Below the pieces are notes generated by a model, which was not told the origin of the DNA, did no database searches, and saw only the letters and a program-made list of their open reading frames with translations. 33,522 bases of DNA, from IMG/VR virus record IMGVR_UViG_3300017728_000056, positions 1-33,522 of that record; one strand, 5' to 3'. The DNA is from a virus. This document shows, one piece after another, positions 1-33,522 of the stretch; the first letter of the stretch is position 1; each line of letters opens with the position of its first letter. A program made the translations under genes and the position numbers.

Positions 1-113
1 AATCGTTTACGGGCAACATTGACATCAGATGGCGACAGCTCACTACGAAGCCCGCGACCTGTCTCGACACGTTGCAGCTCGACTTCGCCTTCATTGCCTA
101 GGTAAACGGACAT
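1..113 (-). CDS. Partial tail-region protein, cut by the left window edge
   Basis: An ATG at 113 opens a frame that stays open for 37 codons to the window edge, so only the N-terminus is present (it begins MSVYLGNEGEVELQR). It starts 3 nt after the stop of the preceding tail-tube-like gene and continues the same transcript. The start is similar to what I recall for small phage tail proteins with the pattern 'VYLG-EG-IEL-R' followed by 'PSDVNVARRR'. This is recollection and was not searched. A tail role is inferred from position downstream of the J-like protein. The C-terminus is outside the window. Confidence 0.6.
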   Translation of the reverse strand, partial: MSVYLGNEGEVELQRVETGRGLRSELSPSDVNVARKR

Positions 114-116
114 GGA

Positions 117-551
117 TCACAAGCTATTTTGAACTGCAGCACCGTTAGCCTCGAACGAAATATCAACCGAAACCACCTCGCCAACACTGCAGGTCATTGA
201 GGCGTTTGTGATGAAAGCCGGAATTGTGATGGTCCGTCCGTCAACTTCAAGCTTGAACGTCACTTGACTGGACTCGGCATTAGTGCCATCACCAAGACTG
301 CTGCCGGTTTTTACAATCTTGCCAATTAAAGTCGATGCTGTTGAGCTACTCCCGTAATAGTGCAGGCTGCATGAGCCAGTCGTGGAACGGGTGCTAGGGA
401 CAACAGTCCTGTCAGTGTCAGCAAGTGACGTGGTATCTAAAACAGTCTGTGCAACAGACCATGTCCAGTTTTTTACTTGCCCGACCAACGAGGTCGCGGA
501 CGTATTAGAGCCAAAGTAAAGTTTTCCGTTGATGCCGCTAGAGAAGGCCAT
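117..551 (-). CDS. Second tail-tube-like protein (144 aa)
   Basis: Probably a tail structural protein with the tail-tube beta fold. It can be aligned by eye with the main tail tube protein at 7892-8341. Both have a Gly-rich start ending in a GxxGxxxF pattern, a Trp-Ser strand followed by a TTSL/VTTL segment about 40 residues in, a central G-x-(L/V)-x-x-(F/Y)Y strand, and an SVGE motif followed by an 'F-E-x-x-G-A' ending. It lies after the J-like protein rather than before the tape measure, so it is more likely a tip, fibre-base or decoration component than the main tube. The ATG start is followed by a short gap to the next gene. It has many Ser/Thr residues and no signal peptide or membrane segment. 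The paralogy is seen directly; the exact location in the virion is not known. Confidence 0.6.
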   Translation of the reverse strand: MAFSSGINGKLYFGSNTSATSLVGQVKNWTWSVAQTVLDTTSLADTDRTVVPSTRSTTGSCSLHYYGSSSTASTLIGKIVKTGSSLGDGTNAESSQVTFKLEVDGRTITIPAFITNASMTCSVGEVVSVDISFEANGAAVQNSL

Positions 552-577
552 TGCGGGTAAGAAATCGTATCTCTAGT

Positions 578-985
578 CTAAACGCCATCAAGGAAAGCAG
601 TAAAGGTGCAAGATACGTCGCAGCGATTACGGAATTTATAGGTGACTGTTGGCGGTTCCTTGAAGCGCCATTTCAATAGGGAGAAAATTTCTTTCATTCG
701 TGACTGCATGGAGCTACCCGCACCATCCATGACACCAGAGCCGAAACTAATGTAATCCCATCTGCCGTTTGCGCTTTCGTAAGCACTGATAATGCTATCT
801 CTAGCGCCGAATACAACAGTGTCTTCGATGTTGGAAAACTGCAAGGTCAGTTCGGCATTGAAATTACGGGCACCAAACTGGACGACAGTTGTAGAGCCGT
901 TAAGTGCTTGGAAAAACGTCTGTGGATACGTTCCAGGCTTATAGGTTCGGCCCGTTGGCTTGAGGTTAGGGAAGTTGACCGGCAT
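578..985 (-). CDS. Tail-tip-associated protein, function unknown (135 aa)
   Basis: This gene sits immediately downstream of the J-like protein; its ATG overlaps that gene's stop in a TAATG, which points to coupled translation. The protein is about 135 residues and has no signal peptide or membrane segment. It has a proline-containing N-terminus, repeated aromatic beta-type segments, and a basic-aromatic region near the C-terminus (KWRFKEPPTVTYKF). I do not recognise a named family. Position between J and the second tail-tube-like protein suggests a minor tail or tip component. Without a homology search, structural protein is the most that can be said. Confidence 0.55.
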   Translation of the reverse strand: MPVNFPNLKPTGRTYKPGTYPQTFFQALNGSTTVVQFGARNFNAELTLQFSNIEDTVVFGARDSIISAYESANGRWDYISFGSGVMDGAGSSMQSRMKEIFSLLKWRFKEPPTVTYKFRNRCDVSCTFTAFLDGV

Positions 986-3900
986 TATGAAGCCCTCACC
1001 ACGAAATGATTGTCACGGCTTCCCCAGTCTAAAGTAGCTAACGAACCACTTCTGGTTAGCGGAGCGACGCTTCCTGCTACTTCTACAAGCCCGTCTTCTG
1101 CATAAGTCAGGCTTTCCAGCTTGTAGACACGGGTCTGAGGGTTGTTTTGTATAGACACCGCAAAAATTGAGTTTCGCAGTGTAGAACTAGAAGTTTTTCC
1201 GTTTGTGATCTGAATCGTGGTACTGCCAAGTCCTTCCGTTCCAGGCTTCCAATATTGCACTTGATACCTTCCATTGTCTAAAGACAAACCAATGACGTTG
1301 CCTTGGGCGTCAATGGATCCGTTGTTTAAACGTCTACTAAGGTTAGTGTCGGAATGGGTGACTGCAGAAGCGACCTGAAAATATTCGCCGGGTTCTAGTC
1401 CCATCGCCATCTGTGGAGTCGTTTGGAACTTGATGCCATGATCCACCAGTTGGCGCGTCTTTAGTGCGTACTTGGCAAATGTTTCTGCGTGCTCTTGGCT
1501 CGTGCAGAATCCCGCCATGTCAAATGTTTCCTCTGGGTCACTAGCTGAACCGCCTTGTCCCCTGCTTAAATGCACAGTCACTGTCCTGGTTTGAGGGAAG
1601 CCGTTTGTTGTTTCTTGACGCCATAAAACTGTTGCCTTAAATAACTGGCGCTCTTCTGGGGACAAGAAACTTACCTGCAAGCCCTTCATGTTCCCGTCAG
1701 TAAATAAAACCTTGGGCGAAATTTGCTGAGTTTTGGCTATCCGCCTAGAGCCATCAAATGGCACGTCAGGGTACAGGCTAAAACGTCCGCCTTTAATCCT
1801 AAATTGTAATAAGCAGTAGCCAGCATTTTCATAAATCCATTCTCTTATGTTGACGCGCTCGCCAATAACTCCGTCCCAGAAAAACTTATTTGCGCTGCAA
1901 AATCTTGCGGCTTCTCTCATTTCATCGGCGTCAACTTGGCCTGCGCCTACGACTTCGCCGACGCCATACGTTGTATTTGTTAGCAGGTCATACGCAATGT
2001 CTGGTAACAAATTGCTTGAGTCTGTACGGTTTGTTATAAGATTTTTTATCGCAATGCCTTGCTTAAAATATGCGGATAGTTCGCTAAAAGTTGTCCATTC
2101 GGCGCCACTATTTAACCTGATGCCTGCATAAGCAAGCTCATTGTATTGTGCAGCAGGGTTAGTATAAAGAATCTCATTTACGCTAACAACTTCATGTTCT
2201 GGTGCAGACTGGTTTGATAACTCCTCTGCGTCATAAACAACAAAGTCTTGATAAGCGTCTCCATATCGAAGGTTTACAGTGTTGCCTGAGACCCCACCTT
2301 GAGGTACGTCACCATAGCGGTCATAGCCTTCGTCAGTAGGAACACCGTAAATTTCCCATTCTCTATTAGAACCCTCGTCACGACGAAACAATTTGCTGTA
2401 ACCGGTGTACCAAACTGAAAAGCCATTGTGGTTGAATACGTTTTGCTGCGGTTGCTTCCATCCATTGTCGTAAGCTCCTGCTGCATCTAAAAAATACATA
2501 TTTCGCTCTCGACCTGGAATGCCCCAGTATCTAGCAACAGCAGTTCCCGCTAGCGGCGCTAGTTGATACTCGTATGCCTCAGTGCTTGTGCTTGGGTGGA
2601 TAATACATATTTGGTTATAAACAGCTTCTGGCGTCCGGCCTTCTACTACAAATCCTGTGCCTTCAGGTGTTATGTTAACCCAAGTAGTATCCCCTTGTTT
2701 ACGGTACTGCAAAGCAAAGAAAGATTGACGTTTGTTGTAGATATTGAGCTGTCCAAGATTAATGGTTCCGTCTTTCGCCTCATAAGTATTAATTGTTCCT
2801 TGACTTGGTTGAGAGTTAACATTTGCAAACCCGTTAATTTTTCGGTAGACCGTTGATTTTATTGTCAAATCGGTTCTATTGCAGGCTCTGTTGTTGCTAA
2901 TAGTTGCTACGGCAACGCGCTGAATGGATAGATTGTCAGGCCTGTTCGCTTCGTCTCCTAGTCTTGTGTCAATTCGGGCATCAGTTGTCATTTTAAATAC
3001 AGCCGTTATTTGACGACCAGGAGCCCAGGGGCTGCCTCCTTTGTTGACTAATACTCCGTATCCGGTGCCAATCAAGTATGTTTCGCCAACAATTAAACTG
3101 CTGTCTGCGTCAATACGAGCATTATTTGTAGCTTGCTGAATGTCTACAATTCCTCCAGAGCCGTAATTTTGCTGGTTGTAAACATTACCCGCTAATGCGT
3201 ATTGCACTTCAGTTCCCGCGCTTACAAATGCGTCAGTAAATTTTCTGCCTGCTTGTGCACTTGTCCCGTAAACGTACCCATATCTAGGGAACCAATCGCG
3301 AATCTTTCTTTGTTTATTCCTGATGTCGTCCTCTACAGGACCATCTATACTGTCGGGCTTAAGTAATAATTCATAATTTACTTTGTACCGGTTGCCATTA
3401 GGCAAACAAGCAAACGTGCCAAACGCAGCTTGAGTTGATGGCGTGCGCGCACCACTGAAATACTGAACTAAACCATTTGCCCACTTAAAAGCGAATGGGT
3501 CACTTCCTTTACTGGTGTCATATGGCGGCGCCATATCAGTTGGGTACACGTGTCCGTGGGTAAAACGTCCACCATTGTGGTCGTTTTTAAAGTACAAAGC
3601 TATTTTTCCAAGTGCATAGTCCGCTACCAATAAATCACCAATAGCGTAACCTTCAAAATCAGGGCGTCCTTTAACTGGGCCATGGCTAAACAACATCAAA
3701 GCCCTGAGTTGTTGGTTACGTCCCAGGCTTGTCATTAAGGACCAGATTAGCGAGCTGTTTACGCGAACGCCGCCATAGGTAACATTGTTTCCAGTAGTCG
3801 CATCACGCAAGGTCTGTTGCTTGGTATAGACCAACGGAATAACAGAACCTAATACTGCTAGCTGTTGGATCGAATCAAACGACGACTGTGGTGCATACCG

Positions 3901-4248
3901 GCTGCGGCTGGTTTGGTCTTCTGTTGCTAATTGCGGCCCTGCCTTCTTTTGTTCTGGTGATCGCGGTTTTGGTGCTAGTAATGCGCCAACGGCTGTAAGG
4001 GCTACACCAATTACAAGGTTGACAAGTATTGGCGTGACAACAGCGTCATTCTTAATGTCTGGGATGTGGGCATACGCTTCCGATCGCTTGCCGTTGTACT
4101 CATCGTTTAACCGTAAAAATTCCCAGTATTCATCCTCAGTAAGCCCTAGGGCTTCAATTATCTGTATTTCCGAGGGCAGTAAAACTCGTGGACTTGCAAA
4201 TGCTCGATGGGACTCCAACGAACCCCCGACTCTCCGAAGTTCAGCCAT
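985..4248 (-). CDS. Tip attachment / host specificity protein J-like (1087 aa)
   Basis: Central tail-tip protein that would contact the host receptor and close the tail tube. Size and position match lambda J: it follows tape measure, L-like and K-like genes. The first 70 residues are soluble. A hydrophobic segment lies at about residues 71-92, followed by the 'LGSVIPLVY' motif at about 133-141, which is typical of J-type proteins. The rest is long, rich in beta structure and aromatic residues, with no obvious enzymatic motif. The ATG start overlaps the upstream K-like gene by 91 nt in another frame. The stop is coupled to the next gene (TAATG). The C-terminal third is the likely host-range determinant, by analogy with lambda. 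Confidence 0.8.
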   Translation of the reverse strand: MAELRRVGGSLESHRAFASPRVLLPSEIQIIEALGLTEDEYWEFLRLNDEYNGKRSEAYAHIPDIKNDAVVTPILVNLVIGVALTAVGALLAPKPRSPEQKKAGPQLATEDQTSRSRYAPQSSFDSIQQLAVLGSVIPLVYTKQQTLRDATTGNNVTYGGVRVNSSLIWSLMTSLGRNQQLRALMLFSHGPVKGRPDFEGYAIGDLLVADYALGKIALYFKNDHNGGRFTHGHVYPTDMAPPYDTSKGSDPFAFKWANGLVQYFSGARTPSTQAAFGTFACLPNGNRYKVNYELLLKPDSIDGPVEDDIRNKQRKIRDWFPRYGYVYGTSAQAGRKFTDAFVSAGTEVQYALAGNVYNQQNYGSGGIVDIQQATNNARIDADSSLIVGETYLIGTGYGVLVNKGGSPWAPGRQITAVFKMTTDARIDTRLGDEANRPDNLSIQRVAVATISNNRACNRTDLTIKSTVYRKINGFANVNSQPSQGTINTYEAKDGTINLGQLNIYNKRQSFFALQYRKQGDTTWVNITPEGTGFVVEGRTPEAVYNQICIIHPSTSTEAYEYQLAPLAGTAVARYWGIPGRERNMYFLDAAGAYDNGWKQPQQNVFNHNGFSVWYTGYSKLFRRDEGSNREWEIYGVPTDEGYDRYGDVPQGGVSGNTVNLRYGDAYQDFVVYDAEELSNQSAPEHEVVSVNEILYTNPAAQYNELAYAGIRLNSGAEWTTFSELSAYFKQGIAIKNLITNRTDSSNLLPDIAYDLLTNTTYGVGEVVGAGQVDADEMREAARFCSANKFFWDGVIGERVNIREWIYENAGYCLLQFRIKGGRFSLYPDVPFDGSRRIAKTQQISPKVLFTDGNMKGLQVSFLSPEERQLFKATVLWRQETTNGFPQTRTVTVHLSRGQGGSASDPEETFDMAGFCTSQEHAETFAKYALKTRQLVDHGIKFQTTPQMAMGLEPGEYFQVASAVTHSDTNLSRRLNNGSIDAQGNVIGLSLDNGRYQVQYWKPGTEGLGSTTIQITNGKTSSSTLRNSIFAVSIQNNPQTRVYKLESLTYAEDGLVEVAGSVAPLTRSGSLATLDWGSRDNHFVVRAS

Positions 4249-4535
4249 CCGTTTTCAAAATAAACTGCCATGCCATAGCCATTTTCAGACCTACATAGCG
4301 CAACTACCCCACAGTCTACGTGAGTCGTCTGCTGCCCCCAGCGTTCCAGCTCTTCCTTAAAGACACTGGTGTCGCCACGCCTTAAACGCCTGTACCAGTC
4401 ACGCTGAGGTTCGGGCGTACTAACTCCGTAGTAAGCAAGTACAGCTCGCGCCAGTGACAAGCAGTCGCCGCCTTCGTAATTGATAAAATCACCGCCCAGC
4501 CTGTAAGGGCGTCCCAGCAAAAGGTAGGGGTTCAA
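4158..4535 (-). CDS. NlpC/P60-like tail assembly protein (lambda K-like), possibly inactive
   Basis: Cysteine-peptidase-type tail protein of 125 aa. In lambda-like phages the NlpC/P60 domain in the K position cleaves peptidoglycan or supports tip assembly. The nucleophile region is clear: GGDCLSLAR with Cys25 after Asp24. The strand 'VVALCR' and the turn 'FENGW' fit the second half of the fold. The His normally found just before this last strand (as in HVGIYL) appears to be Tyr87 here, so catalysis is doubtful. The start is TTG, sharing bases with the upstream TGA (TTGA), and no better start exists. The 3' end overlaps the J-like gene by 91 nt. Confidence 0.65.
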   Translation of the reverse strand: MNPYLLLGRPYRLGGDFINYEGGDCLSLARAVLAYYGVSTPEPQRDWYRRLRRGDTSVFKEELERWGQQTTHVDCGVVALCRSENGYGMAVYFENGWLNFGESGVRWSPIEHLQVHEFYCPRKYR

Positions 4536-4969
4536 CGGTTGGTAATAGTGCCGGATACAGGCAGATCACCGACTAAATCGCGGGTAAGTACACGGTTTGG
4601 AGCGTTTGCGCCTACTGCATCGATGGCGCTGCTCAACAGTATTTCTATCGTTTCGGTGTCATAAGACATGCTGGCAGCAACCCAGTTCTCTTCTGTCAGC
4701 CGGGAACCTCTTGATGTAAAAGTGCTGTTCATCACGTAAGTCTCTACCTTGACGCTTGCCTTTTGCGTTACGGCCCTACGGGCTGCATTCATGCTTAGCA
4801 GGTTTGCAGACAGAATCAAACTAGATTCAATGTTGTCGCCTGTTCTGTTTTTTGCCGCGCCTTGGTAAATAAAGCTCAAATATTGATGGCCACTAACTGA
4901 TCCAATAGTGCTGTTTTGGTATCTCTCACTGCCGATCGTGATGAAAGTTGTAATGCGGGTGTAACTCAT
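4532..4969 (-). CDS. Minor tail protein, L-position (DUF1833-like)
   Basis: A 145-aa protein placed between the tape measure and the NlpC-like gene, where lambda encodes M and L. It resembles distal-tail proteins: an initial beta strand, a central segment of the type 'ESSLILSANLLSMN', a 'VKVETYVM' strand and a short C-terminal 'RVLTRDLVGDLPVSG' segment that recalls DUF1833-type minor tail proteins. No catalytic residues or membrane segment are visible. The ATG overlaps the tape measure TGA (ATGA) and its own TGA overlaps the next TTG start, so translation is probably coupled on both sides. Function as a tip adaptor is inferred from position. Confidence 0.6.
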   Translation of the reverse strand: MSYTRITTFITIGSERYQNSTIGSVSGHQYLSFIYQGAAKNRTGDNIESSLILSANLLSMNAARRAVTQKASVKVETYVMNSTFTSRGSRLTEENWVAASMSYDTETIEILLSSAIDAVGANAPNRVLTRDLVGDLPVSGTITNR

Positions 4970-7323
4970 CGGCCTAGTCCAATCTTGGAACGTTGTGACC
5001 TGCTGTTTCGCAGAGCGTTCATTGTTCTACTTTGACCGCCTGCGGCGCCCTGGTTCGCAGCTACCTTCATGCCTGCCTGAACGGTTGAGTTCATCTGTTC
5101 CACGGTGACATACTGCATACCGTCCGGCATTGTTGTGGCCTGGATATTGGGACTATAGGCAGGCGTACCACCGCCGCCGCCGTAGAACGACATCGATGCG
5201 CGTGCTGCCTCAAATTGTTGGTTGTTGGTGATCGAGCCAGAAGCTCCCGGAACGAACAACTCAGGTCCAGATTCTCCGACTACATAAGGTTGATTTGCGC
5301 TGACTGGGCCGCCTTTTTCTCTAAACAATAGTCCTAGCAACCCACTTCCGGCGTCGTCTCCACCACCTCCACCTACACTGCCAATCGCAGCTGTAACAGC
5401 TTTAAGGATCAAGGCTTTGCCGACTGCCTCAAGAATGTCTGACGCCAGTTCTTGGAACGCTTCACCTAAATCTTTCGTTCCCTTTACCGCTCCGACAAGG
5501 GCGTCGGTGATGCCCGTGCCGAGCTGAGCCCCAATAGAATTAGCAAGCTTTTCCGTTTCGGTAAGTTTTGAAATCTGTTCGTCTGCTGCTTTTCCCGCCG
5601 CAAACCCAGCTTTGACTCCTGCAAGGTTGCCGTCAATGATCTTTTTGTTGATTTGGTCTGCTTGTTTAAAGTTATCAGCAAAGATAGACGCGGTTCTAAA
5701 CAGCGCGTCATTCTCAGCTTTAATTAGAGCAACGTTTCGCTCTCTGGGTTGAGACTGAGACTCAAGAATATCTAAAATTTGTATGTTTTTTTCTATTGTA
5801 CTTTTAGCTAATTCATCGTTTGAAAACCTGAGCTGCTGCTGTTTCAATAACAACGCTTCCATGTCTGGCGAAATATCCTGCGGGCCTTTTGCTCCGCTCC
5901 CTTCTCCAGCCGTAATAGGCGGCTTGATTGGTACAATCTCCGTTGTTTTCGGATCAACGACTCCCACCCCAAGCAACTGAGCCTGAAGTTGTGCAATCCT
6001 TCTTTCTGCTTCTTCGATGGGAGCTTGGAAAGCGGCGCGGCCTGCTCCCCGGCCTTGTAACTGAAATGATCGAGATCTCGCTAGATTCGTTTTTTCAATA
6101 GCTAAAGCGGCTTCAAGCTGTTTTCTTGTTCCCGTCTCTAGAACTTTGTTAAATTCTGCCTGCTCTGTATTCGCTTTGATAATTGCGTCAACAAATAAAT
6201 AAGCAAAGCCAGCAACAGCAACAAACGGGAGAGCAATTAGCGCCGCTTTAAGCAATCCGGCGCTTACCGTCGCAATCGTAATTTGTGCATTGGCAGCAGT
6301 AACGCTAGCGGCTAGTACGTTTTTACCAGCCGCTGCCGCTATAGAAGCTTCCCCCATAGCAGCTAGTCCTTTAATTGCTGAACCAATAACAGCCCCTCCT
6401 GCCATTGTTGTAATTGTTCCAGAGGCAAAAGAAATGGCTGGGGTTAGGACGCCAAGGGCTCCTGCTAAAGCAAAAACAGCAATAGTTGAATCCTGGATTG
6501 GTTTGGGAAGTTTTGCAAAAGTTTCCACAGCGTTGGTCGCCGCCTTTATCAAAGGCGTAATTGCCGGTAATAACTTTTGGCCAATGGAAACACTTAAAGC
6601 ATCAGAGGCATTGCTAAAATCTTTAAATCTTTGAACGTCTGACTCTTCTATTAATTTCTTAATCTTGTCTCCGCCCTCTTTTTCAATTCGTTTAAGGGCA
6701 CCAATTACAGTTTCTGAGGTAATTTTACCTTGGGCCGCATAATCTCTTAAACTGCCTTGAGCAACTCCAGTCTCTTGGCTAATTGCAGTGAGAAGGCCAG
6801 GAACCTGCTCTGAAATGCTGTTAAACTCGTCTCCTCGTAAGGCACCAGACCCTAATGCTTGAGCAAGTTGTGTAAATGCTGCACCGGCTTGAACAGCGTT
6901 TACACCGCTTAATTTTGCAACTGCATTAAACCCAACATAGGTTGACTCAATGTCGCGAAGAGAGACGCCTAAAGGTCGAAGCCTTGCAAAAATATCTGTA
7001 ATTCCTTCTGCAGCTTCTCGGTTGCTAAGACCAAAAGTTTTAGCTGACTTTGCTACTAAGGCTTGAGCTTGCTCATACTCTCCATATTCGCTTGTTAAAA
7101 GTTTAAGCCTAGTCTGTAAATCATTAAAAGACGCCGCTGCGGAAACTGCTTGCTTGGCGACCAAAGCAAGACCAACGCTTGCAATGACAGACTGAAACTT
7201 GCTCGTAGCTGACTGCAGCCTGCCAAAATTACTGCTTAGGCTTTTAACCGAACCGTTGACACGATTAAGCTGAGAGACGGCATCACTTGCGTCAACTCTT
7301 AGCCTGATATTGGTTTCCGCCAC
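4966..7323 (-). CDS. Tape measure protein (785 aa)
   Basis: Sets tail length and is threaded through the tube. The N-terminal 270 residues match the classic tape-measure N-terminal domain: a coiled 'LNRVNGSVKSLSSNF' helix, a hydrophobic helix, then the conserved run with SNREAAEGITD, 'FTQLAQALGSGALRGDEFN' and ISEQVPGLL. Hydrophobic and Ala-rich segments at roughly 280-390 could form the membrane-active part. A coiled region and a Gly-rich C-terminus follow (GGGGDDAG, YGGGGGTP). At about 47 nm the predicted tail length would be modest, using the usual 0.15 nm per residue over about 313 residues per 47 nm; the whole protein would allow about 118 nm. The start is GTG, 25 nt after the frameshifted chaperone stop. 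Confidence 0.88.
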   Translation of the reverse strand: MAETNIRLRVDASDAVSQLNRVNGSVKSLSSNFGRLQSATSKFQSVIASVGLALVAKQAVSAAASFNDLQTRLKLLTSEYGEYEQAQALVAKSAKTFGLSNREAAEGITDIFARLRPLGVSLRDIESTYVGFNAVAKLSGVNAVQAGAAFTQLAQALGSGALRGDEFNSISEQVPGLLTAISQETGVAQGSLRDYAAQGKITSETVIGALKRIEKEGGDKIKKLIEESDVQRFKDFSNASDALSVSIGQKLLPAITPLIKAATNAVETFAKLPKPIQDSTIAVFALAGALGVLTPAISFASGTITTMAGGAVIGSAIKGLAAMGEASIAAAAGKNVLAASVTAANAQITIATVSAGLLKAALIALPFVAVAGFAYLFVDAIIKANTEQAEFNKVLETGTRKQLEAALAIEKTNLARSRSFQLQGRGAGRAAFQAPIEEAERRIAQLQAQLLGVGVVDPKTTEIVPIKPPITAGEGSGAKGPQDISPDMEALLLKQQQLRFSNDELAKSTIEKNIQILDILESQSQPRERNVALIKAENDALFRTASIFADNFKQADQINKKIIDGNLAGVKAGFAAGKAADEQISKLTETEKLANSIGAQLGTGITDALVGAVKGTKDLGEAFQELASDILEAVGKALILKAVTAAIGSVGGGGGDDAGSGLLGLLFREKGGPVSANQPYVVGESGPELFVPGASGSITNNQQFEAARASMSFYGGGGGTPAYSPNIQATTMPDGMQYVTVEQMNSTVQAGMKVAANQGAAGGQSRTMNALRNSRSQRSKIGLGR

Positions 7324-7347
7324 GACCGCCCCAGCACTGTCTCAATC

Positions 7348-7883
7348 TTACCGCCGTCTCGACTTAGCGCGATCCGTTGCCTTTTTTTCCTTTTCTCCCC
7401 TCAATTCGTAATAAGCAGCAAAATAAACAAACTCCGCATCAGACAACTCTGTGCGAAGCTTGCTCACCGTCATGCCAAGCTCGCAGGCCAGAAAAAACTC
7501 AAAATTGAGCCAATTGTCCTGCTTTAGTCGTTTTTTGCTTCCTCAAGCTTCGCCTCTTCCCCAAGACCAAACAAGAAAAGCTCAAGATCGTTAAGAACAG
7601 TCTCAGGCAGTTCACGTTGCAGCTTGGCAACATCAGCCGGAGCAAAAGCCTTTGCCCCGTCTTTTAGTTCTGCTTTTTGACACAGCATTTGCGTGCTGAT
7701 GTCTAAAGCCTCTTCACTGTTAGCGACAGACTGAGCGCGTTTGCGATCAGCCCTTGTGATTGGCTTGAAATACAAGTCAAGGATAGGCTCACCGTCGCCA
7801 TTGTTAACAACAAACTTACGCCTTTGACTAAGGTCAAAAGCGCCAGTCAGCAGGTCAACCGTGCGTTGATTTGAAGCAGCCAT
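7348..7883 (-). CDS. Tail assembly chaperone, -1 frameshift fusion (G-T type)
   Basis: Full-length product made if ribosomes slip -1 at the heptamer A AAA AAC at 7536-7530. The 0-frame gene starts at ATG 7883 and stops at 7524 (119 aa). After slippage 60 further codons follow and end at the TAA at 7350-7348, giving about 178 aa. The extension (RLKQDNWLNFEFFLACELG, then a 'LSDAEFVYFAAYYEL' helix) looks like the conserved C-terminal domain of phage G-T chaperones, which bind tape measure protein. The position directly before the tape measure is the expected one. Slippery site and open frame are seen directly; frameshifting itself is inferred from the lambda paradigm. Confidence 0.8.
7524..7883 (-). 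CDS. Tail assembly chaperone, short form (G-like, 119 aa)
   Basis: Zero-frame product of the chaperone gene. In lambda-type phages the short protein is in excess over the frameshifted long form and both coat the tape measure until the tube polymerises. The protein has an N-terminal segment around a 'RRKFVVNNGDGEPILDLYF' strand, an acidic helical centre and a Glu-rich C-terminus that ends at the slippery codons. It starts at an ATG 9 nt after the stop of the tail tube gene. Length of about 120 residues fits the family. Confidence 0.78.
   Translation of the reverse strand: MAASNQRTVDLLTGAFDLSQRRKFVVNNGDGEPILDLYFKPITRADRKRAQSVANSEEALDISTQMLCQKAELKDGAKAFAPADVAKLQRELPETVLNDLELFLFGLGEEAKLEEAKND
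7530..7536 (-). promoter_or_regulatory. -1 ribosomal frameshift slippery heptamer A AAA AAC
   Basis: On the minus strand six A residues and a C are read as GCA AAA AAC in the 0-frame, which is an X XXY YYZ heptamer. The 0-frame stop follows two codons later, and the -1 frame stays open for 60 codons with convincing protein sequence. A-AAA-AAC is among the established efficient -1 slip sites in bacteria. I did not identify a stimulatory hairpin with confidence. Confidence 0.8.
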
Positions 7884-7891
7884 GAATTAGA

Positions 7892-8341
7892 TCAGGAGAC
7901 AGATGCAAGGGTTATTGCGCCTTTAGTTTCAAAATTAAAGGTCACAACTTGCAACTCGCCAACGCTAGCACTGAACTCAGCCGATGTAATCAGCAAGTTA
8001 AAAGCAAGCTTTTCGCTGCCGCTCCCTTGACTGCCTGCGTCGTAGGTATAAAGTTCTGCACTGGCAACAGTCGATTCAGTTGCGGGAGTTGTCAAGATTT
8101 CACGAATCAGATCTCCCTTGCCAGCACCTGCGGCGGTTTTTTCGTAAAAGACCTCAATAGTGCCACTGCCACCAATCAAACCGCCAATACGATCGCGAAA
8201 ACTTTCCCCTAGCGTTGTAACTTCAAGTGACTCTTTGTCGATAGTCAGCGACCACGACCGCACTGCTGTCACAACAGTCAAAGTGTCGGCAGAATCGTGC
8301 TTAAAAAGAACGTTGCCTTGTTCGCCGCGAAAAAAAGTCAT
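7892..8341 (-). CDS. Major tail tube protein (149 aa)
   Basis: Probable main tail tube subunit, placed between the tail terminator and the chaperone/tape measure pair as in lambda (V position). It shows the tail-tube pattern: a short Gly-containing N-terminus, 'VRSWSLTIDKESLEVTTLG' strands at about 26-45, a Gly-rich turn followed by 'GTIEVFYEK', and a C-terminal 'SVGELQVVTFNFETKGAIT' strand pair. It has no Cys. The start is ATG. A paralogue lies at 117-551. Length is at the small end for tube proteins and lacks the extra Ig-like domain often present in lambda V. Confidence 0.78.
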   Translation of the reverse strand: MTFFRGEQGNVLFKHDSADTLTVVTAVRSWSLTIDKESLEVTTLGESFRDRIGGLIGGSGTIEVFYEKTAAGAGKGDLIREILTTPATESTVASAELYTYDAGSQGSGSEKLAFNLLITSAEFSASVGELQVVTFNFETKGAITLASVS

Positions 8342-8343
8342 GG

Positions 8344-8769
8344 TCAGAGTTCCTCGATAGATTCAAAGGTCACACGGACCTGAGTTTGGAAGTAGCCCTC
8401 GGGGGCTGGTGAACCCAGTACCTCTGGACCTGTTGCGGCATCGAAGTAAACCCCCGATACGTTGACTCTATTGTAAAGGTCACGAACACGTTTGCCGATC
8501 GTGTAGTTAGCGCCAGGGCCAACGCCTTTTGCTGAAAAAATGTTGATCAACAGCAAACCAACAATTCGATTATCTGAAGCGGTCGTTCCGCCAAGACTTA
8601 AATATTCATTGGCTCCAAAACTGACAAGGCATTGAACCCATGATGAGTTTGGGGTTGGTTCATAGGCCATGTTGTGAAACACGACTGGAATTGCCGGTGC
8701 ATTGGCAAGCTCAGTGGCCAGCCTGCCCTCAATAACGGCTCTAACAGTGTTGAGATCGACAGCAGCCAT
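8344..8769 (-). CDS. Tail terminator-like protein (DUF4128 / U-like)
   Basis: A 141-aa protein directly upstream of the tail tube gene. It begins with a helix (NTVRAVIEGRLATEL), followed by 'IPVVFHNMAYEPTPNSSW' and strand-rich sequence with a GxxxR helix (IGKRVRDLYNR), the pattern of DUF4128 tail terminators that cap the tube and join it to the head. The ATG at 8769 overlaps the previous stop as TAATG. It has no membrane segment. Assignment comes from pattern plus position and was not checked by search. Confidence 0.68.
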   Translation of the reverse strand: MAAVDLNTVRAVIEGRLATELANAPAIPVVFHNMAYEPTPNSSWVQCLVSFGANEYLSLGGTTASDNRIVGLLLINIFSAKGVGPGANYTIGKRVRDLYNRVNVSGVYFDAATGPEVLGSPAPEGYFQTQVRVTFESIEEL

Positions 8770-9122
8770 TAGCCCCTCTTGACAATTTTTTGATATTCCT
8801 GTTGAGCCCAGGACTCAAGCTCTTTGCCAATTAACTCAGGAAAACCGGCTTTAGTCCCTTGACGAGTTTTAAAGCTGCCTCCCCACGATGACGGCAAGCT
8901 TGTGCCATAACAGACCGGCTCCGCATACTCAACGTTGTTAATTACTTCGCCAACGTAAGGCTTGTTAGTTTGACTTTGCCAAGCTCCTCGAAGTCGGCCA
9001 GTTTCAACAGGTGTTTCCTTCTTGACTCGCTTTTCCCATTCAAGCGTTGTCACTTTCACGAGCTGACGAATCTGCCCGTCCATATAATTGCCAATTTCAT
9101 CTAGCGGAATCTGACGCGTCAT
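8769..9122 (-). CDS. HK97 gp10-like head-tail completion / tail protein
   Basis: A 117-aa protein with the hallmark of the HK97 gp10 family: an N-terminal helix followed by KKETPVETGRLRGAW at about 33-48, where the P-V-x-T-G-x-L-R/K motif is typical, then 'NNVEYAEPVCYG' and a C-terminal helical end. Such proteins act at the head-tail interface or in tail completion. It is encoded between the connector-type gene and the tail terminator, the usual site. The start is ATG and the gene is closely spaced on both sides. The Cys after the Pro is unusual but not informative. Confidence 0.72.
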   Translation of the reverse strand: MTRQIPLDEIGNYMDGQIRQLVKVTTLEWEKRVKKETPVETGRLRGAWQSQTNKPYVGEVINNVEYAEPVCYGTSLPSSWGGSFKTRQGTKAGFPELIGKELESWAQQEYQKIVKRG

Positions 9123-9124
9123 GG

Positions 9125-9481
9125 CTATGCCCTCAAAATCAATTCGTAGGTGATCGCTTTGTTGTCCTGCTCAATCGTGTTGACGCTAATGATCTGATGC
9201 ACAACGCTGCCAATCACAACCCGATCCTTTGTCTCAGGAGCTGATGGCAACTCTTTCGACGCAACAGTCAAACGCTTGTCACTAGCTTGAATCAGCTCGT
9301 TAACCTCGCGAACGCTAACGCCCTCAAGGATGCCTCTGACTTCCGTGTCGCTAACTCCCTCAGCAATTGCACCAGTGGTCGCGTCATAAGCACCTGCCGA
9401 GACATAGCGAATGATCACTTCACCGCCAAATTTGGAAATGACCTTATCGGCAACTTTTTGCAGCGAGCTAGCGAGACCCAT
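9125..9481 (-). CDS. Head-tail connector / head closure protein (118 aa)
   Basis: Small beta-rich protein in the head-tail joining region, with pattern 'FGGEVIIRYVS', 'VRGILEGVSVREVNELIQ' and 'DRVVIGSVVHQIISV', similar to SPP1 gp16- or HK97 gp7-type head closure proteins. I prefer the ATG at 9481, which forms a TGATG overlap with the upstream stop, over a TTG seven codons earlier at 9502. The stop is 2 nt before the gp10-like gene. Exact family is uncertain; position and size support a stopper or joiner role. Confidence 0.6.
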   Translation of the reverse strand: MGLASSLQKVADKVISKFGGEVIIRYVSAGAYDATTGAIAEGVSDTEVRGILEGVSVREVNELIQASDKRLTVASKELPSAPETKDRVVIGSVVHQIISVNTIEQDNKAITYELILRA

Positions 9482-9711
9482 CAGATTTTGTAAGCCACGC
9501 AAGCGCCACTGGTCAAAGTGATGCTTGTAAAGACTCCGTAAATTGTCGAATCAGCCGGGAAACTCTCACCAGCCAATGCGTTGCCCGTGTAATTGTCCGC
9601 AGTAATTGCGGCAATTACAGTCGCTTCCTTAAAATAGATCGCACTAAAACGCCCAGTGTGAGCATTGGTGTCAGAAACAAACTCAGCCCCAATCCCAAAA
9701 TCCATGCCCAT
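9481..9711 (-). CDS. Small head-region protein of unknown function (76 aa)
   Basis: Not assigned to a family. It is a 76-residue protein with N-terminus MGMDFGIGAEF, then 'TGRFSAIYFKEATVIAAI' and a beta-rich remainder with many Ala, Thr and Gly and a single Cys near the C-terminus. There is no signal peptide. It lies between the connector-like gene and the next head-tail gene, with a TGATG junction downstream. I have the impression that similar short proteins occur at this place in other marine phages and may decorate the neck or capsid, but that is recollection. Confidence 0.55.
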   Translation of the reverse strand: MGMDFGIGAEFVSDTNAHTGRFSAIYFKEATVIAAITADNYTGNALAGESFPADSTIYGVFTSITLTSGACVAYKI

Positions 9712-9713
9712 GT

Positions 9714-10274
9714 TCAGCTCCGTTTAATAGCGATGTTGCCTGGTCCGCTAATTCTAAGTCCTGTCAAGTAACGCTCAACCATTGGCGGAATACGATCAGC
9801 GCCAACGGCTCCAAATTTGTCAGGCGTGACGCTAAGGCTGCCAATGCTGACGCTCTTGTAATCCTCAAGACCGCTTAGGCCAATGCCGTCAACGTTGTTC
9901 TTTAAGTAGACCGCCAGCTCAAGCTGAGCACGTTGGATCTGATCAGGAATCTCTGTATCAGTGAAATAATCGTCAGAAACGCGAAACGGGAAGCCCGTCG
10001 CATAGGTATTGACATAAGTGTCAGGCTTGCGAACTCCAGTACGCGGCCATTGCAATGCCTGCGTATCTGTTGCCCGTGCGCCTAAAAATCTTTCGCGATC
10101 AAGTCGCTGCGCTGCTGTAACAAGAGCGCGATTGCGCGTATCAGCATTGCCCGTTGTCCACTTGGCAACATCAGTGCTTTCCACCATGCCTTCAACTAAA
10201 GCGTCAGCTTCCGCCAATGTCAGGTAACTGTTTGCGCTTGCGCTGCCTGCCGTTGCTGTGATCGTTACTGCCAT
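9714..10274 (-). CDS. Head-tail adaptor, 'DnaT-like' family (186 aa)
   Basis: Pattern of the phage family annotated as putative DnaT-like (PF20557), which in practice is a head-tail adaptor. It contains 'SANSYLTLAEADALVEG' at about 13-29, a Trp, 'ALVTAAQRLDRERFLG' at about 50-65, the conserved QALQWPRTGV at about 72-81, then IPDQIQRAQLELAVYL. It lies just downstream of the capsid genes as expected for an adaptor that docks on the portal. The ATG start lies inside the 3' part of a 58-codon gene read in another frame. The DNA-binding label of the family should not be taken literally here. Confidence 0.7.
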   Translation of the reverse strand: MAVTITATAGSASANSYLTLAEADALVEGMVESTDVAKWTTGNADTRNRALVTAAQRLDRERFLGARATDTQALQWPRTGVRKPDTYVNTYATGFPFRVSDDYFTDTEIPDQIQRAQLELAVYLKNNVDGIGLSGLEDYKSVSIGSLSVTPDKFGAVGADRIPPMVERYLTGLRISGPGNIAIKRS

Positions 10275-10380
10275 CGGCCTTTACGGTTGATTTCTTAGTT
10301 GCGGGCTTTTCAGAAGCGGAGGCCGCTGCCGTAGCAGCAGCCTCACGCTCTTTTGCTCGCCTAAACGCGAACAAACCCAT
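10204..10380 (-). CDS. Small Ala/Lys-rich protein (58 aa), overlapping gene
   Basis: An ATG at 10380 shares bases with the TGA of the decoration-like gene (TGATG) and opens a 58-codon frame that ends at 10204, overlapping the adaptor gene by 71 nt. The protein starts MGLFAFRRAKEREAA, becomes Ala-rich and then Lys/Arg-rich (QRKRK). It fills a 105-nt space that would otherwise be empty in a densely packed operon. The N-terminal motif resembles small proteins that I recall near phage capsid genes. Function unknown; overlap with the adaptor means the last third may be constrained by the other frame. Confidence 0.55.
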   Translation of the reverse strand: MGLFAFRRAKEREAAATAAASASEKPATKKSTVKADGSNDHSNGRQRKRKQLPDIGGS

Positions 10381-10745
10381 CAGGAGCTAGCGCCCTTTAA
10401 AGCCACAAAGGAAAGGACAATTGCCTCTGCCAGTGAGCCTGATGACAGGTTTGCAACTGTGATCTTGAAAGTACCAGCAGCAATGTTGGTTGCTTGTGCC
10501 AAGTAAGCACCAGCAGTTCCAGCAGAGCTGTGATTTACAACAACCACATCAGTTGCACCGATTTCGCTGTTAGTAACCTCAAAGGTCACCTCAACGCCTG
10601 CGGCTAAAGCAGCGTCATGCAAGGTGATTTGACCTGAAGCAGTGTTCAGAGTCACACCTGTTGCTTTGCTGGTGGCCTGAGTGACAGTGCCGCCAGTTGT
10701 TGGGCCAATAAGTTTGCCCGCTGTTGCCTCAAAAATGGATGCCAT
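10380..10745 (-). CDS. Capsid decoration-like protein (121 aa)
   Basis: Likely a head decoration protein. It follows the major capsid gene by 15 nt and is a small, beta-rich protein with no Cys: about 45 N-terminal residues rich in Thr and Gly, then the segment 'VTFEVTNSEIGATDVVVVN' followed by 'AYLAQATNIAAGTFKITV', a repeated pattern I recall from proteins next to capsid genes in many phages. It has ATG start and ends in a TGATG junction with a small gene. Capsid location is inferred; the fold could be checked by structure prediction. Confidence 0.6.
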   Translation of the reverse strand: MASIFEATAGKLIGPTTGGTVTQATSKATGVTLNTASGQITLHDAALAAGVEVTFEVTNSEIGATDVVVVNHSSAGTAGAYLAQATNIAAGTFKITVANLSSGSLAEAIVLSFVALKGASS

Positions 10746-10760
10746 GGTTAGTTACCTCGA

Positions 10761-11789
10761 TCAATCCATATTAGAAACGTTGGTTGCCCGCACGATTCCA
10801 ATGTTCTTCAGTTCGTAGACCTTGGCCCAGTTGCCAACGACTTCAAGCTGAGTACGGGTTGGGTTCGCAGTCGTGACGCCCCACTTGGTGCCAATCGGGT
10901 GATAGACATAGTGGAGGTCGATCGACATGGCATCACTCTTGGCGAGGATGTCGCGATCAGTTTCGGTTTGAAGGCCCAGCTGTTCGCCAGATCCAATCGC
11001 GCCCTGCGTAAAGAAATACGTGCTGTATTCAGTAGCACCAGCAACGCCAACTGTTGGCACGTCATCGCTAACGATTACGCGAAGACCCATAAAGGTTGGG
11101 ACTGTTGGGTTGCCGAAGGACTCAGCAATCGAACCACCGGAAGCAGTTGCACCGCCACCGCTGATGTCAGTCGCAAGAACGAAGTCAACAGCGCGACGCT
11201 CAACAAGGTCGTAATAGACCTTGGAGTGCATACAAACGGCAGCGAGCTTGTCGCCTTGATCGCCCAAAAGTGCACGAGCTTGAGCAACGTGACGGGGGCT
11301 GAGAACTGTTGGCGCATCAGCAGCCGCAGAATCAATGCAAAGGTCAAACAACGCAGAAGCATTGGTGTTTGCATTGATGCTGCCGAAAACACCAGACAGG
11401 CAAGAAAGGAGATCTTTCTGGCGCTGATTAGAGATGTAATCGGCAATCTTGGCGCCGATAGCGGCCATTGGGTCAGAACCAGCTGCAAGGGCAGCAAGGT
11501 CACGAGACTCAAAAGCGCGGCCACGATGTAAAACCACGCCGACTTGCTTGTCAGCTGTGATTTTGCCTGGAGTCAATGAAGAGCTATCAGTCAGAACTTC
11601 AAAGTCACCAGCAAGGTTTGCTTTGTAAAACGGAACGTTTACAAAGTCTCCACCACCTTCTGCTGCATTTAGCTCCGCCATTGGCTGAACCACACCGCTA
11701 GCCAAAAAGGCATCACGCTGAGTTGTTTGCTCAATGACGTAAGGCGTAAATACCTCAGGGATGATGATGTCACTCCTAAGAGTTGCCAT
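10761..11789 (-). CDS. Major capsid protein (HK97-fold, 342 aa)
   Basis: Main head subunit. It follows the coiled-coil scaffold gene and precedes the decoration-like gene. The N-terminus starts 'IIIPEVFTPYVIEQTTQRDAF', then 'GGDFVNVPFYK' and 'VVLHRGRAFESRDLAALAAG', a P22/'gp5-like' coat pattern with later 'HSKVYYDLVERRAVDFV' and 'MGLRVIVSDDVP' segments near 190-260. There is no obvious delta or protease domain, in line with a separate scaffold. Start is ATG; a 74-nt gap before it contains a short GC hairpin but no clear Shine-Dalgarno. Confidence 0.85.
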   Translation of the reverse strand: MATLRSDIIIPEVFTPYVIEQTTQRDAFLASGVVQPMAELNAAEGGGDFVNVPFYKANLAGDFEVLTDSSSLTPGKITADKQVGVVLHRGRAFESRDLAALAAGSDPMAAIGAKIADYISNQRQKDLLSCLSGVFGSINANTNASALFDLCIDSAAADAPTVLSPRHVAQARALLGDQGDKLAAVCMHSKVYYDLVERRAVDFVLATDISGGGATASGGSIAESFGNPTVPTFMGLRVIVSDDVPTVGVAGATEYSTYFFTQGAIGSGEQLGLQTETDRDILAKSDAMSIDLHYVYHPIGTKWGVTTANPTRTQLEVVGNWAKVYELKNIGIVRATNVSNMD

Positions 11790-11863
11790 CTGTCAAAAAA
11801 GAGAATGTTTACGGTGTGGGCACAGCCCAACGGCTCAGCACAGCCTTGCCATTAGCTCACATG

Positions 11864-12535
11864 TTAACGGTTAGCCGCTGTTTTCAACCTTTCATACAAA
11901 TCACGATCGGTTTTGAACAAACGTGATTGCTCTGTCAAATTGAAAGATTCAGCCGTAAATGGATTTTTGATTCCAATAACTGAATCGCCAGAAGTGCGGC
12001 CAGCAGGTGCTCCGCTGCCTTGTGGCTTGGGTTGCTTTTGCATCCATGCAGGCAGAGTCTTGGCCCATTCGCTGACAGGTGTGCGCTGATAACCGTCAAC
12101 GACAACAACTGTGCCGTCAGAATCACGCTCAATCTGATCGCTAGTGAGCTTGGTTTTTAAGATCAGATCAGGGTCATGAACAACGTCAGCGAGGGCGCTG
12201 ATCGCAGGCGTAATCAGTTCAAGCTCTCTCACCCGAGCTTCTAACTCTGAGATGCGCTTGTCTTTTTCCGCCGTCGCCTCACGGAACTGCTGCTCCAAAG
12301 CTTGGCGAGCCTCTCCGTATTTGCCTTGTTGTTCCAGATCTGCTTGAACCGCCTTTTGCTTGAAGTCCAATAACTCTTGAACATCAACGCCCTCCGGGAT
12401 GGCTTTGGCTTGAGCTTTTGCTTTTTTGTACTCATCAATCAATTCAGCGTTTTTACGCCGCATTGCTTCGAGTTCTGCTTCTAGTTTACTGGTGTCAACA
12501 GATTGCTCCACAGGAACAGTTTGCTCTTCAGACAT
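11864..12535 (-). CDS. Scaffolding protein (223 aa)
   Basis: A long charged helical protein upstream of the capsid gene, as expected for a head scaffold. Residues about 15-110 are almost uninterrupted coiled coil (heptads such as KLEAELEAMRRKN and 'KRISELEARVRELEL'). A proline/Gly hinge follows around 165-180 (MQKQPKPQGSGAPAG), then a basic-hydrophobic C-terminus with NPFTAESFNLTEQSRLF, a motif found at the capsid-binding end of many phage scaffolds. The start is an ATG at 12535. No protease gene is visible nearby, so the scaffold may leave intact. Confidence 0.78.
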   Translation of the reverse strand: MSEEQTVPVEQSVDTSKLEAELEAMRRKNAELIDEYKKAKAQAKAIPEGVDVQELLDFKQKAVQADLEQQGKYGEARQALEQQFREATAEKDKRISELEARVRELELITPAISALADVVHDPDLILKTKLTSDQIERDSDGTVVVVDGYQRTPVSEWAKTLPAWMQKQPKPQGSGAPAGRTSGDSVIGIKNPFTAESFNLTEQSRLFKTDRDLYERLKTAANR

Positions 12536-12559
12536 GAATTAGCCACAGGCTAAATTGCC

Positions 12560-12838
12560 TCACCACTTTACTTTGTCCGCCCAATATGCGGCAGATGTTT
12601 TTCCCTTCGCGATGTTCTTCGCGTGACGGGCCTTGAAGGATGCACGCTTTGCTTTGTCAGCTGCTGATTCGCTCTTGCGCGGTGGTTTTGTTTTAGCGCC
12701 TTGCATCCCAAAACGTATGAGCTTCGGGCTGCCTTTTACGTTGACAACAACAGCGTGTGACTTGCCGCTTGAATGGCTTGGTGTTCGGATTGGCTTGTCA
12801 TAGCCCTCGAACGTATGGCCACCGCGCTTGATTGTCAC
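12560..12838 (-). CDS. DUF5872-like small basic protein (92 aa)
   Basis: A basic protein with motifs that I associate with DUF5872: 'HAVVVNVKGSPKLIRFGMQG' at about 28-47 and a C-terminal segment 'FKARHAKNIAKGKTSAAYW' ending in Trp. The function is unknown; a DNA- or capsid-binding role is a guess from charge and location. The start is GTG and forms GTGA with the stop of the preceding gene. It is the last member of a chain of coupled small genes between the MuF-like protein and the scaffold. Confidence 0.65.
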   Translation of the reverse strand: MTIKRGGHTFEGYDKPIRTPSHSSGKSHAVVVNVKGSPKLIRFGMQGAKTKPPRKSESAADKAKRASFKARHAKNIAKGKTSAAYWADKVKW

Positions 12839-13059
12839 TTTCCCTTGGGCGCTGCTTTTAATTGTGAGCGACGCTTAAGAACAGGGTTGCCGGTGCTCTC
12901 TGATTTGACCCGAACGACCGGATCTTTGTCGGTTCCAACTCTGGTGATTGTGCCGCCAGACGGTCCCTTAATTGAGGCACGCTTGCCACCGCTGCCGGTA
13001 ACAACACCAAAGGTCCGCTTGCCTTGATAGACCCAGCTAACGCGAGAACCCTTCTTCAC
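12835..13059 (-). CDS. Tudor-like (DUF2945/HVA1) small protein (74 aa)
   Basis: Small basic protein matching the pattern of the DUF2945 (HVA1 tudor) family: 'KKGSRVSWVYQGKRTFGVV', then a Gly turn, 'KGPSGGTITRVGTDKDPVV' and 'VKSESTGNPVLKRRSQL'. It is short (74 aa) and seems to be a single SH3-like barrel. Start is GTG at 13059, forming GTGA with the preceding stop. It sits in the chain of small genes before the scaffold. Function in the phage is unknown; the barrel could bind nucleic acid or a capsid component. Confidence 0.65.
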   Translation of the reverse strand: MKKGSRVSWVYQGKRTFGVVTGSGGKRASIKGPSGGTITRVGTDKDPVVRVKSESTGNPVLKRRSQLKAAPKGK

Positions 13060-13133
13060 TTTTTCTTGCCTCCTTTTTTCTTCTTCTTAGGCGCGGCCAT
13101 TTGTGGCTTTTTGGGTCCGGTGTATTTAGGCAT
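13056..13133 (-). CDS. Micro-protein, Lys-rich (25 aa)
   Basis: A 25-codon frame from an ATG at 13133 to a TGA at 13056. It starts MPKYTGPKKPQMAAP and ends in Lys/Gly-rich tail KKKKKGGKKK. Both ends overlap neighbours by start/stop bases: TGATG upstream and GTGA downstream. The exact coupling on both sides is the main argument that it is translated. It is too short for a family assignment. A Lys tail could bind DNA or RNA. Confidence 0.45.
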   Translation of the reverse strand: MPKYTGPKKPQMAAPKKKKKGGKKK

Positions 13134-13258
13134 CAGCCTTCCTCTTTTGCTTGTTTTTTGTCAGCCTTAGTCTTAGCCGCAGGCTTCTTCGGAGGGCAAG
13201 ACGCTGGTGCGGCCTCCTCTTGAACCGTGAATTTGAACTTACTGTGCAGCTTTGACAT
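13133..13258 (-). CDS. Small Lys/Ala-rich protein (41 aa)
   Basis: A 41-codon frame starts at ATG 13258, inside the last 20 nt of the MuF-like gene, and ends at 13133 in a TGATG junction with the next micro-gene. It begins MSKLHSKFKFTVQEE and then shows 'PPKKPAAKTKADKKQAKEE', with one Cys. It has no recognised family. The position and the junctions on both sides support expression. The composition is like its neighbours in the chain. Confidence 0.5.
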   Translation of the reverse strand: MSKLHSKFKFTVQEEAAPASCPPKKPAAKTKADKKQAKEEG

Positions 13259-14441
13259 CGGGATAACGACGGCGTAACTGAGCCAAGGTTAGCTCTGACC
13301 CGTCTTGAGAGACGAACTTCCTGATTGCTTTAGTTGGGCCAACCTTTTTAACAAGGCTTTCAAAGTAAGGAACTTTTGACGCGCCAAGCACGTCATCCTT
13401 TACGGCCTTGGATTGATTCTCAAGCCATTGGCCATAGGTTTGATCTGATGGCACCAACCCATTGCGACTGCTTCGCTTACTTGGCGGTGGCGGATCAAAA
13501 CCCAAACCCTTGTAATCAACAATTGGCACAGTCGTTGACCTGCAATTGAAATGCTGAGGAGGGACTGGCCCTTTGCCGTACACAAACTCTTTGCCGTCCA
13601 ATGACCTACAGATAGGCGAAGTTCTGCTGTCCAACGTGGCCACATACCTGTATTTTTTGGTCACATCTTGGTTTGCCTCATAAACCTGCTGGCTTGAGGC
13701 GTTTGCTACCTGATTGATGCTGGTGCGAACCAATGCCATCACCTGATGATTTGCCACGGCTGTAACTTCGCCACCGGCTTGAGCCATCTGACGCAAACTC
13801 ATCGCTGGCTGGCCAAACCGTAAGCGACCCTTTAAACGACGCGCCAACTTATCCGTTGATTCACCCGTTAGCAGTCCATTTCTAACCGTCATGCTGAACA
13901 GGTCAGCTTGAGATTCAGCTAAGCCTCTAAAAGACTTTTCAAGCACCTTGCCATTTGGCAACGTAATGACTGAGCCCTGCGCTGCTGTCAAACGAAACGC
14001 TTGAGGAGCCCCCGTAACTGCAGCCTGGAGGTCGTCACTTAACGTAACAACGTTCAAAGCCGTTGGGTCAACAGTGGCCACCGCCTGAGCAAACTGCGGG
14101 CTGATCTGCACGCTTCTAATCTGATTCGCCAGCTCAACAGGCAATGCCTTAGCCAGCTCGCTGGTCACAAACTCGCTTTGTAATACCGCTAGCCCTTGCA
14201 GCTCTTCAACCGCAAGCAATGTGCTGGCCTCTGCCCAGTCATCAAGCGACCCTTTCAATTGCGCGAGAATGGCCCGAAGCCGTGCAGCTTTAACAGGCGC
14301 TGCAAGCTCATCAATCCCACGAAGCTGATCAACAGCATCCAAAATAAGATCGTTATATGTGCGGGCAATTCGTTTCGCCACGCTATTACTAAAGCGGTTG
14401 AGATCGATTGCATTCCGATACAGCTCCGCTGGTGTTGTCAT
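13239..14441 (-). CDS. MuF-like head morphogenesis protein (400 aa)
   Basis: Minor head protein of the Mu F / SPP1 gp7 family, present in few copies inside the procapsid near the portal. The N-terminal 200 residues are helical. The diagnostic C-terminal domain lies at about 238-310: 'ALVRTSINQVANASSQQVY', 'YVATLDSRTSPICRSLDGK', then PPQHFNCRSTTVPI, with the two conserved Cys. It follows the portal gene with one small gene between them. Start is ATG, coupled by ATGA to the preceding stop. Its length of 400 is typical. Confidence 0.85.
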   Translation of the reverse strand: MTTPAELYRNAIDLNRFSNSVAKRIARTYNDLILDAVDQLRGIDELAAPVKAARLRAILAQLKGSLDDWAEASTLLAVEELQGLAVLQSEFVTSELAKALPVELANQIRSVQISPQFAQAVATVDPTALNVVTLSDDLQAAVTGAPQAFRLTAAQGSVITLPNGKVLEKSFRGLAESQADLFSMTVRNGLLTGESTDKLARRLKGRLRFGQPAMSLRQMAQAGGEVTAVANHQVMALVRTSINQVANASSQQVYEANQDVTKKYRYVATLDSRTSPICRSLDGKEFVYGKGPVPPQHFNCRSTTVPIVDYKGLGFDPPPPSKRSSRNGLVPSDQTYGQWLENQSKAVKDDVLGASKVPYFESLVKKVGPTKAIRKFVSQDGSELTLAQLRRRYPDVKAAQ

Positions 14442-14728
14442 GGCTCCTCAATTCCTACAGCTTCAGGAGGTTCGCCGCAAATGATTGAAACGTCTGCACC
14501 ACCTCTTAAGGCTTCCCCTACAAGCTGACCAAACTCAGGAATAGCGTCTTCATCGTCTTCTCTTAGTTGCGACTCAACGACCCCAATAGGCATTCCCTTT
14601 TCATGCCAAGTAACACGAATCACAGCAAATAAATCACCTTCTAACTCTGTCTGCGCGTAATAAAGAACCTGTTGCCTTGATTCAGGCTCGGGCTCTGGCT
14701 GCTTTCGTGCGGGTCTGTTCCAAAACAT
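14438..14728 (-). CDS. Hypothetical protein between portal and MuF-like genes (96 aa)
   Basis: I do not recognise the family. The protein starts with a basic, proline-rich segment (MFWNRPARKQPEPEPESRQ), followed by a compact alpha/beta part including VLYYAQTELEGDLFAVIRV and 'TWHEKGMPIGVVES', and an acidic C-terminus. No membrane segment. Its ATG is in a TAATG with the portal stop, and its TGA in an ATGA with the MuF-like start, so it is translated between them. It is probably a head assembly accessory. Confidence 0.55.
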   Translation of the reverse strand: MFWNRPARKQPEPEPESRQQVLYYAQTELEGDLFAVIRVTWHEKGMPIGVVESQLREDDEDAIPEFGQLVGEALRGGADVSIICGEPPEAVGIEEP

Positions 14729-16170
14729 TAGCTAGGAATTTCAGGTTGATTTTCGGGCTCGGCTGACTCTTCAGGCATTGTCGGATTAGCCGGTGACGTT
14801 GGTTGATCCATCTCAATCAAGCCGCCGACTTGCGTGGCTTCTAGTTCTTCCTCAACGTCAAATTCATCACCAAGAACCTCGCCAGCCTCTAACTGGTTTA
14901 GCAACGTGCTTTGAGTAATAGTTCCTGCCGTGTAGAGCTGCAACAGTGATTGGATCTCTGTTGGCTCTAAACGTGCGGCTAAGAAATCACGGTTGACGAA
15001 ACTGCTGCCAGCTTGTGGCTCTTGCAGATAGGCCGCATGAAATTGCAGGCAGTTGTCGATCATGTCCTGCATTTGCTGGGCTATGACCATCATCGTTGAG
15101 TCGCCTTGACTGCGATCAATGCGCTTGGCCTCGGCTGTTTCTGCCGATAGCTTTTGCCCTAAGACAGCAGCAAGCCCTAGCTCGTTAATCTGCATTGCTA
15201 TTTGCTCAAGCCGTTGAAACTGCGCGTCGTAGCTCCTGCCGCTTGGCTCGATATATTCAGCGCGGCCCTCGGCTGGGAATGCAATTGCTTCCCCAGGTCC
15301 GGCGCTTACTTCTTCTGATGATTGCGGGAATCCATAAAAGGCCAACAAAGGAACAGCACTCAGGTGCAGCTGATTGTCCAGATCAGACTGGACCTGATAC
15401 GCCTTGAGGTTTAGCTCTGCAATGTCGGCCATTGGCGGCCGCGACTCCATCACATTGACCCGGTTGGAATAAGCAACGGAGAACGGAATCTCGTCAAGGC
15501 TGGTTGTGCCTTCGTCGATAACGCGAAAATCACCTTTCTCATCTTTCTGATGAATCTCAAATGCGCCTGGAGTTAAGACCCGAACTTGCTCAACTTCTTT
15601 CTCGCCGTAGTCACCGTCAGGAATAAGAATCTTTTCCATCAAGCGAAGCTGAGTCAGCTTCTGTTGCCCGTCAATCAGCTCTTGCTTAAACCCAAGAATG
15701 TCGCGAGGCGTATAGGTTGCCCAATATGGCCGCCCATTTGACCCTGCCTGAGGAGCGTCAACAAGAACGCCAACATGGCCATATCTGATGCACTTCCTGG
15801 CTGTGTCATAGGTCCAGACGTTTAGATCGTTGCCTTGAAGATCAACATCAAAAAGCTGCTCTGTGATTAGGTCGCTCACGTCTGTCAACCTGACGGGCTT
15901 TCGAGTCAACATGCCCGCCAACATTCGCTCAAGCCTGACGTAATAAGGAGCCAACGTTGAACGAATTAACCTGTTGTCGTATGACTCATCAAGCTCTCTA
16001 GGCTCTTGCGGCAAATATTTTCGATGCTTCTTTCTGATGCCGTAAGTGCCCTGCAAAAGAACTTCAATCAGTTCCCAATGGGGTTCCTGATTCACCCAGG
16101 CTGTGTTCGGGTCGTTGACGCGAGTAACGCTTCCAACCCGCTGCCTGCCGCCCGAAAAACCTGAATACAC
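14728..16170 (-). CDS. Portal protein (DUF4055-like, 480 aa)
   Basis: Dodecameric portal at the unique capsid vertex through which DNA is packaged. Sequence features fit DUF4055: 'HWELIEVLLQGTYGIRKKH' near residue 31, 'ESYDNRLIRSTLAPYYVRL' at about 62-80 followed by 'MLAGMLTRKPV', 'IRYGHVGVLVDAP' and 'RPYWATYTPRDILGF'. The last 70 residues are acidic and end in a proline-rich tail. The start is GTG at 16170 with only weak ribosome-binding potential; no ATG nearby is better. It lies two genes after the large terminase and before MuF. Confidence 0.78.
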   Translation of the reverse strand: MYSGFSGGRQRVGSVTRVNDPNTAWVNQEPHWELIEVLLQGTYGIRKKHRKYLPQEPRELDESYDNRLIRSTLAPYYVRLERMLAGMLTRKPVRLTDVSDLITEQLFDVDLQGNDLNVWTYDTARKCIRYGHVGVLVDAPQAGSNGRPYWATYTPRDILGFKQELIDGQQKLTQLRLMEKILIPDGDYGEKEVEQVRVLTPGAFEIHQKDEKGDFRVIDEGTTSLDEIPFSVAYSNRVNVMESRPPMADIAELNLKAYQVQSDLDNQLHLSAVPLLAFYGFPQSSEEVSAGPGEAIAFPAEGRAEYIEPSGRSYDAQFQRLEQIAMQINELGLAAVLGQKLSAETAEAKRIDRSQGDSTMMVIAQQMQDMIDNCLQFHAAYLQEPQAGSSFVNRDFLAARLEPTEIQSLLQLYTAGTITQSTLLNQLEAGEVLGDEFDVEEELEATQVGGLIEMDQPTSPANPTMPEESAEPENQPEIPS

Positions 16171-16197
16171 AGCTAAAACCCGCCCGATTCTGTCAGC

Positions 16198-16329
16198 TTA
16201 AGGCAGGGTCACATCTTTTACGATGCGAGCCTTTCCGTCCTCATCGACTTTGATCACCTGATGCTTACGTGGTTCGCCATGCTTAGGCCACAAGATGCGG
16301 CCAACAGCTGTCACTTTTGGCTTGTTCAT
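16198..16329 (-). CDS. Small basic protein (43 aa)
   Basis: A 43-codon frame starting at ATG 16329, which overlaps the stop of the 398-aa gene as ATGA, and ending with TAA at 16198, 27 nt before the portal start. It begins MNKPKVTAVGRILWPKHGE and continues with mixed charged residues ('KVDEDGKARIVKD'). I do not recognise it. It fills what would otherwise be a 155-nt gap and has ordinary codon content, so I consider it real. Confidence 0.5.
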   Translation of the reverse strand: MNKPKVTAVGRILWPKHGEPRKHQVIKVDEDGKARIVKDVTLP

Positions 16330-17522
16330 TTTCTAAACCCTCTTGGCATCCTAAACCCTGGTTTGTTGGATTTAACTTCCCGTAATGCTTTGGTGGGGTT
16401 TGCATAGTAATCAATTGCTCTACTCGCTACGAAGTTTGACCTCATCGTTTTGCTGCTTGGCCTCCTAATCATTTTCGACCCCGGAATATTGCGTGTATCC
16501 GCAGTTCTCGCTTTATTCGCTTGAGCGCGTTGCTCCCTACCGGCCATCGTTAGCACTTTAATTTGCTTGCTTGGTGCCATACCTCTGATTGCTGATTTTA
16601 TTTCAGTGACTGATTTGCCAGATTTAGCGGAGAAAGAAGTTGCTAAATTGCTTTCATATTTGGCTCTCAGCTGTTTAGCTTTTGACTGATCAGCCTTAAA
16701 TTGACGATTACGATCTTTGCTTTCAGCTCGTGCGGTCGCCTTTTGCTGTCTTACGTTGCGGCTAATGCTTGCGTCAAGTTGCTTGCCTCTGCGGCCTTTC
16801 ATGGGAACGTTGACCGACGCCGTGTCACCGCTCTGACGTGCCGCACGCTTGGCATTTACGCGAGCGTTTGCAGCCTTTAGAGAACGCTGAGCCTTGATCG
16901 AATTGTCTTTTCCTGGCAGCTTCCCGGTTTTTAAAAAGTTTTGAGCGCGATCCAAAGTTGCTGAGCTTTTTAATGCCCGCTGATACTGGCTGCCTTGTCT
17001 CGCTCCCGTTTGTTCAGCGCGTTGAATGTTTTTAAGGTTTGCCTTATTCACGGCAGCTTTACGGCTCACCCTGTTCGCAACTGTGGCCGGTGCATTGCCT
17101 TTGGCGCGAGGTGCCCTGGCTACTGTGCTGCCAGGACGAACGCCTTGCACTCGACGCGCCGTAGGGTTTGCCGGAACCACTGAACTTCGATCAGTCTTAA
17201 GTTTTCGGCGTGTCGCTGTCTTAATTTTCAGTCTGTTCGTTGCAGCCTCACGGGCGTTTGAGACTGCGGGTTTGATTTTGCTTGTTTTTTTGGCGGCAAT
17301 GTCGCGCTTGATCATGCGCTCAACAGAGTCAGAGCTGCGGCCTACTTTGGTTCCTGAAACAGTGCCTTTGGGTTTGCCTGTGCCAACTGTGGCCCTTGCT
17401 CCTCCTGTGTCGCGAATATTTCCCTTGCCGCTTTTCAGCCTTGCGCCACGCCCTCCCGTCTGACCGCTAAAACCCTTTCCGGCAAAACGTCCTTTTGCGT
17501 CACGAACATACCGGCGAGCCAT
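16326..17522 (-). CDS. Highly basic low-complexity head-region protein (398 aa)
   Basis: Unrecognised protein between the large terminase and portal genes. By my count about 99 of 398 residues are Lys or Arg, with no Cys and no Trp, and it is rich in Ala, Ser and Thr. It begins MARRYVRDAKGRFAGKG; the 'RDAKGRFA' motif occurs at the N-termini of various phage head-associated proteins as I recall. The rest is a run of basic, helix-prone or disordered segments, with a more ordered C-terminus ('IDYYANPTKALREVKSNKP'). It could condense or package DNA or be injected with it, but no function is shown. Coupled by ATGA to the next small gene. Confidence 0.6.
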   Translation of the reverse strand: MARRYVRDAKGRFAGKGFSGQTGGRGARLKSGKGNIRDTGGARATVGTGKPKGTVSGTKVGRSSDSVERMIKRDIAAKKTSKIKPAVSNAREAATNRLKIKTATRRKLKTDRSSVVPANPTARRVQGVRPGSTVARAPRAKGNAPATVANRVSRKAAVNKANLKNIQRAEQTGARQGSQYQRALKSSATLDRAQNFLKTGKLPGKDNSIKAQRSLKAANARVNAKRAARQSGDTASVNVPMKGRRGKQLDASISRNVRQQKATARAESKDRNRQFKADQSKAKQLRAKYESNLATSFSAKSGKSVTEIKSAIRGMAPSKQIKVLTMAGREQRAQANKARTADTRNIPGSKMIRRPSSKTMRSNFVASRAIDYYANPTKALREVKSNKPGFRMPRGFRK

Positions 17523-17539
17523 GCCACTAAATCAAATCA

Positions 17540-18889
17540 TCAATACAGCCTAATGCCAGTGCCTCGACCAGCACGCGCATAAAGAGGATTAAATTCGCGC
17601 CACACTAAATAACCAAGGCCATCATTCATGTGGTCATATCCAGCGTCTTTATCTGGATCGCCCTTTTCTGTATAACTTTGCAGCTCTAAGCATTCAATCG
17701 TTCGCTTGCAATTGGCCGCGACTTGAAGCCTTACTTCGCCTTTCCCATTCTCCAACAGAGCTTGAACAGCAGCCACGCGATCACGAACGGGAGGATTTGA
17801 TCTTGGCGATTGATTGGTAAAGCCATAAGACTCAAGGATCTGAATATCGGTCTGGCTTGCGTTCGTGCTGCGGTTACCGCCTGATGCGTCAGGGTAGGCA
17901 TAGACGCGACGGTCGGGAAAACGTCGTCGTATTTCTTGAGCGAGTGCGTCGGTGTCATGGGCGCCGCTGACCTCATCGATCAGCAATAGTTGGTTGCCAA
18001 GACGAACAGCAATAACGGCTGACATATTCGCAATATTGAAGTCAACGCCTATGCGTAGAGGTTCATCTTCAACGTTGGGAATATCTGTGATTACGTGCTT
18101 TGCTCGGTCGAAGCGGTCATAAACCTGACCGGTCGTGAGATTACAGAATTGCCCTTCTAGATAAGCCTGCAACAGGCTTGGGTCATAGTTGGCTTGCAGC
18201 CGCTCGATGAAGTCTTGGGGCAGGTGTGGATTGTCTGCCGTTCTCATTCTAATTAGACGCCGATCAGGACGCTGTTTTGCCTCTTCTGTGCCGAACGTGT
18301 TCCACATCCAGCGAAAGCCCTCAGGCGTTGAGGCAGCAGCAAACTGACGCACGTTGCCAGCTCGAAGGCGGCCAAGGATCTTAGGAAATGCCTTGTTTGC
18401 TATTGATGGCGGCACTGTGTCGATTTCATCCGCAAGACACCAAGCCGCATTAATACCGATGCAACGTGTCCAATTCTCGAAACTTCGGCAAAGGATCTTT
18501 GTGTCTCCGCCCGGCAGGTGCAGGACGTATTCGGCCAAGGGAGATGCCCTGAAGCTATAGGGGATGTCGTAAGCCTCCAGGAAATCGTCGAAATCGTTTT
18601 GCCAAATATCACGAATTAATGGGCCGGTTGGCTCCATGACAATGCCTATAAAGCCTTGATTGGCTATGGCTAAGGCAACTGCCTTGCTGGCGAGGCTTCT
18701 GGTCTTTCCGGCGCCGTAGCCCGCAGATAGGCCGATTATTTCTGTTGTTTGGTCTTCTACAAAAGCAAGCTGCCCAGGATGTAAATCGGCCTTGATTCTG
18801 TTGAGGATGTCAACCGTTGTTTCCTGATCTGGCGGTTGAGCAAAGGCCAGAAGCTTGGTCGGTTCACAAAGACCGGTAAGCAATGACAT
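17540..18889 (-). CDS. terL: Terminase large subunit (449 aa)
   Basis: ATP-driven packaging motor and nuclease. The Walker A motif is GYGAGKT at about 57-63; the Walker B is 'AWCLADEID' at about 149-157. The nuclease domain begins around 280 with 'RIGVDFNIANMSAV', where Asp283 would be the first metal-binding acid, and 'LLLIDEV' follows. The segment TADNPHLPQDFIERL between the domains is typical of many large terminases. The start is ATG, coupled to the small subunit stop (TGATG). Length of 449 is normal. Confidence 0.9.
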   Translation of the reverse strand: MSLLTGLCEPTKLLAFAQPPDQETTVDILNRIKADLHPGQLAFVEDQTTEIIGLSAGYGAGKTRSLASKAVALAIANQGFIGIVMEPTGPLIRDIWQNDFDDFLEAYDIPYSFRASPLAEYVLHLPGGDTKILCRSFENWTRCIGINAAWCLADEIDTVPPSIANKAFPKILGRLRAGNVRQFAAASTPEGFRWMWNTFGTEEAKQRPDRRLIRMRTADNPHLPQDFIERLQANYDPSLLQAYLEGQFCNLTTGQVYDRFDRAKHVITDIPNVEDEPLRIGVDFNIANMSAVIAVRLGNQLLLIDEVSGAHDTDALAQEIRRRFPDRRVYAYPDASGGNRSTNASQTDIQILESYGFTNQSPRSNPPVRDRVAAVQALLENGKGEVRLQVAANCKRTIECLELQSYTEKGDPDKDAGYDHMNDGLGYLVWREFNPLYARAGRGTGIRLY

Positions 18890-19224
18890 CAGTTGAGGTC
18901 AAAGCGCAAGAGCTTGGCTTGCGTCTCTAAAGCCTTGATTGCTACTTGCAAATTCTCCTCACGACCTGCCTTCTGTTCATATTTAACAAGGCGTGCGATT
19001 GCAGCAGCTAACCATTCAGAACGTTCAATCTCTGAATCTTGTTGGATCAACTCGCGAGCGCGTTGTGTGTAGATGTCTGCGGTTCTTACGCTTACACCCC
19101 ACTCCTCGGCGGCGTATTGCAAAATTTCAAAGCGTGAATATGACTTAATTAACAAGCCATAGACGGTTTTAACGCGAGCAGTCATCTCAGCGTCTGTTGA
19201 TTTCTTGTAGTCCTTTTTGCCCAT
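18889..19224 (-). CDS. terS: Terminase small subunit (111 aa)
   Basis: DNA-recognition subunit of the packaging terminase. It has a basic N-terminus (MGKKDYKKSTDAEMTAR), a helix-turn-helix-like region 'SRFEILQYAAEEWGVSVRT' at about 31-50, and a helical C-terminal half (ERSEWLAAAIARLVKYEQK, 'AIKALETQAKLLRFDLN') that could oligomerise. It directly precedes the large subunit gene with a TGATG overlap. The start is ATG. Small for the family but with the expected layout. Confidence 0.8.
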   Translation of the reverse strand: MGKKDYKKSTDAEMTARVKTVYGLLIKSYSRFEILQYAAEEWGVSVRTADIYTQRARELIQQDSEIERSEWLAAAIARLVKYEQKAGREENLQVAIKALETQAKLLRFDLN

Positions 19225-19243
19225 GCCGTGAGGTTAGCAAAGG

Positions 19244-19453
19244 CTATAGGGGAGTTTCGCCTTGAGCGATAAGCCAGGCGCGTTGGAGCTGATGGATTTT
19301 ACGAACGGCAAAAAGGTGAGACGAGCAAACGCCTTCAATGTTCCCTATGCGGATTTTGAGCGATCCGTCTGGTTCTGTCGAGATTTTGGCATTGGGTATA
19401 GAGCCTGGCGATCCTTTGTTCATGGAGTTTGAAGGCTCTAAGGTCGTTAGCAT
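19244..19453 (-). CDS. Hypothetical protein (69 aa)
   Basis: Open frame between the small genes and the terminase. It ends 19 nt before the small terminase start. Residues 20-69 look protein-like ('DGSLKIRIGNIEGVCSSHL', then 'HQLQRAWLIAQGE'), while the first 18 residues are Ser/Pro-rich; an internal ATG at 19423 is possible. No family recognised and no good ribosome-binding site. The location just upstream of the terminase suggests a packaging-region accessory but does not prove it. Confidence 0.45.
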   Translation of the reverse strand: MLTTLEPSNSMNKGSPGSIPNAKISTEPDGSLKIRIGNIEGVCSSHLFAVRKIHQLQRAWLIAQGETPL

Positions 19454-19485
19454 TTTGGAGGAGGCGGCGCTTGGTGTCGAGAGAT

Positions 19486-19860
19486 TCAGGCATCATCAGC
19501 GGTTGAGATTTCTACAAAACGCTGAAACCACCAAGCAACAGGATCGCCGGAAACCCGCAAGGACTCTGTTTGGTTTTGTTGCCACATGCAAAGGGCTACA
19601 AAAGCATGAGCACCTTCTTCATCGCCAATTGTTAAAGCGCCAATGATGCTTCTATTCTGGAAGGTGACTTGAAAAAGATTTGCAATGTTTTCTAGCCAGT
19701 TGTTCAAAAGCCTTGCGTCTTTACTGACTTGGCTTAAATCTTCATGAGCTTTAAGCAATTCAAAAAGCAAAGGGGACTGGACGCAATAACGACGACAAGT
19801 AAGCCGAGCGCAAATCTCAGACTTGCCAACTTTCATAGTGATGAGTTTGGGGAGCTTCAT
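19486..19860 (-). CDS. Hypothetical protein (124 aa) preceded by the 14-nt repeat
   Basis: I use the ATG at 19860, not a TTG 17 codons earlier, because the interval upstream holds the repeat CTCCCGGCATCACA and an A/T tract that also precede the neighbouring gene. The protein begins MKLPKLITMKVGKSEICAR, has several Cys, a helical middle ('RLLNNWLENIANLF') and a C-terminus with 'AFVALCMWQQNQTESL' and a WW pair. No family recognised, no signal peptide. Upstream sequence lacks a Shine-Dalgarno. Confidence 0.5.
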   Translation of the reverse strand: MKLPKLITMKVGKSEICARLTCRRYCVQSPLLFELLKAHEDLSQVSKDARLLNNWLENIANLFQVTFQNRSIIGALTIGDEEGAHAFVALCMWQQNQTESLRVSGDPVAWWFQRFVEISTADDA

Positions 19861-19876
19861 AAAAAATTTTAAAAAG

Positions 19877-19890
19877 TGTGATGCCGGGAG
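19877..19890 (-). repeat. 14-nt repeat CTCCCGGCATCACA, copy A
   Basis: On the minus strand the 14 nt CTCCCGGCATCACA lies 16 nt upstream of the ATG at 19860, with an A/T-only tract in between (CTTTTTAAAATTTTTT). The same 14 nt with an A/T-rich 17-nt tract lies before the ATG at 20171. Conserved sequence and conserved spacing indicate a leader, promoter or operator element. Confidence 0.6.
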
Positions 19891-19904
19891 TTTAAAGACT
19901 TCGA

Positions 19905-20171
19905 TCACCAAACGAATTTATAAGCCTTGACCTCAAACAGCGGCATAGCCATGCGTTCGCCACGTAGATTTTCCCAACATGCACCTGAATAAGCTTGCTT
20001 GTCTTTAGGGTAAAGGTCTCCTAAAGCCCTTATATCTGAGCGATCAGGCGAGATGGGATGAGGACGCACAAGTTCATAGGCATCAACTACAAACGAGTTT
20101 GGTGCAACGTAGTGCCACTGACCTAAAGCAAAAACAGCACTGATTTTGGCTGGATTAATTTCAAGGCTCAT
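19905..20171 (-). CDS. Hypothetical protein (88 aa) preceded by the 14-nt repeat
   Basis: The start at ATG 20171 is preferred over an in-frame upstream start at 20216, because the 14-nt repeat lies between them. The protein starts MSLEINPAKISAVFALGQW and contains 'SFVVDAYELVRPHPISP' and a C-terminal basic-aromatic segment. The phrase 'FALGQWHYV...DAYE' is one that I recall from small phage proteins of unknown function. No membrane segment or enzyme motif. Confidence 0.55.
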   Translation of the reverse strand: MSLEINPAKISAVFALGQWHYVAPNSFVVDAYELVRPHPISPDRSDIRALGDLYPKDKQAYSGACWENLRGERMAMPLFEVKAYKFVW

Positions 20172-20188
20172 AAGAAAAAGAAAATAAT

Positions 20189-20202
20189 TGTGATGCCGGG
20201 AG
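20189..20202 (-). repeat. 14-nt repeat CTCCCGGCATCACA, copy B
   Basis: Second copy, identical to copy A over 14 nt and 312 bp away. It lies 17 nt upstream of the ATG at 20171 and is followed by ATTATTTTCTTTTTCTT. Neither copy is part of a good hairpin, which argues against a terminator. Confidence 0.6.
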
Positions 20203-20298
20203 ATGGATCGCGCCACTAACGCGCCCTGCTTTTCCCCTCAGGGGTTTTGTATAGCTTTCAGCCGGATGGGGTTCGGCGTCGGGCTTCCCGGCAAGTGT
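20203..20298. other. Short non-coding stretch with small GC hairpins
   Basis: Between the 88-aa and 63-aa genes. It contains short inverted repeats: CCCCTCAGGGG at about 20235-20245 followed on the plus strand by TTTT, CGGG-AAG-CCCG near 20281-20291 (minus-strand sense) and GCGC pairs. Stems are only 4 bp, so I do not call a terminator. I see no gene here. Confidence 0.4.
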
Positions 20299-20490
20299 TT
20301 AGCCAAAGCCGTTGGTTGGCTTACGAGTGGTTTTTGAGTCTTTAGTTTTAAGTTTTTCGACCATGCGTCTGGCTTGCCTAATGGACAGCTGAGACCCGCC
20401 GCTAGTCATTCCATGTCCAAGGTTTTTCCCTCCTCGACCAGGACAAAGGAGACCTTCAACACCTGTTAAGCCGTGATTGAGATGAGCCAT
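20299..20490 (-). CDS. Hypothetical protein (63 aa)
   Basis: Small Gly-rich and basic protein: MAHLNHGLTGVEGLLCPGR at the start, then 'GGSQLSIRQARRMVEKLK' and a Lys/Thr-rich C-terminus. It starts at an ATG 2 nt after the stop of the next gene upstream. No known family. Part of a run of small early-type genes between the helicase and the terminase. Confidence 0.45.
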   Translation of the reverse strand: MAHLNHGLTGVEGLLCPGRGGKNLGHGMTSGGSQLSIRQARRMVEKLKTKDSKTTRKPTNGFG

Positions 20491-20492
20491 AT

Positions 20493-20699
20493 TTAGAAAG
20501 GGCAGATTTCGATTGTGTAGGCCAGGCCGTCGAGGATGGCGTCATCGGTTAGCTCTTTGAGTTCGTCTTGGTTCAGAGCCCATTCTTGCCAAGCTTCTGT
20601 GATGACAAAGAATGTTGGTTCAACGGTTGGGACTGGTTGAGCGTCTTCTATGCGTTGGAGAGCTTCGTAAGTGCGTAGTGAGGTTTCGTGAAAATCCAT
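20493..20699 (-). CDS. Hypothetical acidic protein (67 aa, or 88 aa with an earlier start)
   Basis: I prefer the ATG at 20699, 5 nt after the preceding stop, to an in-frame start at 20762 that would overlap the neighbour by 58 nt. The protein starts MDFHETSLRTYEALQRIED and is acidic; the C-terminal half 'WQEWALNQDELKELTDDAI' is helical. Not recognised. Small acidic phage proteins of this type often bind host factors, but nothing in the sequence shows this. Confidence 0.5.
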   Translation of the reverse strand: MDFHETSLRTYEALQRIEDAQPVPTVEPTFFVITEAWQEWALNQDELKELTDDAILDGLAYTIEICPF

Positions 20700-20704
20700 T
20701 GTTT

Positions 20705-20962
20705 TTAAGCGGTGCCCTCTCGGGCTTGCTCTAATGGTAGACCATTGGCCTGGTTTTGGCAAGCGTCCAGAAACTCATCAATAAGTTCACGGGTTGGCGT
20801 GCCTTTAGGCCACTTGATCCAACGCATCATTTCTTTGCGGTCATAGAACAGCTGCGAGGTGTGAGGCTTCCATGCGACGAAGTACGGGCTAGGCCCATCT
20901 TTGACAATGTGCTGCTCAATAAGCAGGGCGCCGGGGATGTGAAATGTCTTGGGCTTAAGCAT
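20705..20962 (-). CDS. Hypothetical protein (85 aa)
   Basis: Protein with a 'PYFVAWKPHTSQLFYDRKE' segment followed by 'MMRWIKWPKGTPTRELIDEF', so a mix of aromatic and basic residues at about 25-62, and a short acidic-polar C-terminus. The start at ATG 20962 lies 2 nt before the stop of the zinc-ribbon gene. No family is recognised, but sequence looks well folded and is likely expressed with its neighbours. Confidence 0.5.
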   Translation of the reverse strand: MLKPKTFHIPGALLIEQHIVKDGPSPYFVAWKPHTSQLFYDRKEMMRWIKWPKGTPTRELIDEFLDACQNQANGLPLEQAREGTA

Positions 20963-20964
20963 GA

Positions 20965-21231
20965 TCAGAGATCAACAAGTTGATTGGTTCCGGCTTTGAC
21001 GATCTTGACTTGGCTCCCATTTGTTCGCCAATTGCCAAGAACAACTTTGTGTTCAGCTGGATCAATAACTTCTTCGCAAGATTGCAAGCTATAAAAGTTT
21101 TTACCGCATAGCTTGCATTTTCTGTATCTAATGATCTTGCCGTTAGGTGCGTAAAAAGTCCTTACGGCTTTGGTTTCCTCTTGACCGCACTCTGGGCAAG
21201 GTGGATGAGGGTAAAGAGTCTTAACGGCCAT
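20965..21231 (-). CDS. Zinc-ribbon protein, NrdR-like N-terminal domain (88 aa)
   Basis: A four-Cys zinc ribbon at residues 12-42: CPEC (Cys12, Cys15) and CKLC (Cys39, Cys42), followed by GKNFYS. The arrangement, with 'GKIIRYRKCKLCGKNF' in place of the NrdR pattern 'IRRRRECLACGRRF', resembles the DNA-binding ribbon of the ribonucleotide-reductase repressor NrdR. The rest is about 45 residues with no ATP-cone, the domain that senses nucleotides in NrdR. The ATG at 21231 is preceded by AAGGAA at a good distance, which makes it better than a start 16 codons upstream. A DNA-binding regulator is a plausible inference. Confidence 0.6.
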   Translation of the reverse strand: MAVKTLYPHPPCPECGQEETKAVRTFYAPNGKIIRYRKCKLCGKNFYSLQSCEEVIDPAEHKVVLGNWRTNGSQVKIVKAGTNQLVDL

Positions 21232-21385
21232 AGGTTCCTTTTTTGCGTTCTCTGTAAGCCTCAAGAAAAGCCTTCTCAAGAGCTGTTGGCTTGATGTCTG
21301 GGTTGGCGTCTAGCTCTAAAACACGTTGGCGCATAGCTCGCAAGTTCTCTTCATCCATACCTTTGCCGCAACCGTAATTAGCCAT
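21221..21385 (-). CDS. Hypothetical small protein (54 aa)
   Basis: Starts at ATG 21385 inside the last codons of the preceding gene. It has the sequence MANYGCGKGMDEENLRAMR at the N-terminus, then a helical part ('VLELDANPDIKPTALEKAF') and a basic C-terminus KKGTYGR. Not recognised. The helical and charged make-up is typical of small phage modulators. Overlaps the start of the zinc-ribbon gene by 11 nt. Confidence 0.5.
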   Translation of the reverse strand: MANYGCGKGMDEENLRAMRQRVLELDANPDIKPTALEKAFLEAYRERKKGTYGR

Positions 21386-21575
21386 CACTGATGCCTTGTG
21401 AACGCTGCATGAATACTGCTGCACTTTTGCGAGCGATGACAGCCTTTAGCTGATTGATCTTGGTTTCAGTGAGATGCATAGACGACACCCAGCCAAGTTC
21501 AGTCAGGCCGCTCTCAGAGTCAGTCACAACGATTTCCACAGTGCCATCATCAAGCGTGCGAGTGGTAACCGTCAT
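21378..21575 (-). CDS. Hypothetical small protein (65 aa)
   Basis: Start at ATG 21575, coupled as ATGA to the stop of the ribbon-helix-helix gene; a purine-rich stretch AAAGAAAAG precedes it. The N-terminal half is beta-type ('TTRTLDDGTVEIVVTDS'); the C-terminal half is helical and includes LTETKINQLKAVIARKSA. Function unknown. It is cotranslated with a DNA-binding protein. Confidence 0.5.
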   Translation of the reverse strand: MTVTTRTLDDGTVEIVVTDSESGLTELGWVSSMHLTETKINQLKAVIARKSAAVFMQRSQGISDG

Positions 21576-21880
21576 TTGCTTTTCTTTTTGTTGGCAGCCA
21601 TGGCGCAAATAACCGTACAAACAATAGGTTCAACGCGGTGGCGTGCAATGTCTGGAAACATGCGAGTCACAGCCGTAACGGCTTGCTCAATTGCGTTTTT
21701 GCCTGAATCCAAATGAACAGAAGGCTTGATTGATTTTTTAGCTGGAGGGCTAACAGCAGAAGCAATCGCTTCTTTAATTAGAGCTGAGCGCGGCATTCGA
21801 CGCTTATGCGCCTGAGCGTCAAGAAACTCCAACTCTGTATCTGTCAGCCGGATGCTGACTCGGTTCAATTCGCTAGTCAT
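21572..21880 (-). CDS. Ribbon-helix-helix DNA-binding protein (102 aa)
   Basis: N-terminal Arc/CopG-type fold: strand 'RVSIRLTDTELEFLDAQAH' followed by 'RMPRSALIKEAIASAV' at about residues 7-42, the usual ribbon-helix-helix pattern with polar residues on the strand for DNA reading. The C-terminal 60 residues are a basic linker and a hydrophobic helix ending in Lys (KKKSK). Its TGATG junction with the helicase stop means it is cotranslated with replication. It may regulate early genes or bind an origin. Confidence 0.65.
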   Translation of the reverse strand: MTSELNRVSIRLTDTELEFLDAQAHKRRMPRSALIKEAIASAVSPPAKKSIKPSVHLDSGKNAIEQAVTAVTRMFPDIARHRVEPIVCTVICAMAANKKKSK

Positions 21881-23493
21881 CAGAAATCAAAAGGACCAAG
21901 TGATTCAGCCAGCTCTGGGGCAGCTTGGCAAGGGCGAACGTCAAGACCTAAACGAAGGTTGCTGATCGTGACAGCAGGGCTGCCCAACTTCTCAACGGTG
22001 ATCTTGTCGGGGTTCGTTCCGTCTCGAACAACGTAGCCGTTTGCCCAGGATTCGTTCCGAAACAGCTCAACAGGAGTCTTCGGATCAATGGCAGGAGGCG
22101 ATGATACTTTTGCTTCAGCCAGTAGTTCGGCTGTACTGTCCTGAGAGTTAATAACATTGATATTATTGATACTTTTAGAGCTTTTATCATTAGTATCAAA
22201 AAAATCGTGTTTATCGTCTCTCAGGGCCATTGCCTGCAAACAGGAGGGTGAAACCTGCCAAAAGGCCCTTGGACGTGATCCGGTCTCCTCCCAGCGGACA
22301 ACGACAGCTAGCCCATTTGTCTTGAGGTTGGCCAGCTCTCTGCTCACATTGGTGCGGTTTTTGTTCAGCTCTGTAGCCAGCTCATCAGCACTAACGTCAG
22401 CCTTCAGCTCCGTACGAAGGTTTAGATAATCAAAGACCGTAGCCCTTACGCCGCCCAGTTCCATAATCCTGCGGCGAACACGTTCAACCTGCTGAGCAGC
22501 TTCAAGGCCATCAAGAAAGACCCAGCCTCCTTCGGGCATGTATTGGCCCATGACTCCGCCGCTTTCGTTAGCGCCTCGGCCTTTGCCCGCAAATCCAACC
22601 CGCTTATCAGTACGAGCTAAACCCTCTTCCTCTTGCGCGACCCAGCGCATTAGAACGCCCCAAGAGAAGACAGAACTGATGGAGCTGCTGCCTCTGCATT
22701 CTGTAATCCAATCCCAAGTCGTTGGCCTCTTGACTGAGTGATGGATGACCACAAGCGTGGCCCCAGTCTTTCGCAGCTGACTGATTGCAGATCTGATCGG
22801 TTGGGCGTAACGGCTTGTATTTTCCTCAATGCCAGTTGGTTCCATCATTGAACTAAGTGAATCGATGATCACCAACGGAAATTGATGTTTCTCGATTTCT
22901 TCTTTCATGTGCCTCAAACCGTCCTTTGTGAAGTTGTACTGTTCGCCCGTCTCCATTGAGCAAAAGAAATCGATTGAATCGCTCTTAAGCGTTTGATCTT
23001 CAGAAACAAGGTTTTCGCGGCGCAATAAATGCAGCCAATCGCCTTCGCTTTGATCAGTGCCAAAAACAAGCACAGGCATTCGTTCGCCAGGGATCGACAA
23101 ATCACGGCCAAGAAATTGCGTTTCCTTGTCGCGCAGAGCTGCAATCAAACCCGTAGAAAACGAACTCTTGCCCACCTTGGGCTGACCAATAATCACATTG
23201 GATTCACCCAGCTTGATCATTCCGTCAAGCAGAAACACCGACTCGGTGGCCTGTAGCTTTTCGCCTGCGCGGTAAACCTTTCCCTTGTGAAGCCTGCGCT
23301 CTGCTGCGTCTAAATAGGCTTGCAACTCAGGATCGCGTGCGTCGTCGTGGGCGCCTAGCTCGAAAGCTTTGTTTCTCATGAGAGGCATCCAATCCCTTTC
23401 CCTCTCCGCCTGAATCACTTTCTCGGCGTGGAGGGCTAGAGCTGTTAATGACTCTTGGAGCGCGGGTTTTGAGCTGTTCGGAATAGGCTCCAT
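21880..23493 (-). CDS. RepA-like hexameric ATPase / replicative helicase (537 aa)
   Basis: RecA-fold ATPase of the RepA/AAA_25 type, probably unwinding phage DNA for replication. Walker A is GQPKVGKSS at about 103-111, Walker B is PLVIIDS at about 206-212 and an HH pair at 251-252 (VVIHHS) fits the RepA helicase motif; a Ser/Arg-rich segment at 267-280 and 'GFAGKGRG' follow. Residues about 340-412 form a winged helix ('DELATELNKNRTNVSREL'). The last 120 residues are lower in complexity and basic-acidic mixed. The N-terminal 85 residues are a helical domain. It overlaps the preceding gene by 167 nt. No polymerase or primase is found in this window. Confidence 0.78.
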   Translation of the reverse strand: MEPIPNSSKPALQESLTALALHAEKVIQAERERDWMPLMRNKAFELGAHDDARDPELQAYLDAAERRLHKGKVYRAGEKLQATESVFLLDGMIKLGESNVIIGQPKVGKSSFSTGLIAALRDKETQFLGRDLSIPGERMPVLVFGTDQSEGDWLHLLRRENLVSEDQTLKSDSIDFFCSMETGEQYNFTKDGLRHMKEEIEKHQFPLVIIDSLSSMMEPTGIEENTSRYAQPIRSAISQLRKTGATLVVIHHSVKRPTTWDWITECRGSSSISSVFSWGVLMRWVAQEEEGLARTDKRVGFAGKGRGANESGGVMGQYMPEGGWVFLDGLEAAQQVERVRRRIMELGGVRATVFDYLNLRTELKADVSADELATELNKNRTNVSRELANLKTNGLAVVVRWEETGSRPRAFWQVSPSCLQAMALRDDKHDFFDTNDKSSKSINNINVINSQDSTAELLAEAKVSSPPAIDPKTPVELFRNESWANGYVVRDGTNPDKITVEKLGSPAVTISNLRLGLDVRPCQAAPELAESLGPFDF

Positions 23494-23752
23494 CTTTTGC
23501 TTTTGAAGGGGAATAGAAATCTGAATCTGAATAGACGCCTAGGCGCTCTAACTCTTTGAACGCTGTCAGCTCAGAGCTACTGACGAAAGCATGATCATCA
23601 TCCCAAGCCTTGAGGGCTGCGTCTGACTTTTGAGTTTGAATCTCTGTGTAATAACCGACAACCGCCAAGTCATCGTCAAAGAAACCGGGCAGGCTGTAGG
23701 GCACCCATTGGAGCAAGTCATAAGCCCGTTGCTCTTGACTTAGATCAGTCAC
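23327..23752 (-). CDS. Hypothetical protein overlapping the helicase gene (141 aa)
   Basis: I choose the GTG at 23752 (8-nt overlap with the previous stop) over a GTG at 23785. The first ~95 residues look like a folded protein: LSQEQRAYDLLQWVPYSLP, then FFDDDLAVVGYYTEIQ and 'LTAFKELERLGVYSDS'. The last ~55 residues lie over the helicase N-terminus in another frame and are Arg/Ser-rich, so they may be only incidental. It may be a helicase partner (loader or primase-type factor) but I recognise no motif. A sequencing frameshift that hides a fusion with the helicase is possible. Confidence 0.5.
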   Translation of the reverse strand: MTDLSQEQRAYDLLQWVPYSLPGFFDDDLAVVGYYTEIQTQKSDAALKAWDDDHAFVSSSELTAFKELERLGVYSDSDFYSPSKAKDGAYSEQLKTRAPRVINSSSPPRRESDSGGEGKGLDASHEKQSFRARRPRRRTRS

Positions 23753-23909
23753 GGGCCAGAGGCTCAGGCTCTTGGGCAATGGCACGCTGGAGGAGAAGGT
23801 TTACCCATCCAGTGCGAGAAACGCCGATGGGTTTCTTTCTGTCAACCTCGGCAATGACCCTTGGATCAATCAAAACACGGACATCTTGGAGCAAATCTGT
23901 TTCTGGCAT
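23745..23909 (-). CDS. Small ribbon-helix-helix-like regulator (54 aa)
   Basis: Start at ATG 23909 next to the divergent promoter region; an earlier ATG at 23969 would overlap the exonuclease start and remove the operator region. It starts MPETDLLQDVRVLIDPRVI and continues with 'SRTGWVNLLLQRAIAQ', a strand-helix-helix pattern with a basic turn, as in Arc-like repressors. It is a good candidate for the autoregulator that binds the adjacent inverted repeats. The stop lies inside the following gene's first codons. Confidence 0.55.
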   Translation of the reverse strand: MPETDLLQDVRVLIDPRVIAEVDRKKPIGVSRTGWVNLLLQRAIAQEPEPLARD

Positions 23910-23967
23910 GTTGTGGGGTTGATTCAGGCCTGAATATGGTGCATATTGACCGAGCACGCAAGTCACC
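23910..23967. promoter_or_regulatory. Divergent promoter/operator region
   Basis: A 58-nt interval between the two divergent early modules. It holds the perfect 14-bp palindrome ATTCAGGCCTGAAT at 23922-23935 and an inverted repeat ATATG-GTG-CATAT at 23934-23946. Sigma70-like boxes can be read on both strands: TTGATT at 23919-23924 and CATATT at 23942-23947 (17-bp spacer) on plus; TTGCGT at 23961-23956 and CATATT at 23938-23933 (17-bp spacer) on minus. The palindromes overlap these boxes and would work as operators. Seen directly; function inferred. Confidence 0.55.
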
Positions 23968-24606
23968 ATGCTAGATCCAATTTCTGGACTGTCTTTCGAC
24001 AAAAAACGCCATCTTTACTTTTACAAGGGTGAATGGCTGGCCCATTCCGTCTCTAGCGTCACGGACATAGACATCACGCCTCAGCAACGTGCTGGGTTTG
24101 AGAAGTACAAGCACGGCCCTGATGGTTGGGCTATTAGAGGAGACACTATTCACAACTGCCTTGATAAGCATCTGCGAGGGGAGCCGCAAATTTATGACGA
24201 AAAATGGGCGCCGTGGGTTGAGGAGCTGCTTGAAGACGATTTGTTCAAAAACGTCAATCTGATGGCCAGTGAATACTCCCTTTGCCTTCGCAATAATTCG
24301 CACTCGATGGGCGGAACGTTTGATTTTTTAATTAGCTATGCCGATGACCCAACTTTTCTAATTTTGGGAGACCTTAAAACCGTTTCGAGCAGAAAAGCGG
24401 TATCAGGCCGTAAAGCGGCAACTATTCAGCTTGGTGGCTACCTAGCCATGATCAATCAGCACTATCCCAACCTTTACGTCAGCCAATGCGTCACGGTGGT
24501 TTCTGGTCCTGGCCGTTGCCGGGTTATTGAGCAAGAGCCTGATGAATGCCTTGAGGCATGGCGTGGAGCCTTAACCCGCTTTGATGCGCTACAGCCTGAC
24601 TTTTGA
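23968..24606 (+). CDS. PD-(D/E)XK exonuclease (Cas4/RecB-like, 212 aa)
   Basis: Nuclease of the RecB/Cas4-type fold, probably a 5'-3' or 3'-5' resecting exonuclease that feeds the ERF annealing protein. Active-site elements in order: His62 in 'RGDTIHNCLDKH', Glu102 in 'SEYSLCLRN', Asp119 in GGTFDFLI, the Asp135-x-Lys137 of 'LILGDLKTVS', and Gln154...Tyr158 in AATIQLGGYLA. No Fe-S cysteine cluster typical of Cas4. First gene of the plus-strand module, starting at ATG 23968 just after the bidirectional operator; no strong Shine-Dalgarno. Confidence 0.78.
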   Translation: MLDPISGLSFDKKRHLYFYKGEWLAHSVSSVTDIDITPQQRAGFEKYKHGPDGWAIRGDTIHNCLDKHLRGEPQIYDEKWAPWVEELLEDDLFKNVNLMASEYSLCLRNNSHSMGGTFDFLISYADDPTFLILGDLKTVSSRKAVSGRKAATIQLGGYLAMINQHYPNLYVSQCVTVVSGPGRCRVIEQEPDECLEAWRGALTRFDALQPDF

Positions 24607-24729
24607 ATGGACTGGACCGAACTCTTGAAGCAAGGGCAGATCAAAGAACCGCCCGGATATAAAGAAACGGTTGAGGTCATCAAGGCTGATCCATACCAAA
24701 AGCCAAAGAAGAAGCAGAAGAAGCGTTGA
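24607..24729 (+). CDS. Small basic protein (40 aa)
   Basis: An ATG immediately follows the exonuclease TGA (TGAATG) and opens 40 codons ending at 24729. The protein begins MDWTELLKQGQIKEPPGYK and ends in a Lys-rich tail (KPKKKQKKR). A similar W-x-x-L-L...EPPGY start is familiar to me from other phage genomes, as recollection. The basic tail suggests nucleic-acid binding. Its function is unknown; it may act with the exonuclease. Confidence 0.55.
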   Translation: MDWTELLKQGQIKEPPGYKETVEVIKADPYQKPKKKQKKR

Positions 24730-24791
24730 CAATCAATAGATGGTATGCCATTGTTCACGCAAGAGCGGAGAACGCTCACCACTTCAACAAA

Positions 24792-24995
24792 ATGACTTCC
24801 TATCAATCACAAAAGCTCTACTCGGGCTTTTACGGCAACAAGCGTCGGGTCAACCTTGCGGCTCCTGTCGTCAGCGTTCTGTTTGCTGCCCTGCTATCAG
24901 GCGCTGCCTGGTATTGCATGACATCAACTCTTGATCAAATGACGCAGCGCGATTGCAATGCTGGTATTCAGAAAGCTTGCGAGGCTCTTAAGTAG
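24792..24995 (+). CDS. Small membrane protein (67 aa)
   Basis: Starts at ATG 24792 (an in-frame TTG at 24726 would give 89 aa). The N-terminus is 'MTSYQSQKLYSGFYGNKRR', then one transmembrane segment at about 25-45 (APVVSVLFAALLSGAAWY), then a short Cys-containing tail (RDCNAGIQKACEALK). The basic residues just before the segment suggest an N-in orientation. Not recognised further. It stands out in a recombination module and may sit in the membrane as an accessory or anti-exclusion factor. A TTGACA at 24726-24731 may be a promoter box but no good -10 partner was seen. Confidence 0.5.
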   Translation: MTSYQSQKLYSGFYGNKRRVNLAAPVVSVLFAALLSGAAWYCMTSTLDQMTQRDCNAGIQKACEALK

Positions 24996-24997
24996 CT

Positions 24998-25315
24998 GTG
25001 TCTTTCTACAACACAAACAAAGAAAACGCTGAACAGTCCGCTGACTCTTCGCAAAAAGCTAAAAGACAAGAGATTGTCATCTATGACCTTTTTCTTCTTT
25101 TCAATGAGCCTTTAAGCCCCTCAATGGTTTACAAGGCTCTTGACGAAAAGTGGCCAATCACGTCAATTCGCAGAGCAATGACAAACCTTACTGATGACGG
25201 AATGATCGTTAAAACTCAAGAAACCGTCAAAGGCGTTTACGGCAAGAACGAGCACCTTTGGTCTCTGCCTGAAAAAATCGCTGACTCGAAGCAAGCTTTA
25301 TTGTTTGATTTCTAG
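24998..25315 (+). CDS. Winged-helix DNA-binding protein (105 aa)
   Basis: Starts at GTG 24998, 2 nt after the preceding TAG; the first ~25 residues are polar and variable. Residues about 26-93 fit a winged helix: 'EIVIYDLFLLFNEPLSPS', 'MVYKALDEKWPITSIRRAM', 'LTDDGMIVKTQETVKG', 'EHLWSLPEK'. Such phage proteins bind DNA as transcription regulators or help at the origin. It sits between the small membrane protein and RusA. No sensor domain visible. Family-level specifics are not known. Confidence 0.65.
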   Translation: MSFYNTNKENAEQSADSSQKAKRQEIVIYDLFLLFNEPLSPSMVYKALDEKWPITSIRRAMTNLTDDGMIVKTQETVKGVYGKNEHLWSLPEKIADSKQALLFDF

Positions 25316-25327
25316 CCTTGTGGAATC

Positions 25328-25774
25328 TTGTCCAACCTCACCAGTTTTACTTTTGTGGTTCTTGGCAAGCCAGCCCCACAGGGCAGCAAGCGACACGTTG
25401 GCAAAGGCATCCTTTTGGAGTCTTCAAAACGTTGCAAGCCATGGCGACAAGCTGTGGCTTTAGCTGCGCAAGAGTCGTTACCTGATGACTGGTATGCCAT
25501 AATGGATAGGCCTATGAGTGCATCAATCACCTTTGCTTTCGATCGACCAAAACTCCACTACAAAACAAACGGCGAACTAAAACCATCAGCCCCTGTTCAC
25601 TGCGCTAAAAGGATCGGAGACCTCGACAAACTTTGCCGTGCTGTCTTTGACTCGCTCGACATTGCAAACGTTGTCAATGACGATTCTCAATTTGTAAGCC
25701 TCTATGCCCACCGACGTTTCACCGTTAAACATGAACACCCCTGCGCCATCATCAGCGTTACAGCCCTTGATTGA
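25328..25774 (+). CDS. rusA: RusA-like Holliday junction resolvase (148 aa)
   Basis: Resolves branched DNA during recombination or packaging. Conserved start 'VVLGKPAPQGSKRH' and the acidic active site are present: 'IGDLDKLCRAVFDSL' gives Asp98 and Asp100, and 'VVNDDSQ' gives Asp119, matching the spacing of RusA catalytic residues 70, 72 and 91. The start is TTG at 25328, with no in-frame ATG before the conserved residues; it is 12 nt after the preceding stop. The 3' end overlaps the ERF gene. Confidence 0.82.
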   Translation: MSNLTSFTFVVLGKPAPQGSKRHVGKGILLESSKRCKPWRQAVALAAQESLPDDWYAIMDRPMSASITFAFDRPKLHYKTNGELKPSAPVHCAKRIGDLDKLCRAVFDSLDIANVVNDDSQFVSLYAHRRFTVKHEHPCAIISVTALD

Positions 25775-26429
25775 AGCCCTGGTCAAGTTTCACAAAACTG
25801 TCCCGGCTATCAATAAAACAGCGAGTGCTCAATACGGCAAATTTGCTGACCTTGAAACAGTGCTTTCAACTGTCACACCGCACCTAATTAAAAACGGCCT
25901 TGTCATCTCACAGGTCTTTGAGCCAAGCGAAGGTCTTGAGCCAATCTTGGTCACAAAGCTGCTGCACATTAGCGGCGCTGAGTTGATCAGCCGTCTGCCA
26001 ATGGTTATAGGCAAAGGCAGAAATGCTTTGCATGACTTTGGAGGATCATGCACCTATCTCAAGCGTTACGCCTTATTGGCCATGCTTGGTCTTACGGCTG
26101 ATATGGATATGGACGGTGATTTTGCTGATGACAAACCTGCCGCCAAACCTGCCGCAAAGCCAGCACGGGTAAATGATAACCCCACCCCTGAAGACGTTGC
26201 GCCTGGTGAACCGTTTGCGTCCGGCGAAGAACCTCTTTCTGAAAACGATCGCAATCTCTGCCTTGGCTTAATCAAAGAGCTAACACCGGAGGGCCTTGCG
26301 TCCTTTTGTGAAAGCTTTCGACGGGACTTTGATTTGAAACCTGATGCTAAAGTAGCTCCTGCTCTTACGAGTAAAAAGCACCAAGACTGGATGAATGCCA
26401 ATCTAATCAAATTTGCCGTCAATGTCTGA
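25731..26429 (+). CDS. ERF-family single-strand annealing protein (232 aa)
   Basis: Anneals complementary single strands in phage recombination together with the exonuclease. The ERF core is at about residues 8-125: 'LQPLIEALVKFHKTVPAIN', 'YGKFADLETVLSTVTPHLI', and the signature GGSCTYLKRYALLAMLGL at about 104-121. An Ala/Pro/Lys linker (KPAAKPAAKP) follows, then a separate C-terminal helical domain from about 170. I prefer the ATG at 25731 to that at 25704 because it shortens the overlap with rusA to 44 nt. Its stop is shared with the following start (ATG at 26422). Confidence 0.82.
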   Translation: MNTPAPSSALQPLIEALVKFHKTVPAINKTASAQYGKFADLETVLSTVTPHLIKNGLVISQVFEPSEGLEPILVTKLLHISGAELISRLPMVIGKGRNALHDFGGSCTYLKRYALLAMLGLTADMDMDGDFADDKPAAKPAAKPARVNDNPTPEDVAPGEPFASGEEPLSENDRNLCLGLIKELTPEGLASFCESFRRDFDLKPDAKVAPALTSKKHQDWMNANLIKFAVNV

Positions 26430-26616
26430 AGAGAACAAGCCAAAAACTCGCTCTGAACGACAAGCCGAGCAAGACGACAAACGCAGCCACAACTTTTTTC
26501 AAGTTCGTCTTGACGAAAGTCTTGGCGACAAGCTTCGCGACTACATGAGGCAGCGCGATTACAACACAAATCAAGCCCTCAAAATTATCATCTCTCGTTT
26601 TTTTACAGGCAAGTAA
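26422..26616 (+). CDS. Arc-like ribbon-helix-helix protein (64 aa)
   Basis: Starts at ATG 26422, overlapping the last codons of the ERF gene by 8 nt. After a basic, polar N-terminus (KPKTRSERQAEQDDKR) comes 'HNFFQVRLDESLGDKLRDY' and 'NTNQALKIIISRFF', which is a strand-helix-helix pattern. No C-terminal domain. It may regulate the recombination operon or serve as DNA-binding partner. Family assignment from pattern only. Confidence 0.55.
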   Translation: MSEENKPKTRSERQAEQDDKRSHNFFQVRLDESLGDKLRDYMRQRDYNTNQALKIIISRFFTGK

Positions 26617-26617
26617 C

Positions 26618-26908
26618 ATGGCCGATTTTCCACAAGATGCTTTCACTCTTTGGTTCAATTGCAACAAAGATCAGAAAACAGAAGGAGCCTATTGGGCATC
26701 TTCTGAAGTTCCTATTGAAGAGCTTCGCAAGCTCTGTGCATGGATTAAAGACGCTCCAAAAACCACAAACGACAAGGGCCAGCAATGCGTTCAGCTACGG
26801 GCTGGCCTTCGCCCTAGGGTGAGCAAGGCTGGCAACGATTATCTGTTGCTTGCGATTAGCGATCAAAAGCCACGCAAGCCGGAGGCAAACAACAACATCG
26901 ATTTTTGA
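26618..26908 (+). CDS. Hypothetical protein downstream of the annealase module (96 aa)
   Basis: Starts at ATG 26618, just after the previous TAA. Features: 'AFTLWFNCNKDQKTEGAYW', then 'EVPIEELRKLCAWIKDA', 'GLRPRVSKAGNDYLLLAIS', and a short acidic C-terminus. The final strand set would fit a small OB-type or phage ssDNA-binding-like protein, and an SSB next to an ERF/exonuclease pair would make sense, but I do not see a diagnostic motif. Unknown function with a weak hypothesis. Confidence 0.55.
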   Translation: MADFPQDAFTLWFNCNKDQKTEGAYWASSEVPIEELRKLCAWIKDAPKTTNDKGQQCVQLRAGLRPRVSKAGNDYLLLAISDQKPRKPEANNNIDF

Positions 26909-27009
26909 TACTTGGGGCATCAAGTGGGCCAGGGCCGAAAGGACTGGCGGGGGTGGATCCCAGTTGACCGCTTCGTGTAAGACCCCAACCCCCGACCTAA
27001 CTTGAGGAG
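26909..27009 (+). ncRNA. Hairpin-rich non-coding element (candidate structured RNA)
   Basis: A 101-nt interval made almost entirely of inverted repeats on the plus strand. Hairpin 1: ACTTG-GGGCAT-CAAGT at 26910-26925. Hairpin 2: CCAG/CTGG at 26929-26932 and 26944-26947 with an inner CC-GAAA-GG stem, i.e. a GNRA tetraloop. Hairpin 3: CGGGGGT at 26948-26954 pairs with ACCCCCG at 26988-26994 and encloses a small CGC-TTC-GTG stem. No T-run follows, so it is not a simple terminator. It lies upstream of the 50-aa gene with GAGGAG directly before its ATG. Structure is read directly; RNA function is inferred. Confidence 0.5.
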
Positions 27010-27162
27010 ATGTCAGAACCAACTCTCAAGCGCGTGTCAAAGAATGGTGAATGGGTTTGGGAGATTACTTGCAACGGAATGACCCGTTATCACGCTCAAG
27101 ATTGGCAAGCTCGCTGGATTTACGAACAGGCGTTGCGCCTTTATTCCAAGCAAGCAAGCTGA
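27010..27162 (+). CDS. Small protein (50 aa) after the structured element
   Basis: An ATG at 27010 preceded directly by GAGGAG opens 50 codons to a TGA at 27162. The protein starts MSEPTLKRVSKNGEWVWEI and continues with 'NGMTRYHAQDWQARWIYEQ', so it has five Trp residues and looks folded. Its 3' end overlaps the convergent gene at 27141 by 22 nt. Function unknown. The strong Shine-Dalgarno-like sequence next to the hairpins suggests that translation is regulated by RNA structure. Confidence 0.55.
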   Translation: MSEPTLKRVSKNGEWVWEITCNGMTRYHAQDWQARWIYEQALRLYSKQAS

Positions 27163-27356
27163 GCATCCATGTCTGCAATGCGGCTAACGGCTTGGCCTAA
27201 AAGCTTGCGTTGATGCCAGTTCTGGCGCACCAAAGAAGCGCATAAGCCTTGAACCTCTTCAATGTCTTCGGTGTTGTAAATAGAGCGAACCGAACGTTCC
27301 ATCATTAGCTCTTCATGAAGAGTCTGTTCTGCAATCATCCATTTCATGTCGTCCAT
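27141..27356 (-). CDS. Hypothetical helical protein (71 aa)
   Basis: I prefer the ATG at 27356, which is preceded by GGAG at a good distance, to the ATG at 27428 that would double the overlap with the upstream gene. The protein is helical: MDDMKWMIAEQTLHEELMM, 'RSIYNTEDIEEVQGLCASL', 'RQNWHQRKLLGQAVSRIAD'. It resembles short proteins I recall from cyanophages and cyanobacteria with the phrase 'LVxQNWHQxKLLG'. Function unknown. It overlaps the convergent 50-aa gene at its 3' end. Confidence 0.55.
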   Translation of the reverse strand: MDDMKWMIAEQTLHEELMMERSVRSIYNTEDIEEVQGLCASLVRQNWHQRKLLGQAVSRIADMDAQLACLE

Positions 27357-27552
27357 TGCTGCGCTCCACTGACTCCAAGATTTTGCGCTCCTCAGCGTAA
27401 GGAGGCTGCTTAGCTCGAATGTAGTCATGGAACGCAGGAACTAGCCACTCTTGCGGCGGCCAACAGTTATCCCAATTCACCGGCTTGGCACAATTGACAA
27501 CGACTGTTGACCAAAAGGCAATCAGATATGACCACAACCAATACAAGCCCAT
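27313..27552 (-). CDS. Small membrane or secreted protein (79 aa)
   Basis: ATG at 27552 in TAATG with the dCTP deaminase stop. The N-terminus 'MGLYWLWSYLIAFWSTVVV' is a hydrophobic segment that would anchor in the membrane or be a signal peptide, although it lacks Lys or Arg before it. After it come two Cys and a Pro-rich, aromatic part (KPVNWDNCWPPQEWL). The last ~30 residues are charged and are partly encoded over the next gene. Not recognised. Confidence 0.5.
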   Translation of the reverse strand: MGLYWLWSYLIAFWSTVVVNCAKPVNWDNCWPPQEWLVPAFHDYIRAKQPPYAEERKILESVERSNGRHEMDDCRTDSS

Positions 27553-28073
27553 TAGGCAGCAACAGACGGCATGACCCGCAAATGGTTGTTGTAATTGCCT
27601 GTTACCGCATAGCTAATGTCTGGAACGTTGCTCATGCGATGGAAGACCATTTGGCCAATTTTTAAATTGGGATACAGATGCAAGCCGTGATACCGGCGCT
27701 CATTAGTCAATTCAAGCGTCAGCTTGCTTCCGTGCCAACCTGGATCGCACCAACCAGCCAACAAATGATTCAACCCCTCCCGAGCGCGGCTTGACTTCAA
27801 GACGAACTGAGCAGAAATGTCGTCAGGTAGCTTAAACGTTTCAATCGTTTCGGCTAGTACAAACTCACTAGGCGCTAAGTAGTAGGGATCTTCCTCCGTC
27901 CTGTCCGATATATCAATTTCAATTAACTCTCTCTTGTCTGAAACCTCGATCATTAATCGATGACCAAGGCGAAGATCCAAGCTTGCTGGGTTTAATAGCT
28001 CCGGCGAAAAAGGCCAAACCATCTGATGGCTATCACAAAGAGATCTGATTTCCCAGTCGCACAAGACCGCCAT
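27552..28073 (-). CDS. dcd: dCTP deaminase (173 aa)
   Basis: Converts dCTP to dUTP, which then supplies dUMP for dTMP synthesis. Family motifs in order: 'PASLDLRLGHRL' at about 29-40, 'FVLAETIETFKLPDDISAQF' at about 71-90, 'KSSRAREGL' at about 93-101, 'AGWCDPGWHGS' at about 106-116 and the catalytic Glu121 in 'LTLELTN'. The ATG at 28073 is preferred to a TTG at 28082. It could also be a bifunctional deaminase/dUTPase. It is the only nucleotide enzyme in this window. It lies in an operon with the peptidase and small membrane proteins. Confidence 0.85.
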   Translation of the reverse strand: MAVLCDWEIRSLCDSHQMVWPFSPELLNPASLDLRLGHRLMIEVSDKRELIEIDISDRTEEDPYYLAPSEFVLAETIETFKLPDDISAQFVLKSSRAREGLNHLLAGWCDPGWHGSKLTLELTNERRYHGLHLYPNLKIGQMVFHRMSNVPDISYAVTGNYNNHLRVMPSVAA

Positions 28074-28095
28074 GTAAGCCAATTAAAACGTCAGC

Positions 28096-28803
28096 CTACT
28101 CATCGTCAACGAGAATCACCCAGCCGGTGCTAGGGCCCTCGACTTCCCAACGCATCTTGAACGCTTGCCGTGACACCTTGGCGTTCTTTCCGCCATATCG
28201 CCCTGAATGACCTCCTCGTTCAATATCTGGTAAGCCTCTTGGGTCGTGCATAATCCAATCATTCTTATCGAAACCAACAATGACGCTCCAATGACCACAG
28301 CCATAGTTGTCACACATTGGTGGCTCCCCTCTGCTCATGTCACCGTGATGAAGCCAACCAACCATGACCGGACGACCGGCTGCTAGCTCAGCTTCAATTA
28401 AATTTCCATCACCGTCCTGCCGAAATTCAGCATGTAAGCCCAGACTCTCTAACGCACTCAATTGAGCGTCAATACTGGTTGTATCGCCAAACCGTTCTCG
28501 AATCCTGTTGTATTGATCATCGGTCTTCACCTTTCCGTAAAAGGCAGCGACCATCGCAGCGGAAGAGCTAAAGCATTGCCTGTAACCTTTGCCAATGTTG
28601 TCCAGCTGGTGAAAATAAGGCACATAAGCTTGCTGCGCTATTCCGCTAGCCTTCCACGCCTCAAACCAAGCTGCATCCTCTCTCAGCAGCTCTTCAGGCA
28701 AAGCGTCCTCAAATTCTTTTATGGCAGCCAGCTGATGTGGATCTCCCGGCTTGAAATGCGTGAAGAACGGCAGCAGAGTAAGCACCATAAAAAAGCGATT
28801 CAT
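28096..28803 (-). CDS. C39-like cysteine peptidase with signal peptide (235 aa)
   Basis: Exported cysteine peptidase, a good candidate for the lytic enzyme. The hydrophobic N-terminus MNRFFMVLTLLPFFTHF (about 1-17) is a probable signal or anchor. The catalytic set of the C39-like family is present: Cys77 in 'YRQCFSSSAAMVAAFYG', His171 in 'YGCGHWSVIVGFD' and Asp187 in 'IMHDPRGL'. Family members cleave peptidoglycan cross-bridges or leader peptides. ATG at 28803 is shared with the stop of the small membrane gene (ATGA). No cell-wall-binding domain seen. It might instead process a phage peptide. Confidence 0.7.
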   Translation of the reverse strand: MNRFFMVLTLLPFFTHFKPGDPHQLAAIKEFEDALPEELLREDAAWFEAWKASGIAQQAYVPYFHQLDNIGKGYRQCFSSSAAMVAAFYGKVKTDDQYNRIRERFGDTTSIDAQLSALESLGLHAEFRQDGDGNLIEAELAAGRPVMVGWLHHGDMSRGEPPMCDNYGCGHWSVIVGFDKNDWIMHDPRGLPDIERGGHSGRYGGKNAKVSRQAFKMRWEVEGPSTGWVILVDDE

Positions 28804-28958
28804 TTCCTCAACGCTGGTTTAGGGCATTCTGGGCGCTGGAGCAAGCCTGCATGAAAGCCGGACAGAAACAAAAAGCCTCCGCCTCCAATGACGACGGCAA
28901 CCAACGTTCCTAAAACAAAAAAACCGCTGACCAGCACCCAAGCTGGATCAGATTTCAT
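28800..28958 (-). CDS. Small membrane protein (52 aa), holin-like candidate
   Basis: A 52-codon frame with ATG at 28958, overlapping the upstream stop as ATGA, and TGA at 28800 overlapping the peptidase start as ATGA. The segment 'WVLVSGFFVLGTLVAVVIG' followed by GGGFLFLSGF is strongly hydrophobic (about 7-35), with one long or two short passes, and the C-terminus is basic with a Cys. The coupling to the peptidase gene suggests a lysis-related role such as pinholin or holin, but sequence alone cannot show it. Confidence 0.6.
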   Translation of the reverse strand: MKSDPAWVLVSGFFVLGTLVAVVIGGGGFLFLSGFHAGLLQRPECPKPALRK

Positions 28959-29128
28959 TTTTCAACCCTGCTCTCAGGGAACAGGTTCTTCTCAACAAAA
29001 ACAACAACCTGATCATCAACAGTGTTGTCTGTGGTCTTTGCGTAAGCCTTGAGCAGGTCAACAATCAACTTTTTAACCGCGTTGCTCTTCAGAAACGAGA
29101 ACAGGATTGGACGGACGAGAAACACCAT
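28955..29128 (-). CDS. Small protein (57 aa) in the lysis-like cassette
   Basis: I give the ATG at 29128; a TTG at 29149 would add seven residues and be nearer the upstream stop. The protein has 'MVFLVRPILFSFLKSNAVK' at its start, then 'KLIVDLLKAYAKTTDNTVD' and a C-terminal 'VVFVEKNLFPESRV'. It resembles a small family that I recall from cyanophages. It has an amphipathic start and no clear transmembrane segment. Its stop overlaps the next gene start (ATGA). Function unknown. Confidence 0.55.
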   Translation of the reverse strand: MVFLVRPILFSFLKSNAVKKLIVDLLKAYAKTTDNTVDDQVVVFVEKNLFPESRVEK

Positions 29129-29152
29129 TGGATTTCTGCTATTGGCCAAAGT

Positions 29153-29407
29153 CTAGTTCCGGTCGCTATGTCCCTCAAGCCGAGCAACAGACCGTTCCAG
29201 ATCGCTCAACCGTCCAAAGATCTCACGGTCTCTTGCTGTCAGGTCGTTGTGAAGCACATTCATTCGCGTGGCTAGATTGTCCACAGCTGAGGTCAGCCTT
29301 ACCAACGAATCGCGGCTTGTCTGGTTTTGACCGTTAGCGCGGACGATTCCTAAACCGGCAACCCCGATCGACGCACCAGCAACAGCAGCAAAGACCTCGA
29401 CCACCAT
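29153..29407 (-). CDS. Membrane-anchored coiled-coil protein (84 aa)
   Basis: Starts at ATG 29407. A hydrophobic N-terminal segment at about 1-24 (VVEVFAAVAGASIGVAGLGI) is followed by a coiled coil at about 33-80 ('LVRLTSAVDNLATRMNVLH' and 'IFGRLSDLERSVARLEGH'). The layout of one anchor and a helical rod is seen in XhlA-like lysis accessory proteins. It lies upstream of the small proteins and peptidase in the same operon and only 22 nt from the divergent gene at 29430. Confidence 0.6.
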   Translation of the reverse strand: MVVEVFAAVAGASIGVAGLGIVRANGQNQTSRDSLVRLTSAVDNLATRMNVLHNDLTARDREIFGRLSDLERSVARLEGHSDRN

Positions 29408-29429
29408 CGACCCATAGCGTCAACCAATC

Positions 29430-29693
29430 ATGGCAGACCCAAAGGAAAATGAAGACAAAGACGGGTTTTCAACGGCAGATCTTGTTAAATGCGCTGTTTT
29501 GATCTGGAGCGCAACATTGCTAACCGTTTCTTATTTGGGGGTTTTCCCTCAAATGAAAATGGATAATACGTTTGTGGCGAGCCTTTTAACGGGTGCAATG
29601 GCAAGTTTTGGTATTGAACGTAAATCTGCGAATCAGCAAAAGAAAGCACCACCTAAAGTTGAACCACCTGTCAAAACGCCTCCAACAAAATGA
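29430..29693 (+). CDS. Small membrane protein, holin-like (87 aa)
   Basis: Starts at ATG 29430. Polar N-terminus, then a hydrophobic segment at about 20-38 ('KCAVLIWSATLLTVSYLGV'), a second less hydrophobic one at about 48-62 ('FVASLLTGAMASFGI'), and a Lys/Pro-rich C-terminus (KKAPPKVEPPVKTPPTK). This is a plausible class II holin layout. It is the first gene of a plus-strand operon of secreted proteins, with an ATGA overlap to the next start. Its divergent position opposite the lysis-like operon suggests coordinated expression. Confidence 0.55.
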   Translation: MADPKENEDKDGFSTADLVKCAVLIWSATLLTVSYLGVFPQMKMDNTFVASLLTGAMASFGIERKSANQQKKAPPKVEPPVKTPPTK

Positions 29694-30178
29694 AACGTCT
29701 AGCTCTTCTAGCGATTGCGTTGAGTTTTGCCCCAGCAGCTCACGCCGACATAATTCACAAAATCCAATCCAGCATTCAATTGACCGTTGATGGTGCAGCA
29801 TCTCAGGCGTCAAGGATTGGCAGCACCCTGTCAACCTCTGGAAACAACGTAACGCTTGGCACCGCTCCAACGCTAGGCAGTCTTACTCCTGCCAGCGCAA
29901 TTGGTTATACCCCAGGCGATTGGAGCGTAACCACAGCCGGAGATGCTTTTTCCTACAGCGAAAGCTTCATTGAAGGTGATGCAACGCCTTCAGCCACCAC
30001 GGTCACATCAGGCGTGACCCCTACCCTCCCGATGCTTGGCAATACAACAACAAGCTCAGGCGGCGTTGCTGGCACGCTTGCCGGAACAATTGCCTCAGAC
30101 AGCGCAATGACCCTTACCGCCGGAGGGGCTGGTACAACAGCCATCGGTCAAATTGTCACAGAGCTAACGGTGAAGTGA
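29690..30178 (+). CDS. Secreted protein A of unknown function (162 aa)
   Basis: Signal peptide 'MKRLALLAIALSFAPAAHA' with predicted cleavage after HA at about residue 19. The mature protein is rich in Ser, Thr, Gly and Ala with little charge, includes 'IQSSIQLTVDGAASQASRI' and a C-terminal 'GGAGTTAIGQIVTELTV', and seems beta-rich. I recall members of this family in marine cyanophages, always without function. The start overlaps the holin-like stop (ATGA) and its own TGA overlaps the following ATG (TGATG). It is likely exported to the periplasm or cell surface, or is a virion fibre part. Confidence 0.65.
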   Translation: MKRLALLAIALSFAPAAHADIIHKIQSSIQLTVDGAASQASRIGSTLSTSGNNVTLGTAPTLGSLTPASAIGYTPGDWSVTTAGDAFSYSESFIEGDATPSATTVTSGVTPTLPMLGNTTTSSGGVAGTLAGTIASDSAMTLTAGGAGTTAIGQIVTELTVK

Positions 30179-30576
30179 TGCGAGTCTTATTGCTTTTGCT
30201 TTTGCTCGCTCCATCAGCCCATGCTGTCCCTGTTGTCCCAAACTTCAGCAGTGGCAGCATGACTTCCCACACTGAAACCAAATCAAAAGTCACTGAGACT
30301 ATCGTTAGCGAAGATTTTGCTACCGGTTGGCAATACTCTGTCTCTGGTCAAAACATTCAGCATTCAGGGGCAAGCATGACCCCAGGCACAACAACTGTTG
30401 ATTCATGGACAGGTCTGAACACAGGAGCCAAACCAAATTGGTCAATTGTCACACCAAGCGCAGCCTTTCAGTTTGTCGAGACCTATTCAGGCCCTGGACT
30501 GTCGAACGTAACCACCGTGCAACGCACCACAGAAATCGAGTCTGTTACAGATACTGTCTCGGTCTTCTCTCAGTAA
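30178..30576 (+). CDS. Secreted protein B of unknown function (132 aa)
   Basis: Starts at ATG 30178, in TGATG with the previous gene; a GTG one codon earlier is possible. Signal peptide 'MRVLLLLLLLAPSAHA', then a mature protein with 'NFSSGSMTSHTETKSKVTE', many Thr/Ser, and a conserved-looking end 'TTEIESVTDTVSVFSQ'. Two Trp in the middle, no Cys in the mature part. I recall the same protein next to protein A in cyanophages. Its stop TAA is followed by ATA, where the next gene may begin. Confidence 0.65.
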   Translation: MRVLLLLLLLAPSAHAVPVVPNFSSGSMTSHTETKSKVTETIVSEDFATGWQYSVSGQNIQHSGASMTPGTTTVDSWTGLNTGAKPNWSIVTPSAAFQFVETYSGPGLSNVTTVQRTTEIESVTDTVSVFSQ

Positions 30577-31238
30577 TACTTTCCGCTCCAGTAAACGCTG
30601 AAACGATTGGCGGTGTTTCAGCCACTGCCGCTCCAACGGCCTCATCCTCTGGCTCGGTAACTAATCAAGCTGTTCAAATTATGAACGGCAACGCTATTCA
30701 AAACACTTACGGCGGCGGCATTCAATGCCAAGGTCCAACCCTGACGTTTAGTCCGTATGTCAATCGTTCCCAATCCTGGCAGCTACCGTACGAGGCTTAT
30801 TTTGATGAGCCTGTATATGACCTTTCTGATCGCAATGACGATGGGTTACCGGATAATCCAGGATCCGTCCTTTACTCAATGCCAACAAGAACGGGCCAGA
30901 AAGATTCAAACAACTGGTCAGGCGGGCTTGCCTTGCAACTAACAATCCCTCTTGATAGAGGCTTGCAGGCTCGATGTAAAGAAGCTGCTGACGCTCAAAT
31001 TGCCTTACAAGAGCAGCATCTTGCCAATAAACGGCTTGACTTTGAGATCGCAAGACTTAAAAACTGCGGAGAACTTAAGCAGAAAGGCATTGAGTTCCAT
31101 CCTCGCTCTCCTTATTACTCCGTTTGTGCTGACGTGATCCTTAAAGCCAAGCCAGGCCAAGTCCTGCCCCATAAGCACAAAATCACTTCCGTAAAGCCCG
31201 TTGAGCTTTTTGGCGCTCAGAGACAGACAAAACCTTAG
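30405..31238 (+). CDS. Secreted protein C, start uncertain (up to 277 aa; mature part ~220 aa)
   Basis: The coding frame is open from 30405, but the first ~50 codons overlap protein B and look like shadow sequence. A signal-like segment 'CLGLLSVILSAPVNA' ends at an Ala-Glu cleavage site near codon 65, and no ATG, GTG or TTG lies just before it. The mature part has 'GGGIQCQGPTLTFSPYV', 'PYEAYFDEPVYDLSDRNDD', then a helical C-terminal half with two Cys (KNCGELKQKGIEFHPRSPY, 'VCADVILKAK'). I recall the same mature protein from cyanophages. The 3' end overlaps the convergent gene by 56 nt. Confidence 0.6.
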   Translation: MDRSEHRSQTKLVNCHTKRSLSVCRDLFRPWTVERNHRATHHRNRVCYRYCLGLLSVILSAPVNAETIGGVSATAAPTASSSGSVTNQAVQIMNGNAIQNTYGGGIQCQGPTLTFSPYVNRSQSWQLPYEAYFDEPVYDLSDRNDDGLPDNPGSVLYSMPTRTGQKDSNNWSGGLALQLTIPLDRGLQARCKEAADAQIALQEQHLANKRLDFEIARLKNCGELKQKGIEFHPRSPYYSVCADVILKAKPGQVLPHKHKITSVKPVELFGAQRQTKP

Positions 31239-31911
31239 CCTTCTTAGTAAGGATCTTCTGCACTTTTTTCATTACCTTCTTAACTGTTGGCTTGACCAGC
31301 TTGATAAGAAATGGAGTCGCTATAGCCATCGAAGTAGCCACAAACGCAATCGATCCGGTCTTGGTTACTTGCGGCAAGCTTGGCACAGCTGCAATAACCT
31401 GAACACCTAAAGGCACTTCTTCGTAAACTGTCACGCATTTATCTTCTTTTACTTCATAACCAGATATACGTTTTCGACCGTCTTGAACCAACGTACCAAC
31501 CTCTTTCGCTCTAAGCGGAGGGCAACGCAAGTCTTTATTCTTCTTCGTCACCGGTTTAATAGGTGGAGGCGTGATCGACGGTGGAGGCAATGGCTCCTCA
31601 GCAGAACCCGCAGAAGGCAACCCAGCCCCAGGCGTAAAAACTAAATCCTCAGCCCTATAGTCCAACGGATCAAAGCTTGGCATCGACCCATCGCAATACG
31701 TTTGTGCACTTCTGGGATCATCAATAATTAACGTTCCAGACTTGTTGTTGTCTTGGTTTGCCTCGACGCAGCCAGGCACCTGAACAATTGGAATGCCTAG
31801 TTGTAACGTGACTGGAGGCGCTTCTGGAATGGCTGTGCTCCCTGGCGTCATCCAGACTCTCAGCTCTGGAATCTCAAGGCTATTGATCCCAATAGTGCGA
31901 ATCTCAGGCAT
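31183..31911 (-). CDS. Proline-rich membrane-associated protein (242 aa)
   Basis: ATG at 31911. N-terminal half is proline-rich and acidic: 'IPEAPPVTLQLGIPIVQVPG' and LPPPSITPPPIKPVTKK. A middle part 'YEVKEDKCVTVYEEVPLG' follows, then a hydrophobic stretch at about 183-205 ('GSIAFVATSMAIATPFLIKL') and a strongly basic C-terminus with KKVMKKVQKILTKKAK. I recall similar proteins in marine T4-like cyanophages near proteins A-C. It could bridge the envelope with a cytoplasmic basic tail. It has no signal peptide. Function unknown. The 3' end overlaps secreted protein C. Confidence 0.55.
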   Translation of the reverse strand: MPEIRTIGINSLEIPELRVWMTPGSTAIPEAPPVTLQLGIPIVQVPGCVEANQDNNKSGTLIIDDPRSAQTYCDGSMPSFDPLDYRAEDLVFTPGAGLPSAGSAEEPLPPPSITPPPIKPVTKKNKDLRCPPLRAKEVGTLVQDGRKRISGYEVKEDKCVTVYEEVPLGVQVIAAVPSLPQVTKTGSIAFVATSMAIATPFLIKLVKPTVKKVMKKVQKILTKKAKVLSVSERQKAQRALRK

Positions 31912-32134
31912 CGCCTTGCATCTTTGCGATTAAGCGGTCTAAGTACCAACTCGCCTTGCCTGCGTCCTGGAGAGCATTGCCCTTGTGCCACATCCTCAAC
32001 AGATACTTAAGTGTCTGTCCAAGTAGATAACCGCTCACAACGTCGTCAGCATCATGGACGGCATCCTCAATCACCTCAATAGTCTCAATGCGACCTTGGT
32101 TGTAATGGGACGGAGAGTTGATCGGATCTGACAT
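31904..32134 (-). CDS. DUF3310-family small protein (76 aa)
   Basis: DUF3310 pattern: 'INSPSHYNQGRIETIEVIE' at about 5-23, 'GYLLGQTLKYLLRMWHKG' at about 35-52 and 'DAGKASWYLDRLI' at about 57-69. These small proteins are common in phages and near nucleotide-metabolism genes; their role is unknown, possibly in nucleotide pool handling. ATG at 32134 is in TAATG with the preceding stop, and the 3' end overlaps the next gene by 8 nt. Confidence 0.75.
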   Translation of the reverse strand: MSDPINSPSHYNQGRIETIEVIEDAVHDADDVVSGYLLGQTLKYLLRMWHKGNALQDAGKASWYLDRLIAKMQGDA

Positions 32135-32370
32135 TAAAAAGGCAAAGCAGGACCGGTTTCAGTTGGCAACGCCGGAATCAGTTCTTTGACCTGGCTCGGC
32201 ATCGCGTCTGTCACCGCTCCAGACACTAATTCACCTACTAGAGCCTTAGCCTCATCTATTGCCTGTTGTTTCAGTTCTGGCAACTTGCTGAAAGCGTAAA
32301 AGCCAGTACCTACTAACGCTCCAGACATTGCAAACGACAGGACGCTCAATAGATTAAAAACTTTTTGCAT
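32134..32370 (-). CDS. Small membrane protein (78 aa), start abuts a terminator
   Basis: ATG at 32370 lies 1 nt after the T-run of a strong hairpin. The N-terminus has a hydrophobic segment at about 8-27 ('LLSVLSFAMSGALVGTGFY'), then a helical acidic part and a hydrophobic Pro-rich tail 'ALPTETGPALPF'. I recall similar small proteins with the same start in marine cyanophages. It may be an inner-membrane protein with a long cytoplasmic or periplasmic tail. The purines of the hairpin's 3' arm (AGGGG) may be its ribosome-binding site. Confidence 0.55.
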   Translation of the reverse strand: MQKVFNLLSVLSFAMSGALVGTGFYAFSKLPELKQQAIDEAKALVGELVSGAVTDAMPSQVKELIPALPTETGPALPF

Positions 32371-32371
32371 G

Positions 32372-32404
32372 AAAAAACCCCTAGTAGTGTGAGGATACTA
32401 GGGG
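32372..32404 (-). terminator. Rho-independent terminator after the porin-like gene
   Basis: On the minus strand a perfect 9-bp stem, CCCCTAGTA / TACTAGGGG (32404-32396 and 32386-32378), with a 9-nt loop, is followed by TTTTTT at 32377-32372. It is the clearest terminator in the window. It ends transcription from 32815. The next start codon, at 32370, follows at once. Confidence 0.85.
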
Positions 32405-32455
32405 CAAGCACCACTGCAATGACTAAGCTCGACACTCAGCCGATCTGACTATAGA
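32405..32455. other. 51-nt non-coding spacer after the porin-like gene
   Basis: Between the porin-like stop and the terminator stem. On the minus strand it contains CTATAGTC close to the stop codon, which is similar to a -10 box, but no -35 partner is obvious. No gene here. Confidence 0.4.
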
Positions 32456-32815
32456 TCAAAAGTTGTACTTTGCGCCAAGCTTGCCGCCATAACTGTTGTT
32501 TAGGTCGCCAGTGATAGCGGAAATCTCCGCATAAACAGAAACCGCTTCAGAGGCAGCAACTGAACCGCCGAGCTTGCCGGAAAATTCCATCTCGCTGTCC
32601 ATGCCATCGACGGAAACGAAAGCGGGACCGCCTTGCGCGTAAATGCTGTAAGGGCCTTCGCTGTACTCATAACCGACATGCAGGTCAGTTACGTTGCCTG
32701 AATAATCAGAACCAACCCAGCCAGCATTCGCCTCAACGTTTACATAAGGACCAGCAACAGCCGCAGAAGCGCCAAACGCAAGGGCGCCAGCAACGCAGGA
32801 AAAAGATTTGATCAT
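32456..32815 (-). CDS. Porin-like outer-membrane beta-barrel protein (119 aa)
   Basis: Start at ATG 32815, giving signal peptide MIKSFSCVAGALAFGASAA with cleavage near 'AVAGPYV'. The mature ~95 residues alternate polar and aromatic in beta strands ('DYSGNVTDLHVGYEYSEG', 'PYSIYAQGGPAFVSVDG', 'EFSGKLGGSVAASEAVSVY') and end in the typical C-terminal Phe (GAKYNF), a BAM recognition feature. I recall this family as common in cyanophages. Similar phage-encoded barrels (such as Lom) alter the infected host's surface. Flanked by two inverted repeats, which suggests its own transcript. Confidence 0.75.
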   Translation of the reverse strand: MIKSFSCVAGALAFGASAAVAGPYVNVEANAGWVGSDYSGNVTDLHVGYEYSEGPYSIYAQGGPAFVSVDGMDSEMEFSGKLGGSVAASEAVSVYAEISAITGDLNNSYGGKLGAKYNF

Positions 32816-32829
32816 GAAACTAAGCAAAA

Positions 32830-32864
32830 CCACTCAGAGTTTACTTGCCTTGGCCCCTGAGTGG
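32830..32864 (-). terminator. Possible terminator or mRNA hairpin at the end of the 42-aa gene
   Basis: Perfect 8-bp inverted repeat CCACTCAG / CTGAGTGG at 32830-32837 and 32857-32864 with a 19-nt loop, overlapping the stop codon of the 42-aa gene. On the minus strand TTTT follows. The loop is large and the T-run short, so termination would be weak. It marks the boundary before the porin-like gene. Confidence 0.4.
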
Positions 32865-32969
32865 CTTCCTTCCATGGGACGGTTTGGAATGCTTCCCATT
32901 GCCCTGACGGGTTTTCTTTGGTTTGCCCTTGATGAAATCAACCTCAGATGAGCCGTTGGGTTTAGCCAT
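32841..32969 (-). CDS. Small Lys-rich cyanophage-type protein (42 aa)
   Basis: A 42-codon frame from ATG 32969, overlapping the preceding stop by 8 nt, to TAA at 32841. It begins MAKPNGSSEVDFIKGKPKK and ends with 'HGRKPLRGQGK'; it is strongly basic and probably disordered. I recall nearly the same sequence in other cyanophage genomes at similar places. Function unknown. Its 3' end contains an inverted repeat. Confidence 0.65.
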   Translation of the reverse strand: MAKPNGSSEVDFIKGKPKKTRQGNGKHSKPSHGRKPLRGQGK

Positions 32970-33150
32970 CGGTGCTCATCGTGTGGCTGTGCTTCTTTGC
33001 TAGCCCTGTATAAAGACCGTGCATTGGATGATCCTTGTCATCACGACCTTCATATTTATACAGAGCTTCAATCCAAGCACTTCGGCTCCTCATCACTGGA
33101 ACGTCTTCCGCTCCAGGCTTGCCAGGAATCATCGGGTCAGGTCTTTTCAT
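32962..33150 (-). CDS. Small cyanophage-type protein (62 aa)
   Basis: ATG at 33150 in TAATG with the upstream stop; an in-frame start at 33273 would overlap the upstream gene by 124 nt and gives shadow-like sequence. The protein begins MKRPDPMIPGKPGAEDVPV, followed by 'RSAWIEALYKYEGRDDKDH' and 'GLYTGLAKK'. I recall the part 'EALYxYEGRDDKxHP' from cyanophages. Function unknown. Confidence 0.6.
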   Translation of the reverse strand: MKRPDPMIPGKPGAEDVPVMRSRSAWIEALYKYEGRDDKDHPMHGLYTGLAKKHSHTMSTDG

Positions 33151-33473
33151 TAGGCCCAGGGTGTTCCAGACGCTTTTGTTGGGTGGCGTTTTTCGTCTAG
33201 TTGAGACTGCAATGCAGCCTGAATGTTTTCGGTCTGCTCTGGGTTCTCTGCATTTAACGCTTGCTGCACCCAAAAGATAACTTGGGGTTCAGTTAGCTCG
33301 TCAAATGGGATCAGTTCTTCAGGACGCTCAAAACCGATGCTGCCATAGGCTCCGGCGTTATAGGTGCCGTCCTCAGCTGAAATTGTGTAATGAGCAGTGA
33401 ACACAAAACCGTCTGCAGTTTCGCGTTCCAGGTTGGCAATAGCCCAGGTGAAAACGGTTGAAGAATCAGCCAT
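33150..33473 (-). CDS. Cyanophage-type small protein (DUF7936-like, 107 aa)
   Basis: ATG at 33473. Sequence pattern 'TFTWAIANLERETADGFVFTA' is broken here as FTWAIANLERETADGF, then 'AHYTISAEDGTYNAGAYGS' and 'LIPFDELTEPQVIFWVQQA'. This is a common small-protein family in cyanophages according to my recollection (DUF7936), with unknown role. It is predicted to be a compact beta domain with a helical C-terminus. It is the first gene of the leftward operon at the right end. Confidence 0.65.
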   Translation of the reverse strand: MADSSTVFTWAIANLERETADGFVFTAHYTISAEDGTYNAGAYGSIGFERPEELIPFDELTEPQVIFWVQQALNAENPEQTENIQAALQSQLDEKRHPTKASGTPWA

Positions 33474-33522
33474 CTGTAAAAGTTAATGCTCTGACAGTGT
33501 AATAGTAAAGCCCCGTTGTGAC
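33474..33522 (-). promoter_or_regulatory. Upstream region at the right window edge, weak promoter match
   Basis: The 49 nt before the ATG at 33473 can be read as a weak leftward promoter: TTTACT at 33509-33504, a 17-nt spacer and TTAACT at 33486-33481. The matches to consensus are poor (4 and 3 of 6). No Shine-Dalgarno is visible. Confidence 0.25.

Follow-up and report, generated by a model that had tools for sequence, protein, structure and literature searches.

The window, a virus record of 33.5 kb analysed over its whole length, raises the question of what occupies a short interval (26909-27009) between the TGA stop codon of one gene (26906-26908) and the GAGGAG-ATG start of another (ATG at 27010), and what it may do there. 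Folding of the window sequence alone was not unusual (z +0.43 for 131 nt and z -1.23 for the 77-nt core), and a search of the window with Rfam 15 (4227 models) produced no match at or above the gathering threshold, so the claim of a structured element, as made in an earlier note on this DNA, would be weak if it rested on one sequence. That claim was supported across relatives and not by folding of a single sequence. Judging from the comparison of related sequences, the structured RNA in the interval is real and conserved, and its conserved fold is a three-way junction on the + strand.

Members of the family and their flanking genes

The last gene before the element encodes a 96-aa protein (26618-26908, + strand) and ends 5 nt before it. 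No match for this protein was found in Pfam or PHROG. When the protein was used as a query against viral contigs, 41 related loci were identified, and in 15 of them (L001-L014 and L041) a related element was found straight after the gene. DNA patterns brought in further carriers (L081, L097, L123, L139, L185, L198 and L216). A total of 19 distinct elements, mostly 77-82 nt in length, were obtained, all from IMG/VR contigs of uncultured marine viruses. Contig L005 carried two tandem and clearly different copies at 670-857 with an apparent gene-end remnant preceding the second copy, an arrangement which suggests recombination. By eye, the 96-aa protein has an SSB-like acidic tail, and an SSB stands in its place in L081, L123 and L139; it is perhaps an unrecognised ssDNA-binding protein.

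The interval had been described as non-coding, and nothing conserved was found to be encoded in it, with member lengths differing by non-multiples of 3 and frames breaking between members. Stop-codon readthrough was rejected: in the window the frame runs on as far as the UAA of GUGUAAG, which is not so in other members such as L001. The GAGGAG and ATG were present after the interval as the earlier note had stated, forming a strong Shine-Dalgarno sequence and the start of a 50-aa ORF (27004-27162 together, + strand). This ORF (27010-27162, +) belongs to PHROG 36325, to which no function is assigned, and is kept in many relatives though the gene upstream is swapped. A convergent gene for a 95-aa protein follows at 27141-27428 on the - strand. 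Elsewhere in the window, an 87-aa protein (29430-29693, +) matched Pfam DUF6450 (PF20048) with an E value of 2e-15. The RepA-like helicase and the 95-aa protein of the window had distant relatives only in the Synechococcus siphoviruses S-CBS1, S-CBS3 and KBS-S-2A, and from the related isolates the hosts would be marine Synechococcus.

No carrier was found among the isolate phages searched, and the element was absent from the stretches read in isolates KBS-S-2A, S-CBS1 and S-CBS3 (L266-L268). The GTDB genomes produced six matches, none convincing and all judged by eye to be chance, and relaxed patterns over the viral contigs produced the same family and chance matches only (best stray 14 bits). 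Lax Rfam scans of the window and L216 elements showed only sub-threshold matches of about 17 bits or less. A second site elsewhere in the contig was not found in nine carrier contigs, and eleven contigs from relatives without the element at the operon end did not contain it anywhere. Overall, this is apparently an undescribed structured RNA family, so far limited to one marine cyano-siphovirus group.

Fold of the element and evidence for it

Covariance model R1 matched the whole 77-nt three-way junction at 26912-26988 on the + strand with 93.4 bits and an E value of 1.2e-25 (its own sequence being in the model), and this was the sole match in the window. Both ends are brought together by the outer stem P1, in which UGGGG (26913-26917) pairs with CCCCA (26983-26987); the family consensus is GRGG/CCYC and the relatives show GC/AU/UA exchanges. 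An asymmetric internal loop sits between P1 and P2, with CAUCA on its 5' side (26918-26922), invariant in all 19 distinct sequences, and (U or GA)CGURUAAG together with a single unpaired base on its 3' side. The latter consists of a bulge next to P2 (UCG, 26973-26975; C and G invariant, GACG in L001, L004 and L012) and of URUAAG (26976-26981), of which UAAG is invariant and the base before it is G except in the L139 and L143/L010 elements, which have A. P2 is formed by AGUGG (26923-26927; family WGYGG) and CCGCU (26968-26972; family CCGCK), with a G-U pair in three sequences. The P3 hairpin (26928-26948) carries an invariant GAAA tetraloop (26937-26940), and its length is near-constant (7-8 layers, about +/-1) while its sequence changes through compensatory GC/AU, CG/UA, AU/CG/GC and CG/GC/UA pairs, the first three of these exchanges being read from a hand alignment. 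The P4 hairpin (26950-26961) is variable in sequence and loop length, with GC replaced by CG at one pair and several pair types at another, and a variable linker of 5-6 nt, J4/2 (26962-26967), leads back to P2. In three contigs, a 44-nt insert was found in the P3 bulge (L002 5295-5417, L003 2460-2582 and L004 1414-1533); the insert is near-identical in these contigs, which otherwise differ. For the insert-bearing types (L002, L004), alternative folds lay about 6-7 kcal/mol below the consensus fold, which is still possible.

The GNRA hairpin of the earlier note (CC-GAAA-GG) is present and its CGAAAG cap occurs in 19 of the 19 distinct sequences. The proposed three side-by-side hairpins gave way to a junction closed by a long-range stem. 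A 7-bp G/C stem, CGGGGGT (26948-26954) with ACCCCCG (26988-26994), does exist in the window but is not conserved, as the relatives lack the 3' arm and read CACTCTTCG or CACCACCGACC there; it was therefore rejected as a conserved helix. The CTTG/CAAG hairpin at the left edge was missing in L004, L006, L139, L185, L198 and L216. Also rejected were a UGAUGC/GCAUCA switch hairpin with the stop codon, which was not conserved, a UCAA/UUGA pseudoknot, which was lost in L001, L185 and L216, and a likeness by eye to HDV, hammerhead, twister and glutamine riboswitch, for which there was no match and no Rfam support.

The covariance analysis in related phages proposed by the earlier note was positive. 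In the alignment of the 19 distinct sequences fitted to the covariance model, 92.1% of the cells were paired and 31 cells were doubly changed compared to 9.3 in shuffles. An unfitted MAFFT alignment produced similar values (90.4% of cells pairing; 26 doubly changed cells, with shuffles giving 9.0), and pairing fell to about 45-56% in a control where the partners were slid by one base. The alifold consensus fold showed a z of -5.4 against column-shuffled alignments, with none of 500 shuffles as good. Compensatory base changes thus exceeded the controls, as is generally expected of structured RNA. P2 carries little of this evidence because it hardly varies. In the scored helix pairs, seven G-U cells were found against one A-C cell (p 0.035), and the molecule that folds is therefore probably the + strand RNA.

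The internal loop resembles a known tertiary motif. The classical 11-nt GAAA receptor consists of CCUAAG facing UAUGG and contains an A-A platform and a U that is flipped out (PMC11381326, PMC3494683). The element has an invariant GAAA and an asymmetric loop with the core U-A-A-G / A-U, reading URUAAG / CAUCA, in which UAAG and AU are the same as in the classical receptor and invariant. However, the flanking pairs differ, being U-A and G-C (not C-G and C-G) and G-C (not G-U); these are other Watson-Crick pairs, and an A-C mismatch occurs only in the L139 and L143/L010 elements. The chance of an exact match at the six fixed bases in a single register is about 1 in 4000. The receptor-like loop lies about 7 pairs from the junction along P2, and together with the invariant GAAA on P3 and the steady length of P3 this suggests fold-back and docking of P3. 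The GAAA of P3 may thus dock into the loop between P1 and P2.

Position at the end of the rightward operon

Whichever gene comes last in the rightward operon, the element begins 4-13 nt beyond the stop codon of that gene. The last gene encodes the 96-aa protein, a variant 101-aa protein (L097) or an SSB by sequence (L081, L123 and L139), and it is an 87-aa gene in L185 and L198 and a 58-aa gene in L216. In L216, the 58-aa gene has been added behind the 87-aa gene and the element still stands at the operon end. For L185, L198 and L216, the element occupies the entire gap between two convergent stop codons and ends 2 nt from that of the homologue of the 95-aa gene; the 50-aa ORF is not found downstream in these three. 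In most carriers, the 50-aa ORF with its strong Shine-Dalgarno begins about 20 nt after P1 on the same strand. In L234, L240 and L242, the ORF is present but the element is not, and no recognisable terminator was found there either. Since the last genes are unlike each other and the ORF and the element are found separately, the element goes with the end of the rightward operon and not with any one of the neighbouring genes.

The earlier note had held that the interval is not an ordinary terminator as no T-run follows it. In agreement, the terminator scan of the window between 26400 and 27500 produced no terminator-like site, and no T-run follows the element in the other members except for TTTTT in L013/L014. 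Because it has no U-run, the element is not an intrinsic terminator by itself. It holds the same operon-end place as the terminators of some relatives, but it is a complex junction rather than a simple hairpin. Relative L033, without the element, has a terminator at the same spot (7-bp stem and T7), as have L034 and L035 by eye. In L015-L028, also without the element, an 11-bp hairpin followed by CTTTT was seen by eye at this spot, though the terminator scan did not flag L015. The terminator-like hairpins of L015-L028 and L033-L035 lie just after the homologue of the 96-aa protein gene and directly in front of the 50-aa ORF homologue, whose start codon they nearly touch; they possibly attenuate or insulate this ORF.

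Possible roles of the element

The reading tentatively favoured here, with somewhat less than an even chance, is a 3'-UTR RNA domain that would shape, protect or process the mRNA end and separate operons. The mRNA of the rightward (exonuclease/RusA/Erf/ssb) operon in this marine cyano-siphovirus group would be transcribed with a compact, tertiary-folded RNA domain as its tail, in which P1 would draw the domain ends together and the P3 GAAA loop would probably dock in the receptor-like loop. Such a knot at the message end would most likely protect or set the mRNA 3' end, by blocking 3'-5' exonucleases or by placing a processing site. It would also set the rightward operon apart from the small ORF and from the convergent operon that lies further on, standing where some relatives have a terminator-like hairpin. 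Several observations speak against this reading. The element has no U-run, and in most genomes the 50-aa ORF follows on the same strand behind a strong Shine-Dalgarno of its own, so transcription must pass through or restart. L234, L240 and L242 have this ORF but neither the element nor a recognisable terminator. P2 is almost invariant, beyond the needs of a plain barrier, which suggests a specific binder, a target or catalysis. The lower-energy alternative folds of the insert-bearing types (L002, L004) also count against it.

Among known systems, the sib retroregulator of int in phage lambda is a simple RNase III hairpin/terminator. As is proposed for the element, sib is a phage RNA structure that lies 3' of the message it acts on; unlike the element, it is not a three-way junction. 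The L17 downstream element (Rfam RF01708) is a structured RNA tied to the ribosomal protein L17 gene, and the same source mentions a phage case of upstream-gene regulation, not named in the passage concerned (PMC2864571). The L17 downstream element, as presented there, and the present element are both structured RNAs in a putative 3' UTR (PMC2864571), but no sequence match was found between them and the upstream gene varies here. The manA, wcaG and PhotoRC-II RNAs of marine cyanophages are located for the most part in the 5' UTRs of genes for metabolism or photosynthesis (PMC2864571). These are structured RNAs of marine cyanophages as the element is, whereas the element lies at an operon 3' end and has no Rfam match.

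A trans-acting small RNA, either released from the operon 3' end or made there, is possible if somewhat unlikely; the P1-P2-P3 core would serve as its scaffold and the variable P4 would face the target. It would fit the strongly conserved core with one fast-changing arm, the independence of the core from the flanking genes and the tandem unlike copies in L005. However, no promoter-like site was found by consensus match just upstream on the + strand, the variability of P4 may merely reflect lack of constraint, and there is no known target. A more far-reaching proposal, which we regard as doubtful, is a new functional class of phage RNA. In it, a tetraloop-receptor-clamped three-way junction, catalytic or protein-binding, would generate defined mRNA 3' ends where convergent operons meet, with no need of an intrinsic terminator, and would travel as a portable 3'-end cassette that keeps its place at the operon end while the preceding genes are exchanged.

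It is quite improbable that the element is a new self-cleaving ribozyme which, by cutting the polycistronic RNA behind the upstream gene, would give a 3' end without a terminator. The junction is compact with many invariant unpaired bases, it sits at gene ends and tandem copies occur, but no Rfam ribozyme (hammerhead, HDV-like, twister or other) matched, no conserved cleavage-site pattern was recognised, and a tetraloop-receptor contact accounts for much of the conservation. Little credence is likewise given to a role in the 5' leader of the 50-aa ORF, as a riboswitch or riboregulator, which is close to the idea of the earlier note. The ORF with its strong Shine-Dalgarno does follow in most carriers, but this reading is largely contradicted by the occurrence of ORF and element without each other, which leaves no consistent placement upstream of a regulated gene; the RNA tracks the upstream operon end, and no conserved anti-Shine-Dalgarno or terminator switch was found. 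Finally, a DNA-level element that is RNA-like in appearance only (an origin, packaging or recombination site, the first two being earlier suggestions) is very unlikely. It would fit the reshuffling of upstream genes, P4 types and copies around the element, which is what an exchange point would show. Against it, pairing is kept by compensatory changes, G-U exceeds A-C by 7 to 1, and the GAAA and the asymmetric loop are strand-specific.

The element would make a new Rfam entry. If docking holds, it may represent a natural GAAA contact with a receptor deviating from the classical sequence. Phage 3' UTRs rarely contain structured RNAs, and those that do occur have received little study. To our knowledge, marine Synechococcus lacks Rho, so how the phages of such hosts end and protect their transcripts is a question, and the element offers a small, defined object for studying it.
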